Source of the DNA: Cellulomonas sp. ACRRI
GTDB taxonomy: Bacteria; Actinomycetota; Actinomycetes; Actinomycetales; Cellulomonadaceae
DNA length: 46,855 nt
NCBI RefSeq assembly: GCF_022346185.1
Contig: NZ_JAKRMS010000018.1
Span: forward strand, 1-46,855
Direction of reading: 5' to 3'
Numbering within the stretch: the stretch's first letter is position 1; the number at the start of each line of letters is the position of its first letter. The position numbers and the translations under genes are program-made. The notes under the pieces were generated by a model, which did no database searches, had not been told where the DNA came from, and saw nothing but the letters and a program-made list of their open reading frames with translations. Shown here in pieces: positions 1-46,855 of this stretch.

Positions 1-95
1 CGTGCGGAGAACCGCGCGGTGGGGGCGCGCCCCGCGCGGGCCGCCCCGGGGAACCGGGGGGCCCGGCCCGTGCTGGTGGGGGGGTGGGGGGGTGC

Positions 96-266
96 TCAGG
101 CGACGACCATCGCCCCCCGCACCCGCTCGACCAGCTCGGCCGGGACCTCCGTGAGCCCGTGGTCGGCCTGCGCGTGCCGCGCCACCTCGGCGAGGATCTC
201 GTCCTCGGTGCCGGTGAACGCGCGGGCGCAGCCCGGGACGACGTCGCCGCAGCGGAAGGCCTTCAT
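96..266 (-). CDS. DUF1059 family small protein
   Basis: This 56-residue protein fits the small DUF1059 family of actinobacteria. It opens MKAFRCGDVVPGC, with Cys6 and Cys13 that could bind a metal or form a disulfide, and ends with the family-like stretch ADHGLTEVPAELVERVR. The ATG at 266 has a purine-rich AGAGGA ribosome site seven bases upstream. There is no signal peptide or membrane segment, so it is probably cytoplasmic. The molecular role of the family is unknown to me. It lies just downstream of the EAL gene on the same strand but with a gap of about 60 bases, so co-transcription is possible and not shown. Confidence 0.85.
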   Translation of the reverse strand: MKAFRCGDVVPGCARAFTGTEDEILAEVARHAQADHGLTEVPAELVERVRGAMVVA

Positions 267-327
267 GGTGGTGTCCTCTTCCTGGGTTCTGGGGACCCCG
301 GCGGGGCCCCTCGTCCACCGGCGCCGG

Positions 328-1428
328 TCAGGCGCCGGGTGAGTCGCAGACCGCGAGCACGAGCGCGTCGAGCGGCACGGTCCCGACGACCGCGCCGTTG
401 ACGTCGGTGCAGACCAGCGGGTGCCAGCGCCGCGGCTCGGGCCGGAGCATGGCGCGGCGCGCGGCCTCCGCGAGGGACGCGCTCGGCGCGACCGTCATCG
501 CCGGCGCCCACCGGCCGACGCCGTCCCGGACCTCCGCGACCCGGCCGTCGTCCCGCAGCAGCACCTCGGCCCCGTCGCGGTCCCGCCCGGCGCGGGCCGG
601 TCGCACGACGCTCGCGACGTTCCCCGTGAGCGACGCGCGCGACGCCGTGGCGCGGATGTGCGCGGCCTCCTCGGGCGGCAGCGCGGGCAGCATCTGCAGC
701 TGCGGGCGGCCCAGCGCCCAGCCCTGCGCGAGCGGGACGCGGAGCGCGATCAGGGCGTCGAGCTCGGCGCGCGTCTCGACGCCCTCGGCGAGGATCCAGC
801 CGTCCATCCGTCCGACCAGGTCGCCGAACACCTCGACGAGGGCCCGCTTCACCGGGTCCGCGTCGATGCCGGTGATCAGCGCGCGGTCGAGCTTCACGAC
901 GTCCGGGCGGAGCGCGAGCAGCAGCTCCAGGCCCGCGTACCCGGTGCCCGCGTCGTCCATGGCGACGAGCGCGCCGGCGCCCCGCACCCGGTCGAGCGTC
1001 GCCAGCACGCGGCCGTCCTCGTCCAGCCGGGTGTGCTCCGTCAGCTCCAGGACGAGGCGGGACAGGTCGGTGTGCCGCAGGAGCGCGCCGGCGACGGCGT
1101 CGTCCGCGAGCAGGTGCGGGTCGACGTTGACGGTGAGGAACGTGTTCGGCGGCAGGTCGGCGCGCGCGGCGACGGCCTTCTCCAGCACGCGCGCCTGGAG
1201 CGCCGGGTTCGCGCCCCAGCGGTGCGCGGCCGCGAACCAGACGTCGGGCGTGGCGCGCCACGGCCCGTCGAACCGAGACAGCAGCTCGTACCCGGCGACG
1301 AGGCCCGTGGTGAGCTCGACCACGGGCTGGGCGTGCAGGACGTGCGCGGCGGGATCCGCGAGGACGTGCCGGAGGGCGTCCCGCCAGCGCGGGTCGTCGA
1401 CCGGTGGGGCCGTCGGCTCGGCGTCGAT
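328..1428 (-). CDS. EAL-domain protein (c-di-GMP phosphodiesterase-like) with C-terminal CBS-like region
   Basis: The protein has an EAL domain at about residues 20-255. Key motifs are present: YELLSRF (ELL in place of EAL, Glu48), NVDPH, ELTEH, DDAGTGYAGLELL, KLDR, AEGVET and QGWALGRP. The metal ligands and the catalytic Lys/Glu positions therefore look intact, and hydrolysis of c-di-GMP to pGpG is plausible. Residues from about 290 to the end (MTVAPSASLAEAARRAML, then VCTDVNGAVVGTV) resemble a single CBS half-module, possibly a ligand-sensing part. The frame has no ATG, GTG or TTG before the domain. A strong AAGGAGG sits six bases before an in-frame ATC at 1428, used here as the start; a CTG at 1449 is the alternative. 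A TACCGT -10 box lies at 1484-1489. Confidence 0.8.
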   Translation of the reverse strand: MDAEPTAPPVDDPRWRDALRHVLADPAAHVLHAQPVVELTTGLVAGYELLSRFDGPWRATPDVWFAAAHRWGANPALQARVLEKAVAARADLPPNTFLTVNVDPHLLADDAVAGALLRHTDLSRLVLELTEHTRLDEDGRVLATLDRVRGAGALVAMDDAGTGYAGLELLLALRPDVVKLDRALITGIDADPVKRALVEVFGDLVGRMDGWILAEGVETRAELDALIALRVPLAQGWALGRPQLQMLPALPPEEAAHIRATASRASLTGNVASVVRPARAGRDRDGAEVLLRDDGRVAEVRDGVGRWAPAMTVAPSASLAEAARRAMLRPEPRRWHPLVCTDVNGAVVGTVPLDALVLAVCDSPGA

Positions 1429-1483
1429 GACGGCCCTCCTTCCGGGCAGCGGGGGGGTCGGCGGCGGCCGGCCCGGGGTGCCG

Positions 1484-1489
1484 ACGGTA
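1484..1489 (-). promoter_or_regulatory. Possible -10 box of the EAL gene
   Basis: On the minus strand this reads TACCGT, a TANNNT box about 55 bases before the proposed ATC start. No convincing -35 box is seen. Two copies of TTCACCCGG (1538-1546 and 1559-1567), exactly 21 bases apart, lie further upstream and could bind an activator. Confidence 0.35.
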
Positions 1490-1604
1490 CGTGCCGCGGA
1501 CGGGCCGCGGGGTGCCCCGGTGCACGTGGGCAGGGGTTTCACCCGGTGCGCGGCGTGGTTCACCCGGGCCGCGCGGACGAGCCGCGTGGCGCCCGTGCTC
1601 GGTC

Positions 1605-1967
1605 TCAGGCCGGCTGCCAGAGCTCCACGCGGTTGCCCTCGGGGTCCGTCACCCAGCCGAACCGCCCGACGCCCGCCATGTCCTGCGTCTCCGCGGCGAC
1701 GTCGGCGCCGCGCTCCCGCAGCTGCGCGAGCATCGCGTCGAGGTCGCGGACCCGGAAGTTCAGCATCGTGGCCTGCTCCGGCGACCCGAAGTAGTCGGTG
1801 TCCGGCTCGAACGCGGCGAACACGGTCGGGCCGGCCTCCTGCTGCCACAGGCCGTGCTCGTCGTCCTGGACCCCGAGCAGCTCTCGGTACCAGCGCGTGA
1901 GCGCCTCCGGGTCGCGCGCCCGCAGGAAGTAGCCCCCGATGCCGAGCACGCGCTCCACTCCGCTCAC
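1605..1967 (-). CDS. VOC/glyoxalase family protein
   Basis: This 120-residue protein has one complete vicinal oxygen chelate unit: GIGGYFLRARDPEALTRWY at the start, MLNFRVRDLDAMLAQL at the second beta-alpha-beta module, and WVTDPEGNRVELWQP at the end. The last motif carries the usual metal-binding Glu. VOC proteins include glyoxalases, dioxygenases and resistance proteins, so the substrate cannot be named. The GTG at 1967 overlaps the stop of the upstream small membrane protein gene as GTGA, which suggests translational coupling; GTG at 1958 is an alternative start. Confidence 0.85.
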   Translation of the reverse strand: MSGVERVLGIGGYFLRARDPEALTRWYRELLGVQDDEHGLWQQEAGPTVFAAFEPDTDYFGSPEQATMLNFRVRDLDAMLAQLRERGADVAAETQDMAGVGRFGWVTDPEGNRVELWQPA

Positions 1968-2161
1968 CGCCCGGCCAGGACGAGGACGACGACCGCGGCG
2001 AGCAGCAGGAACGGGGCGGCCTCGGCCAGCAGCGCCCGTGTCGGCCGGGGCGCGCGGGCGGGCGCGTCGCGCACGCTGGCGCCGAACGGCGCGCCGTTCG
2101 TGGCGGGCCGCTCGCCGAGCGGCCGGCGGTCGGTCGGGTCGGGCCGGTCGTCGTCGGGCAT
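1964..2161 (-). CDS. Small C-tail-anchored hypothetical protein
   Basis: This 65-residue protein starts at ATG 2161, preceded by a GGGGGAG ribosome site. The first 45 residues are charged and proline-rich. The last 17 residues (LLLAAVVVLVLAGR at the end) form one hydrophobic segment, so the protein is probably anchored by its C terminus with the N terminus in the cytoplasm. I do not recognise a family. Its stop overlaps the start of the VOC gene by four bases, so the two are probably made together. The start, ribosome site and coupling support a real gene, but the small size leaves some doubt. Confidence 0.6.
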   Translation of the reverse strand: MPDDDRPDPTDRRPLGERPATNGAPFGASVRDAPARAPRPTRALLAEAAPFLLLAAVVVLVLAGR

Positions 2162-2259
2162 CGCTCCCCCGTCCGGGTCGGTCGTCTGCCCCCGAGCGTG
2201 CCAGCGGGGCGGTGGCGCTGTACAGAGCGTTCGCCCGTCCACGCCGCGGGGCCGGCCGG

Positions 2260-3558
2260 TCAGCCCGCCTCCGGCGCGAGGGCGGCGATCTTCCGCTGCA
2301 GCACCCGCCGCTCCGCCGGGTTGGGGCACAGCGCGGCGGCGCGCGCGAGGTCGTCGCGCGCCTCGGCGTCGCGGCCGAGCCGGCGCAGCAGCTCGCCCCG
2401 CACCGACGGCAGCAGGTGCGACCCGGCGAGCACCCGCTCGGAGACGAGCCCGTCCACCACGGCGAGGCCGGCGGCGGGGCCGCGCGCCATCGCCACGGCG
2501 ACGGCGCGGTTGAGGTCGACGACCGGCGACGGTGCGAGCCGGCCGAGCGCCTCGTACAGCACGAGCACCCGCTCCCAGTCGGTGGCGTCGACGGACGCCG
2601 CGACCGCGTGGCACTCGGCGATGGCGGCCTGGAGCCCGTACGCGCCGAGGCCGCGCCCCACCCGCCCCGCGGCCGCGAGCGCCGCGCGACCCCGGCGGAT
2701 GGCGTCCCGGTCCCAGCGGCGGCGGTCCTGGTCCTCGAGCAGGACCGCCGACCCGTCCGCGGCGACCCGGGCCGGGAACCGCGCGGCGGTGAGCTCGAGC
2801 AGCGCGAGGAGCCCGAGCACCTCGGGCTCGTCCGGCGCCACGTGCGCCAGCACGCGGGCGAGCCGCACCGCCTCGCGCGCCAGGTCCGGGCGCAGCCAGT
2901 CCTCCCCGGAGGTCGCGGTCGACCCCTCGGTGAACACCAGGTACACGACCGCCAGCACCGAGCCCAGGCGCTCGCGGCGCTCGGCACCCTCGGGGACGGC
3001 GAACGGGACCCGGGCGGCGGTCAGGGTCTTCTTGGCCCGGGTGATCCGCGCCTGCACGGTGGCCGTGGGGACCAGGAACGCACGGGCGATCTCGTCGCTC
3101 GTCAGCCCGCCGACGACCCTCAGCGTCAGCGCGACCTGCGCCTCCCGCGAGAGCACCGGGTGGCACGCGACGAACATGAGCGCGAGCACGTCGTCGCCGA
3201 TGGCGTCGGGGTCCCGGAGCAGGTCCGCGTCGGGCGACGCCCCGGGCCCGTCCGCGGCGCGGGCCAGGGCCGCGTACCGGTCGTCGAGGGCGCTCCGCCG
3301 CCGGAACGCGTCGACGGCGCGCCGGCGGGCGGTCGTGACCAGCCACCCCGCGGGGTTCGCCGGCACGCCCGTGCGCGGCCACGCGACGAGCGCCTCGGCG
3401 AGCGCCTCCTGAGCGGCGTCCTCCGCGAGGGCGAGGTCGCCGGTGGACCGCGCCAGGGTCGCGACGATCCGGGCGGCGTCCGCGCGCCAGACCGCCTCGA
3501 CCGCGGCGCGGCCCTCCCCCGGCGTCGGCGTCAGAGCTGGCCCGTCGCCTCGCGCCAC
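2260..3558 (-). CDS. ECF42-type RNA polymerase sigma factor with C-terminal TPR-like extension
   Basis: The protein (432 residues) has an ECF sigma-2 region (DLALAEDAAQEALAEALVAW, then GWLVTTARRRAVD), a sigma-4 helix-turn-helix (LTSDEIARAFLVPTATVQAR), and a helical C-terminal extension of about 200 residues (SVLAVVYLVFTEG, AVAVAMARGPAAGLAVVD, ARAAALCPNPAERRVLQRKI). This architecture, together with a DGPF-family gene directly upstream, is that of the ECF42 group, in which the extension replaces a classical anti-sigma factor. The GTG at 3558 has a GGGAG ribosome site and overlaps the DGPF gene by 28 bases; a CTG at 3542 would also fit the family N terminus. The signal it responds to is unknown. 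Confidence 0.9.
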   Translation of the reverse strand: MARGDGPALTPTPGEGRAAVEAVWRADAARIVATLARSTGDLALAEDAAQEALAEALVAWPRTGVPANPAGWLVTTARRRAVDAFRRRSALDDRYAALARAADGPGASPDADLLRDPDAIGDDVLALMFVACHPVLSREAQVALTLRVVGGLTSDEIARAFLVPTATVQARITRAKKTLTAARVPFAVPEGAERRERLGSVLAVVYLVFTEGSTATSGEDWLRPDLAREAVRLARVLAHVAPDEPEVLGLLALLELTAARFPARVAADGSAVLLEDQDRRRWDRDAIRRGRAALAAAGRVGRGLGAYGLQAAIAECHAVAASVDATDWERVLVLYEALGRLAPSPVVDLNRAVAVAMARGPAAGLAVVDGLVSERVLAGSHLLPSVRGELLRRLGRDAEARDDLARAAALCPNPAERRVLQRKIAALAPEAG

Positions 3559-3953
3559 GCCCGCTCCCGCTGGATCCACGGGTTGTCCTGGGGGAACTCG
3601 TCGATGCTCGCGACCCGCCGCACCTCGACCTTCACCCCGGGGCCCTCGAGCGGCGCGCGCCGGGCCCACTCCACCGCCTCCGGCCGGGACGCGACGTCGA
3701 GGATCCAGTAGCCGCCGAACAGCTCCTTCGCCTCGCTGTAGGGGCCGTCGGTGACGACCGGCGGGGTCTGCGCGTAGTCGACGACGACGCTCTCGGCCGG
3801 GTCGTCGGACAGGCCCTCCATCGCGACGAGCACCCCGGCGGCGATGAGCTCCTCGTTGAACCGGCTCATCTTCTCGATCATGTCCTCGTCCTCGACGCCG
3901 GTGGCGCCCGGCGCCCACTCGTCGGTGCTCCGCATGATCAGCATGTACTTCAC
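3531..3953 (-). CDS. DGPF-domain (YCII-related) protein
   Basis: This 140-residue protein begins MKYMLIMRSTDEWAPG and carries TDGPYSEAKELFGGYWILD, the DGPF/YCII-related signature of COG3795. It ends with IDEFPQDNPWIQRERAWRE. Proteins of this type are the usual targets and partners of ECF42 sigma factors; their biochemical activity is not known. The GTG at 3953 fits the family start and has GGGAGGGG upstream. The next gene, the sigma factor, overlaps its end by 28 bases, so the pair forms an operon. A promoter matching the reported ECF42 consensus lies 55-80 bases upstream. Confidence 0.9.
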   Translation of the reverse strand: MKYMLIMRSTDEWAPGATGVEDEDMIEKMSRFNEELIAAGVLVAMEGLSDDPAESVVVDYAQTPPVVTDGPYSEAKELFGGYWILDVASRPEAVEWARRAPLEGPGVKVEVRRVASIDEFPQDNPWIQRERAWREATGQL

Positions 3954-4006
3954 GGCACTGCCCCTCCCTGGTCGCGGGTCCCTCGTCCGGACCCTCTCAC
4001 CCGGGT

Positions 4007-4033
4007 GTCGAACGGGGAACCCGCGGATCGACA
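4007..4033 (-). promoter_or_regulatory. ECF42-type autoregulated promoter
   Basis: On the minus strand TGTCGA (4033-4028) is followed after 17 bases by CGAC (4010-4007). I recall the ECF42 consensus as TGTCGA in the -35 region and CGA/TC in the -10 region, so this fits autoregulation of the DGPF-sigma operon. The two boxes also form the inverted repeat TGTCGA...TCGACA. Transcription would start near 4000, giving a leader of roughly 47 bases. Confidence 0.65.
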
Positions 4034-4056
4034 CGGGCGGCGGGGCGAGCGGTGCG

Positions 4057-4701
4057 TCACCCGCGCGCGTGCTCCGCCACGAACCGCGCCACGTCCGCCG
4101 TCTCCCGGTCGTCCATCGTGTGCCCGAGCCCCGGGTACCGCCGGGTCGTCGCGGCCGCGTGCCGCGCGGCCCACGACGCCAGGCGGGCCGCCCAGGCGTC
4201 GGGGACGACGTCGTCGCGGTCGCCGTGGCAGCACAGCACCGGGGGGCGCGCCCGGGTCACGGCGAGGTCGCGCCGGTCCCGTGCGACGGCGAGGAACGCC
4301 GACAGGGTGACCGCGTACCGGTACCGGTCGGGGGCGGCGCGCAGCAGCTGCACCGCGACGGCGCCGCCCTGCGAGAAGCCGACGAGCCCCGCCGACGACC
4401 AGCCCGGCTGCGCGTCCAGCCAGCGGGCCACCCCGGCGGCCGACTCCTCGAACCCGGTGGGATCCGCCCTGCTGACGTCCGCCCAGGCCCACCGGTCGCG
4501 CACGGGGAGCCGCCCGGCGAGGGCCACCCCCACCGCGCCGGTCGGCAGGGCGGCGAAGAACCGCGCCATGTCCTCGGGGACGCCCCCGGCGCCGTGCAGC
4601 AGCACGACCAGGTGCCGATCGCGCCCGTCCGCGGCCGACGACGCGTCGGACCACAGTGCGCCGGCGTCGACCGCCCGCGGCTCGCCGCCGCCCGTCGTCA
4701 G
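4057..4701 (-). CDS. Alpha/beta hydrolase (carboxylesterase/phospholipase-type)
   Basis: The protein has a compact alpha/beta hydrolase fold of the short carboxylesterase/lysophospholipase type. LHGAGG forms the oxyanion loop, GFSQGG holds the nucleophilic Ser, HGDRDDVVPD the acid and GLGHTMDD the His, so the triad is complete. There is no signal peptide, which suggests a cytoplasmic esterase; the substrate is unknown. No ATG, GTG or TTG is found in frame before the first beta strand. The CTG at 4701, overlapping the stop of the upstream methyltransferase as CTGA, is the best candidate and would give 214 residues through translational coupling. Confidence 0.8.
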   Translation of the reverse strand: MTTGGGEPRAVDAGALWSDASSAADGRDRHLVVLLHGAGGVPEDMARFFAALPTGAVGVALAGRLPVRDRWAWADVSRADPTGFEESAAGVARWLDAQPGWSSAGLVGFSQGGAVAVQLLRAAPDRYRYAVTLSAFLAVARDRRDLAVTRARPPVLCCHGDRDDVVPDAWAARLASWAARHAAATTRRYPGLGHTMDDRETADVARFVAEHARG

Positions 4702-5432
4702 TCCCCCCGTCGGGCGAGCACCACGTGCTCGAGCCCGGGACGGTCCGGCGCGTCCCGCACGTCGACCACCGTCAGCCCCGCCGCGGCCAGCGACGCCCGC
4801 ACCTCGGCCAGCGTCCGGAACCGCAGCGTCGACGCCGACGGCACCTCGGTGCCGTCCGGGAACCGGAACACCGACCGGAACGACACCAGCGGCAGGGTGA
4901 CGGCGGTGACCGCGAACTCCTCCACGACCCGCCCGGTGCCGGGCACGTCGCGCTCGCTCCCGGCTTCGCCCTCGGCCCAGGCCTCCCACGCGCGGGCCTC
5001 CGGGCGGCGCGTCTCGAGCACCAGGTGGCCGCCCGGCGCGAGCGCGGCGCGGATGCCGCGGAGCGTGGCGGACCAGTCGGCGTCCTCCAGGAACACCTGC
5101 GCGACGTTGCCCGTCATGGTGACGAGGTCGACCGCCAGGGGCGGCAGCGTCGTGGCGTCGCCGTGCAGCCAGGTGACGCGGTCGGCACCGGGCTTGGCGC
5201 GCGCGACGTCGAGCGAGGCGGCCGCCGGGTCCACGCCCGTGACCGCCAGCCCGTCGCCCGCCAGCAGCAGGGCGAGCGTGCCGGTGCCGCAGCCGACGTC
5301 GAGCACCCGGCGCGCGCCGACCTCCCGGGCGACCGCGCGGTAGAGCTCGAGGTCCGCGCGGTCGTCGTCGAACACGTCGTAGAGCGGGGCGAGCCGCGGG
5401 TCGGCGAAGATCGGGTCCGGCACGTCGGCCAC
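4698..5432 (-). CDS. Class I SAM-dependent methyltransferase
   Basis: This 244-residue protein has the Rossmann methyltransferase core: VLDVGCGTGTLALLLA is motif I, VTGVDPAAASLDVAR is motif II with the acidic ribose-binding residue, and LVTMTGNVAQVF is motif III/IV. The C-terminal half (TLRGIRAALAPGGHLVLETRRP) is typical of small-molecule methyltransferases of the MT25 type. The acceptor substrate is not evident. The start is GTG at 5432; no ribosome site is clear, and a GTG three codons later is possible. Its stop overlaps the hydrolase gene, so the two are probably co-expressed. Confidence 0.87.
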   Translation of the reverse strand: MADVPDPIFADPRLAPLYDVFDDDRADLELYRAVAREVGARRVLDVGCGTGTLALLLAGDGLAVTGVDPAAASLDVARAKPGADRVTWLHGDATTLPPLAVDLVTMTGNVAQVFLEDADWSATLRGIRAALAPGGHLVLETRRPEARAWEAWAEGEAGSERDVPGTGRVVEEFAVTAVTLPLVSFRSVFRFPDGTEVPSASTLRFRTLAEVRASLAAAGLTVVDVRDAPDRPGLEHVVLARRGD

Positions 5433-5473
5433 GCTACGGACCCGCGGCCGGGGCGCGCGACAGGTTTCCCCCG

Positions 5474-5507
5474 CCGGTACCCGGCGGTCCGGCCCGCCGG
5501 GTACCGG
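5474..5507 (-). terminator. Perfect 14-bp inverted repeat after the cupin gene
   Basis: Arms CCGGTACCCGGCGG (5474-5487) and CCGCCGGGTACCGG (5494-5507) are perfectly complementary with a six-base loop. The element is 13 bases past the cupin stop and about 40 bases before the methyltransferase start on the same strand. There is no T-run, so it could be a GC-type terminator or an operator for the methyltransferase gene. Confidence 0.55.
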
Positions 5508-5519
5508 TGGTGGTCCCGG

Positions 5520-5855
5520 TCAGCCGTGCGAGGGCTGGCCGGTCCCGGTCACCGTGGTCAGCAGGATCGCCGCGTCGCTGAGCGCCTCCACGCCGTGCCG
5601 GTCGTGCGTCAGCGTGGCCAGGAAGCCCGCCGGCAGCGTGTCGACGCGGCCGGCGCTGGAGACGGCGACCGTGCCGCGCAGCACGAGGATGCTGCCCGCC
5701 GGGGGGGAGTTGTGCTCGGCGAGCGCCGTGCCCGTGCGCAGCGCGATGACGGTCTGCCGCAGCGGCCCGTCGTGCACGACGATCTGCGCGCTGCGACCGT
5801 GCGGGTCCTGGTGGGCGAGGTCGATCTGCTCCTGCGCGAGCTGGTGCACGTCCAT
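5520..5855 (-). CDS. Small cupin-domain protein
   Basis: This 111-residue protein is a single conserved beta-barrel of the cupin type. The strands are visible as TVIALRTGTALAEHNSP, SILVLRGTVAVSSAGR and LPAGFLATLTHDRHGVEAL. It has His residues in the two cupin-like motif positions (EHN and THDRHGVEA), so metal binding is possible. The ATG at 5855 is preceded by GGGAGGAA at good spacing. Small cupins of this type are often annotated as anti-sigma-like or stress proteins, but I see nothing that assigns a reaction. It is transcribed alone. Confidence 0.8.
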   Translation of the reverse strand: MDVHQLAQEQIDLAHQDPHGRSAQIVVHDGPLRQTVIALRTGTALAEHNSPPAGSILVLRGTVAVSSAGRVDTLPAGFLATLTHDRHGVEALSDAAILLTTVTGTGQPSHG

Positions 5856-5959
5856 GCGGGGTTCCTCCCGGCGTCGTCGGCGGTTGCGCGTCCTACTCAA
5901 CACGGCCCGGCGCCCGGCCGCTATCACCTGGCCGGCACGTCGCCCGCGGTGGCACCCTC

Positions 5960-6727
5960 GTGGCCGTGACGGACGAGGACATCTGGACCGAGCGGGTCGC
6001 CGCGCGCTACGACGCCGACAGCGCCGCGATGTTCGCCCCCGGGGTGCTCGGCCCGGCCGTCGGCTTCCTGGCGGCCAGGGCGCAGGGCGGCCGGGCGCTG
6101 GAGCTGGCCGTCGGCACGGGGCGGGTCGCCCTGGCGCTGGCGGACCGCGGCGTGCCGGTCGCGGGGATCGAGCGGTCGGTCCCGATGGCGGCCAGGCTGG
6201 CCGCGAAGCCGGGCGCGGACCGGGTGCCCGTGACGATCGGCGACATGGCGACGGCGACCGCCCCGGGCCGGTTCCGCCTCGTGTACCTGGTGTTCAACGG
6301 CATCACGAACCTGCTGACGCAGGAGGCGCAGGTGGCGTGCTTCGTGAACGCCGCCCGGCACCTCGAGCCCGGCGGGGCGTTCGTGTGCGAGGTGTTCGTC
6401 CCGCAGCTGCGCCGGCTGCCCCCGGGCGAGGTGGCGCTGCCGTTCGACGTGAGCGACGCGCACCTCGGCTTCGACCGGTACGACGTGGTGGAGCAGCGCC
6501 TGGTGTCGCACCACTACACCGTCGAGCCGGACGGCTCCGTGACCACCGGTCGCTCGCCGCACCGGTACGTGTGGCCCGCGGAGCTCGACCTGATGGCGCG
6601 GATCGCCGGGATGCGGCTCACCGAGCGCTGGGCGGACTTCGCGGAGGCGCCGTTCACCGCGGAGAGCACCGCGCACGTCTCGGTGTGGCGGACCGCGGGC
6701 CGAGACCGGGTCAGCGCCCCTCGGTGA
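5960..6727 (+). CDS. Class I SAM-dependent methyltransferase
   Basis: The 255-residue protein contains ALELAVGTGRVALALA as motif I, VAGIERSVPMAARL as motif II and LVYLVFNGITNLLTQEAQ as motif IV, followed by a second beta-rich half (YTVEPDGSVTTGRSPHRYVW) seen in small-molecule methyltransferases of this type. It belongs to a different subfamily from the methyltransferase at 4698-5432. The start is GTG at 5960, or GTG at 5966; no ribosome site is clear, so the transcript may be leaderless. Its last 17 bases overlap the end of the convergent transporter gene. The acceptor is unknown. Confidence 0.85.
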   Translation: MAVTDEDIWTERVAARYDADSAAMFAPGVLGPAVGFLAARAQGGRALELAVGTGRVALALADRGVPVAGIERSVPMAARLAAKPGADRVPVTIGDMATATAPGRFRLVYLVFNGITNLLTQEAQVACFVNAARHLEPGGAFVCEVFVPQLRRLPPGEVALPFDVSDAHLGFDRYDVVEQRLVSHHYTVEPDGSVTTGRSPHRYVWPAELDLMARIAGMRLTERWADFAEAPFTAESTAHVSVWRTAGRDRVSAPR

Positions 6728-7892
6728 CCTCGCGGCGCTTCTGCTGGGCGGGGCGGGCCGGCTCGTGCGGCCCGTTCCACACCTGGATCGCGCCCCAGAT
6801 CGACGCCGCGATCGGCACGGCCAGCACGGCGCCGGTGATCCCCGCGAGCACGGTGCCCACGGTCAGGGCGACCAGGATGACCAGGGGGTGCAGGGCCAGC
6901 GACCGCGCCATGACGACGGGCTGCAGGAAGTTGCCCTCGAGCTGGTTCACCAGGACGACGATGCCGACCACCACCAGCGCCTCGACCGGTCCGAGCGCCA
7001 CGAGGGTGACCAGGGCCGCCAGGACGCCCGCCAGCGTCGCCCCGACCAGCGGGATGAACGCCAGCAGGAACACGAGCACGGACAGCGGGACCGCGAGCGG
7101 GACGCCCATGATCACCAGGCCGACGCCGATGCCGATCGCGTCGACGGCCGCGACGATCGCGGTGCCGCGGACGTAGCCGCCCATCGTCGTGACCACGCGG
7201 TGCCCGACCCGCTGCCCGCGCTCGTAGTGCTGGCCCTCGAACGGCCGGAGCAGGAACTCCCAGATGGCCGGGCCGTCCTTGAGGAAGAAGAACAGCACGA
7301 CGACCATCAGCACGAACCCGGTGAGGAAGTTCGCGGTGGCGGACACGCCGGCGATCGCCCCGGCGCCGAAGCTGCTCGACGTGAGGAAGTCGGTCACGGC
7401 GGCCCGGGCGTCGGCGATCTGGTCGTCGCTGATCTGGAACGGCAGCCCGGACAGCGAGTCCTGCAGCTCCCCGACGCCGGCGACCGCCTGGTCCACCAGG
7501 TCGTCCCACTGGTGGATGACCGAGTACACGACCGCGGTGATCACCCCGCCGAGCACGCCGACGATCAGCACGAGCGCGATCCAGGTCGCCGCGATCGACG
7601 GCAGCCGGTGCCGGCGCAGCCAGGACACGAGCGGGTGGATGGCCGACGCGAGCACGAGCGCGATCAGCACGGGCACCACCACCAGGGTCAGCCGGGTGAT
7701 CGCGAGCACCGCGACGGTCAGCAGCGCGAGCAGCGCCAGGGTCTGCACCGAGCGCGTGCCGACGCGGCCGAAGCCGTCCGCCCACAGCGCGCCGGCGCCC
7801 GGGCCGCGGGAGGCGTCGTCCCGCGCGACCTGCGCCGCGCGCACCGCGTCCCCGCCGGTCGGAGCGGTCGCCCTCCGTCGTCCGAACCACAT
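6711..7892 (-). CDS. AI-2E family (PerM/TqsA-like) membrane transporter
   Basis: The 393-residue membrane protein has the AI-2E family layout. An N-terminal tail is followed by a hydrophobic pair (LALLALLTVAVLAITRL, LVVVPVLIALVLASAI), the soluble stretch QISDDQIADARAAVTDFLTS, and a C-terminal bundle with GTAIVAAVDAIGIGVGL, FIPLVGATLAGVLAALVTL and LEGNFLQPVVMARSLAL. The last is the family's QPxVM-like signature. Members export autoinducer-2 (TqsA), act in Na+/H+ exchange, or have unknown substrates. The ATG at 7892 has AAGGGG upstream and a TACCGT -10 box at 7932-7937. It ends inside the 3' end of the convergent methyltransferase gene. Confidence 0.88.
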   Translation of the reverse strand: MWFGRRRATAPTGGDAVRAAQVARDDASRGPGAGALWADGFGRVGTRSVQTLALLALLTVAVLAITRLTLVVVPVLIALVLASAIHPLVSWLRRHRLPSIAATWIALVLIVGVLGGVITAVVYSVIHQWDDLVDQAVAGVGELQDSLSGLPFQISDDQIADARAAVTDFLTSSSFGAGAIAGVSATANFLTGFVLMVVVLFFFLKDGPAIWEFLLRPFEGQHYERGQRVGHRVVTTMGGYVRGTAIVAAVDAIGIGVGLVIMGVPLAVPLSVLVFLLAFIPLVGATLAGVLAALVTLVALGPVEALVVVGIVVLVNQLEGNFLQPVVMARSLALHPLVILVALTVGTVLAGITGAVLAVPIAASIWGAIQVWNGPHEPARPAQQKRREVTEGR

Positions 7893-7931
7893 GTGCCCGC
7901 CCCACCCCTTCCCGGTGTCCGTCTGCCGGGG

Positions 7932-7937
7932 ACGGTA
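7932..7937 (-). promoter_or_regulatory. Possible -10 box of the AI-2E transporter gene
   Basis: The minus strand reads TACCGT about 40 bases before the ATG at 7892. No clear -35 box is seen. The remaining sequence up to 8110 shows no gene or strong repeat. Confidence 0.35.
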
Positions 7938-8115
7938 CGGGGCGGTGTGCCGCCCCGCGAGCGGGCGCGCCGCCCGGGCCGAGGACGAGGTCCGGGTCCA
8001 CCGCTCGGCTCGCGACGGACCCCGCGGGGCACCTGACGCCGGACCTCGCCCGGCGGCGCTGAGGCGCGCGCCCTGCCGCGGGCCGCCTCCGGCCTGGCGG
8101 CGCCCCGCGCGCGGC

Positions 8116-8121
8116 TACGAT
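8116..8121 (+). promoter_or_regulatory. -10 box for a leaderless lacI transcript
   Basis: TACGAT ends seven bases before the ATG at 8129, and no ribosome site precedes the ATG. This spacing places the transcription start on or next to the A of the start codon, the usual arrangement for actinobacterial leaderless mRNAs. Confidence 0.55.
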
Positions 8122-8128
8122 CCCCGGC

Positions 8129-9133
8129 ATGGGGCAGCGAGTGACCATCACCGACGTGGCGCGGGACGCGGGCGTCTCCGTCGCGACGGTGTCGAAGGTC
8201 ATCAACGGCCGGTACGGGGTGGCGCAGGCGACCTCGAGCCGGGTCATGGAGGTCATCGACCGGCTCGGGTACGAGTCGAGCCTCGTCGCGCGCAGCCTGC
8301 GCTCGCACCGCACCCACGTGCTCGGCATCCTCGTCGCGGAGTTCGAGCCGTTCTCCGCGGAGATCCTCAAGGGCGCGGCGGCGGCGCTCGCGGACTCCGG
8401 CTCCGGCTACGAGCTGCTCGCCTACACCGGCGGCCTGCACGGCCGCGGCGCGGGCTGGGAGCGGCGGTACCTGTCCCGGCTGAGCGGCACGCTCATCGAC
8501 GGCGCGGTGCTGGTGACGCCGACCGTGGTCGACGCCGACGCCGACATCCCGGTGGTCGCGATCGACCCGCACACCGGTCCGACCGGGCTCCCCACGGTCG
8601 ACTCCGACAACCTCGCCGGGGCCGTGCTCGGCACGGAGCACCTGCTCGGCCTCGGGCACCGGCGGATCGCGTTCGTCGGCGGCCGCCCCGACCTGGAGTC
8701 GTCGCGGCTGCGCGAGCAGGGCTTCCGCCGGGCGATGGCCGCCGCGGGGGTCCGGGTCGACGAGGTGCTGGTCCGCGAGGGCGACTACCGCAAGGAGCAG
8801 ACCCGGGAGCCGGTGCGCGGCCTGCTGACCCTGCCGGACCGGCCGACCGCGGTGTTCGCGGCCAACGACCTGTCGGCGATCGCGACCATCGAGGTCGCGC
8901 GGGAGCTGGGCCTGTCGGTGCCCCGCGACCTGTCGGTGATCGGCTTCGACGACATCCCGGAGTCCGCGCAGACCGAGCCGCCGCTGACGACGGTGCACCA
9001 GCCGATCCAGCGCATGGGCGCCGCGGCGATCGGCCTGCTGACGGCGCTGCTCGACGACGGCGGGGCTCCCGACCCGCACGTGCGGCTCCCGACGTCGCTG
9101 GTCCGGCGGGGCTCGACGGCCCCGCCCGCCTGA
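8129..9133 (+). CDS. LacI-family transcriptional regulator (upstream of GH10)
   Basis: The 334-residue protein has a LacI helix-turn-helix at residues 5-24 (ITDVARDAGVSVATVSKVIN), the hinge helix region YESSLVARSLRS, and a periplasmic-binding-type ligand domain with VLGILVAEFEPF, HRRIAFVGGRPD, AVFAANDLSAI and VIGFDDIPESAQTEPPLTTV. It should bind a sugar-derived effector in the cytoplasm. The GH10 gene follows after 34 bases on the same strand, so regulator and enzyme probably form one operon and the ligand is likely a xylo-oligosaccharide or similar glycan. No clear operator was found in the 236 bases upstream. Confidence 0.92.
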   Translation: MGQRVTITDVARDAGVSVATVSKVINGRYGVAQATSSRVMEVIDRLGYESSLVARSLRSHRTHVLGILVAEFEPFSAEILKGAAAALADSGSGYELLAYTGGLHGRGAGWERRYLSRLSGTLIDGAVLVTPTVVDADADIPVVAIDPHTGPTGLPTVDSDNLAGAVLGTEHLLGLGHRRIAFVGGRPDLESSRLREQGFRRAMAAAGVRVDEVLVREGDYRKEQTREPVRGLLTLPDRPTAVFAANDLSAIATIEVARELGLSVPRDLSVIGFDDIPESAQTEPPLTTVHQPIQRMGAAAIGLLTALLDDGGAPDPHVRLPTSLVRRGSTAPPA

Positions 9134-9167
9134 TCCCCGCCACCCCCGCACGAAGGAGTGCAGCCCC

Positions 9168-10430
9168 GTGCCCGACGTCCGCGTCCCCCGCCCCGCCGAC
9201 CTCGACCACCGCGGTGCGCGCGCCGTGGTCACGGTCCTCGACGCCGGGGGACGCCCGGTGCCGGACACGGAGGTCGAGGTCGCGCAGACCCGGCACGCGT
9301 TCGGGTTCGGCTGCACGGCGTTCGAGGCGATCCCGGTCGCGAACGGCGAGCAGCCCGGCCCCGGCGACCCGGCGGCGGACGTGCTGCCCGCCGTCCTCGA
9401 CCGGTGGCTCGACGTGTTCGACACGGCGACGCTGCCGTTCTACTGGTCCCGGTTCGAGCCCGAGCGCGGGCGCCCGGACACCGACCGGCTGCTCGCCGCG
9501 GCGCGCTGGCTCGCCGGGCGCGGGGTCCGGGTCAAGGGCCACCCGCTCGCCTGGCACACGCTCGCCCCGGCCTGGCTGCGGGACGTCCCGGAGGACGAGG
9601 TCGCGGCCGCCGTCCGGGACCGGATCACCCGGGACGTGACCGCGTTCCGCGGTGTCGTGGACACCTGGGACGCGATCAACGAGGTCGTCATCATGCCGGT
9701 GTTCGACAAGGAGCCGAACGGGCTGACCCGGCTGTGCGCCCGCGACGGCCGGGTGGCGACGGCCCGGCTGGCGTTCGACGCCGCCCGCGCGGCGAACCCG
9801 GGGGCGACGCTGCTGCTCAACGACTTCGACCTGTCCGCCGACTACGAGCGGCTGATCGGGGACTGCCTGGACGCCGGGGTCGGGATCGACGCGATCGGGC
9901 TGCAGACCCACATGCACCAGGGGTACCGGGGCGAGGAGTGGACGCTCGGGGTGCTCGAGCGGTTCGCGCGGTTCGGGCTGCCGCTGCACCTCACCGAGAC
10001 GACGCTGCTGTCCGGGGACCTGATGCCGCCGGAGATCGAGGACCTCAACGACTGGCAGGTGCCGTCCTGGCCGTCGACGCCGGAGGGCGAGGCGCGGCAG
10101 GCCGACGAGGTCGAGCGGCACTACCGCACCCTGTTCGGGCACCCGGCGGTGCAGGCGGCGACCTACTGGGGGCTGTGCGACGCGGGCGCGTGGCTCGGCG
10201 CCCCCGCCGGACTGCTGCGGGCGGACGGGACGCCCAAGCCGGCCTACGCGGCGCTGCGGGGGCTCGTGCGCGGGGCGTGGTGGCTCGGCCCGACGCCGGT
10301 CCGCACGGACGCCGGGGGCCGCTTCGTCCTCGACGCCTACCTCGGCGACTACCGCGTGACCGCGGGCGGTCGCGCGGCGGCGCTGACGCTGGCCCCCTCG
10401 ACGCCCCGCACGGAGGCCCGCCTGGCCTGA
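9168..10430 (+). CDS. GH10 family glycosidase (endo-beta-1,4-xylanase-like), cytoplasmic
   Basis: The 420-residue protein has a GH10 barrel. KGHPLAWH is a substrate-site motif, WDAINEV holds the acid/base Glu172, and LHLTETTLL holds the nucleophile Glu277. About 60 N-terminal residues (AVVTVLDAGGRPVPDTEVEV) and about 60 C-terminal residues (FVLDAYLGDYRVTAGG) form small beta-rich extensions. There is no signal peptide. GH10 xylanases are usually secreted, so this form probably trims imported oligosaccharides inside the cell. The GTG at 9168 has GAAGGAG at good spacing. It is the second gene of a lacI-GH10 pair; no transporter adjoins it, so uptake must come from elsewhere. Confidence 0.9.
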   Translation: MPDVRVPRPADLDHRGARAVVTVLDAGGRPVPDTEVEVAQTRHAFGFGCTAFEAIPVANGEQPGPGDPAADVLPAVLDRWLDVFDTATLPFYWSRFEPERGRPDTDRLLAAARWLAGRGVRVKGHPLAWHTLAPAWLRDVPEDEVAAAVRDRITRDVTAFRGVVDTWDAINEVVIMPVFDKEPNGLTRLCARDGRVATARLAFDAARAANPGATLLLNDFDLSADYERLIGDCLDAGVGIDAIGLQTHMHQGYRGEEWTLGVLERFARFGLPLHLTETTLLSGDLMPPEIEDLNDWQVPSWPSTPEGEARQADEVERHYRTLFGHPAVQAATYWGLCDAGAWLGAPAGLLRADGTPKPAYAALRGLVRGAWWLGPTPVRTDAGGRFVLDAYLGDYRVTAGGRAAALTLAPSTPRTEARLA

Positions 10431-10515
10431 CGCCCGGCCGCCCGCCCGGCGCGGCCCGCCCCCGCGTCCCCGCGTCCCGGTCCGCCCGACGTGCAGACGG
10501 TGCGCGGCCCCGGAG

Positions 10516-11202
10516 TCAGGCGCCCGGGGTCCAGGTGTACGGGCTGCCCGCGGCGATGCGCACGTAAGCGCCCGCGCCGCCCATGCCGCCCACCAGCCGG
10601 TCCGCCAGGGCCCGGCCCGGGTCGGACAGGATCGCGTCGTGGATCGGCGCCGCCACCCGCGGCCGCACGGCCCGGACGTAGTCGATCGCCTCGGCGAGCT
10701 TCATCCACGGGCCGGCGACGGGCACGAGCAGCACGTCGACGTCGGTGCCGGCCGGCGGCGGGGTGAACGAGTCGCCGGGGTGCAGCAGCGCCCCGTCGAC
10801 CAGGTAGCCGACGTTGTGCACGCGGGGGACGTCGGGGTGGATGACCGCGTGCCACTCCCCCACGGCGCGGACCGCGAACCCCGCCGCCTCGAACGTCTCG
10901 CCCCCGGCCACGGCGTGCACCCGGTCCGCCGGCGCCCCGGCCTCCGTGAGCAGTGCCGCGACGCCTGCCGGGGCCCACGCGGCGAGCCCGTCCCGCCCGC
11001 GCAGGGCGGCGGCGAGGCGGTCGACGTCGAGGTGGTCGACGTGCTCGTGCGTGACCAGGACCGCGTCGGCGTCGTCCAGGACGGCGAGGTCGCTGAACGA
11101 CCCCGGGTCGAGGACGAGGCGCCGCCCGTCGCGCTCCAGGCGGACGCAGGCGTGGCCCCAGTGGGTGATCTCGGCGGTGCCGCCGGTGGTGCTCTCGGAC
11201 AT
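10516..11202 (-). CDS. Metallo-beta-lactamase-fold hydrolase (UlaG-like)
   Basis: This 228-residue protein starts EITHWGHACVRLERDGRRLVLDPG when read in two parts (EITHWGHACVRLE, RLVLDPG). It has the metal motif THEHVDHLD, a later HAVIHPD and GDSFTPPP, and a terminal PIHDAILSDPG His. This pattern is typical of the UlaG/YtnP-type branch, which lacks a lactamase active loop. Such enzymes act on lactones, phosphodiesters or unknown substrates; the specificity here is open. The ATG at 11202 has GGGGAG some 12 bases upstream. It converges with the GH10 gene, and the 85 bases between them hold no obvious terminator. Confidence 0.87.
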   Translation of the reverse strand: MSESTTGGTAEITHWGHACVRLERDGRRLVLDPGSFSDLAVLDDADAVLVTHEHVDHLDVDRLAAALRGRDGLAAWAPAGVAALLTEAGAPADRVHAVAGGETFEAAGFAVRAVGEWHAVIHPDVPRVHNVGYLVDGALLHPGDSFTPPPAGTDVDVLLVPVAGPWMKLAEAIDYVRAVRPRVAAPIHDAILSDPGRALADRLVGGMGGAGAYVRIAAGSPYTWTPGA

Positions 11203-11285
11203 GGGGCCAGCATCTCCCCAGGTGGGCGCGACGTCGAGCCGTCCGCGTAGGGGGCGCGCGATTCCGCGAACCCCGGCCCGCCCGT

Positions 11286-11291
11286 TACCGT
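11286..11291 (+). promoter_or_regulatory. -10 box for a leaderless ParA-like transcript
   Basis: TACCGT ends six bases before the GTG at 11298 and directly abuts the GTG at 11292. With no ribosome site present, a leaderless start at 11298 fits better than the longer reading. Confidence 0.45.
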
Positions 11292-12068
11292 GTGCCCGTG
11301 CTGGTGCTGGGAGTGTGCTCGCTCAAGGGCGGCGTGGGGAAGACATCCGTGACCCTCGGGCTGGCGTCCGCCGCGCTGGAGCGCGGGCTGCGCACGCTCG
11401 TGGTCGACCTGGACCCGCAGGGCGACAGCACGCTGGCGCTGGCCACGTCGGGCGCCGCGGGGGACGTCGCCGGGGTGCTCGACCAGCCCACCGCGGAGAG
11501 CATCGCCGCCGCCACCGCGCCCAGCGCCTGGGCCGAGGCGGGCCTGGACGTGCTCGTCGGGTCGGCGGCGTCCTCGCGGCACGACGCCTACGACGGCGCG
11601 GACGCCGACGTCGACCGGCTGCGCTTCGCCCTGGCCTGGGTGCACGACTACGACCTGGTGCTGGTGGACTGCCCGCCGTCGCTGGGCGGGCTGACCCGCA
11701 CCGGGCTGACGGCGTGCGACCGCGCGGTCGTCGTCACGGAGCCGGGGTTGTTCTCGGTCACCGCGGTGGGCCGGGCGATGCGGACGATCGACGACCTGCG
11801 CCGCGGGCCGGCCGGGCAGCTGCAGCCGCTGGGCGTGGTGGTGAACCGGGTCAAGGCGCGGTCGGTCGAGCAGGCGTTCCGGCTGGACGAGCTCCGCGGC
11901 CTGTACGGGCCGCTGGTGCTGACCCCGTTCGTCCCCGAGCGCGCGGCGCTGCAGCAGGCGCAGGGCGCGGCGCAGCCGGTGCACGCGTGGCCGGGCCAGG
12001 GTGCGCGCGAGGTGGCCGGGGCGTTCGACGACCTGCTCGACCGGGCCCTGCGCGCCCCGCGCACCTGA
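11292..12068 (+). CDS. ParA/MinD-like P-loop ATPase
   Basis: The 258-residue protein has a deviant Walker A box SLKGGVGKTSVT near residue 10, the A' motif LVVDLDPQGDSTLALA, and Walker B LVLVDCPPSLGGL. It ends with VVVNRVKARSVEQAF and TPFVPERAALQQAQG. This is the ParA family, whose members move plasmids, chromosomes, chemosensory arrays or polar proteins by ATP-dependent patterning on DNA or membrane. No ParB, parS site or cargo gene is next to it. No HTH domain or membrane-targeting tail is visible. The start may be GTG 11292 or, for a leaderless mRNA, GTG 11298. Its stop is three bases from the end of the convergent lacI gene. Confidence 0.87.
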   Translation: MPVLVLGVCSLKGGVGKTSVTLGLASAALERGLRTLVVDLDPQGDSTLALATSGAAGDVAGVLDQPTAESIAAATAPSAWAEAGLDVLVGSAASSRHDAYDGADADVDRLRFALAWVHDYDLVLVDCPPSLGGLTRTGLTACDRAVVVTEPGLFSVTAVGRAMRTIDDLRRGPAGQLQPLGVVVNRVKARSVEQAFRLDELRGLYGPLVLTPFVPERAALQQAQGAAQPVHAWPGQGAREVAGAFDDLLDRALRAPRT

Positions 12069-12071
12069 CGG

Positions 12072-13160
12072 TCAGCCGGCCGGCGGCTCCGCGGCGACGC
12101 AGCCGCAGCTCGCGCGCGGGATGAGCCGGGTCGGCAGCGTCCGGAACTGCGACGCCGCCGCCGGGTCCGCGACCCGGTCCTGCAGCAGCCGCACGGCGGT
12201 CCGGCCCATGTGCTCGAACGGCTGCCGGACCGTGGTCAGCGCCGGGGTCGACATCCGGCCCGCGAGGATGCCGTCGAACCCGGTCACCCGCACCTGCCCC
12301 GGCACGTCGACGCCGTGCCCCGCGAGGACGTCCAGGACCACGAGCGCGGCCTGGTCGCTCTGGCAGACCAGCGCCCCGGGCAGCCGGTCCGCCGCGGCCA
12401 GGTCGGTCAGGGCGGCGAGCCACTCCGTCGACGCGAGGCCCTCGTGCCCCGGCCCCGGCCGCGGCGCGTCCGGCAGCAGCGCCGCGACCGCGTCCCGGAA
12501 CCCGGCGAGCCGCTCGGCGAAGTCGTACATCGAGCCCTCGCCCACGAACGCCAGGTCCCGCACCCCGTGCACGCCCACCAGGTGCCCGACGAGCCCGGTC
12601 ATCGCCGCCCGGTTGTCCACCGCGACGTGGCTGAACGACGCGTCCGACCCGGGGGTGCTGAACGCGACGAGCGGCACGGACTGCGCGATGGCGTGCACCG
12701 CGTCGAGGCTGTGCGTGCCCGGGAAGATCGCGAGCCCGTCGACCCGCCCGGCGATGTCGTACATCGCCGCCCCGCTCGGCGCCCCGGAGGCGAGCAGCAG
12801 GGCGCGCCCGTTCTCCCGGCACTCCAGCGCGAACCCGCGCTCGACCTCGTCGACGTAGAGCGGGAACACGCGGGGGTCGCCCTCCGGGACCGCCGCCGCC
12901 TCGAGCGGGACGGGCGCGGACCCGCCGTCGGCGTCCGCGAGCATCATGTCGAACGAGTACAGCCCGAACGCCCCGGTGTCCCCGCGGGCCAGGCCGCGGG
13001 CGCTGGCGGACGGCACGTAGCCCAGCTCGTGCGCGGCGTCCATGACCGCCCGGCGGGTGGCGGCGGCGACGCGGGCGGGCTGCCGGAACGCGAACGACAC
13101 GGTCGTGATCGACACCCCGGCGCGCTCGGCGACGTCGTAGACGGTGGGGCGGCGTGCCAC
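12072..13160 (-). CDS. LacI-family repressor of the glycan operon
   Basis: The 362-residue protein begins MARRPTVYDVAERAGVS and has a LacI HTH (VYDVAERAGVSITTVSFAFR) and an effector domain with AMYDIAGRVDGLAIFPG, DLAFVGEGSMYDF, ALVCQSDQAALVVLDVL and VTGFDGILAGRMSTPALTTV. The C terminus has two Cys residues (ASCGCVAAE), a feature seen in several actinobacterial sugar LacI proteins. The GTG at 13160 has GAGGAG seven bases upstream and matches the family start; an ATG-like longer reading would add 14 poorly conserved residues. It is divergent from the ABC operon. Two palindromes with a central CG in the shared region are likely its operators, so it should repress the operon and itself. Confidence 0.93.
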   Translation of the reverse strand: MARRPTVYDVAERAGVSITTVSFAFRQPARVAAATRRAVMDAAHELGYVPSASARGLARGDTGAFGLYSFDMMLADADGGSAPVPLEAAAVPEGDPRVFPLYVDEVERGFALECRENGRALLLASGAPSGAAMYDIAGRVDGLAIFPGTHSLDAVHAIAQSVPLVAFSTPGSDASFSHVAVDNRAAMTGLVGHLVGVHGVRDLAFVGEGSMYDFAERLAGFRDAVAALLPDAPRPGPGHEGLASTEWLAALTDLAAADRLPGALVCQSDQAALVVLDVLAGHGVDVPGQVRVTGFDGILAGRMSTPALTTVRQPFEHMGRTAVRLLQDRVADPAAASQFRTLPTRLIPRASCGCVAAEPPAG

Positions 13161-13216
13161 GCGGAACTCCTCGACATCGAGTGGCGGCCGACGCTCGGCC
13201 ACGCCCCGGGACCGGG

Positions 13217-13245
13217 TTGACAGCGGCAGTCTACACGCTTAGATT
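13217..13245 (+). promoter_or_regulatory. Strong sigma-70-type promoter of the ABC/GH3/GH94 operon
   Basis: TTGACA (13217-13222) and TAGATT (13240-13245) are separated by 17 bases, the best promoter match in the window. Transcription should start near 13252, giving a leader of about 95 bases to the ATG at 13347. Confidence 0.75.
13230..13243. promoter_or_regulatory. Candidate LacI operator O1
   Basis: TCTACACGCTTAGA is an imperfect palindrome (10 of 14 positions) with a central CG, as in LacI-family operators. It overlaps the spacer and -10 box of the operon promoter. The half TACACGCTT recurs at 13266-13274. Confidence 0.45.
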
Positions 13246-13253
13246 CCCCATCT

Positions 13254-13269
13254 TGTAAAGCGCATTACA
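13254..13269. promoter_or_regulatory. Candidate LacI operator O2
   Basis: TGTAAAGCGCATTACA is palindromic at 14 of 16 positions and centred on CG. It starts about two bases after the predicted transcription start, an ideal place for repression by the divergently encoded LacI protein. Confidence 0.65.
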
Positions 13270-13346
13270 CGCTTTCCGACCCGTGCTGGGGCAGGTCGGC
13301 CCGCGCACCGTGGCGCGGGCGCAGACCCCCGTTCAAGGAGGAACAC

Positions 13347-14639
13347 ATGACCCGTCGTACCGTCCGGCGTGCCCTCGTCGCCGCCACCGTCACCACCCTG
13401 GCGCTCGCGCCGCTCACGGCCTGCGGCCGGTCCGACGACACCGGCGGGGGCGGCGGCGCCGCCGAGGCCGGCACCGTCGCCGACGAGGCCACCGGCGAGA
13501 TCGAGATCTGGGCCGCGGCCGGCAACGGCGACGCGCTGCGGACCCTCGGCGAGCAGTTCACCGAGGACAACCCCGAGGCGTCCATCAAGGTCACCGAGGT
13601 CCCGTGGGGCGAGATCATCACGATGAACCAGACCGCCGTCGCCTCCGGCACCGGCCCGGACATCGTGATGACCGGCGCGGACCAGACCGCCTCGGTGATC
13701 GCCATGGGCGGGCTCGCGCCCGTGCCCGACGGCGTGTTCACCGAGGACGACTTCTACCCCGCCGCGGTCGCCTCGGTGACCGGCGAGGACGGCCTGTACT
13801 CGGTGCCGTGGTACGTCGAGACCCGGTTCCTGTTCTACCGCGCCGACCTGGCCGCCGAGCTCGGGTACGACGCCCCGACCACCTGGGCCGAGCTCGAGGA
13901 GCTCAGCGGCGCGCTCGCCTCGCGCCCCGGGGGCGAGTACGGCCTGAGCCTGCCGCGTCCGATCGAGAACCCCGCGCAGGTCATCGTGCCGTTCCTGTCG
14001 CAGGCCGGCGGCTCGGTCACCGACGGCGACGCCTGGACCTTCGACACCCCGGAGTTCGTCGAGGCGCTCGACTTCTACAAGGGCTTCTTCGACCGCGGCG
14101 AGGCGCCGCTGTCCGAGACCGAGGCCACCTTCGAGAACGGCGGCTCCCCGCTGCTGATCTCGGGACCGTGGATGGTCGGCACGTACCAGGACCTGATCGA
14201 CACCGGCGCGGCGCCCGAGGGCTTCACCGAGGACTCCATCGGGTACGTCCCGCTGCCGTCCGGCCCCGCCAACAACGACTCCTACATCGGCGGCGGCAAC
14301 CTCGGCGTGTTCGCGTCCTCGGACAACCAGGACTCCTCCTGGGCCTTCCTGCAGTGGCTGCTCGAGGACGAGCAGCAGAAGACGCTGTTCGACCTCGCGG
14401 GCTCGTTCCCGTCGCGCGTCGAGTCGGCCGAGTACGCGCCGATCGACGACAGCCCGGTGATGTCGGTGCTCAAGGAGCAGATGCCGAACACCGTCGAGAC
14501 CCCGAGCTACCCGTCGTGGTCGCAGATCGCCGAGCAGATCGGCATCTACGCCGAGCGGGTTGCCCACGGCGAGATCACGTCCGAGGACGCGGCGAAGGCG
14601 ATCCAGGACCAGGCCGACCAGATCGGCTTCGGCTGGTGA
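13347..14639 (+). CDS. Carbohydrate ABC transporter solute-binding lipoprotein (CUT1 type)
   Basis: The 430-residue protein has a Tat/Sec-like charged start (MTRRTVRRAL), a hydrophobic core and a lipobox LTAC with Cys26, so it is a membrane-anchored lipoprotein outside the cell. The mature part is a family 1 sugar-binding protein: GEIEIWAAAGNGDALRTL, FTEDNPEASIKV, VPWYVETRFLFYRADLAAEL and LLISGPWMVGTY. The ATG at 13347 has AAGGAGG upstream. It is the first gene of the operon, with a permease overlapping its stop. The GH3 and GH94 genes downstream suggest that it captures beta-glucooligosaccharides, possibly beta-1,2-linked. Confidence 0.93.
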   Translation: MTRRTVRRALVAATVTTLALAPLTACGRSDDTGGGGGAAEAGTVADEATGEIEIWAAAGNGDALRTLGEQFTEDNPEASIKVTEVPWGEIITMNQTAVASGTGPDIVMTGADQTASVIAMGGLAPVPDGVFTEDDFYPAAVASVTGEDGLYSVPWYVETRFLFYRADLAAELGYDAPTTWAELEELSGALASRPGGEYGLSLPRPIENPAQVIVPFLSQAGGSVTDGDAWTFDTPEFVEALDFYKGFFDRGEAPLSETEATFENGGSPLLISGPWMVGTYQDLIDTGAAPEGFTEDSIGYVPLPSGPANNDSYIGGGNLGVFASSDNQDSSWAFLQWLLEDEQQKTLFDLAGSFPSRVESAEYAPIDDSPVMSVLKEQMPNTVETPSYPSWSQIAEQIGIYAERVAHGEITSEDAAKAIQDQADQIGFGW

Positions 14640-15586
14640 CCAGCACCACCACGCAGCGGCGCACGCCGCCCGCGACGTCGCGGCGGCCGGGGAAGTCCGT
14701 GTCCCTGGCCGCCCGGCGGCGCCGGACCGCCCTGATCGCCTGGCTGTTCGCGGCGCCGTTCGTGCTGTCGTTCGGCGTGTTCGGGCTCGTCCCGCTGGTG
14801 AGCTCGTTCGGGATGGCTTTCACCGACCTCCGGGTCAACGACATCCGCACCCCGTTCGCCGTCGACTTCGTCGGACTGTCGAACTTCGCGGAGGTGCTGT
14901 CCGACACGACGTTCCTGCGGGCCCTGCGCAACACGCTGGGCTTCGTGGTGGTCGGCGTGCCGCTCTCGCTGTTCTCGGCGCTGGTCCTCGCGGTCATGCT
15001 GAACGCGCTCGGCCGCCGGGCGGCGACGTTCTTCCGGGTCGGCTACTACACCCCGGTGGTGACGACCATCGTCGCCGTGGCGGTGGTGTGGCGGATCATG
15101 TACCAGCCGAACGGCCTGATCAACTCGCTGCTCGCGGACATCGGCATCGACGGGCCCAACTGGCTCGGCGACACCCGCACCGCGCTGCCCGCGCTGACCC
15201 TCATGGCGGTGTGGCGCAGCATCGGGTCGAGCATGGTCATCTTCCTCGCCGGCCTGCAGGCCATCCCCTCCGACGTCAAGGAGGCGGCGATGATGGACGG
15301 CGCGTCGACCGTCCAGCGGTTCTTCCGCATCACCATCCCGATGATGATGCCGACGATCCTGCTCAACGCGATCCTCACGACCACGGGCTTCATGCAGTTC
15401 TTCGACGAGCCGTTCGTCATGACCAACGGCGGTCCGCTGCAGTCGACGACGTCCATCGCGCTCTACGTGTTCAACCAGTTCCAGTGGGGCAACTACTCCG
15501 TGGGCGCGGCCGGCGCGTACGTGCTGTTCGCGATCATCAGCATCTTCGCCATCATCCAGTTCCGGTTCTTCCGGCAGAGGACATGA
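14636..15586 (+). CDS. ABC transporter permease, MalF type
   Basis: The 316-residue inner-membrane protein has six or so membrane segments, beginning with LIAWLFAAPFVLSFGVFGLV, and the EAA loop KEAAMMDGASTVQRFFRITI that contacts the ATPase. It ends with AAGAYVLFAIISIFAIIQF. It forms the translocation path with the next gene's product. The GTG at 14636 overlaps the stop of the binding protein gene as GTGA, which favours coupled translation. Confidence 0.93.
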   Translation: MTSTTTQRRTPPATSRRPGKSVSLAARRRRTALIAWLFAAPFVLSFGVFGLVPLVSSFGMAFTDLRVNDIRTPFAVDFVGLSNFAEVLSDTTFLRALRNTLGFVVVGVPLSLFSALVLAVMLNALGRRAATFFRVGYYTPVVTTIVAVAVVWRIMYQPNGLINSLLADIGIDGPNWLGDTRTALPALTLMAVWRSIGSSMVIFLAGLQAIPSDVKEAAMMDGASTVQRFFRITIPMMMPTILLNAILTTTGFMQFFDEPFVMTNGGPLQSTTSIALYVFNQFQWGNYSVGAAGAYVLFAIISIFAIIQFRFFRQRT

Positions 15587-16488
15587 CCATGAGCACCTCG
15601 ACCCCCCTCGCGCCGGCGACGACCGCCGTGCCGATCGCGCCGGTCGTCCGGCGCCGCCGCCGGCGGCTCACGCCCGGCCGGATCGCCCTGTTCGCCGTCC
15701 TGACGGTCGGCCTCGCCGGGACGCTGCTGCCGTTCGTCTGGATGATCCTCGGCGCGTTCAAGACCAACGCCGAGATCATGCGCCGGCCCATCACCTGGTG
15801 GCCGCAGGCGCCGACGCTCGACAACTTCCGCGCGTGGTTCTTCGAGTTCGACATGACGCGGTACTTCCTCAACTCCGTGTTCCTGGCCGTCGTGTCGGTG
15901 GCCACCACGCTGCTGTTCTGCTCGATGGTGGGCTGGGCCCTGGCCAAGCTGGAGTTCCCGGGCAAGAAGGTGCTGATCACCGTCGTCCTCGGGACCATGT
16001 TCGTGCCGGGCATCGTGACGCTGATCCCGCAGTTCGTGCTGGTCGCCAACCTCAACATGGTCGGCACCTACTGGGGCATGATCCTGCCCGGCATGGTGGG
16101 CGCGTTCGGCGTCTTCCTCATGCGGCAGTTCATGCTCGAGATCCCCGACTCGCTGCTCGACGCGGCCCGCATCGACGGCGCCGGCGAGTTCCGGATCTTC
16201 GCCCGGATCGTCATGCCGCTGTGCCGCGCGCCGCTCGCGACGCTCGCGATCTTCACGTTCATGGGCTCGTGGAACGGCTTCCTGTGGCCGCTCATCGTGT
16301 CCCAGCGGGACTCGCTGTACACCCTGCCCGTGGCGCTGGCGCTGTACACCAGCCCGACCGGCGACAAGGGCGCCGAGTTCGGCCTCCAGATGGCCGGCTC
16401 GGTCCTCATCATCGTGCCCGTCCTCGCGGTGTTCATCGCCATGCAGAAGCACTTCGTGCAGGGCATCGCCATGACCGGCATCAAGTAG
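15583..16488 (+). CDS. ABC transporter permease, MalG type
   Basis: The 301-residue protein starts with a cytoplasmic basic tail (VVRRRRRRLTPGRIAL) and has about six membrane segments. The EAA loop reads DSLLDAARIDGAGEFRIFAR and a typical MalG-type end, AMQKHFVQGIAMTGIK, is present. It pairs with the MalF-type permease. The ATG at 15583 overlaps the previous stop as ATGA; ATG 15589 is an alternative. No ATPase gene follows, so the transporter probably uses a shared MsiK-like ATPase encoded elsewhere, as is common in actinobacteria. Confidence 0.93.
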   Translation: MTMSTSTPLAPATTAVPIAPVVRRRRRRLTPGRIALFAVLTVGLAGTLLPFVWMILGAFKTNAEIMRRPITWWPQAPTLDNFRAWFFEFDMTRYFLNSVFLAVVSVATTLLFCSMVGWALAKLEFPGKKVLITVVLGTMFVPGIVTLIPQFVLVANLNMVGTYWGMILPGMVGAFGVFLMRQFMLEIPDSLLDAARIDGAGEFRIFARIVMPLCRAPLATLAIFTFMGSWNGFLWPLIVSQRDSLYTLPVALALYTSPTGDKGAEFGLQMAGSVLIIVPVLAVFIAMQKHFVQGIAMTGIK

Positions 16489-16495
16489 GAGCACC

Positions 16496-18736
16496 GTGGA
16501 CTACCTGGACCCCGCCCTGCCCGTCGCCGACCGCGTCGCCGACCTGCTCGCGCGCATGACGCTCGCGGAGAAGGTCGGGCAGATGATGCAGCTGTCGGCC
16601 CCGGACGGCCTGAAGGAGCAGGTGCTGGACAAGCACGTCGGCTCGGTCCTGCACGCCTCGCCGGAGCTGATCCTCGAGGCGCACGACCTGACCGAGCAGA
16701 CCCGGCTGCGCATCCCGCTGCTGATCGGCGAGGACGCCATCCACGGGCACTCGTTCTGCGACGGCGCGACCATCTTCCCGACCCAGCTCGGCATGGCGGC
16801 CACCTGGTCGCCCGACCTGGTGGAGCGGATGGCCCGGGCCACCGCGGTCGAGGCCGCGGCGACCGGCCTGCACTGGACCTTCTCCCCCGTGCTCTGCGTC
16901 GCCCGCGACCTGCGCTGGGGGCGCGTGAACGAGACGTTCGGCGAGGACCCGTTCCTCATCGGCGAGCTCGCCAGCGCGGCCGTCCGCGGGTATCAGGGGA
17001 ACGGCCTGGCCGACCCCACGGCGGTGCTCGCGACCGCGAAGCACTTCGCGGGGTACTCGGAGACCCAGGGCGGCCGGGACGCGTCCGAGGCGGACCTGTC
17101 GCCGCGGAAGCTGCGGTCGTGGTTCCTCCCGCCGTTCGAGCGGGTGGCGCGCGAGGGCTGCGGCACGTTCATGCTCGGGTACCAGACCATCGACGGCGTC
17201 CCGATCACCGTCAACGACTGGCTGCTCACCGACGTGCTGCGCGGCGAGTGGGGCTACACGGGCATGCTCGTCACCGACTGGGACAACGTCGGGCGCATGG
17301 TGTGGGAGCAGCAGGTGCAGCCCGACCACGTGCACGCGTCCGCCGCGGCGGTCCGGGCCGGCAACGACATGATCATGACGACCGCCGGGTTCTTCGAGGG
17401 CGCGCAGGAGGCGGTGGCCCGCGGGCTGATCGCCGAGTCCGACCTCGACGCCGCGGTGTCCCGGATCCTGACGCTGAAGTTCCAGCTCGGGCTGTTCGAG
17501 GACCGCCGCCGGCCCGACCTCGCGACCATGGGCGCCGTCATCGGCTCGCACCAGGACCTCAACCTGGAGCTCACCCGGCGGTCGCTGGTGCTGCTGCGGA
17601 ACACCGGCGTGCTGCCGCTCGACGGCGACCGCCCCCGGACGGTCGCCGTGGTGGGCCCGCTGGCCGACGACCCGCAGACCCAGCTCGGCGACTGGGCCGG
17701 CTCCTCCGGCCAGGTCGGCCACATGGCGCACGGGCAGCCGCGGGCCATGATCACCACGGTGCTGGACGGGCTCCGCGACGGGGTGCCGGACGGCTGGACC
17801 GTCACGTACTCCCCCGGTGCCGAGATCCTCACGCACGAGGACGACCCCGAGGGACCCTTCTTCCCCGACGGCCAGCCCCGTCCGCAGGTCGTCGCCGCCG
17901 CACCGGTGGACCCGGCGCAGCTCGAGGCGGCCGTCGCCGCGGCGCGGGACGCGGACGTCGTGGTGGCCGTGGTCGGCGACCGGATCGAGCTCGTGGGCGA
18001 GGGCACCTCGACCGCGACGCTCGAGCTGCTCGGCGGGCAGATCGCGCTGCTGGACGCCGTCGCGGCGACCGGCACGCCGCTGGTCGTCGTGCTCCAGGCG
18101 TCGAAGCCGATGGTGCTGCCGCCGTCCGCCCTGGGCGCCGACGCGCTCGTGTGGGCCGCCCACCCGGGGATGACCGGGGGGCGGGCGCTGGCGGACCTGC
18201 TGCTCGGGCGCGTCGAGCCGAGCGGCCGGCTGCCGATCTCGTTCGCCCGGCACGTCGGCCAGCAGCCCACCTACTACAACCAGGTGCGCGGGCAGCACGG
18301 GGTCCGGTACGCCGACCTCACGCAGGACCCGGCGTTCGCGTTCGGCGAGGGCCTGTCCTACACCACGGTCGAGTACGCCGACCTCGCCGTCGACACCCCG
18401 GAGGTCACCGCGGGCGACGTGGTGCGCGCCCACGTGACGGTCACGAACACCGGTGCGCGGCCCGTGCTGGAGACCGTGCAGGTGTACGTCCGGGACCTGG
18501 TCACGTCCGCGTCCTGGGCCGACCGGGAGCTGAAGGCCTTCACGCAGGTCGAGCTCGCGCCGGGCGGGAGCGCGCGGGTGCCGCTCGCCGTGCCGGCCGC
18601 GGACTGCACGATCGTCGACGCCGCCGGGCGGCGCGTGGTGGAGCCGGGCGGCTTCGAGCTCCTCGTGGGACCGAGCAGCCGGCCCCGGGACCTGCTGCGC
18701 GCGGGGTTCGCGGTGGTCGCCGGGGCCGGGTCGTGA
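16496..18736 (+). CDS. GH3 family beta-glucosidase (cytoplasmic)
   Basis: The 746-residue protein has the three GH3 parts: a (beta/alpha)8 domain (KHFAGYSETQGG and GMLVTDWDNVG, with nucleophile Asp261), an alpha/beta sandwich (VVAVVGDRIELVGEGTS, VVVLQASKPMVLPP), and a C-terminal fibronectin-III-like domain (VRAHVTVTNTGARPVLETVQ). FGEGLSYTT marks the junction before the last. There is no signal peptide, so it acts on imported sugars, releasing glucose (or xylose) from non-reducing ends. The GTG at 16496 has AGGAG upstream, seven bases after the permease stop. The next gene overlaps its end. In the Listeria innocua beta-1,2-glucan locus a GH3 enzyme has the same position relative to an ABC transporter. 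Confidence 0.92.
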   Translation: MDYLDPALPVADRVADLLARMTLAEKVGQMMQLSAPDGLKEQVLDKHVGSVLHASPELILEAHDLTEQTRLRIPLLIGEDAIHGHSFCDGATIFPTQLGMAATWSPDLVERMARATAVEAAATGLHWTFSPVLCVARDLRWGRVNETFGEDPFLIGELASAAVRGYQGNGLADPTAVLATAKHFAGYSETQGGRDASEADLSPRKLRSWFLPPFERVAREGCGTFMLGYQTIDGVPITVNDWLLTDVLRGEWGYTGMLVTDWDNVGRMVWEQQVQPDHVHASAAAVRAGNDMIMTTAGFFEGAQEAVARGLIAESDLDAAVSRILTLKFQLGLFEDRRRPDLATMGAVIGSHQDLNLELTRRSLVLLRNTGVLPLDGDRPRTVAVVGPLADDPQTQLGDWAGSSGQVGHMAHGQPRAMITTVLDGLRDGVPDGWTVTYSPGAEILTHEDDPEGPFFPDGQPRPQVVAAAPVDPAQLEAAVAAARDADVVVAVVGDRIELVGEGTSTATLELLGGQIALLDAVAATGTPLVVVLQASKPMVLPPSALGADALVWAAHPGMTGGRALADLLLGRVEPSGRLPISFARHVGQQPTYYNQVRGQHGVRYADLTQDPAFAFGEGLSYTTVEYADLAVDTPEVTAGDVVRAHVTVTNTGARPVLETVQVYVRDLVTSASWADRELKAFTQVELAPGGSARVPLAVPAADCTIVDAAGRRVVEPGGFELLVGPSSRPRDLLRAGFAVVAGAGS

Positions 18737-19530
18737 CCGCCGACCCGACGACGTTCCCCGTCACACCCGCCGACCGCGACCCCGCCCAGCCGGGCCGGCG
18801 CCGCGGGGACGAGGTGGGCGACGGGCCGTTCGGCCGCGCGGTCACCGCGTTCGCCTGGGGCGCGGGCCTCGCGGCGCTGCTCGCCGCGGCGAACCTGCCG
18901 CTGGTCGCGCTCGGCCTCCTGCTGCGCCCGGACCCGTCGCTCGCCTGGCTCGTCGCCCTGGCCACGATCCCCGCCGGGCCGGCGCTGTCCGCCGGTCTGT
19001 ACGCGGTCCGTGAGCACTACGTCGACGTGCGGGTGCCGCTGGTCCGCGCCTTCAGGCGGGGCTACCGGCTCGGCTGGCGCGACGCGACCGCCGTCGCGGT
19101 GCCGGTGTGCCTGCTGGGTGCGCTCGTCGCGACCGTCGGCGCGGGCGCGCGCGACTCCGGCGTGCCGGCCCTCGTCGCGGGCCTCGCGCCCGGGGCCGGT
19201 GTGCTGCTGCTCGTCGTGGCGCTGCACTCCCTCGCGCTGCGCACCTTCTTCCGCCTGCCGCTCACCGCGGCTGTGCAGGCCGGCGCCTACTACCTGGTCG
19301 CGCGGTGGCGCGCCTCGCTCGGGACCCTCGCGCTCCTGGCCGGGGCGGTCGCCGTGGCGGCCGCGGCGTCCGACCTGCTGCTCGTCCTGCTCGGCGGGGT
19401 GTGGGTGTGGCTCTGGTACCGCACCACCGCCGGGATGCTGCGCGACGCGGTCGCGCGGTTCCTGACCGCCGACGCCCGTCCGACGACGACCACCCGACCG
19501 CTCGACCCCCGGGGACCCCGACATGCCTGA
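18733..19530 (+). CDS. DUF624 (YesL-like) membrane protein
   Basis: The 265-residue protein has about five to six membrane segments, with FAWGAGLAALLAAANLPLVA, PAGPALSAGLYAVREHY and a terminal VWVWLWYRTTAGMLRDAVAR. The pattern of a first segment followed by a P-x-GPA-x-xA loop is that of DUF624/YesL. Such proteins are found beside sugar ABC transporters in many Gram-positive bacteria, but their job is unproved; a role as a transporter accessory is an inference. The GTG at 18733 overlaps the GH3 stop as GTGA, and its 3' end overlaps the next gene by eight bases. Confidence 0.8.
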   Translation: MTADPTTFPVTPADRDPAQPGRRRGDEVGDGPFGRAVTAFAWGAGLAALLAAANLPLVALGLLLRPDPSLAWLVALATIPAGPALSAGLYAVREHYVDVRVPLVRAFRRGYRLGWRDATAVAVPVCLLGALVATVGAGARDSGVPALVAGLAPGAGVLLLVVALHSLALRTFFRLPLTAAVQAGAYYLVARWRASLGTLALLAGAVAVAAAASDLLLVLLGGVWVWLWYRTTAGMLRDAVARFLTADARPTTTTRPLDPRGPRHA

Positions 19531-22500
19531 CACCCTGACCCGTCTGCACCGCGACCGGACCGACCGCACCCGCACGGTGGACGCGGGCGGCGGCCTCGCC
19601 GTGCGGATCACCCCCGCCGGCGACGTCGCCGAGATCGCCGCGCCCGGCGACCGCCTCGTGAACCAGTACCGGATCGGCGTGCACGACGCCGGCATCGCCG
19701 GGCTGTTCCTGCGCCGCACGGCGGCCGACGGGGCGGTGACGCACGTCCCGCTGACCGGCGGCCGCTCCGGCGCGGCCTGGCGGGCCGGGTCCGGGTCGGT
19801 GCGCTGGACCGGCACCGGCCTGGGCGTCGCCTGGACCGTCGACCTGGTGCTCGACCCCGACCGGACGGCGCTGGTGTGGCGGGTGGCGCTCGCCCGGGCG
19901 CAGGGCTCTGCCGGCGTGCCCGACCCGCTCGCGGGCGCGACCTGGGACGTCGCCGCGCTCCAGGACCTGTCCCTCGCCCCGGCGCAGGCGGCGTCCTCCT
20001 CGGAGCCGTACGTCGCGCAGTACGTCGCGCACCGCCTCGCGGACCAGGCCGGGCTGGGGACGGTCGTCCTGTCCCGGCAGACGATGACGTCCGCGCCGGT
20101 GCTCCCGCTGTTCGCGCTGGCGGTCGCGGAGGGGTCCGCCGCGGCGGGGACGGACGGGTTCGACCTGTACGGCCCGGCGGCGCGCGCCGGCCGCACGCCC
20201 GCGTTCCTGTCCGGCGAGCCGTGGCCCGACCGGGTGCGGCAGCACGAGATGGCGATGGCCGGGCTCCTGTCGCGGCCGTCGGCGCTCGCCGAGCCGCTGG
20301 TGCTGCACGTCGTCGGCCGGTACTGGGACGACCGGCGCGGGGCGATGCTGGACGCGCTGCCGGAGCTGGCCGCGGAGGTGCCCGCCCTGGTCGCGCTCGC
20401 GGACGCGCGCGCGGAGACCGCCTCTGGCGCGGGCGATCCCGCCGCGCCGGGCGACGGCGCGGCCGAGCCGGTCGCCGCGCGCTCGCTCCTGGCGACCGCT
20501 CCCCTGCTCGGCGGGGCACCGCTGAGCGACGACGCCCTGCTCGCCCTCGGCGACGGTGCCCGGCACGTCGAGCGCGATGCCGCGGGGCGCCTGCTGTCCT
20601 ACTTCACGCCGGACGGCGCGCACGTCGTCCGCGGCGAGAAGGACCTCGACCTGGTGCGCCCGCACGGCCACGTGCTGCTCGCGGGGGACGCGCTGAGCCC
20701 GGACCGGCCGGTGCTGTCGACGACCGTCTTCGCGCACGGCGTGTTCGGCTCGCACACCGTCCTCGGCAACACCACCTTCGACACGCTCACGACCGTGCAC
20801 CGCAACCACCTCAACCTGCTGCGCGCCAACGGCGTCCGGGTGCTGGTCCGGGTCGACGGCGCGTGGCGGATGCTCGGCGCGCCGTCGGCGTTCGTGCTCG
20901 ACGTCGGCGAGGCCCGCTGGGTGTACGCCCTCGACGCGGCGCGCGTCGAGGTGCGCACGGTCGCCGCCTCGGACCGGGACGCGCTGCTGCTGGAGGTCGC
21001 CGCGACCGCCCCGGTGGACGTCCTGGTCAGCACCGAGGTCGAGCTCGGCGGCGGCGCGTGGCACGCCGGTGTGCAGGACGGGGCGGTCGTCCTGGCCGCC
21101 GACGAGGGCACGCCGACCCGCGACCACCACCCGGCCCTGCGCTACGTGCTCGCCGCGACCCCGGGCGCGGACGTCGCCGGCGACGACCCGCTGTTCGCGG
21201 ACGGCCGGGCGCGCGGCACCTCCGTGGTGACCGTGCGCGGCACCGCGGGCCCCGGCGCCCCGCTGCGGGTCGCGACCACGGCGGACCGCGACGGCGGGGC
21301 GAGCGCCGTGCTCGCGGCCGAGGTCGTCGCCGACGGGCTGCACGCGGCGCGCGAGGCCGCCGGTCACCGCGCCACCCTGGCCCGGCTGACCCGCGGGCTG
21401 ACCGTGGCGGCGGGCTCCCGGCTCGCCGAGCTCGAGACGCTGCTGCCCTGGTGGGCCAACGACGCCCGCGTGCACTACCTGGTGCCGCACGGGCTCGAGC
21501 AGTACCAGGGCGCGGCCTGGGGCACCCGCGACGTGTGCCAGGGGCCGTTCGAGCTGCTGCTGGCGGCCGGGCGCCTCGACGCCTGCCGTGACGTGGTGCT
21601 GCGGGTGCTCGGCGCCCAGGCGGCGGACGGCACGTTCCCGCAGTGGTTCATGTTCGACGAGTACGCCGAGATCTATCAGGAGCACGCGCACGGCGACGTC
21701 GTGCACTGGCCGCTGTTCGCCCTGGGCCAGTACCTGCGGGCGTCGGGCGACGTCGGGGTGCTGGACGCGGCCGTGCCGTTCCGCACCGGCGAGCCCGCGA
21801 CGGTCGCCGACCACCTCGACGCGCTGCTCAGGCACCTGGAGACGGACCTCGTGCCCGGGACCTGCCTGCCCGCGTACGGCGACGGCGACTGGGACGACAC
21901 CCTGCAGCCCGCCCGGTCGGAGATGCGCGCCTCGATGGCGTCGACCTGGACCACCGCCCTCGCGGTGCAGGCGCTCGGGCTCGCAGCCGAGCAGCTGCGG
22001 GCCGCGCCCGGTGCCGCCGACCTGGTCGGGCGGATGGACGCCCTGGGTGCCGCGGTCGCCGCCGACCTGCGCCGGCACATGCTCCCGGACGGTGTCGCCG
22101 CCGGGTTCGTCACCGTCGCCGACGGCGTGGCCACGCCCGTGATCCACCCGCGCGACACCTCCACCGGCCTGACCTACCGGCTGATCCCGATGACCCAGCT
22201 GGTGCTGGCGGGGGTGCTCGACCAGGACGGCGCCGACCGGCACGAGACGATCATCCGCGAGCACCTGCTGTTCCCCGACGGCGTGCGGCTGACCGACCGC
22301 CCCACGCGGTTCGCCGACGGAGAGACGGAGTCGTTCCGCCGCGCCGAGCAGGCCGCGTTCTTCGGCCGCGAGGTCGGCCTGATGTACGCGCACGCGCACA
22401 TCCGGTGGGCCGAGGCGCTGGCGGCGCTCGGGCGCGCCGACGTCGGCGACGAGCTGCTGCGGCTATCGCCCATCGGCATGCGCGAGCGCGTCCCGAGCGC

Positions 22501-22957
22501 CCTGCCCCGCCAGCGCACCTGCTACACGTCGTCCTCGGACGCGGCGTTCCCCGACCGGTACGCCGCCGCGCGGGACTTCGAGCTGCTGCGCACCGGAGAG
22601 GTGCCCACCGCCGACGGGTGGCGGGTGTACTCCTCGGGGCCGGGCATCTACCTGCGGCAGGTGCTGCACGGTCTGCTCGGCCTGGAGGAGCGGCACGACG
22701 TGCTGGTCGTCGGCCCGACGCTCGCGCCGGAGGACGACGGGCTGTCCGTCGAGCTCGACCTGGCCGGCGCGCGCCGGACCGTGCGCTACCGGGTCGACCC
22801 GGCCGCCGACGCGGTCGAGGTGCGGGTCGACGGCCGGGTCGCCCCGGCGACGCCGGTCCCGCACCCGTACCGGTGGGCGAGCGCCGCGGTGGACCTGGCC
22901 GCGCTCGACGGCGCCCGGGTCCTCGAGGTGACGACGCCCGCGGGCACGCGGCTGTGA
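19523..22957 (+). CDS. GH94-type phosphorylase, probable 1,2-beta-oligoglucan phosphorylase
   Basis: This 1144-residue protein has an N-terminal beta-sandwich-rich half and an (alpha/alpha)6 barrel from about residue 630. Motifs of inverting disaccharide phosphorylases are visible: WGTRDVCQGPFELL, YGDGDWDDTLQ with candidate general acid Asp792, RQRTCYTSSSDA near residue 1000, and YSSGPGIYLRQVLHGLLG near 1036, likely the phosphate loop. The size is far above cellobiose phosphorylase (about 800) and close to the GH94 1,2-beta-oligoglucan phosphorylases (about 1100), which split beta-1,2-glucooligosaccharides to glucose 1-phosphate. Related families GH149 and GH161 (beta-1,3) have similar length and cannot be excluded. 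The neighbouring GH3 and ABC genes match the known Listeria beta-1,2-glucan locus. ATG 19523 overlaps the DUF624 gene. Confidence 0.75.
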   Translation: MPDTLTRLHRDRTDRTRTVDAGGGLAVRITPAGDVAEIAAPGDRLVNQYRIGVHDAGIAGLFLRRTAADGAVTHVPLTGGRSGAAWRAGSGSVRWTGTGLGVAWTVDLVLDPDRTALVWRVALARAQGSAGVPDPLAGATWDVAALQDLSLAPAQAASSSEPYVAQYVAHRLADQAGLGTVVLSRQTMTSAPVLPLFALAVAEGSAAAGTDGFDLYGPAARAGRTPAFLSGEPWPDRVRQHEMAMAGLLSRPSALAEPLVLHVVGRYWDDRRGAMLDALPELAAEVPALVALADARAETASGAGDPAAPGDGAAEPVAARSLLATAPLLGGAPLSDDALLALGDGARHVERDAAGRLLSYFTPDGAHVVRGEKDLDLVRPHGHVLLAGDALSPDRPVLSTTVFAHGVFGSHTVLGNTTFDTLTTVHRNHLNLLRANGVRVLVRVDGAWRMLGAPSAFVLDVGEARWVYALDAARVEVRTVAASDRDALLLEVAATAPVDVLVSTEVELGGGAWHAGVQDGAVVLAADEGTPTRDHHPALRYVLAATPGADVAGDDPLFADGRARGTSVVTVRGTAGPGAPLRVATTADRDGGASAVLAAEVVADGLHAAREAAGHRATLARLTRGLTVAAGSRLAELETLLPWWANDARVHYLVPHGLEQYQGAAWGTRDVCQGPFELLLAAGRLDACRDVVLRVLGAQAADGTFPQWFMFDEYAEIYQEHAHGDVVHWPLFALGQYLRASGDVGVLDAAVPFRTGEPATVADHLDALLRHLETDLVPGTCLPAYGDGDWDDTLQPARSEMRASMASTWTTALAVQALGLAAEQLRAAPGAADLVGRMDALGAAVAADLRRHMLPDGVAAGFVTVADGVATPVIHPRDTSTGLTYRLIPMTQLVLAGVLDQDGADRHETIIREHLLFPDGVRLTDRPTRFADGETESFRRAEQAAFFGREVGLMYAHAHIRWAEALAALGRADVGDELLRLSPIGMRERVPSALPRQRTCYTSSSDAAFPDRYAAARDFELLRTGEVPTADGWRVYSSGPGIYLRQVLHGLLGLEERHDVLVVGPTLAPEDDGLSVELDLAGARRTVRYRVDPAADAVEVRVDGRVAPATPVPHPYRWASAAVDLAALDGARVLEVTTPAGTRL

Positions 22958-23793
22958 CCGCGGCGCTGCGGGTCGGCACGTACAACCTCTGGGTCGCCCA
23001 CTGGCCGGCCACGGCGACGTACGACCGGCTGCCGCTGGTCCGGGCCGCGCTGGACCGGGTCGACGTCCTGGGCACGCAGGAGGGCACGAGCGCGCACCTC
23101 GCGGCGCTGACCGAGGGCACCGGGTTCGCCGCCGTGGGCCGGTCCCGGGACGGCGACGGCGCCGGCGAGCACTCGGCGATCCTGTACCGGACCGCGCGGG
23201 TCGCGGTGGAGGCGACGGGGGACTTCTGGCTCTCCCCCACCCCGGACGTGCCCAGCACGGGCTGGGACGCCACCCGGTACCGCCGGCTGTGCACCTGGGC
23301 GCGCCTGCGGGACCGCACCACCGGGTCGACGTTCGCGCTCCTGAACGCGCACCTGGACCACGAGGGAGCACGGGCGCGGGTGGAGTCGGCGCGGCTGCTG
23401 CTGGCCCGGGCGGCGGAGGTCGCGGGCGACGGGCCGGTCGTGCTCACCGGGGACCTCAACGCCGAGCCGGGGTCGGAGCCGCTGCGGGTGCTGCTGGCCG
23501 GGCCGGCCGCCGGGGCCGGCGGCGCGGCGACGCGCGGCCGGCTGGTGGACGCCCGTGCGGCGAGCGCCACCCCGCCGTCCGGGCCGTCGACGACGTTCAC
23601 CGAGCTGGTCGACCCGGACGGACCCGCACCGGGGCCCGGCGCACCGCGGCGGCGCATCGACCACGTCCTGGTGAGCCCGGACGTCGCGGTCGAGGCGTAC
23701 GCCGTCCTGGACGCCCGCCCGGGCGGCCGGCACCCCTCCGACCACGACCCGGTGGTGGCGACGCTGCGCCTCCCGGCACCGGTCGCCGCCTGA
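22954..23793 (+). CDS. Endonuclease/exonuclease/phosphatase (EEP) fold hydrolase
   Basis: The 279-residue protein carries the complete EEP metal and catalytic set: VGTYNLWV (Asn), LGTQEGTS (Glu), LLNAHLDHEG (His), LTGDLNAEPG (Asp, Asn), RRRIDHVLVSPD and HPSDHDPVVATL (Asp-His). The family cleaves phosphodiesters or phosphomonoesters in nucleic acids, lipids or inositol phosphates. There is no signal peptide, so it works in the cytoplasm. The GTG at 22954 overlaps the phosphorylase stop as GTGA, so it is a coupled last gene of the operon. A role in removing phosphate-linked substituents, such as phosphoglycerol, from imported glucans is my inference. Confidence 0.88.
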   Translation: MTAALRVGTYNLWVAHWPATATYDRLPLVRAALDRVDVLGTQEGTSAHLAALTEGTGFAAVGRSRDGDGAGEHSAILYRTARVAVEATGDFWLSPTPDVPSTGWDATRYRRLCTWARLRDRTTGSTFALLNAHLDHEGARARVESARLLLARAAEVAGDGPVVLTGDLNAEPGSEPLRVLLAGPAAGAGGAATRGRLVDARAASATPPSGPSTTFTELVDPDGPAPGPGAPRRRIDHVLVSPDVAVEAYAVLDARPGGRHPSDHDPVVATLRLPAPVAA

Positions 23794-23842
23794 CCCCGCC
23801 GCGCCACCGGGGCCGCTCCGGACCGCTCGACGGGCCCGCGCG

Positions 23843-23895
23843 CACGACAGGACGGCCCGGACCCCGTGCGGGGTCCGGGCCGTCCCGGTGTCGTG
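23843..23895. terminator. Large bidirectional terminator
   Basis: A perfect 16-bp stem with loop GTGC (arms 23850-23865 and 23870-23885) is extended by CACGACA/TGTCGTG (23843-23849, 23889-23895) across a small bulge. It sits between the converging EEP and MerR genes and should stop both transcripts. Confidence 0.85.
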
Positions 23896-23901
23896 GGGGC
23901 G

Positions 23902-24486
23902 TCAGCCTGCGGTGCGCGCCCGCCGCCGCTCCGCGAGCTCGTCGTGCGCGTGGGCGGCGACGCCCTCGTCCTCGGCGCGCTCGGTCGGCAGCTCCGCGAG
24001 TGTGCCCTCGACCTCGCGCCACACCCGGCCGACCGCGATGCCGAACACGCCCTGGCCGCCCTGCACCAGGTCGATGACCTCGTCCGCGGAGGTGCACTCG
24101 TAGACGCTCGCGCCGTCGGACATCAGCGTGATCTGCGCGAGGTCGTCGACGCCGCGCTCGCGCAGGTGGCCGACCGCCGCGCGGATCTGCTGCAGCGAGA
24201 CGCCGGTGTCGAGCAGCCGCTTGACCACCTTGAGCACCAGGATGTCCCGGAACGAGTACAGCCGCTGCGTCCCCGAGCCGGTGGCCGGGCGGACGGACGG
24301 CTCGACCAGGCCGGTGCGGGCCCAGTAGTCGAGCTGGCGGTACGTGATGCCGGCGGCGCGGCACGCGGTCGGGCCGCGGTAGCCGGTCGTGACGTCGAGG
24401 TCCGGGAGCTCGTCGCCGAACAGGAGGCCCTGCGCCCGCTGCGGGACGGCGCCTGCCGCCTCCGCTGTCTGCTCGGTGCCGGTCAC
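23902..24486 (-). CDS. MerR-family regulator (Rv1830-like)
   Basis: The 194-residue protein has a winged HTH of the MerR type with unusual spacing: CRAAGITYRQLDYWARTGLV, PSVRPATGSGTQRLYSFRD and LKVVKRLLDTGVSLQQIR. The C-terminal part (LMSDGASVYECTSADEVIDL, GVFGIAVGRVWREVE) is a conserved actinobacterial domain of unknown ligand. By position beside the bifunctional nuclease and FtsR-like genes it corresponds to M. tuberculosis Rv1830. GTG 24486 is chosen because GGAGG lies five bases upstream; GTG 24498 is possible. A strong promoter and an AGGTT palindrome upstream suggest its own regulation. Confidence 0.88.
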   Translation of the reverse strand: MTGTEQTAEAAGAVPQRAQGLLFGDELPDLDVTTGYRGPTACRAAGITYRQLDYWARTGLVEPSVRPATGSGTQRLYSFRDILVLKVVKRLLDTGVSLQQIRAAVGHLRERGVDDLAQITLMSDGASVYECTSADEVIDLVQGGQGVFGIAVGRVWREVEGTLAELPTERAEDEGVAAHAHDELAERRRARTAG

Positions 24487-24561
24487 GGGGTCCTCCACTC
24501 GTCGCGCCCGCGCGCCGGGGCGGCGTGTCGGGAGATGCAGTGCTGTGCTGTTCTGGGTGCC

Positions 24562-24590
24562 ACGCTAGGGCCGCCGCGGAAGGCGGTCAA
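24562..24590 (-). promoter_or_regulatory. Sigma-70-type promoter of the Rv1830-like merR gene
   Basis: On the minus strand TTGACC (24590-24585) and TAGCGT (24567-24562) are 17 bases apart. Transcription would start near 24555, about 70 bases before the GTG at 24486, so this gene has its own promoter apart from the nuclease gene. Confidence 0.65.
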
Positions 24591-24635
24591 CGACCGCCAC
24601 GCCCACGGCGCTCGGCGTGTCGCACACGGCGTGTC

Positions 24636-25202
24636 TCACCCTCCACCTGAGGTTGAACCTCTGTCCTTCCCCCCGGGCTCGCCGCGCTCGAAGTCGTCCG
24701 GCGAGACGTTGTCCAGGAACTGGCGGAACTGCGCGACCTGCTCGTCCGGGCTGCTGCTCGCGGCGGCCTCGTCGGCCTCCTCCGGGGAGACCGGCGCCGC
24801 CTCGACGCCGACCTCCGCCAGCACGTCCGTCGCGCACAGCACCGGGCAGCCCACGCGCACCGCCAGCGCGATCGCGTCCGAGGCGCGGGCGTCCACCCGG
24901 GTCCGCCGCTCCCCCAGCACCAGCGCCGCGTGGAACACCCCGCCGACCAGCTCGGTGATCTCGACCTGCACCACCCGCACGTCCAGGGAGATCAGCACGT
25001 CCCGGAGCAGGTCGTGCGTCATCGGCCGCGGCGGGACCACCCCCGCCTGGGCGGTGGCGATCGCACCCGCCTCCGTGGGGCCGATCGCGATCGGCACGAT
25101 CAGCTCGCCCACGGGCTCGAGCAGCAGCACGACGAGCTCGTCGTCGCCCGGGTGGCGGCGCACGCCGAGCACCTCGAGCTGGACCAGGTCGTCCTCGTGC
25201 AT
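24636..25202 (-). CDS. Bifunctional nuclease domain protein (DUF151, Rv1829-like)
   Basis: The 188-residue protein has the DUF151 core: VQLEVLGVRRHPGDDELVVLL, LIVPIAIGPTEAGAIATA, THDLLRDVLISLDVRVVQVE and RASDAIALAVRVGCPVLCA. Family members have been reported to have combined DNase and RNase activity in plants, while the bacterial role is unclear. The tail (about residues 140-188) is acidic then Gly/Ser-rich. The ATG at 25202 lies six bases after a TAGCGT box without a ribosome site, so the mRNA is probably leaderless. By neighbours it corresponds to M. tuberculosis Rv1829. Confidence 0.88.
   Translation of the reverse strand: MHEDDLVQLEVLGVRRHPGDDELVVLLLEPVGELIVPIAIGPTEAGAIATAQAGVVPPRPMTHDLLRDVLISLDVRVVQVEITELVGGVFHAALVLGERRTRVDARASDAIALAVRVGCPVLCATDVLAEVGVEAAPVSPEEADEAAASSSPDEQVAQFRQFLDNVSPDDFERGEPGGKDRGSTSGGG
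24645..24661. repeat. Overlapping AGGT palindromes in the nuclease gene end
   Basis: GAGGTT and AACCTC (24649-24661) form a perfect inverted repeat around one G, and ACCTGAGGT (24645-24653) forms a second overlapping one. The site lies 55-75 bases upstream of the merR -35 box and could be bound by a MerR dimer. A second inverted repeat CGTGT/ACACG lies at 24616-24628. Confidence 0.4.
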
Positions 25203-25208
25203 GCGTCC

Positions 25209-25214
25209 ACGCTA
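25209..25214 (-). promoter_or_regulatory. -10 box for a leaderless DUF151 transcript
   Basis: The minus strand reads TAGCGT, with six bases before the ATG at 25202 and no ribosome site in between. Confidence 0.5.
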
Positions 25215-25285
25215 CGTCGCGCGGGCGCACCGTGCACCGGGCGCCACGCGCGGGACCCGCGCCCCCGCGCGGCCCGCCGGCCGCC

Positions 25286-26095
25286 TCAGGGCGCCAGGTC
25301 CGCCACGCCCGCGCGCACCAGCGCGGTGTGCAGGCGGGTGCACAGCTCGCCGACCTCCGCCGCGACGGTGCTCGCCCGGCCGCGCGCCGACGGCGACGAC
25401 TGCCCGCGCCACGGCGCCACGACCGTCTCCACCATGTCGACCTGCCGGTCGGCCGCGCTGCGGAACGCGCGCAGGTGCCGGGCCTCGAGCCCGTGCTCGG
25501 CCAGGGCCGCCGCGGCCTGCACCACGTCCTTCGCCCACGCGTCCAGGTGCCCGGACGCCGACGGGCGCAGCACGCCGGCCTGGACCAGGTCGGCGACGAG
25601 CTGCTCCTCGACCCCGGCCTCCCGGGCCAGCGCGGCGGTGGTGTAGCGCGCGTCGGTCGCCCCCGAGCGCGGCACGCCGTCCTCGGTCACGACGAGCGAG
25701 ACCGGCTCGGACTCCTCGCCGGCGTCCAGCGCGGCCAGCCGCTCGCCGATCACCTTGAGCGGCACGTACCGGTCCCGCTGCTCGCGGAGCACGTACCGCA
25801 GCCGCTCGAGGTCCGCGGGGCTGTACTGCCGGTACCCCGCGGGCGTGCGCACCGGCTCGACCAGGCCCTGCTCCTCGAGGAACCGCAGCTTGGAGTTGGT
25901 CACCGCCGGGAACTCGATCCGCAGCGCCGCGAGCACGTCGGAGATGCGCATGCTCGCCTGCCGCGACAGCCCGCGCGGCCAGGGACCCGGCGCGTCCTCC
26001 CCGGACGGTGCCGCCGCGCCGGGCGCGGGGTGCGCGACGCCGCCGGCGACGTCCGGGCCCGCGTCCGCGCGCCGGGCGGACCGGGCCGCGCTCAC
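25286..26095 (-). CDS. ftsR: MerR-family regulator, FtsR-like (Rv1828-like)
   Basis: The 269-residue protein has a MerR HTH (ISDVLAALRIEFPAVTNSKL, LEEQGLVEPVRTPAGYRQYS) and a C-terminal all-helical region ending LCTRLHTALVRAGVADLAP. This fits FtsR of Corynebacterium glutamicum, an activator of ftsZ, and M. tuberculosis Rv1828. The GTG at 26095 overlaps the garA stop as GTGA and would add a Pro/Ala-rich tail of 48 residues; ATG 25951 (MRISDVLAALR) is the start seen in shorter homologues. It probably controls cell-division genes elsewhere; this is inferred from family. Confidence 0.85.
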   Translation of the reverse strand: MSAARSARRADAGPDVAGGVAHPAPGAAAPSGEDAPGPWPRGLSRQASMRISDVLAALRIEFPAVTNSKLRFLEEQGLVEPVRTPAGYRQYSPADLERLRYVLREQRDRYVPLKVIGERLAALDAGEESEPVSLVVTEDGVPRSGATDARYTTAALAREAGVEEQLVADLVQAGVLRPSASGHLDAWAKDVVQAAAALAEHGLEARHLRAFRSAADRQVDMVETVVAPWRGQSSPSARGRASTVAAEVGELCTRLHTALVRAGVADLAP

Positions 26096-26607
26096 TGCGC
26101 GGGACCGGCGGGCTGGCCGCCCGGCCGCGCGGCGGGGCTGGGGTGGAACGTCATCCGGAACTTGCCGATCTGGACCTCGTCGCCGGCGCGCAGCACCGCG
26201 GAGTCGATCCGCTCCCGGTTCACGTACGTCCCGTTGAGGGAGCCCACGTCGCGCACCACGAAGTCGTCGAGCTCGCGGACGAACTCGGCGTGCTTGCGGG
26301 AGACGGTCACGTCGTCCAGGAAGATGTCCGCGCTCGGGCTGCGACCGGCGACCGTCCGGTCGGCGTCGAGCAGGAACCGGGCGCCGGAGCTCGGGCCGCG
26401 CTGCATCACGAGCAGGGCGGAGGTGCGCGGCAGCGCCTGCACGGCCGCGGCCTGCTCGGCGGTGAGGCCGACGGGACCCGCCGGCTCCGCGTCCAGCGCG
26501 CCCAGCGAGCCGAAGCTGATGGTGGTGTCGGGAGCCGCCGAGATGGGCGCCCCGTCGGGCGCGGCCGGGCGCGGCTCGCCGCCCGGCACCTGCTGCTCGT
26601 CGCTCAT
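26092..26607 (-). CDS. garA: FHA-domain regulator GarA/OdhI
   Basis: The 171-residue protein has an N-terminal phosphorylation motif PDTTISF with Thr28 and Thr29, equivalent to the ETTS motif that PknB and PknG phosphorylate in GarA/OdhI. It also has a C-terminal FHA domain (VAGRSPSADIFLDDVTVSRK, then HAEF and GSLNGTYVNRERID). Unphosphorylated GarA binds and inhibits 2-oxoglutarate dehydrogenase and related enzymes; phosphorylation makes the FHA domain bind its own tail. The ATG at 26607 has GGGAGGG upstream, and a TAGGCT -10 box lies at 26663-26668. The ftsR-like gene overlaps its stop, so the two are co-translated. Confidence 0.93.
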   Translation of the reverse strand: MSDEQQVPGGEPRPAAPDGAPISAAPDTTISFGSLGALDAEPAGPVGLTAEQAAAVQALPRTSALLVMQRGPSSGARFLLDADRTVAGRSPSADIFLDDVTVSRKHAEFVRELDDFVVRDVGSLNGTYVNRERIDSAVLRAGDEVQIGKFRMTFHPSPAARPGGQPAGPAQ

Positions 26608-26662
26608 GACACCCTCCCAGACCTGCTCATCCGCGCCCCCGACCTGCACCGGGGTCCCGGAC

Positions 26663-26668
26663 AGCCTA
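26663..26668 (-). promoter_or_regulatory. Possible -10 box of garA
   Basis: The minus strand reads TAGGCT about 56 bases before the garA ATG. No good -35 box is seen. Confidence 0.4.
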
Positions 26669-26700
26669 TGCGCCCGGAGGACCTGCGCACACCCCGCCGA

Positions 26701-26718
26701 CCGGGTGTCGGCACCCGG
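26701..26718 (-). terminator. Hairpin after the pgsA-DUF881 operon
   Basis: CCGGGTG and CACCCGG form a perfect 7-bp stem with a four-base loop, 12 bases past the DUF881 stop and before the garA promoter. No T-run follows, so the call is tentative. Confidence 0.4.
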
Positions 26719-26729
26719 GCGGGTGGCGC

Positions 26730-27542
26730 TCAGCCGTCGCCGGACGTCTCCGGCTCGGCGTACTGCGGGTCCGGCACGTCGCGGGTGGCCGTGACCTCGA
26801 CGTGGTCCTCGGTCGACACCGTCGCCGTCCCGCCGTCGATCTGCACCTTGGCGACCGCCCCACCCGGGATCGCGAGCGCGGTCGACATGGTGCCGGGCTC
26901 CCCGATCGCGACCCACCGGTACGGCGGCGACACCGGCGCCCCGTCCACCTCGATGCCGTCGTCCGTGCCGAGCACGTAGGACGACGCGGTCAGCCGCTGG
27001 TCGTTGAGCTGGATCGCCTCGGCGCCCGAGTTGCGCAGCTCCTCCAGCAGGTTGAGCAGGGTCAGGGCGGACACCGACCGGGACGGGTCCGACACGGTCA
27101 CCGTGATCCCCGGGCCCTCCGCGGGCAGCCGGCCGGACAGGATGCCCTGCGCGGCCGCGCTGCGGGTCGCCGCCTCGAGCGCCGCCTCGCGGCTGGACCC
27201 GGCGGACTGCAGCTCGGTGCGGGTGCGCTCCAGCTCGGTCACCTGCTCCTGCAGGTCGTCGGCCTGGCGGGTCGTCTGGTCCAGGAGCGACACGAGCTCG
27301 GACTCGCGCATGACCGTCAGGCTCTCGGTGTCCGTCTGCCGCACCTGGACGGCGATCGCGAAGCCGAGCGCGACGCACAGCACGCCGGTCAGGGCCTGGG
27401 CGCGGGTGGCGCGCGGGCGCAGCGCGGGCCCCAGGGCGCGCCAGCCGCGGACCGGACCGGGCGCCGCCGGGGCGGCGGGGCCGGGCGCGGCGGGGCCGGG
27501 CGCCGTCCGGTCCTCGGGGCCGGTGCCGCTCACGTCCGTCAC
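26730..27542 (-). CDS. DUF881 family membrane-anchored protein (Rv1825-like)
   Basis: The 270-residue protein has a Pro/Ala-rich cytoplasmic start, one membrane segment (ALTGVLCVALGFAIAVQV), a coiled coil (LLDQTTRQADDLQEQVTELE) and the DUF881 domain outside the cell: GPGITVTVSDPSR, LNLLEELRNSGAEAIQLNDQ, YRWVAIGEPGTMSTAL. In mycobacteria such genes lie beside pgsA2 and gcvH; a link to cell-wall growth or division has been suggested but the mechanism is unknown. The GTG at 27542 overlaps the sbp stop as GTGA. It is the last gene of the pgsA operon. Confidence 0.88.
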   Translation of the reverse strand: MTDVSGTGPEDRTAPGPAAPGPAAPAAPGPVRGWRALGPALRPRATRAQALTGVLCVALGFAIAVQVRQTDTESLTVMRESELVSLLDQTTRQADDLQEQVTELERTRTELQSAGSSREAALEAATRSAAAQGILSGRLPAEGPGITVTVSDPSRSVSALTLLNLLEELRNSGAEAIQLNDQRLTASSYVLGTDDGIEVDGAPVSPPYRWVAIGEPGTMSTALAIPGGAVAKVQIDGGTATVSTEDHVEVTATRDVPDPQYAEPETSGDG

Positions 27543-27871
27543 GCCTTGAACAGGTGCCGGCGGATCGCGGCCACGTTGGAGAAGATCCGGATGCCGAGCA
27601 CGACCACCACGCCGGTCGACAGCTGGGAGCCGACGCCGAGCTGGTCCCCCAGGAACACGATCAGCGCGGCCACCACGACGTTCGACAGGAACGACACCAG
27701 GAAGACCCGGTCGTCGAACAGGCCGTCGAGCACCGCCCGGAAGCCGCCGAACAGCGCGTCCAGCGCCGCGACCACCGCGATCGGGAGGTAGGGCTGCAGC
27801 GCCGCCGGCACCGTGGGCTCGAGCACCAGGCCCGCCACCACGCCGACGATCAGGCCGATCACCGCGATCAA
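27539..27871 (-). CDS. sbp: Small basic protein Sbp (DUF1290)
   Basis: The 110-residue membrane protein has three or four hydrophobic segments: MIAVIGLIVGVVAGLVL, LPIAVVAALDALFGGFRAVL, VSFLSNVVVAALIVFLGDQL and STGVVVVLGIRIFSNVAAIR. The central AALDALFGG and FRAxL motifs identify the Sbp/DUF1290 family of Gram-positive bacteria, often found near division genes. The start is a TTG at 27871 with GGGGGA upstream, one base after the preceding stop codon. Function is not established. Confidence 0.9.
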   Translation of the reverse strand: MIAVIGLIVGVVAGLVLEPTVPAALQPYLPIAVVAALDALFGGFRAVLDGLFDDRVFLVSFLSNVVVAALIVFLGDQLGVGSQLSTGVVVVLGIRIFSNVAAIRRHLFKA

Positions 27872-27872
27872 C

Positions 27873-28829
27873 TCAGTCCCCCTCGTTCTCGTCCGTGGAC
27901 AGTGTGCCCGACGGCGACGCCGAACCCGTCGCCGGCGGCGGCGCGCCGGGCAGGACCGGCACGCCCTCCGGGAGCCGCGCCGACCGGAGCGTCACCGTGC
28001 CGGCGGCGGGCAGGTGCAGGTCCCGCTGCGACGACACCCGGGTCGGGATGCCGTAGGTGGACTGCAGCACCGCGAGCAGCTGCCCGCCGGACGTGCGCGC
28101 GAGCGCGGTCTGCATGCCCTGCGGGTCGCCGATCGCCTCGACCGTGTACGGCCCGACCAGCGGCACGACGTCCACCAGGATCGCGTCCCCGGCGGTGCGG
28201 ATGGCCGTGGTCGGCCCGAGCCGCTCGCCGTTGACGGCGATCGCCTCGGCGCCCGAGGCCCACAGCCCGTTGACCACGAGCTGCAGGTCCGAGTCGCGGA
28301 CCCGGCCGTTCGGGTCGTCGTCGTCCGTGCCGGCGTCCTGCAGGGTGATCCGCAGGCCGTCGCCGGTCACCGCCGTCGTCCCGGACGCCACCGAGTCGAC
28401 CGCGAGCTGGTCGAGCAGCGGCGCGTCGACCCCGGACAGCGCCTGCTCCTGCAGCACCGCGATCTCGTCGGACAGCGCCCCGCTGCGCTCCCGCAGCCGG
28501 TCGACCTCGGCGCTCCGCTCGGTGATCTGCCCGGCCAGCACCTCGCGCGCGGCGATCGCCGACGGCTGCGGGGCGCGCAGCGCGAGCACCGACCACGTGG
28601 TGGCCGCCCCGAGGGCCACCGCCAGGGCGGCCACCGCCGCGGTGCCGAACCCGCCCCGGCGCCGCGTCCGGCCGGCGGCGGCGCGGCGCTCGGCGGCCTC
28701 GCGGTACTCGGGGTCGAGCGGGTGCTGGGTCACCTCGGTCAGCAGCGACATCGAGGCGTCCGGACGGCGCCGCACCGGGCTCCCCGCGGGGCCTCGGCCG
28801 GGTCGGTCCCCCGCGCGGGGATCCGTCAC
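27873..28829 (-). CDS. DUF881 family membrane-anchored protein (Rv1823-like)
   Basis: The 318-residue protein has a basic cytoplasmic part, one membrane segment (VAALAVALGAATTWSVLAL), a coiled coil (ITERSAEVDRLRERSGALS) and a DUF881 domain (GDGLRITLQDAG, DLQLVVNGLWASGAEAIAVN, VGPYTVEAIGDPQGMQTAL). The C-terminal 30 residues are Pro/Ser-rich. It is a paralogue of the DUF881 protein two genes downstream, with Sbp between them; this order is conserved in actinobacteria. The GTG at 28829 overlaps the pgsA stop as GTGA. Confidence 0.88.
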   Translation of the reverse strand: MTDPRAGDRPGRGPAGSPVRRRPDASMSLLTEVTQHPLDPEYREAAERRAAAGRTRRRGGFGTAAVAALAVALGAATTWSVLALRAPQPSAIAAREVLAGQITERSAEVDRLRERSGALSDEIAVLQEQALSGVDAPLLDQLAVDSVASGTTAVTGDGLRITLQDAGTDDDDPNGRVRDSDLQLVVNGLWASGAEAIAVNGERLGPTTAIRTAGDAILVDVVPLVGPYTVEAIGDPQGMQTALARTSGGQLLAVLQSTYGIPTRVSSQRDLHLPAAGTVTLRSARLPEGVPVLPGAPPPATGSASPSGTLSTDENEGD

Positions 28830-29437
28830 GCGGCCACCGTGCGGGGCTCACCCGCGTCCGCGCCGCCGCGCCGCCCGACGAGCACCCACGCCTGGCGCAC
28901 GTACAGCACGCCGGCGAACCAGTACAGGGCGACACCCCACCACGCGCACGCCCAGCCGAGCACCGAGGCCAGGTCGCCGACGATGCCGCCCCAGTGCGCG
29001 AGCAGCAGCAGCGGGAACGCGTACAGCAGCGCGAACGTCCCGGCCTTGCCGGCCAGGTGCACCTGCAGCGGGCCGTAGCCGTGCCGCGCCAGGACGACGA
29101 GCATCACGAGGAGCATCGCCTCGCGGGCGAGCAGCACGACGACGAGCCACCACGGGACGACGCCGCGGGCCGCGAGCCCGAGCAGCGTCACGAGGATGAA
29201 CAGCCGGTCCGCCGCGGGGTCGAGCACCTGCCCGAGCCGCGACACCTGCCCGAGGCGGCGCGCGAGCACCCCGTCGAGCCAGTCGCTGGCGCCGGACACC
29301 GCGAGGACCCCGAGGGCCCAGCCGTCGTGCCCCGCCGCGATCAGCACCGCGAACACCGGCACCATCAGCAGCCGCACGAGGCTGATCACGTTCGGCACGG
29401 TGAGGACGCGGTCGCTCACCACGTCCCGCTCTGCCAC
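28826..29437 (-). CDS. pgsA: CDP-alcohol phosphatidyltransferase
   Basis: The 203-residue membrane enzyme has the family signature D-x2-DG-x2-AR-x8-G-x3-D-x3-D, read as SDWLDGVLARRLGQVSRLGQ followed by VLDPAADR, with all four Asp residues. Several hydrophobic helices follow. It transfers a phosphatidyl group from CDP-diacylglycerol to a small alcohol, most likely glycerol 3-phosphate (PgsA) or inositol phosphate; the sequence does not decide. GTG 29437 is chosen because GGGAG precedes it and a TAGGAT box at 29474-29479 would start the mRNA only shortly upstream; GTG 29473 is the longer option. Confidence 0.87.
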   Translation of the reverse strand: MAERDVVSDRVLTVPNVISLVRLLMVPVFAVLIAAGHDGWALGVLAVSGASDWLDGVLARRLGQVSRLGQVLDPAADRLFILVTLLGLAARGVVPWWLVVVLLAREAMLLVMLVVLARHGYGPLQVHLAGKAGTFALLYAFPLLLLAHWGGIVGDLASVLGWACAWWGVALYWFAGVLYVRQAWVLVGRRGGADAGEPRTVAA

Positions 29438-29473
29438 AGCTCTCCCGCCTCGCACACCCGATCGACCGGCCAC

Positions 29474-29479
29474 ATCCTA
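29474..29479 (-). promoter_or_regulatory. Possible -10 box of the pgsA operon
   Basis: The minus strand reads TAGGAT. A start about seven bases downstream would exclude the GTG at 29473 and supports the GTG at 29437 as the pgsA start. Confidence 0.4.
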
Positions 29480-29569
29480 CGCAGGTGGGGACCGCTGCCC
29501 GGGTCACCGCGCGCGCCCGGCCGCGTCGGGTCCCGCGCGGCGGCGGTCCGGCCGTGGTTCGCTGACGGC

Positions 29570-29986
29570 ATGGCCCACGTGAACGACCCCGCCGTGATCG
29601 ACCGCCTGCTCCGCACGCCCGGCACCTGGGCCGTCGTCGGCCTGTCCACCAACCGGGCGCGCGCGGCGTACGGCGTCGCCGCCTACCTGCGGGACCTCGG
29701 GCAGACGGTCGTGCCGGTGCACCCCCGGGCCGAGACGGTGCACGGGGCGGCCGGCGTGCGGACCCTGGCGGAGGTCGCCGGGCCGGTCGACGTCGTCGAC
29801 GTGTTCGTGAACTCGACCCTCGCCGGCGGCGTCGTCGACCAGGCGATCGCGATCGGGGCGCGGGCGGTGTGGCTGCAGCTCGGGGTGGTCGACGAGGCGG
29901 CCGCGGAGCGCGCGGCGGCCGCGGGGCTCGACGTCGTGATGGACACCTGCCCCGCGATCGAGGGGCCGCGGCTCGGGCTGGGGTGA
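29570..29986 (+). CDS. CoA-binding domain protein (YccU-like)
   Basis: The 138-residue protein is a single Rossmann-type CoA-binding domain: WAVVGLSTNRARAAYGVAAY, VVPVHPRAETVHGAAGVRTL, VDVVDVFVNSTLAGGVVDQA, AVWLQLGVVDEAA and VVMDTCPAIEGPRLG. The Gly-Leu-Ser near the start and the terminal DxCPxIE are typical of the YccU family. The ligand is probably CoA or an acyl-CoA; the process is unknown. The ATG at 29570 has no strong ribosome site. It is divergent from pgsA and separate from the helicase gene. Confidence 0.88.
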   Translation: MAHVNDPAVIDRLLRTPGTWAVVGLSTNRARAAYGVAAYLRDLGQTVVPVHPRAETVHGAAGVRTLAEVAGPVDVVDVFVNSTLAGGVVDQAIAIGARAVWLQLGVVDEAAAERAAAAGLDVVMDTCPAIEGPRLGLG

Positions 29987-30064
29987 GCCGGCCCGGCCCG
30001 AGCCGCCGGGGCCGTGTGCCGGAGGTCACCGCACCCCGTCCGCCCGGCCGGGCGCGGTCGACGG

Positions 30065-30070
30065 TAGACT
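30065..30070 (+). promoter_or_regulatory. Possible -10 box of the DEAD-box helicase gene
   Basis: TAGACT would start transcription near 30077 and so create a leader of about 165 bases. No clear -35 box is seen. Confidence 0.4.
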
Positions 30071-30076
30071 GGTGCC

Positions 30077-30241
30077 ACTCGGAGTCAGTCGCAGTGTCCC
30101 GTGATGTGCGTGCCGAGGCCCCACCCCTGTTCCTGACGTGGCGGCCTCGTGATGTGTGGGTGTGGGAGTGCGACCGCGTGGCCGACCGGAACCCGGGCGG
30201 CCCACAGCTCCCCCCAGCGACACGAAACGGTGCTGTCCTCC
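30077..30241 (+). promoter_or_regulatory. Long structured 5' leader of the helicase gene
   Basis: The predicted leader has a 7-bp stem CGAGGCC (30114-30120)/GGCCTCG (30143-30149) with a 22-base loop, and two copies of GTGATGTG (30101-30108, 30149-30156) on either side of it. Long leaders that fold and control the mRNA are known for deaD/csdA-type helicase genes in other bacteria. No known riboswitch class was recognised. Confidence 0.4.
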
Positions 30242-32134
30242 ATGACGTCTGTGCTCGACCCTGCCCTGCCCGAGACCGCCCCCGCCGTCACCTTCGCCGA
30301 CCTCGACCTGCCCGCGCCGCTGCGTGAGGCCGTCCTGGGGCTCGGCTTCACCACCCCCACCGCCATCCAGGCCGAGGCCATCCCCGCCCTGCTGGCCGGC
30401 CGCGACATCACCGGCGTCGCCCAGACCGGCACCGGCAAGACGGCCGCGTTCGGCCTGCCGCTGCTCGCCGCCGTCGACCCGGAGCTCCGCGAGGTGCAGG
30501 CGATCGTCCTGGCCCCGACGCGCGAGCTCGCGATGCAGGTCGCCGAGGCGCTCGAGTCCTTCGCGTCGAAGATGCCCGGCCTCGAGGTCGTCCCGGTCTA
30601 CGGCGGCTCGCCGTACCTGCCGCAGCAGCGCGCGCTGCGCGGCGGCGCCCAGGTCGTCGTCGGCACCCCGGGCCGCGTGATCGACCACCTCGACCGCGGC
30701 TCGCTGAAGCTCGACGCCGTGCGGTTCCTCGCGCTGGACGAGGCCGACGAGATGCTCCGCATGGGCTTCGTCGACGACGTGGACCGGATCGCGTCCGCCA
30801 CGCCGGCCTCCAAGCAGGTCGCGCTGTTCTCCGCGACCATGCCGCCGGCCATCCGCCGCGTCGCCGCGCAGCACCTGACCGACCCGGTCGAGATCACCGT
30901 GGCCCGGCAGTCGTCCACGGTGTCGAGCGTCCGGCAGACCTACGCCGTGGTGCCGTTCCGGCACAAGGCCGGCGCCCTGGCCCGCGTGCTCGCGGTCTCC
31001 GACGCCGACGCGGCGATCGTCTTCGTCCGCACCCGCAGCGCGGCCGAGGACGTCGCGGTGTCGCTGGTCGAGCGGGGCGTCGCCGCCGCCTACATCTCCG
31101 GTGACGTCGCCCAGGGCGACCGGGAGAAGATCGTCGAGCGCGTCCGCTCCGGCGCGATCAACGTCCTCGTGGCGACCGACGTCGCCGCCCGCGGCCTCGA
31201 CATCGACCGCATCGGGCTCGTCGTGAACTTCGACGTCCCGGGCGAGCCCGAGGCGTACGTGCACCGCATCGGCCGCACCGGCCGCGCGGGCCGCACCGGC
31301 GAGGCGCTGACCTTCGTCACCCCGAACGAGAACGGCAAGCTCCGGGCGATCGAGCGGACCACCCGCCAGCAGCTCGAGCAGATCCAGATCCCGTCGCCGG
31401 CGGACGTGTCGGCGCACCGTGTCGCCGCCCTGCTCGCCCGGGTGCCGGCGCGCCGCGAGCTCGGCCGCCTGGACCTGTACCGCACCGCCGCCGCGGAGTT
31501 CCTCGCCGCGCACCCGGACGTCGACGCGAGCGACCTGGTCGCGGTGCTCGCCGCCCTGGCCGTCGGTGACGAGGGCCCCGCGCCCCGCCCGACCGAGGGC
31601 GACGACCTGGACGACGCGCTGTCCCGCGCGCACCTCGCGCCGGAGCGCGGCGGCCCCCGCCGGGACGGCGCCGAGGGCGGCCGCCCGCGCAGCGCCGCCC
31701 GCCCCAGCAGCGGCGGCCCGCGCTACCGCCTCGCGGTCGGCTCGAAGGACGGCGTGCAGCCCGGCGGCATCGTCGGCGCGCTGACGAACGAGGGCGGCCT
31801 CACCGGCAAGGACCTCGGCAAGATCGACATCTTCTCGACGTTCTCGCTGGTCGAGATCCCCGCGGGCCTGTCCCCCGAGGCCTTCGACCGCATCGGCCGC
31901 GCCCGCGTCGCCGGCCGCCCGCTGCGCATCCGCGTGGACGAGGGGCCGCGCGCCGCGAGCCGTCCGGACCGCGGCGCCTCCCGCGGCCCGGCCCACCACG
32001 GCCCGCGCACCGGCCGCGACGGCGCCCGCGAGGGCGGCTACGGCACGCGCGAGGGCGGCTACGGCTCCCGCGAGGGCGGCCGGGACTTCGGCGGCCGGGA
32101 CTCGCGCCCGCGCCGCTCGACCACCCCGCGCTGA
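30242..32134 (+). CDS. DEAD-box RNA helicase, DeaD/CsdA-like
   Basis: The 630-residue protein has all helicase motifs: Q region (TFADLDLPAPLREAVLGLGF), AQTGTGKT at 60-67, PTRELAMQ, TPGRVIDHL, DEAD at 166-169, SAT, VATDVAARGLDIDRIG and HRIGRTGRAGR. A DbpA-like RNA-binding domain follows (YRLAVGSKDGVQPGGIVGAL, FSLVEIPAGL), then an RGG-type tail with REGGYGTREGGYGSREGG repeats. It should unwind RNA duplexes in ribosome assembly and mRNA turnover, often in the cold. ATG 30242 fits the family start; the longer upstream reading lies in the structured leader. A strong hairpin follows the stop. Confidence 0.93.
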   Translation: MTSVLDPALPETAPAVTFADLDLPAPLREAVLGLGFTTPTAIQAEAIPALLAGRDITGVAQTGTGKTAAFGLPLLAAVDPELREVQAIVLAPTRELAMQVAEALESFASKMPGLEVVPVYGGSPYLPQQRALRGGAQVVVGTPGRVIDHLDRGSLKLDAVRFLALDEADEMLRMGFVDDVDRIASATPASKQVALFSATMPPAIRRVAAQHLTDPVEITVARQSSTVSSVRQTYAVVPFRHKAGALARVLAVSDADAAIVFVRTRSAAEDVAVSLVERGVAAAYISGDVAQGDREKIVERVRSGAINVLVATDVAARGLDIDRIGLVVNFDVPGEPEAYVHRIGRTGRAGRTGEALTFVTPNENGKLRAIERTTRQQLEQIQIPSPADVSAHRVAALLARVPARRELGRLDLYRTAAAEFLAAHPDVDASDLVAVLAALAVGDEGPAPRPTEGDDLDDALSRAHLAPERGGPRRDGAEGGRPRSAARPSSGGPRYRLAVGSKDGVQPGGIVGALTNEGGLTGKDLGKIDIFSTFSLVEIPAGLSPEAFDRIGRARVAGRPLRIRVDEGPRAASRPDRGASRGPAHHGPRTGRDGAREGGYGTREGGYGSREGGRDFGGRDSRPRRSTTPR

Positions 32135-32141
32135 CCCGCGA

Positions 32142-32181
32142 CGAAGGGCCCCGGCACCGACCACGGTGCCGGGCCCCTTCG
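32142..32181 (+). terminator. Terminator of the helicase gene
   Basis: An 18-bp stem with one mismatch (32142-32159 and 32164-32181) and a four-base loop begins eight bases after the stop codon. CGAAGGG pairs with CCCTTCG around a GC-rich core. Confidence 0.8.
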
Positions 32182-32190
32182 CGTCCCGGA

Positions 32191-32232
32191 CGTCGCACGT
32201 CGGGACCGGCCACGGCGTGCGGCGTCGCACGT
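32191..32232. repeat. Direct repeat CGTCGCACGT
   Basis: Two copies (32191-32200 and 32223-32232), 32 bases apart, flank the left side of the nested inverted repeats. Their role is unknown. Confidence 0.5.
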
Positions 32233-32233
32233 G

Positions 32234-32307
32234 CGCCGAGATAGGACCGTTCCGTCGAGATAGGGCCGTCCGCGGTCCTATCTCGACGCGCAGGTCCTAT
32301 CTCGGCG
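32234..32307. repeat. Nested quadruple inverted repeat (GAGATAGGACC element)
   Basis: Two forward copies, CGCCGAGATAGGACC (32234-32248) and CGTCGAGATAGGGCC (32253-32267), are followed by two inverted copies, GGTCCTATCTCGACG (32274-32288) and GGTCCTATCTCGGCG (32293-32307). The outer pair is a perfect 15-bp match and the inner pair matches over 15 bp with one G-T pair and a six-base loop. The AT-rich core stands out from the GC-rich setting. It lies between two converging genes and outside any coding sequence, like a REP/BIME-type element. Confidence 0.85.
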
Positions 32308-32332
32308 GTTCTGGCGGCCCGAGACGCGCGGG

Positions 32333-33388
32333 TCAGGCCGCCGCGGACGCCGCGCCGGCGACCGCCGCCACGAAGGCGTCGACGTCCGCCTCGGTGGTGT
32401 CGAACGCGCACATCCAGCGGACCTCGCCCGTGGCGCGGTTCCAGTCGTAGAACCGCCGCACCTCGCGCAGCGCGTCCGCGACCCCCGCCGGCAGCGCCGC
32501 GAACACCGCGTTCGCGTCCGTCGCCTGGGTGATCCGCACGCCCGGCACGGCCTCCACGCCCGCCCGGAGCCGCTGCGCCATCGCGTTGGCGTGCCGTGCG
32601 GACCGCAGCCACAGGTCGCCCTCGTACAGCGCGACCAGCTGCGCCGAGACGAACCGCATCTTGGACGCGAGCTGCATGTCGACCTTGCGCTGGAACGCGA
32701 TGCCGGGCGTCGACCCCGGGGTCAGCTCGAGGACCGCCTCGCCGAACAGGATGCCGTTCTTGGTGCCACCGAGGGACACGACGTCGACGCCGACGTCGGT
32801 GGTGAGCGCGCGCAGGGGCAGGTCGAGCGCCGCCGCCGCGTTGCCGAGCCGCGAGCCGTCCAGATGCACCCGCAGGCCGAGGGCGTGCGCGTGGGCGGTG
32901 ATCGCGAGGATCTCGTCCGGGCTGTAGACGGTGCCGAGCTCGGTGGCCTGGGTGATCGAGACGACGCCGGGCTGGGCGCGGTGCTGGTCGTCGAAGCCGT
33001 GCGCGTGCCGGTCCACGAGCTCCGGGGTCAGCTTGCCGTCGGGCGTCGGCACCGTCAGCAGCTTGATCCCCCCGACCCGCTCGGGGGCCGCGTTCTCGTC
33101 GGTGTTGATGTGCGCGGTCTCCGCGCAGATCACGGCGCCCCACCGCGGGAGCATCGTCTGCAGGGCGACGACGTTCGCGCCGGTGCCGTTGAACACCGGG
33201 TACGCCGTCGCGTCGGCGCCGAAGTGGCCGCGGAGCACGTCCTGCAGGTGCTCGGTGTACGGGTCGGCGCCGTAGCCCGGGACGTGCCCGTCGTTGGCGG
33301 TCGCGAGGGCCGCGAGGATCTCCGGGTGCACCCCGGCGTAGTTGTCGGAGGCGAAGTCGTGCCGGGCGGGGTCGTGCAGTCTGTCCAC
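32333..33388 (-). CDS. Low-specificity L-threonine aldolase
   Basis: The 351-residue protein is a fold-type I PLP enzyme. It opens with HDFASDNYAGVHPEILAAL, has YPVFNGTGANVVALQ, ETAHINTDENAAPE, VHLDGSRLGNAAAAL with the cofactor Asp, and SLGGTKNG with the Schiff-base Lys. This is the bacterial threonine aldolase pattern, splitting L-threonine or L-allo-threonine to glycine and acetaldehyde. The GTG at 33388 has a GGGGGAGG site eight bases upstream. The fur-like gene ends 35 bases upstream on the same strand, so they may share a transcript. Confidence 0.9.
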   Translation of the reverse strand: MDRLHDPARHDFASDNYAGVHPEILAALATANDGHVPGYGADPYTEHLQDVLRGHFGADATAYPVFNGTGANVVALQTMLPRWGAVICAETAHINTDENAAPERVGGIKLLTVPTPDGKLTPELVDRHAHGFDDQHRAQPGVVSITQATELGTVYSPDEILAITAHAHALGLRVHLDGSRLGNAAAALDLPLRALTTDVGVDVVSLGGTKNGILFGEAVLELTPGSTPGIAFQRKVDMQLASKMRFVSAQLVALYEGDLWLRSARHANAMAQRLRAGVEAVPGVRITQATDANAVFAALPAGVADALREVRRFYDWNRATGEVRWMCAFDTTEADVDAFVAAVAGAASAAA

Positions 33389-33423
33389 CCGCCCATCCTC
33401 CCCCACGGGGGCGGGTGCCCCGG

Positions 33424-33846
33424 TCAGCGGGCCGCGGCGGCCTCGGCGGCCCGGCGGGCGCGGCACTCGGCGCAGGTGCCGAGCAGCTCGATGGTGTGCT
33501 CGACGTCGGAGAAGTCGTGCGCGGCGCCCACCTGCTCGGCCCACGCCTCGGCACCCGGCCCGTCGATCTCGACCGCCTTGCCGCACGACCGGCAGACCAG
33601 GTGGTGGTGGTGGCTGCGCCGGACGCAGCGCCGGTACACGGCCTCCCCGTCGGGCGAGCGCAGCACGTCGACGTCGCCCGCGTCGGCGAGCGCCTGGACC
33701 GCGCGGTACACGGTCGCCAGGCCGGTGGTCGACCCCTGGGAGCGCAGCAGGTCGTGCAGCTGCTGGGCGGAGCGGAACTCGTCGAGGTCGTCGAGCAGCC
33801 CGAGGATCTCGGTGCGCTGCTTCGTGGTGCGCTGCGTGACGGCCAT
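33424..33846 (-). CDS. Fur-family metalloregulator, Zur-like
   Basis: The 140-residue protein has a winged-helix DNA domain (RTTKQRTEILGLLDDLDEF, LATVYRAVQALADAGDVDVL) and a dimer domain with RRSHHHHLVCRSCGKAVEID, and a second CAEC pair near the end. The two CxxC pairs make the structural zinc site. The His-rich hinge fits Zur/FurB of actinobacteria better than PerR or Fur, but the metal cannot be fixed by eye. The ATG at 33846 has AGGAGGGAG upstream; a longer reading from 33903 is less likely. A TAGCAT -10 box lies at 33893-33898. Confidence 0.87.
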   Translation of the reverse strand: MAVTQRTTKQRTEILGLLDDLDEFRSAQQLHDLLRSQGSTTGLATVYRAVQALADAGDVDVLRSPDGEAVYRRCVRRSHHHHLVCRSCGKAVEIDGPGAEAWAEQVGAAHDFSDVEHTIELLGTCAECRARRAAEAAAAR

Positions 33847-33892
33847 CGTGCGTGCTCCCTCCTCCGCGCGCCCCTCGGCGGGACGGCGGACC

Positions 33893-33898
33893 ATGCTA
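33893..33898 (-). promoter_or_regulatory. Possible -10 box of the fur-like gene
   Basis: The minus strand reads TAGCAT about 47 bases before the ATG at 33846. A metal box was not recognised around it. Confidence 0.35.
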
Positions 33899-33937
33899 CT
33901 CAACGCGCGCGGGGACCCGATCCGTTCCCGGGCGCGC

Positions 33938-33972
33938 CGCGAGCCGGGGACCCGTCGGGTCCCCGGCTCGCG
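33938..33972 (-). terminator. Terminator of the HU gene
   Basis: A perfect 16-bp stem (33938-33953 and 33957-33972) with a three-base GTC loop lies 19 bases after the HU stop codon, before the fur-like promoter. Confidence 0.85.
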
Positions 33973-33991
33973 TGCGGTGCTGCGGGGTCGC

Positions 33992-34273
33992 TCAGTTGGC
34001 GACGGCGCGCTTGAGGGCGCTGCCGGCGGTCAGCTTCACGCGGTAGCCGGCGGGGATGTCCAGCTTCTCGCCGGTCTGCGGGTTGATGCCGGTGCGCGCG
34101 GCACGGTCGGCACGGGACACCGCGAGCAGGCCCGGGATGGTCACGCTCTCGCCGGCGCTGAGCTGCTCGACCAGGACCTCCTGGAAGGCCTTGAGGGCCG
34201 CGTCGGCGGCGGTGTTGGTGAGCCCGGCCTTGGCGGCGATGGCCTGGACGAGCTCGGTGCGGTTCACGCTCAC
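33992..34273 (-). CDS. hup: HU family nucleoid protein
   Basis: The 93-residue protein is a short HU: MSVNRTELVQAIAAKAGLTN, AAL KAFQEVLVEQLSAGESV, then IPGLLAVSRADRAARTGINP and GYRVKLTAGSALKRAVAN. The DNA-binding arm RTGINPQTGEKLDIPAG is intact. It lacks the long Lys/Ala-rich tail of mycobacterial HupB. It bends and packs DNA. The GTG at 34273 has AGGAG seven bases upstream, and a strong hairpin follows the gene, so it is transcribed alone. Confidence 0.93.
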   Translation of the reverse strand: MSVNRTELVQAIAAKAGLTNTAADAALKAFQEVLVEQLSAGESVTIPGLLAVSRADRAARTGINPQTGEKLDIPAGYRVKLTAGSALKRAVAN

Positions 34274-34413
34274 GGATGTGCTCCTATGTGTTCGAACTGG
34301 GTGCGCGGGCCGCTCGGCGCCTGCGTGGGGCGTCAGCTTCCGGCGGACCGACGCGGACGACCATAACGGCAGGCAGGGCGCTTCTCCGCATCGCCACGCG
34401 GTCGGTGTGTCGC

Positions 34414-35478
34414 TCAGGCAGCGACTCTGCGGCCCCCGAGGTGCGCCAGGAGGGTGTCGAGCGGCCACGCGTCGAGCACCCGGTCGGGCCCGATGCCGTG
34501 CGCGGCGGCCCGGTCGCACCCCACCGGCTGCCACGACAGCTGCCCCGGCGCGTGCGCGTCGGTGTCGATCGTGAACAGGCAGCCGGCGTCGACCGCGACG
34601 TCGAGGAGCGCGTGCGGCGGGTCGAGCCGGTCGGGGCGGCAGTTCACCTCGACGGCGACGCCGTGCTCCGCGCAGTCGGCGAACACGGCTGCCGCGTCGA
34701 ACTCGCTCTGCGGCCGCTGCCGCTTGCCGGTGAGCTGCCGCCCGGTGCAGTGGCCCAGCACGTCGACCCGCGGGTTCGCGACGGCCGCGCGCATCCGCCG
34801 GGTCATCGCCGCGGCGTCCATCCGCAGCTTCGAGTGCACCGAGGCCACGACGACGTCGAGCCGGTCCAGCAGGTCCGGCTCCTGGTCGATCGAGCCGTCG
34901 TCCAGGATGTCGACCTCGATGCCGGTGAGCACGCGGAACGGCGCGATCGCCCGGTTCAGCGCCTCGATCTGCTCGATCTGGGCGCGCAGCCGCGCGGGCG
35001 ACAGGCCGTTGGCCACGGTGAGCCGGGGCGAGTGGTCGGTGATCGCCAGGTACTCGTGCCCGAGCTCCATCGCGGCCAGCACCATCTCCTGCGCGGTGGT
35101 CGAGCCGTCGCTGGCCTCGGTGTGGGCGTGCAGGTCGCCGCGCAGGGCCGCCCGGAGGGCGGCTCCGTCCCCGGTCGGCTCGGCCGCGGGGTACTTCTGC
35201 TCCAGGTCGAGCAGGTACGGCACCGGGCCGCCCGCCGCGGCGTCCGCGGCCACCTCGGCGGTGCGGGCGCCCACGCCCGGCAGATCCGTCAGCGTGCCCG
35301 CGGCGAGCCGCGCCCGGACCTCGTCGGGGCCCGTGCGCTCCAGCGACCGGACGGCGGCCCGGAACGCGTCGGCGCGGTACGACGTCGCGCCGCCGCGCTC
35401 GAGCAGGAACGCCGCGCGCCGCAGCGCGGCCACGACGGCCTCGTGCACGGACGCGGCGTCCCCGGGTGCGCTCGCCAC
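34414..35478 (-). CDS. PolX-like PHP-domain phosphoesterase lacking a polymerase domain
   Basis: The 354-residue protein starts with a helical domain like the 8-kDa and HhH parts of family X DNA polymerases (RAAFLLERGGATSYRADAFR, GTLTDLPGVGARTAEVA). A short linker then leads to a PHP domain from about residue 110: GDLHAHTEASDGS, YLAITDHSPRL, VLTGIEVDILDDGS, VVASVHSKLRM, VLGHCTGR and FTIDTDAHAP, with the full metal set. The nucleotidyltransferase palm is absent. In bacterial PolX the PHP domain gives 3'-5' exonuclease and AP-endonuclease activity. The GTG at 35478 is three bases after the Ku stop, so a role in end trimming during end joining is inferred. Confidence 0.82.
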   Translation of the reverse strand: MASAPGDAASVHEAVVAALRRAAFLLERGGATSYRADAFRAAVRSLERTGPDEVRARLAAGTLTDLPGVGARTAEVAADAAAGGPVPYLLDLEQKYPAAEPTGDGAALRAALRGDLHAHTEASDGSTTAQEMVLAAMELGHEYLAITDHSPRLTVANGLSPARLRAQIEQIEALNRAIAPFRVLTGIEVDILDDGSIDQEPDLLDRLDVVVASVHSKLRMDAAAMTRRMRAAVANPRVDVLGHCTGRQLTGKRQRPQSEFDAAAVFADCAEHGVAVEVNCRPDRLDPPHALLDVAVDAGCLFTIDTDAHAPGQLSWQPVGCDRAAAHGIGPDRVLDAWPLDTLLAHLGGRRVAA

Positions 35479-35481
35479 GCG

Positions 35482-36513
35482 TCAGGACGCCCGCTTGCGC
35501 CGGGTGCGCGCGGGCTTCTCGTCGGCCGCCTTGTCCCCGGCCGGCTTCTCGTCGTCGGCCTTCTTCGCCCGGGACCGGGTCGAGGTCGACTTCCGGGCGG
35601 GCTCCTCCTCGGCGTCGGCGTCGGCGGCCTTCGACCGGGACGACTTCCGGGCCGGCGCCTTCTTCTCGGCCTTCTCCCCGTCGCCGGGCGCCTCGGCGGC
35701 CGCGCCGGACGACGCACCACCCCCGCCGCGCGCCTTCTCGACGCTGCGCTGCAGCGCGGCGAGCAGGTCGACGACCTCGCCCGCGGGCTGGCCGCCCTCG
35801 CCGACCTCCTCGGCCTGCGGCACGGCCTGCGTGCGACCCGAGGACACCTTCGCCTCGATGACCTGCTCGAGCGCCGCGCGGTACCGGTCCTCGAACCCGG
35901 AGGGGTCGAAGTCGCCGGCCAGGGACTCGACCAGCGAGGACGCCATCGCGAGCTCCTGGGGCTTGACGGTGACGTCCTGGTCGAGGATCGGGAAGTCGGC
36001 CTCGCGCACCTCGTCCGGCCACAGCAGCGTCTGCAGGCAGATCACGTCGTCCCGGACCCGCAGCACGGCCATCGACTCCCGCTGCCGGAGGGCGACCTTG
36101 ACGACCGCCATCCGGTCGGTGCTGGTCAGCGCCTCGCGCAGCAGCGCGTACGGCTTCGCGGCGGTGCGGTCCGGCTCCAGGTAGTAGGTCTTGGCGAGCA
36201 GGATCGGGTCGACCTGGTCGGCGGGGACGAACTCGATGACCTCGATCTCCCGCTCGGTGGCGAGCGGGAGCTGCTCGAGGTCCTCGTCGGTGAGGACGAC
36301 GAGCTGGCCGTCGTCGGTCTCGTAGCCCTTGGCGATCTCGCTGTACTCGACGGGCTCGTCCTCGATGGAGCAGACCTTGCGGTACCGGATCCGCCCGCCG
36401 TCCTTCTTGTGCACCTGGTGCAGCGGCACCTCGTGCTCGCCCGTGGCCGCGTACAGCTTCACGGGCACGTTGACCAGCCCGAACGCGACGGCGCCCTTCC
36501 AGATCGCGCGCAC
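35482..36513 (-). CDS. ku: DNA end-binding protein Ku
   Basis: The 343-residue protein has the bacterial Ku core: MRAIWKGAVAFGLVNVPVKL, HQVHKKDGGRIRYRKVC, EYSEIAKGYE, YYLEPDRTAAKPYALL and MASSLVESLAGDFDP. A long tail from about residue 260 is rich in Lys, Ser, Ala and Glu with repeated ARKS and DEKPA units; such tails bind DNA and let Ku slide inward. It binds double-strand ends and recruits the ligase. GTG 36513 matches the family start. The PHP gene follows three bases later and the ATP-dependent ligase gene is divergent, a complete local end-joining set apart from a polymerase. Confidence 0.93.
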   Translation of the reverse strand: MRAIWKGAVAFGLVNVPVKLYAATGEHEVPLHQVHKKDGGRIRYRKVCSIEDEPVEYSEIAKGYETDDGQLVVLTDEDLEQLPLATEREIEVIEFVPADQVDPILLAKTYYLEPDRTAAKPYALLREALTSTDRMAVVKVALRQRESMAVLRVRDDVICLQTLLWPDEVREADFPILDQDVTVKPQELAMASSLVESLAGDFDPSGFEDRYRAALEQVIEAKVSSGRTQAVPQAEEVGEGGQPAGEVVDLLAALQRSVEKARGGGGASSGAAAEAPGDGEKAEKKAPARKSSRSKAADADAEEEPARKSTSTRSRAKKADDEKPAGDKAADEKPARTRRKRAS

Positions 36514-36569
36514 AGTGACCACCCTCCCCGGCGGGGCGGCTCCCCCGCGACGACTTCGCGTGCTGTGGG

Positions 36570-36575
36570 CAGGAT
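36570..36575 (+). promoter_or_regulatory. Possible -10 box for a leaderless ligase transcript
   Basis: CAGGAT ends six bases before the GTG at 36582, and no ribosome site precedes it. The 68-base region is shared with the divergent ku gene. Confidence 0.3.
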
Positions 36576-36581
36576 GGACCC

Positions 36582-37517
36582 GTGCAGCCCATGCTCGCCA
36601 CCCCTGTGGCCGTTCCCGGTCGCCTGCCCGACGGCCCCGGCTGGCGGTTCGAGGTGAAGTGGGACGGCGTCCGCATCCTCGCCGACACCACGGGCGACCG
36701 CCTCCGGCTGCTCGGCCGCAACGGCCGGGACGCCGCGCTCGCGTACCCCGAGCTGGACGCACTGGCGGCGCTCCCCGCCGGGACCGTGATCGACGGCGAG
36801 GTGGTGGCGCTGCGCGACGGCGTGCCGTCGTTCCCGGCCCTCGCCGAGCGGATGCACGTCCGGGACCGCGCCCGGGCCGCCGCGCTCGCCCGCCGGGTCC
36901 CCGTGAGCTACCTGGTCTTCGACGTGCCGGTCCTCGCCGGCGAGGACCTGACCCGCCGGCCGTTCACCGAGCGCCGCGACGCGCTGGAGGCGGTCGCGCT
37001 CCCGGAGCACGTGCAGCTCTCCCCGGTGTACGACGACGGGGACGTGATCTGGTCCGCCACCCGGGCCCAGGGTCTGGAGGGCGTCGTCGCCAAGCGCGCC
37101 GCCTCGACGTACCAGCCGGGCCGCCGGTCGGCGGACTGGCTCAAGGCGGTGCACCACAGCACGCGGACCGCGGTGATCGGCGGGTGGCGCCCGGAGACCA
37201 CCGGCAGCGGCCGGATGGGGGCGGTGCTGCTCGGCGCGCCGGACGCGGCGGGCGACCTGCACTTCCTGTGCCGCGCGGGCAGCGGGCTCGCCGGCGCCCT
37301 GGCCCGGGACCTGACGGCGGCGCTGCGGCCCCTCGAGCGGGCGACCTCGCCGTTCGCGGAGCGGCTGGAGCCGGTCGACGCCCGGGGCACGGTCTGGGTC
37401 GAGCCGCGGGTGCTGCTGGACGTCCGGTACCTCACCCGGACGCCGTCGGGGCGGCTCCGCCAGCCGGTGCTCCGCGGTCGCCGCGAGGACACCGCGGCGG
37501 ACCCCTGGGAGGTCTGA
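36582..37517 (+). CDS. Stand-alone ATP-dependent DNA ligase (LigC/LigD ligase-domain type)
   Basis: The 311-residue protein is a minimal ATP-dependent ligase. FEVKWDGVR carries the adenylated Lys26, GTVIDGEVVAL is motif III, LVFDVPVLAGEDLT motif IIIa, LEGVVAKR motif IV and RSADWLKAVH motif V. An OB-fold domain follows, with WVEPRVLLDVRYLTRT. It has no primase-polymerase or phosphoesterase domain, so it is LigC-like or the ligase part of a split LigD. It seals nicks and, with Ku, double-strand breaks. The start is GTG 36582, divergent from ku. Confidence 0.9.
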   Translation: MQPMLATPVAVPGRLPDGPGWRFEVKWDGVRILADTTGDRLRLLGRNGRDAALAYPELDALAALPAGTVIDGEVVALRDGVPSFPALAERMHVRDRARAAALARRVPVSYLVFDVPVLAGEDLTRRPFTERRDALEAVALPEHVQLSPVYDDGDVIWSATRAQGLEGVVAKRAASTYQPGRRSADWLKAVHHSTRTAVIGGWRPETTGSGRMGAVLLGAPDAAGDLHFLCRAGSGLAGALARDLTAALRPLERATSPFAERLEPVDARGTVWVEPRVLLDVRYLTRTPSGRLRQPVLRGRREDTAADPWEV

Positions 37518-37570
37518 CCCGGTCCGGCCGCGGTCCCGCCGCGGGACCCCGCGCCCCGTCCGACCTGCGA

Positions 37571-37599
37571 TTGCGCGACCCTCGGGGTTGGGGCAGCGT
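37571..37599 (+). promoter_or_regulatory. Possible promoter of dps
   Basis: TTGCGC (37571-37576) and CAGCGT (37594-37599) are 17 bases apart, about 48 bases before the dps ATG. The match is moderate. Confidence 0.35.
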
Positions 37600-37647
37600 G
37601 GGTCCCAGCCGGCGCCGTCGGGCGCCGAGGACGCAAGGAGGAGACGA

Positions 37648-38232
37648 ATGGTCCGCCGCACGGAGCTCCCGAAGTACACGGTCCCGTCGCTGACGGTCGA
37701 GGACGGCCGGACGGTCGCCGCGATCCTGCAGCAGCGCCTCAACGCGCTCAACGACCTCGCGCTCACGCTCAAGCACATCCACTGGAACGTGACCGGCCCG
37801 CACTTCATCGCGGTGCACGAGATGATCGACCCGCAGGTCGACGCCGTGCGCGCCATGGTCGACCAGATCGCCGAGCGGATCGCCACCCTGGGCGTCGCCC
37901 CGGTGGGCACCCCCGGCGCCCTGGTCCAGGACCGGAGCTGGGACGACTACTCGATCGGCCGGGCGGGTGCGATCGAGCACCTCGGCGCGCTGAACGAGGT
38001 CTACGTCGGCGTCGTCACCGACCACCGCGAGGCCGCCGCCGCGACGGAGGACCTCGACACCGTCACCAACGACCTGCTGGTCGGCCACCTGCACGAGCTG
38101 GAGCTGTTCCACTGGTTCGTGCGGGCGCACCTGGAGAACGCGGGTGGCGAGCTCAGCACCGCCGGCGCCGAGGGCGAGCAGGAGTCGGCGCGCGAGGCCG
38201 GCGCCGCCGCCAAGGACCCGTCGACGGTCTGA
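37648..38232 (+). CDS. dps: Dps-family DNA protection/ferritin-like protein
   Basis: The 194-residue protein has the Dps four-helix bundle and the intersubunit ferroxidase site: LTLKHIHWNVTGPHFIAVHE, then MIDPQVDAVRAMVDQIAERI and LHELELFHWFVRAHLENAG. It should form a dodecamer that oxidises iron with peroxide and shields DNA. The C-terminal tail (EGEQESAREAGAAAKD) is longer than usual and not basic. The ATG at 37648 has AAGGAGG upstream. Two hairpins follow the stop. It is near repair genes but transcribed alone. Confidence 0.93.
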   Translation: MVRRTELPKYTVPSLTVEDGRTVAAILQQRLNALNDLALTLKHIHWNVTGPHFIAVHEMIDPQVDAVRAMVDQIAERIATLGVAPVGTPGALVQDRSWDDYSIGRAGAIEHLGALNEVYVGVVTDHREAAAATEDLDTVTNDLLVGHLHELELFHWFVRAHLENAGGELSTAGAEGEQESAREAGAAAKDPSTV

Positions 38233-38245
38233 CGCGCCGCGCCGT

Positions 38246-38269
38246 CGCGCCGGGCACCGACCCGGCGCG
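38246..38269 (+). terminator. First hairpin after dps
   Basis: CGCGCCGGG and CCCGGCGCG form a perfect 9-bp stem with a six-base loop, 13 bases past the dps stop. Confidence 0.55.
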
Positions 38270-38282
38270 GCCCACGGACCGC

Positions 38283-38318
38283 CGAGGCCCCGGTCACCGT
38301 CTGGTGGCCGGGGCCTCG
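38283..38318. terminator. Second, larger hairpin between converging genes
   Basis: A 16-bp stem with one G-T pair (38283-38298 and 38303-38318) lies between dps and the convergent small gene and may stop both transcripts. Confidence 0.75.
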
Positions 38319-38350
38319 TGCTGCGGGCGGCGTCGCCGGGGCCGCGCCGG

Positions 38351-38560
38351 TCAGAGCCGCTCGGGGTCGTCCCAGTCGTCCGACGCCGCGATCGCCTCGT
38401 CGTCCGGCAGCAGCTCGCTGTCCCGCAGGGTGCGCGGCGCCCGGGACGCGTCGCCGCCGGAGCGCACGTCGGTGGCGCGCAGCTCGGCCTCGGAGGGCAG
38501 CGCCTCGGCGCGGTGGTCGGCGGCGGTGTCGGAGGTGAGGTCACGCGGGCGGGTCGTCAT
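38351..38560 (-). CDS. Small acidic hypothetical protein
   Basis: This 69-residue protein starts MTTRPRDLTSDTAADHRAEA and ends DSELLPDDEAIAASDDWDDP plus ERL. It is hydrophilic and acidic with no membrane segment or Cys. I do not recognise a family. The ATG at 38560 has a weak GAGG site upstream and a TACAAC box six bases before it. It lies between a terminator and the downstream end of the membrane-protein gene on the same strand. The reading frame, codon use and position support a gene, but without a known relative this remains a guess. Confidence 0.55.
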   Translation of the reverse strand: MTTRPRDLTSDTAADHRAEALPSEAELRATDVRSGGDASRAPRTLRDSELLPDDEAIAASDDWDDPERL

Positions 38561-38637
38561 GCCTCGGTTGTACCGCGTCGGCCCGGCCGCCACCACCCCG
38601 GGGGGCGGGCGCCGGCCCGGCGCGAGGTGCGCGCCCG

Positions 38638-39786
38638 TCAGCCCAGGACCGCCCGCGTCCAGTCCCCGAGGGTCCCGCCCGAGGTCAGCACCACCAGCCA
38701 GCCGATCGCGAGCTGCGCGAGGGCCGCGACCACGATCAGCGCACGCCGGCGCGGACTCGGTGCGCGGGGCACCAGCAGCAGCACGTAGAGCGCGGTCAGC
38801 ACGACCCACGTCTGGCCCGCGGCCTCGCGCAGCCCGAGCCACAGCGACAGGTACAGCCCCACGACCGCGATGCCCGGCGCGATCAACGACCACGGGTCGC
38901 GGACCGCGCGCACCGTGGACGCCACGAGCACGAGCGGCGCGGCCAGCAGCGCCAGGGCGATCTGCCGCAGCGCCGCGACGGCCGACGCCCCGGCGCCACC
39001 GGGGACCCAGCCGGCCGGCGTCGCCGCCTCCATCCCGCCCAGCGGGTCGGCCGAGAACCACCACGACGCGTAGAGCCAGAACCCGACCGCGGCGACGGCC
39101 GGGAACAGCAGCACCGCGACCGTGGCCTCGTTCGCCCGCCAGCCGGACCGGCCCGCGCGGCGGGCGAAGAACGGGGCCACCGCCGCCAGCGTCAGCGCGT
39201 ACAGCCAGGCGCCCGGGTCGAGCATCACGGCGACGCCCAGCGCGATCCCCGCGCGGAAGCCGGCCTCGGTGGACCGCTGCTCGACGAACGCGGCGATGCC
39301 GTCCAGGGCCAGCACGAGCAGCGCCAGCCCGAGCAGGGACACCAGGTCGTTCGACGCCAGGTAGGACAGCGGCGGGGTCAGCACGAGGGTGCCGAGCACG
39401 GCCGCGGTCGCCCAGCCGCCCAGCCCCTCCCGCACGAGCACCGCGGCGAGCCGCTGCAGCGTGAACCCCAGCACCCCGGCGGCCAGCAGGCTCATCGCGA
39501 GCGTGCTGCCGCCGAGCACCGAGGCCAGCGCGGCCGACAGCGGCGGGAACACCTCGGCGATCCAGGCGAGCCCGCTGTCGCCCCACTGCACCAGGGCGCC
39601 GCGCTCGGCGAGCGCCTCGTTGGCCGACGGCACCCAGCCGGCGGCGCGGGAGAGCAGCGCGACGGCGACGAACGGCAGCGCGAGCGCGACCCGCAGGCCC
39701 CAGCGGGCGGCGGGCCGGGCCGGCCAGGTGTCAGCCGCGTACCGCCGCGGGGACGTGCGCGGCAGCGGTGACGCCGGTGAGGCCAT
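38638..39786 (-). CDS. Polytopic membrane protein of the glycosyltransferase module
   Basis: The 382-residue protein has about ten membrane segments, such as VALALPFVAVALLSRAAGWV, STLAMSLLAAGVLGFTLQRL, LLGLALLVLALDGIAAFVEQ and ALLAAPLVLVASTVRAVRDP. The arrangement, with an early soluble loop (SANEALAERGALVQWGDSG) and a row of helices, resembles multi-helix GT-C-like or polymer-handling proteins, but no catalytic motif is certain. Its start (ATG 39786) lies 56 bases inside the end of the MshEN-GT2 gene, so both are made from one message. A joint role in making or exporting a surface polysaccharide is inferred. Confidence 0.75.
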   Translation of the reverse strand: MASPASPLPRTSPRRYAADTWPARPAARWGLRVALALPFVAVALLSRAAGWVPSANEALAERGALVQWGDSGLAWIAEVFPPLSAALASVLGGSTLAMSLLAAGVLGFTLQRLAAVLVREGLGGWATAAVLGTLVLTPPLSYLASNDLVSLLGLALLVLALDGIAAFVEQRSTEAGFRAGIALGVAVMLDPGAWLYALTLAAVAPFFARRAGRSGWRANEATVAVLLFPAVAAVGFWLYASWWFSADPLGGMEAATPAGWVPGGAGASAVAALRQIALALLAAPLVLVASTVRAVRDPWSLIAPGIAVVGLYLSLWLGLREAAGQTWVVLTALYVLLLVPRAPSPRRRALIVVAALAQLAIGWLVVLTSGGTLGDWTRAVLG

Positions 39787-41605
39787 GTGCGGTCTTCTCC
39801 CAGTAGTGCGGCTTCGTGACGAGCTGCCACAGCGCCTTGTACGCGGCGACGGAGTGCAGCAGCCAGTACGCCGGGTTCGCCAGGCCCCACAGGACCAGCC
39901 CGTACCGCCGGCGCTTGAACGCGCCCATCATCGAGACGTAGATCATGAGCGCGCTGCCGACGCCGAGGTTGAACAGCGACAGCCAGAGAACCCAGCCGGG
40001 GAACAGGAACGACAGCTGGTGCGGGTCGAGGAACAACGACGCGAGGAACACGGCGTACAGCAGCGGCACCGCGAGGAACGTCGCGGGCGTGCCCCCGACC
40101 AGGAACAGGAACGACAGCGTCTGCCGCAGCCCCGCGACCTGCACGAGCCGGAACGGCTGGCGCAGGTGCACGAGCGTCGTCTGCATGTAGCCCTTGATCC
40201 ACCGGGACCGCTGCCGGACGAAGTTCGGGTACGAGGTGTTCGCCTCCTCGTAGGTCGTCGAGTCGATGACGCCGACCCGCATCCCCTCCGCCGACGCCCG
40301 GATGCCCAGGTCCGCGTCCTCGGTCACGTTGTACGGGTCCCAGCCGCCGAGCCGGCGCAGCCCGCTGACCCGGAAGTGGTTCGACGTGCCGCCGAGCGGG
40401 ATGGCGAGCCGCCCGTACTCCAGGCCGGGCAGCATGTAGTCGAACCAGAAGGAGTACTCGAGCGTGAACATGCGGGTCAGCGCGTTCTCGTCGGCGTTGA
40501 AGTAGTTGAGCGCGGCCTGCACGCAGACCAGCTCCTCCCCGGCCTGCCGGAACGCGAGCACCGCCTTCTTGAGCTGGTCGGGCTCGGGCTTGTCCTCCGC
40601 GTCGTAGATCACCAGGTACTCGCCGGTCGCGAACTCCAGGCCGACGTTGCACGCCTTGGGCTTGGTCTGCGGCGCGCCCGCGGGAACCGTGATGAACCGG
40701 AAGTGGGCGGGCGGGTTCGCCGCCTCCGCGGCGGCGCGGGTCTCGGTGTCGTCCTCCTCGACCAGGATCAGCACCTCGAGCAGGTGCGCGGGGTAGTCGA
40801 GCGCGCCGAGGTTGCCGATGAGGTTCGCGACGATGTTCGCCTCCTTGTACACCGGCACCAGGACCGTGTACCGGGGCAGCTCGTGGTCCGGCAGCGCGGC
40901 CAGCGCCGCGGCGTCGGTGCGGGTCACGTGCTCCATGCGCGCGCCGCGCAGCGAGGCCCAGAACTTGAACCCGGTCCCGACCAGGAACGCCAGGCCGACG
41001 ACCACGGACAGCGTGACGACGACGGCGCGCAGGTCGGCCACCGCGGCGAGCACCACGAGCACGAGCGCGACCACGAGCGCGACCTTCTGCCAGGTGACGA
41101 GCACCGTGCGGGCCGACTGCGCCGGCGAGCGGCCCCACAGCCCCAGGCTCGCCCGGTCGCGCAGGTCGGCGCCGTACCGGTCGAGGACGGCCTGCTGGAA
41201 GTCCCACCGGTCGGCGAGCACCAGGTACGGCTCCTCGCCCAGCGCGGCGGCGATCGCGGCGCGCCGCCCGGGCGTCGGCTCGTCGACCACCGCCACGACC
41301 AGGGTCCCGTCGCCGCGGCGCTCCAGCGGCAGCCACTGCTCCGCGAGCACCCGGCCGACGTCGGCGCCCTCCGCGTCCAGCGCCTCGGTGATCCGGGTCG
41401 GCACCACGTAGGGCAGGCCCCACAGGTCGGCGAGCGCGCGGGTCAGGGACTCCGAGTCGAGGGCGCCGATCGCGATCAGCACCTGGCCGATGTAGGCACC
41501 GGAGTCCGCCGCGACCCGCTCCGCGGCGTCCAGCGTGGCCTTGCTGACCAGGCCCCGGTCGACCAGGTGGTCCCCCACCCGCCGGTCCTGCTGATGTCGC
41601 GCCAC
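39731..41605 (-). CDS. MshEN-domain GT2 glycosyltransferase (probable c-di-GMP-controlled)
   Basis: The 624-residue protein has a T2SSE_N/MshEN-like region at about residues 9-150 with two repeats (RVGDHLVDRGLVSKATLDAA; YIGQVLIAIGALDSESLTRA) and DLWGLPYV. Two membrane helices (about 165-210) follow, then a processive GT2 domain with VLVPVYKEANIV, IYDAEDKPEPD, VTEDADLG and QRSRWIKG, and four C-terminal helices. MshEN domains bind c-di-GMP in MshE and in NfrB-type transferases, so the enzyme may be switched on by that messenger to make an extracellular glycan. GTG 41605 is chosen for its GGGGGAG site; GTG 41635 is possible. Divergent from an EAL gene. Confidence 0.87.
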   Translation of the reverse strand: MARHQQDRRVGDHLVDRGLVSKATLDAAERVAADSGAYIGQVLIAIGALDSESLTRALADLWGLPYVVPTRITEALDAEGADVGRVLAEQWLPLERRGDGTLVVAVVDEPTPGRRAAIAAALGEEPYLVLADRWDFQQAVLDRYGADLRDRASLGLWGRSPAQSARTVLVTWQKVALVVALVLVVLAAVADLRAVVVTLSVVVGLAFLVGTGFKFWASLRGARMEHVTRTDAAALAALPDHELPRYTVLVPVYKEANIVANLIGNLGALDYPAHLLEVLILVEEDDTETRAAAEAANPPAHFRFITVPAGAPQTKPKACNVGLEFATGEYLVIYDAEDKPEPDQLKKAVLAFRQAGEELVCVQAALNYFNADENALTRMFTLEYSFWFDYMLPGLEYGRLAIPLGGTSNHFRVSGLRRLGGWDPYNVTEDADLGIRASAEGMRVGVIDSTTYEEANTSYPNFVRQRSRWIKGYMQTTLVHLRQPFRLVQVAGLRQTLSFLFLVGGTPATFLAVPLLYAVFLASLFLDPHQLSFLFPGWVLWLSLFNLGVGSALMIYVSMMGAFKRRRYGLVLWGLANPAYWLLHSVAAYKALWQLVTKPHYWEKTAHGLTGVTAAAHVPAAVRG

Positions 41606-41633
41606 GCCGCTCCCCCTGTCCTGATCCGCGGCC

Positions 41634-41639
41634 ACGCTA
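41634..41639 (-). promoter_or_regulatory. Possible -10 box of the glycosyltransferase gene
   Basis: The minus strand reads TAGCGT; a start near 41627 would leave a 22-base leader to GTG 41605 and would exclude GTG 41635. Confidence 0.4.
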
Positions 41640-41720
41640 GCCCGCGCGGGCGCCGGGCGCCGCTCCGCACACGCCGACGACCAGGACCTTCAACATCCGC
41701 CCGCACCGGCCGATGAGGAC

Positions 41721-43031
41721 GTGGTGACCGTCCTGTCCGCGCCGGAGCACCCCGGTCGGCTGCCCGTGCCGGAGCTGCTCCGCACCGGCGGCGTGCACTG
41801 CGCCTACCAGCCCGTGGTCGAGCTCGCGACGGGCGACGTGCTCGGTCGCGAGGCCCTGCTGCGGACCCCGGCGGACTCGGGCTGGCGCTCGCCGCTGGAG
41901 GTGCTCGACGCGGCCGAGCAGGCCGGGCTGCTCGGCGAGCTGGAGCGGGCCGCCATGTCGCGCGCCCTGGCGGACGCCGCGGCCGCCGCGGACGGTGCCT
42001 CGCACACGCTGTTCCTCAACATCGAGCCGCGGACCCTGTCCCGGCACCTGCCGCTGGTGCTCGAGACGCTCGCGCAGCGCGGCCCGCAGGTGCGCGTCGT
42101 CGTGGAGATCACCGAGCGCGCACTGGCCCTCGACCCGGCGGGGATGCTCGACGCGGCCGCCCGGCTGCGCGCGGCCGGGTGCGCCATCGCGCTCGACGAC
42201 GTCGGTGCGGTCCCGGAGTCGCTGGCGTTCATCCCCCTGCTGGCGCCCGAGATCATCAAGCTCGACCTGCAGCTGCTCCGCACGCTGGAGGACCCCGAGA
42301 CCATCACGGTCGCGGGGGCCGTCCGGGCGCGCGCGGAGGCCACCGGCGCCCGCGTCGTCGCCGAGGGCATCGAGACCCAGGACGACCTGACCCGGGCGCT
42401 GGTGCTCGGCGCCGACCTCGGGCAGGGCTGGTTCCTCGGGCGGCCGCACCGGACCCTGCCCGCGGGCGAGCGCCACACGGGACGCCTGCCGCGCCCGCAC
42501 GCCCCCGCCGGGGGCGCGGCCACGCCGTTCGAGGTCATCGGCACCCGGCGGGCGGTCCGGCTCGCGCCGAAGCGCCTGCTGCTGCCGCTGTCCCGGACCC
42601 TCGAGGCGGCCGCCGTCGCGCACCGGGTGCCCCCGGTCGTGCTCGGCGCGTTCCAGGACGAGCGGTTCTTCACCGGGCGGTCGGCCCGCCGCTACGAGCG
42701 GCTGGCGCAGGCGCTGCCGTTCGTCGGCGCGCTCGGCACGGGGCTGCCGGCCGTGCTGCCCCCCGCGGTGCGCTGGGCGTCGATCGACCCGGCCGAGCCG
42801 CTCGCGCGGGAGTGGGCGGTGGTCGTGCTGGGCGCGCACGAGTCCGTGGCGCTCGTCGGGCGGGAGATCGACGGCCCGCGGTCCCGGCACTCGGCGGCGG
42901 TGGGCGCGCCCGTCGGGTCGCCCGAGGACGACGAACGCGAGTTCGCGTTCGCGGTCACGCACGACCACGGGCTGGTGGCCGAGGCGGCGCAGAGCCTCCT
43001 GCGGCGGTTCCGGGCGGACCCGGCGGCCTGA
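41721..43031 (+). CDS. EAL-DICT protein (c-di-GMP phosphodiesterase-like)
   Basis: The 436-residue protein has an EAL domain at about residues 20-255: YQPVVELATGDVLGREALL (true EAL), FLNIEPRTL, VEITERAL, LDDVGAVPESLAFI (in place of DDFGTG), KLDLQLL, AEGIETQDDL and QGWFLGRP. The changed DDFGTG loop may weaken activity. Residues from about 270 (FEVIGTRRAVRLAPKRLLLP, WAVVVLGAHESVALVGREID, FAFAVTHDHGLVAEAAQSLL) match a DICT sensory domain, often fused to c-di-GMP proteins and thought to sense light or small molecules. It starts 116 bases from the divergent MshEN-GT2 gene, so it may control that enzyme locally. The start is GTG 41721 or 41724. Confidence 0.87.
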   Translation: MVTVLSAPEHPGRLPVPELLRTGGVHCAYQPVVELATGDVLGREALLRTPADSGWRSPLEVLDAAEQAGLLGELERAAMSRALADAAAAADGASHTLFLNIEPRTLSRHLPLVLETLAQRGPQVRVVVEITERALALDPAGMLDAAARLRAAGCAIALDDVGAVPESLAFIPLLAPEIIKLDLQLLRTLEDPETITVAGAVRARAEATGARVVAEGIETQDDLTRALVLGADLGQGWFLGRPHRTLPAGERHTGRLPRPHAPAGGAATPFEVIGTRRAVRLAPKRLLLPLSRTLEAAAVAHRVPPVVLGAFQDERFFTGRSARRYERLAQALPFVGALGTGLPAVLPPAVRWASIDPAEPLAREWAVVVLGAHESVALVGREIDGPRSRHSAAVGAPVGSPEDDEREFAFAVTHDHGLVAEAAQSLLRRFRADPAA

Positions 43032-43063
43032 CCCGCCGGCGGGCGGGTCCGGGCCGGCACGCC

Positions 43064-43069
43064 TACCGT
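43064..43069 (+). promoter_or_regulatory. -10 box for a leaderless M20 peptidase transcript
   Basis: TACCGT ends six bases before the ATG at 43076, and no ribosome site precedes the ATG. Confidence 0.5.
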
Positions 43070-43075
43070 CGGGGC

Positions 43076-44233
43076 ATGAGGGGCGACGCCGCGGCCCTGG
43101 CCGGGCTCGACGAGGCGGCCCGGCGCCGGCTGCCCGCGGACGCCGGGCGCCTGGAGCGGTACGTGCGCCAGGAGACCCCCACCGGGGCCGTCGACGCGCT
43201 CGACGCGCTGGCGGACCTCGTGGTGGCGGACGCCCGGGCGGCCGGATTCCGCGGCGGGCGGGTGCCGACCACCGACCCGGCGTCCGGGGACGCCGTCGCG
43301 CTCGACCTGCCCGGGCGCGGCCCCCGCGCCGGGGACGCGCCCGCGCTGCTGCTGGCCCACCACGACACCGTGCACGCCGTCGGCGCCGTCCCGGTCCGCC
43401 GGGAGGACGGGGTCCTGCACGGGCCGGGCACCTACGACATGAAGGGCGGGATCGTCGTCGCCCTCGCGGCCGCGGAGCTGCTGCAGGACGCCGGACTCGG
43501 CCACCGCCCCGTCCGGCTGCTGGTCACGCCCGACGAGGAGGTGGGCTCCCCGGCCACCAGCGGGCTGATCCGGGACGCCGCCGCCGGCGCCGCGTACGCG
43601 CTCGGCCTGGAGGCGCCCGGCGCGCACGGGGGGCTGAAGACGGCGCGGCGCGGGTCCACGCGGCTGCGGCTGCACGTCACCGGCCAGGCCGCGCACGCGG
43701 CGGTCGACCCCGGCGCGGGCGTGTCCGCGACCGAGGAGCTGGTCGACCAGCTGCTCGCGGCCCGGCGGTTCCTCGCCGGCCACCCGTCGGTGCTCGCCAA
43801 CGTGGGCGTCCTGGCCGACGGCACCCGCACGAACGTCGTCGCCGAGCACGCCCGCGCCGACCTGGGCCTCCGGTTCGTCACCGGGGCGAGCGAGCGGGCC
43901 GTGCTGCGGCACCTGACCGACCCGGAGCCGGTGCGCAGCGGCGCCGAGGTGCGCGCCGAGGTGCTGTCCCGCAGGCCCGCCTGGGAGCCCGGAGCGGCGT
44001 CGGCGGGGCTGCTCGCCGCGGTGACCGCGGCCGCGGCGCGGGTGGGGCAGGAGGTCACGGGGGCGCCCGCGCCCGGGGCGGCCGACACGAACCTCACGGG
44101 CGCGGCCGGGCTGCCCACGCTCGACGGGTTCGGCCCGGGCGGCGGCGGGGCCCACGCGGCGACGGAGCACGTGCGGCTGCCCACGGTGGCGGCGCGGGCG
44201 GTGCTGCTCGCCGCCACCCTGCACGGGGTCTGA
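43076..44233 (+). CDS. M20-family metallopeptidase/deacylase
   Basis: The 385-residue protein has the M20 zinc site: LLLAHHDTVHAVG (His, Asp), GPGTYDMKGG (bridging Asp), TPDEEVGSPATSG (Glu pair), LGLEAPGA and, near the end, GGGGAHAATEHV with the last His. A dimerisation domain lies between (LRLHVTGQAAHAAVDPGAG). This resembles glutamate carboxypeptidase-type or ArgE/DapE-like enzymes that cleave amide bonds in small peptides or N-acyl amino acids. The ATG at 43076 is likely leaderless. It begins 45 bases after the EAL gene but has its own promoter box. Confidence 0.9.
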   Translation: MRGDAAALAGLDEAARRRLPADAGRLERYVRQETPTGAVDALDALADLVVADARAAGFRGGRVPTTDPASGDAVALDLPGRGPRAGDAPALLLAHHDTVHAVGAVPVRREDGVLHGPGTYDMKGGIVVALAAAELLQDAGLGHRPVRLLVTPDEEVGSPATSGLIRDAAAGAAYALGLEAPGAHGGLKTARRGSTRLRLHVTGQAAHAAVDPGAGVSATEELVDQLLAARRFLAGHPSVLANVGVLADGTRTNVVAEHARADLGLRFVTGASERAVLRHLTDPEPVRSGAEVRAEVLSRRPAWEPGAASAGLLAAVTAAAARVGQEVTGAPAPGAADTNLTGAAGLPTLDGFGPGGGGAHAATEHVRLPTVAARAVLLAATLHGV

Positions 44234-44248
44234 GTCCGCCGGACGGGA

Positions 44249-45103
44249 TCAGGGGTCGACGAGCTCGCGCTGGCGCGCGGCGAACACCCCGGCGACCTCG
44301 CGCGTCACCCGGCCCGGTGCTCCCCCGCCGACCGGCACCCCGTCGACGGCCACCACCGCCTGCACGTCCCGGGCGGTCGAGGTCAGGAACACCTCGTCCG
44401 ACGTGGTCAGCGCGTCGTACGGCAGGTCCACCTCGCGCGCGCCGTGCCACTCGAGCACCAGCGCGCGGGTCACGCCCGCGAGGCACCCGGAGGACAGCGG
44501 CGGGGTGAGCAGCTCGCCGTCGCGCACGACGAACACGTTGGTGCCCGTGCCCTCGCACAGCTGCCCCCGGGTGTTCGCGAACACGGCCTCGCTCGCCCCG
44601 GCGGCGTGCGCCCGGGCGAGCGCGAGCACGTTCTCGCCGTACGAGGTCGTCTTCAGGCCGGTGAGCGCCCCGACGTCGTTGCGGCGGAACGGCACCGTGA
44701 TGACGCCGGTCGCCGGCTCCGGGTCGTGGCCGGGAGTGACGCCGAGCACCAGCGTCGGCGGGCCGTCGACGCGTCCGCTGCCCAGGATGCCGGGGCCGCC
44801 GGTGAAGGTGATCCGCAGCAGGTCGAAGCCCGTGGTCAGGACGTCGGCGTTCGCCGCCACCACCTCCTGCACCGCGCGCCGGACGACCGTCGGGTCGAAG
44901 CCTGGCAGGCCGATGCCGGCCGCGGACCGCGCCATCCGCGCGACGTGCCGGGACAGCGCGAACGGCCGGCCGTGGTCGATCTTGACCGCCTCGAAGACCC
45001 CGTCGCCGACCACGAAGCCGTGGTCCCGGGCCGAGGTCGTCGCCTCCGCCTCGGGCACCAGGCGCCCGTTGACCCAGAACACCGTCGACGTCACGTCCGC
45101 CAC
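44249..45103 (-). CDS. Class IV aminotransferase (BCAT/ADC-lyase-like)
   Basis: The 284-residue PLP enzyme has the class IV pattern: VFWVNGRLVPEAEATTSARD, HGFVVGDGVFEAVKI, LLRITFTGGPGI, GLKTTSYGENVLALARAHAA with the Schiff-base Lys, EAVFANTRGQLCEGTGTNVF and DEVFLTSTARDVQAV. Branched-chain aminotransferase, D-amino acid aminotransferase and aminodeoxychorismate lyase share these motifs, and no residue I can see settles the choice. GTG 45103 has GGGAG seven bases upstream, and a TAGGCT -10 box lies at 45158-45163. It converges with the M20 gene, 15 bases apart. Confidence 0.87.
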   Translation of the reverse strand: MADVTSTVFWVNGRLVPEAEATTSARDHGFVVGDGVFEAVKIDHGRPFALSRHVARMARSAAGIGLPGFDPTVVRRAVQEVVAANADVLTTGFDLLRITFTGGPGILGSGRVDGPPTLVLGVTPGHDPEPATGVITVPFRRNDVGALTGLKTTSYGENVLALARAHAAGASEAVFANTRGQLCEGTGTNVFVVRDGELLTPPLSSGCLAGVTRALVLEWHGAREVDLPYDALTTSDEVFLTSTARDVQAVVAVDGVPVGGGAPGRVTREVAGVFAARQRELVDP

Positions 45104-45157
45104 CGCTGCGCTCCCGCGTCCCTCGCGCGCCCGCGCGCTCCGCGGGCCGTCCCGGGC

Positions 45158-45163
45158 AGCCTA
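45158..45163 (-). promoter_or_regulatory. Possible -10 box of the aminotransferase gene
   Basis: The minus strand reads TAGGCT, about 54 bases before GTG 45103, in the gap after the flavodoxin gene. Confidence 0.35.
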
Positions 45164-45174
45164 GCCGCGCCCCG

Positions 45175-45732
45175 TCAGGCGGGGTGGGCGGCCCCGGTCA
45201 GGCCGGCCGCCCGGGCGACCTCGCGCCCCCAGGCCGACGCCCGGTCCAGCTCCCCGTCGACCAGCGGCCCGTGCATCCCGGCGACGTGGAAGCCCGCGGG
45301 CGGCAGCACGACCCGGCAGCCCGCCCGGCGCAACCGCTTCGCCATCCCCGCCGAGGCGCGCTTCGGAACGGGCCGGTCCACCCGGGTGTCGAAGGCCGCG
45401 GCCGGGGTGCCGTCCGCGGCGTCCAGCCCCTCGAGCCACTCCCGCACGCCGCGCCCGCTGTCGGCGTCCGGCTCGGCCTCCGCTCGGCGGCGGGCCTCGG
45501 GGTCCTCGAGGTGGTCCGCCCGGCTCCGGCGCGTCTCGGGGCGGCTGAGCGAGAACGCGTGGGTCGGGCCGCCGACGACGACCAGGTCGGTGCGCAGCGC
45601 GTCCGGTGCGGCGAGCACGCTGACCACCTCGACGTCCGCGCCCGGCGCCGCGTCCCGCAGACCGGCGGCCACCGCCTCGGCGACGGCGTGGCTGTTCCCG
45701 AACATGCTCTCGTACACGACGTGCGCACGCAT
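45175..45732 (-). CDS. Flavodoxin-like protein
   Basis: The 185-residue protein has a flavodoxin fold with the FMN-phosphate loop ESMFGNSHAVAEAVAAGL, a second loop VVGGPTHAFSLSRPETR, and a third region VLPPAGFHVAGMHGPLVDG. Between them is an Arg/Glu-rich insert (RADHLEDPEARRRAEAEPDA) that is longer than in short-chain flavodoxins. It probably binds FMN and moves electrons or acts as a small reductase; the partner is unknown. ATG 45732 has GGGGAGG upstream, and a TAGCGT -10 box lies at 45791-45796. Confidence 0.85.
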   Translation of the reverse strand: MRAHVVYESMFGNSHAVAEAVAAGLRDAAPGADVEVVSVLAAPDALRTDLVVVGGPTHAFSLSRPETRRSRADHLEDPEARRRAEAEPDADSGRGVREWLEGLDAADGTPAAAFDTRVDRPVPKRASAGMAKRLRRAGCRVVLPPAGFHVAGMHGPLVDGELDRASAWGREVARAAGLTGAAHPA

Positions 45733-45790
45733 GGCTGCCTCCCCTGGCTCCCGCGGCGGGCGACGCGACGCCGCGCCGCTCGTGCGGACC

Positions 45791-45796
45791 ACGCTA
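45791..45796 (-). promoter_or_regulatory. Possible -10 box of the flavodoxin gene
   Basis: The minus strand reads TAGCGT about 58 bases before the ATG at 45732. Confidence 0.4.
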
Positions 45797-45847
45797 GGCG
45801 CGCCGTCGGGTGCGCGGGTGGGCCCACGGTCCCGGGTCGGGCCCGCA

Positions 45848-45894
45848 GACGACGCCGCCGGGCCCGCCGGGACGACGCCGGCCGGGCCCGCCGG
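45848..45894. repeat. Tandem duplication of a 23/24-base GC-rich unit
   Basis: Two adjacent copies (45848-45870 and 45871-45894), both beginning GACGACGCCG and ending CGGGCCCGCCGG, differ by a single inserted G. They lie between the flavodoxin promoter and the end of the ANTAR gene. Confidence 0.75.
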
Positions 45895-45904
45895 ACCGGC
45901 CGGC
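45877..45904 (-). terminator. Terminator-like hairpin after the ANTAR gene
   Basis: GCCGGCCGG (45877-45885) and CCGGCCGGC (45896-45904) form a perfect 9-bp stem with a ten-base loop directly after the stop codon, overlapping the second tandem copy. Confidence 0.5.
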
Positions 45905-46636
45905 TCAGGAGCGCCGCGCCGCCTTGGCCGCCCCGCCGCCGAGCCCCCCGCGCCCGCCGGGCCGGACGGCGTGCCGCACGACCGACGCCGCGACGGCCTC
46001 CAGGGTCCGGCCCTGCGAGGCGCGCAGCACGTCGAGCACGTGCCGCGCCTCGTCCTCGTCGCAGCCGCGCACCTCCATCAGCACGCCGACCGCGTGGTCG
46101 ACGGACGCCCGGGTGAGCCGCGCGGCCTCCGCCTCCGGGAGCACCGGGTCGCGGGCGGGGATGGTGCTGTGCAGCTCGATGAGCGAGGCCATCTCGCCGG
46201 CGAAGCCCGACGCCCGGCGCACGACCTCGGGGTCGCAGGACCCGGGCTCGTCCAGGTACAGGGTCAGCGCGGCCGTGCCGCCCCGGCTCAGCGGCGCCGG
46301 GATCGCCAGCACGCCGCGGAAGCCGGCGCGGAGCGCGGCCGCCCGCCAGGGCCCGACCCCGGGCCCGGCGTCGTCGCGCAGGTCGGCCAGGACCAGCGGG
46401 GCTCCGGCGCCCACCGCGTCGCGCCACGGGCCGGCGCCGTCGGCGGCGGCCCCGGTGCGGGTCAGCCGGTCCCCGGCCGACGCGATCAGCCAGTCCGCGC
46501 CGCGCCGGCGCGCGTGCACCGCACCCTCGACGGCGCTCCCCGTCCGGCCCGCCACCAGGCGCGCCAGGTCCTCCAGGAGCGCCAGCACGCTGCGCGCGGG
46601 CTCCGCGCCCGGCCACACCGCACACACCTCAGCCAT
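45905..46636 (-). CDS. GAF-ANTAR RNA-binding regulator
   Basis: The 243-residue protein has an N-terminal GAF-like sensor (about residues 10-150: LLEDLARLVAGRTGSAVEGA, WRDAVGAGAPLVLADLRDDA, GVLAIPAPLSRGGTAALTLY) and a C-terminal ANTAR domain (about 170-225: RASVDHAVGVLMEVRGCDED, EARHVLDVLRASQGRTLEAV). ANTAR proteins bind paired RNA hairpins and prevent termination. No histidine kinase or REC domain is attached, so the GAF part presumably receives the signal. The last 25 residues are Gly/Arg-rich. ATG 46636 has a GGGGGA site about ten bases upstream; the longer reading is unlikely. Confidence 0.88.
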   Translation of the reverse strand: MAEVCAVWPGAEPARSVLALLEDLARLVAGRTGSAVEGAVHARRRGADWLIASAGDRLTRTGAAADGAGPWRDAVGAGAPLVLADLRDDAGPGVGPWRAAALRAGFRGVLAIPAPLSRGGTAALTLYLDEPGSCDPEVVRRASGFAGEMASLIELHSTIPARDPVLPEAEAARLTRASVDHAVGVLMEVRGCDEDEARHVLDVLRASQGRTLEAVAASVVRHAVRPGGRGGLGGGAAKAARRS

Positions 46637-46855
46637 CGTCCGTCCGTCCCCCTGGGCAGCACGTGCGGGACTCCTCGCCGAGACCCTGCACCGGTCGCGC
46701 GCTGCCGGCGCGCACGCACATCGTGGCACGCCCGGTCGGGCCGAGATGCCCGATTCGTCCCGAGATCGTGCCCGTCGGGCACCGATTAGCCCTGCCGGGT
46801 GACCCGCGGGGCGCCGGAACCGGGCGGAGCCGGGCACGCCCGGGCGGGGCGGGCG
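46637..46855 (-). promoter_or_regulatory. Upstream region of the ANTAR gene with short hairpins
   Basis: The region to the window end holds no gene. GTGCCC/GGGCAC (46768-46782) forms a short stem, flanked by ATCG and CGAT, and ATCTCGG occurs twice on the minus strand nearby. A leader RNA bound by the ANTAR protein itself is possible but not shown. Confidence 0.3.

Follow-up and report, generated by a model that had tools for sequence, protein, structure and literature searches.

A conserved glycosyltransferase and membrane-protein gene pair with a partly eroded MshEN-derived module in Cellulomonas

Introduction

The c-di-GMP-sensing MshEN module, as found in MshE and PilB-type ATPases, is a 53-residue double motif. 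According to the accessible part of PMC5013675, changing any single hydrophobic contact of MshE lowers its affinity >10-fold, and changes to Arg9, Asp12 or Gln32 shift affinity by at most ~5-fold; the accessible part of the discussion in that paper calls Arg9 and Gln32 important. The same portions of the source describe XpsE of Xanthomonas as a natural loss of c-di-GMP binding by MshEN, and state that fusion of MshEN to glycosyltransferases can occur. One such fusion is Escherichia coli NfrB, a c-di-GMP-activated exopolysaccharide synthase, for which the available portions of PMC8669469 and PMC8669472 describe local signalling with DgcJ. Our literature search found no study of the MshEN-GT2 family in actinobacteria, Chloroflexi or Thermus, and the supplementary tables of PMC5013675 may list members. 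For Cellulomonas, the accessible part of PMC3544764 reports two GT2 enzymes per species, each at 35–39% to the Agrobacterium curdlan synthase. Here, we describe a locus from Cellulomonas sp. ACRRI that lies in a stretch of 46,855 nucleotides (contig NZ_JAKRMS010000018.1, positions 1 to 46,855), referred to as “the window”. We conclude that it holds a real, conserved pair of GT2 and membrane-protein genes whose family has been little described and whose c-di-GMP module is partly eroded; a local c-di-GMP circuit built around the pair is unproven.

Organization of the locus

A preliminary description of the window gave a GT2 enzyme with an MshEN-like end, a membrane partner and a divergent EAL-DICT gene. 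This gene set was confirmed, with each frame lying where it had been placed (Table 1). Within the glycosyltransferase, the MshEN-like module (residues 19–71) is followed by a second part (residues 72–160), membrane helices and the GT2 core. Judged by eye, the true start of the glycosyltransferase is likely the GTG at 41605, which gives 624 aa, and that of the EAL-DICT protein is likely the GTG at 41724. Beyond the membrane partner and the EAL-DICT gene lie frames that resemble, again by eye, Dps and M20 peptidase.

Table 1. Features of the locus, in window positions
Feature	Position	Strand	Remarks
MshEN-like, processive GT2 with membrane helices	39731..41635	-	634 aa as listed; Pfam/NCBIfam matches
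MshEN_N module, 53 residues (glycosyltransferase residues 19-71)	41423..41581	-	two 24-residue half-motifs
GT2 catalytic core, glycosyltransferase residues 251-485	40181..40885	-	DAED 345-348, TED 438-440, QRSRW 475-479
Multi-helix membrane partner	38638..39786	-	frame overlaps end of glycosyltransferase gene
EAL-DICT protein, predicted c-di-GMP phosphodiesterase	41721..43031	+	Pfam EAL and DICT
Short divergent intergenic region	41606..41723	.	between glycosyltransferase and EAL-DICT starts

A consensus scan of positions 38200–43300 found no sigma-70-like promoter, and riboswitch control was rejected, since Rfam gave no match at gathering score across the window. Within the divergent intergenic region, a short block around GATGTTGAAGGTCCTGG is well conserved in the closest relatives and resembles no recognised motif. 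Among named relatives in the matches listed, Cellulosimicrobium cellulans DE0111 comes closest (99%), followed by Cellulomonas hominis (96%) and C. pakistanensis (94%), which marks the window as Cellulomonas-type. Elsewhere in the window, positions 14001–18000 have a GC content of 0.68–0.72 and form a lower-GC stretch within 13347–18736; judged by eye, that region seems to encode a GH3-type glycosidase along with the binding protein and two permeases of a sugar-type ABC transporter, and looks ordinary.

The glycosyltransferase and its family

The enzyme matches Pfam Glyco_tranf_2_3 at residues 254–482 (E 1.7e-23), and the processive motifs DAED, TED and QRSRW show little or no variation in 44 aligned sequences, which bears out its earlier assignment as a processive GT2. 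It shares its GT2 core with BcsA/CelA, PgaC/IcaA and TIGR03111 (XrtG-associated) enzymes; each of the 44 aligned family members hits the CelA, TIGR03111 and PgaC/IcaA models with an E of 0.001 or less, and the window protein scores far under the cut-offs of these models. A Pfam scan of this protein gave no match to PilZ. We also presume kinship with XagB. Exosortase-linked glycosylation, at which TIGR03111 and TIGR03766 hint, was rejected, with exosortase absent from all 11 genomes searched.

Like NfrB, the window protein joins MshEN to a GT2 that has membrane helices and the processive motifs DxD, TED and QxxRW. Unlike NfrB, in which MshEN is C-terminal, it carries MshEN N-terminal to the GT2, and it has an adjoining gene for a multi-helix partner and a partly eroded pocket. 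The NfrB operon includes the outer-membrane channel NfrA and YbcH; the genes next to the window glycosyltransferase are those for the membrane partner and EAL-DICT. By analogy, the window glycosyltransferase would work most like NfrB, and we do not class it as a proven c-di-GMP receptor.

The family was sampled as the best 80 of at least 574 confirmed relatives, a sample that leans toward close relatives. A relative on a Geobacillus stearothermophilus plasmid (CP128455.1:35232-37106) spans window glycosyltransferase residues 9–621 at 43% identity, and the family therefore also travels on plasmids in Firmicutes. GGDEF-like frames (E about 1e-10) flank Thermoflexus-type MshEN-GT2 loci (L077:2609-3757, L082:2032-2925 and L084:136-1095), and these are possible local cyclase-synthase pairs.

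The membrane partner

The membrane protein had been described as having ten helices and being coupled to the transferase. Conservation of this partner is borne out: among the best 80 of at least 574 relatives, the partner adjoins the glycosyltransferase on the same strand in 68 loci, with no blastp match in the other 12. The helix count is less firm: a crude hydropathy scan, with clusters merged by hand, gave about eight or nine hydrophobic clusters and no firm ten. In the same best 80 loci, the partner is downstream of the glycosyltransferase in 49 and upstream in 19; automatic placing gave 42 downstream, 9 upstream and 17 “other”, owing to start choice, and the last were assigned by hand (7 downstream, 10 upstream). 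The MshEN_N module is missing in 18 of the 19 partner-upstream loci (e.g., L061, L065, L073, L095 and L103) versus 6 of the 49 partner-downstream loci, counts that are drawn from the best 80 of at least 574 relatives and include the 17 hand-placed loci.

No Pfam or NCBIfam model reaches its cut-off on the window partner, which itself matches no GT-C model, and its sole PDB match is at chance level (E 0.88). Among 52 partner relatives, PMT_2 is found in four (E up to 1, best 0.0026), an LA3751-type match in two and TIGR03766 in one, all of them weak, with unrelated families matching about equally weakly. In C. pakistanensis (L035:7691-8814, also L006), the partner lies in two frames, reflecting a frameshift or a sequencing error, and therefore may be broken there.

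The MshEN-derived module

Descent of the N-terminus from MshEN, as first proposed, is upheld by several matches. While the Pfam MshEN model gives no match to this region and the c-di-GMP motif model NCBIfam NF053729 reaches 29.5 bits, under its cut-off of 38, PRK15489 matches residues 15–145 (E 4e-13), the NfrB model PRK11234 matches residues 11–135 (E 1.3e-5), and phmmer aligns residues 17–116 to residues 7–106 of Vibrio cholerae MshE (5htl; E 1.4e-5). By our own reading of the accessible part of PMC5013675, MshE has 12 contact positions: R9, L10, G11, L25, L29, Q32, R38, L39, G40, L54, L58 and Q61. With V or I scored as L, the window module keeps eight of these (Arg9, Leu10 as V, Gly11, Leu25, Leu39 as I, Gly40, Leu54 and Leu58) and replaces four (L29E, Q32A, R38Y and Q61L). 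The preliminary description had named loss of the nucleotide contacts as counting against c-di-GMP sensing; the loss is thus partial, and the four key glycines (11, 18, 40 and 47) are all present. These glycines are kept in all eight clade copies, among which Leu29 varies (E, Q or A), as does Arg38 (Y, R or Q).

The module is the same double motif as in MshE and PilB-type ATPases, from which it differs in being fused to a GT2 rather than an ATPase and in the four replaced contacts. As in Xanthomonas XpsE/GspE, Leu29, Arg38 and Gln61 are changed; unlike XpsE, which lost them, the window module keeps Gly11, Gly40, Leu54 and Leu58. Six pairings of the window copy with relatives gave dN/dS of 0.05–0.58 for the module versus 0.01–0.17 for the glycosyltransferase core, i.e., the module is under purifying selection that is weaker than that on the core. 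Because the four glycines are kept and selection is purifying, we conclude that the pocket is altered yet maintained, and the module not dead. Binding of c-di-GMP may survive, because changes to Arg9, Asp12 or Gln32 have the modest effects on MshE affinity given above (accessible part of PMC5013675).

The copy from C. triticagri (L036) shares all four replacements with the window copy and scores 41.2 bits by NF053729, over the cut-off; L038 (33.9 bits) and L037 (33.7 bits) are both under it. Elsewhere in the family, scores are 57.7 bits for L062, 55.8 for L074, 61.7 for L075, 59.6 for L057 and 47.9 for L046, and two Microbacteriaceae copies that were tried score 24.4 and 17.3 bits. Of the 44 aligned sequences, L062, L074 and L090, all from other actinobacteria, have all 12 contacts intact, and are better candidates than the window protein for a c-di-GMP-controlled glycan synthase. 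The actinobacterial MshEN-GT2 that the preliminary description had suggested as new is real, but a full set of contacts is found in those other actinobacteria.

Loss of the module across the family

The window genome has 15 GGDEF matches, none of them on the window's contig, 8 matches to the EAL-DICT protein (itself included) and two other MshEN matches, both over the Pfam cut-off; c-di-GMP signalling is therefore well developed in this genome. Among the best 80 of at least 574 relatives, the module is missing in 24, because their match to the window protein begins past residue 60. Homology resumes at about window residues 76–95 in Curtobacterium, Clavibacter and Frondihabitans, and near residue 156 in Rarobacter and Demequina. 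Relocation of MshEN_N to a separate gene where the glycosyltransferase lacks it was rejected, with none found by blastp (E up to 0.01) in the locus stretches of 30 entries, G006 and G011 among them twice. In L101, an MshEN_N remnant may persist, judged by eye.

Among close relatives, G006, G011 and Rarobacter L052 have the glycosyltransferase without the 53-residue module. G006 and G011 lack it despite having 15 GGDEF matches each, so the glycosyltransferase core can do without it. These cases would fit a module that has lost c-di-GMP sensing and serves just to couple or position the glycosyltransferase, for example through a protein contact, with the enzyme being constitutive or transcriptionally controlled. 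However, retention of the four glycines in all eight clade copies, conservation of most hydrophobic contacts and dN/dS below 1 argue against this possibility, which we consider quite unlikely.

In a GGDEF search of 50 genomes, the 14 in which all four glycines are present each have 4 or more matches. Among the other 36, 22 show no match that passes the cut-off and 31 have at most two, with 4, 5, 7, 38 and 58 matches in the remaining five. Module state and GGDEF count are correlated across the 50 genomes (Spearman 0.74), a value confounded by ancestry; the association has one independent pair behind it on starred branches and two on all branches. Across the family, module state (intact, eroded or missing) loosely tracks loss of diguanylate cyclases. 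We do not claim that c-di-GMP loss caused module loss, given the one or two independent events and the exceptions, Demequina L103/L110 and G006/G011. A doubtful but conceivable scenario is that this GT2 family can dispense with MshEN_N as a c-di-GMP input, which first erodes and later disappears; in several members, the MshEN_C-like part after it and the core stay. The Cellulomonas copies would be mid-way, with a pocket that selection maintains but that has been retuned, through Tyr in place of Arg38 and an acidic, amide or small residue in place of Leu29. It would then respond more weakly to c-di-GMP, bind a different ligand or touch the EAL neighbour.

The divergent EAL-DICT gene

The product of the divergent gene had been called phosphodiesterase-like with a DICT sensor, and this description holds. 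Pfam finds EAL (E 4.1e-44) and DICT (E 1.8e-10), and alignment with RocR (3sy8) shows E, N, E, E, D, D, K, E and Q all present at the positions taken as catalytic from work on RocR. The EAL motifs are retained in all eight aligned orthologs; loop 6 departs, reading DDVGAV versus DDFGAG in 3sy8. On these residues, the protein is probably an active c-di-GMP phosphodiesterase.

The EAL-DICT gene is linked to the glycosyltransferase in 5 of the best 80 of at least 574 relatives, some of these loci ending at contig ends. It is beside the glycosyltransferase in five of the six named clade loci (L033-L036 and L038, not L037), and the divergent adjacency is found in six of the seven searched relative genomes with a close EAL-DICT ortholog. 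G017 retains the order ligD-Dps-EAL-DICT-aminotransferase without the glycosyltransferase and partner, and a close glycosyltransferase was not found elsewhere in that genome. In L037, the order Dps-partner-glycosyltransferase-aminotransferase is intact without EAL-DICT, and the genome has no EAL-DICT match over 36% identity. G042, G048 and G057 are genomes with EAL-DICT relatives and no close relative of the window glycosyltransferase. Trees favour neither direction of change for the G017 and L037 arrangements, and rooting by the aminotransferase gene was dropped, its next relatives being 55% identical or less. The pairing is confined to one small clade, with each half also found alone, which speaks against the two being obligatory partners but leaves room for occasional crosstalk.

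These arrangements bear on the local circuit first proposed, in which c-di-GMP bound to MshEN activates the glycosyltransferase, and the EAL-DICT protein removes c-di-GMP locally and so shuts the enzyme off. The divergent adjacency in most clade loci and ortholog-bearing genomes, the retention of EAL motifs and module glycines, and the precedent of DgcJ-NfrB (available portions of PMC8669469 and PMC8669472) are consistent with it. Conversely, G017 has EAL-DICT without the glycosyltransferase and partner, L037 has the reverse, four contacts of the window module are replaced, and the window's contig carries no GGDEF match. A probable phosphodiesterase is thus adjacent, but the pocket is half eroded and linkage is rare in the sampled family. 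Such an on/off circuit is possible and not well supported; we judge it unlikely.

Proposed function and significance

The explanation that we favour, and hold to be slightly on the probable side, is a GT2-partner pair for a surface or secreted glycan, with an MshEN-derived module whose c-di-GMP input has been weakened or retuned and with EAL-DICT as a neighbour. The processive GT2 and the multi-helix partner, perhaps GT-C-like, would form a two-gene unit; we infer both the product and its export. The N-terminus would descend from a c-di-GMP-sensing MshEN module, with contacts intact in some relatives, and in the window clade the module would be retained under selection with its pocket partly eroded. 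Because of this partial erosion, c-di-GMP control has most likely become weaker, been retuned or given way to a different contact, a weakened response being our presumption. The EAL-DICT protein would be a phosphodiesterase, probably active, of the general c-di-GMP network, lying nearby without being a fixed partner. Several observations count against this explanation: the position of EAL-DICT beside the glycosyltransferase in most named clade loci could mean function; L036 passes the motif cut-off despite carrying all four replacements; binding may survive, given the modest effects of changing Arg9, Asp12 or Gln32 in MshE; and the partner may be broken in C. pakistanensis. If the favoured explanation is true, MshEN control of processive glycosyltransferases would reach well beyond E. 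coli NfrB, to actinobacteria, Chloroflexi and Thermus. The family would also be a natural series (intact, eroded and missing) on how an enzyme is kept while its second-messenger input is lost.
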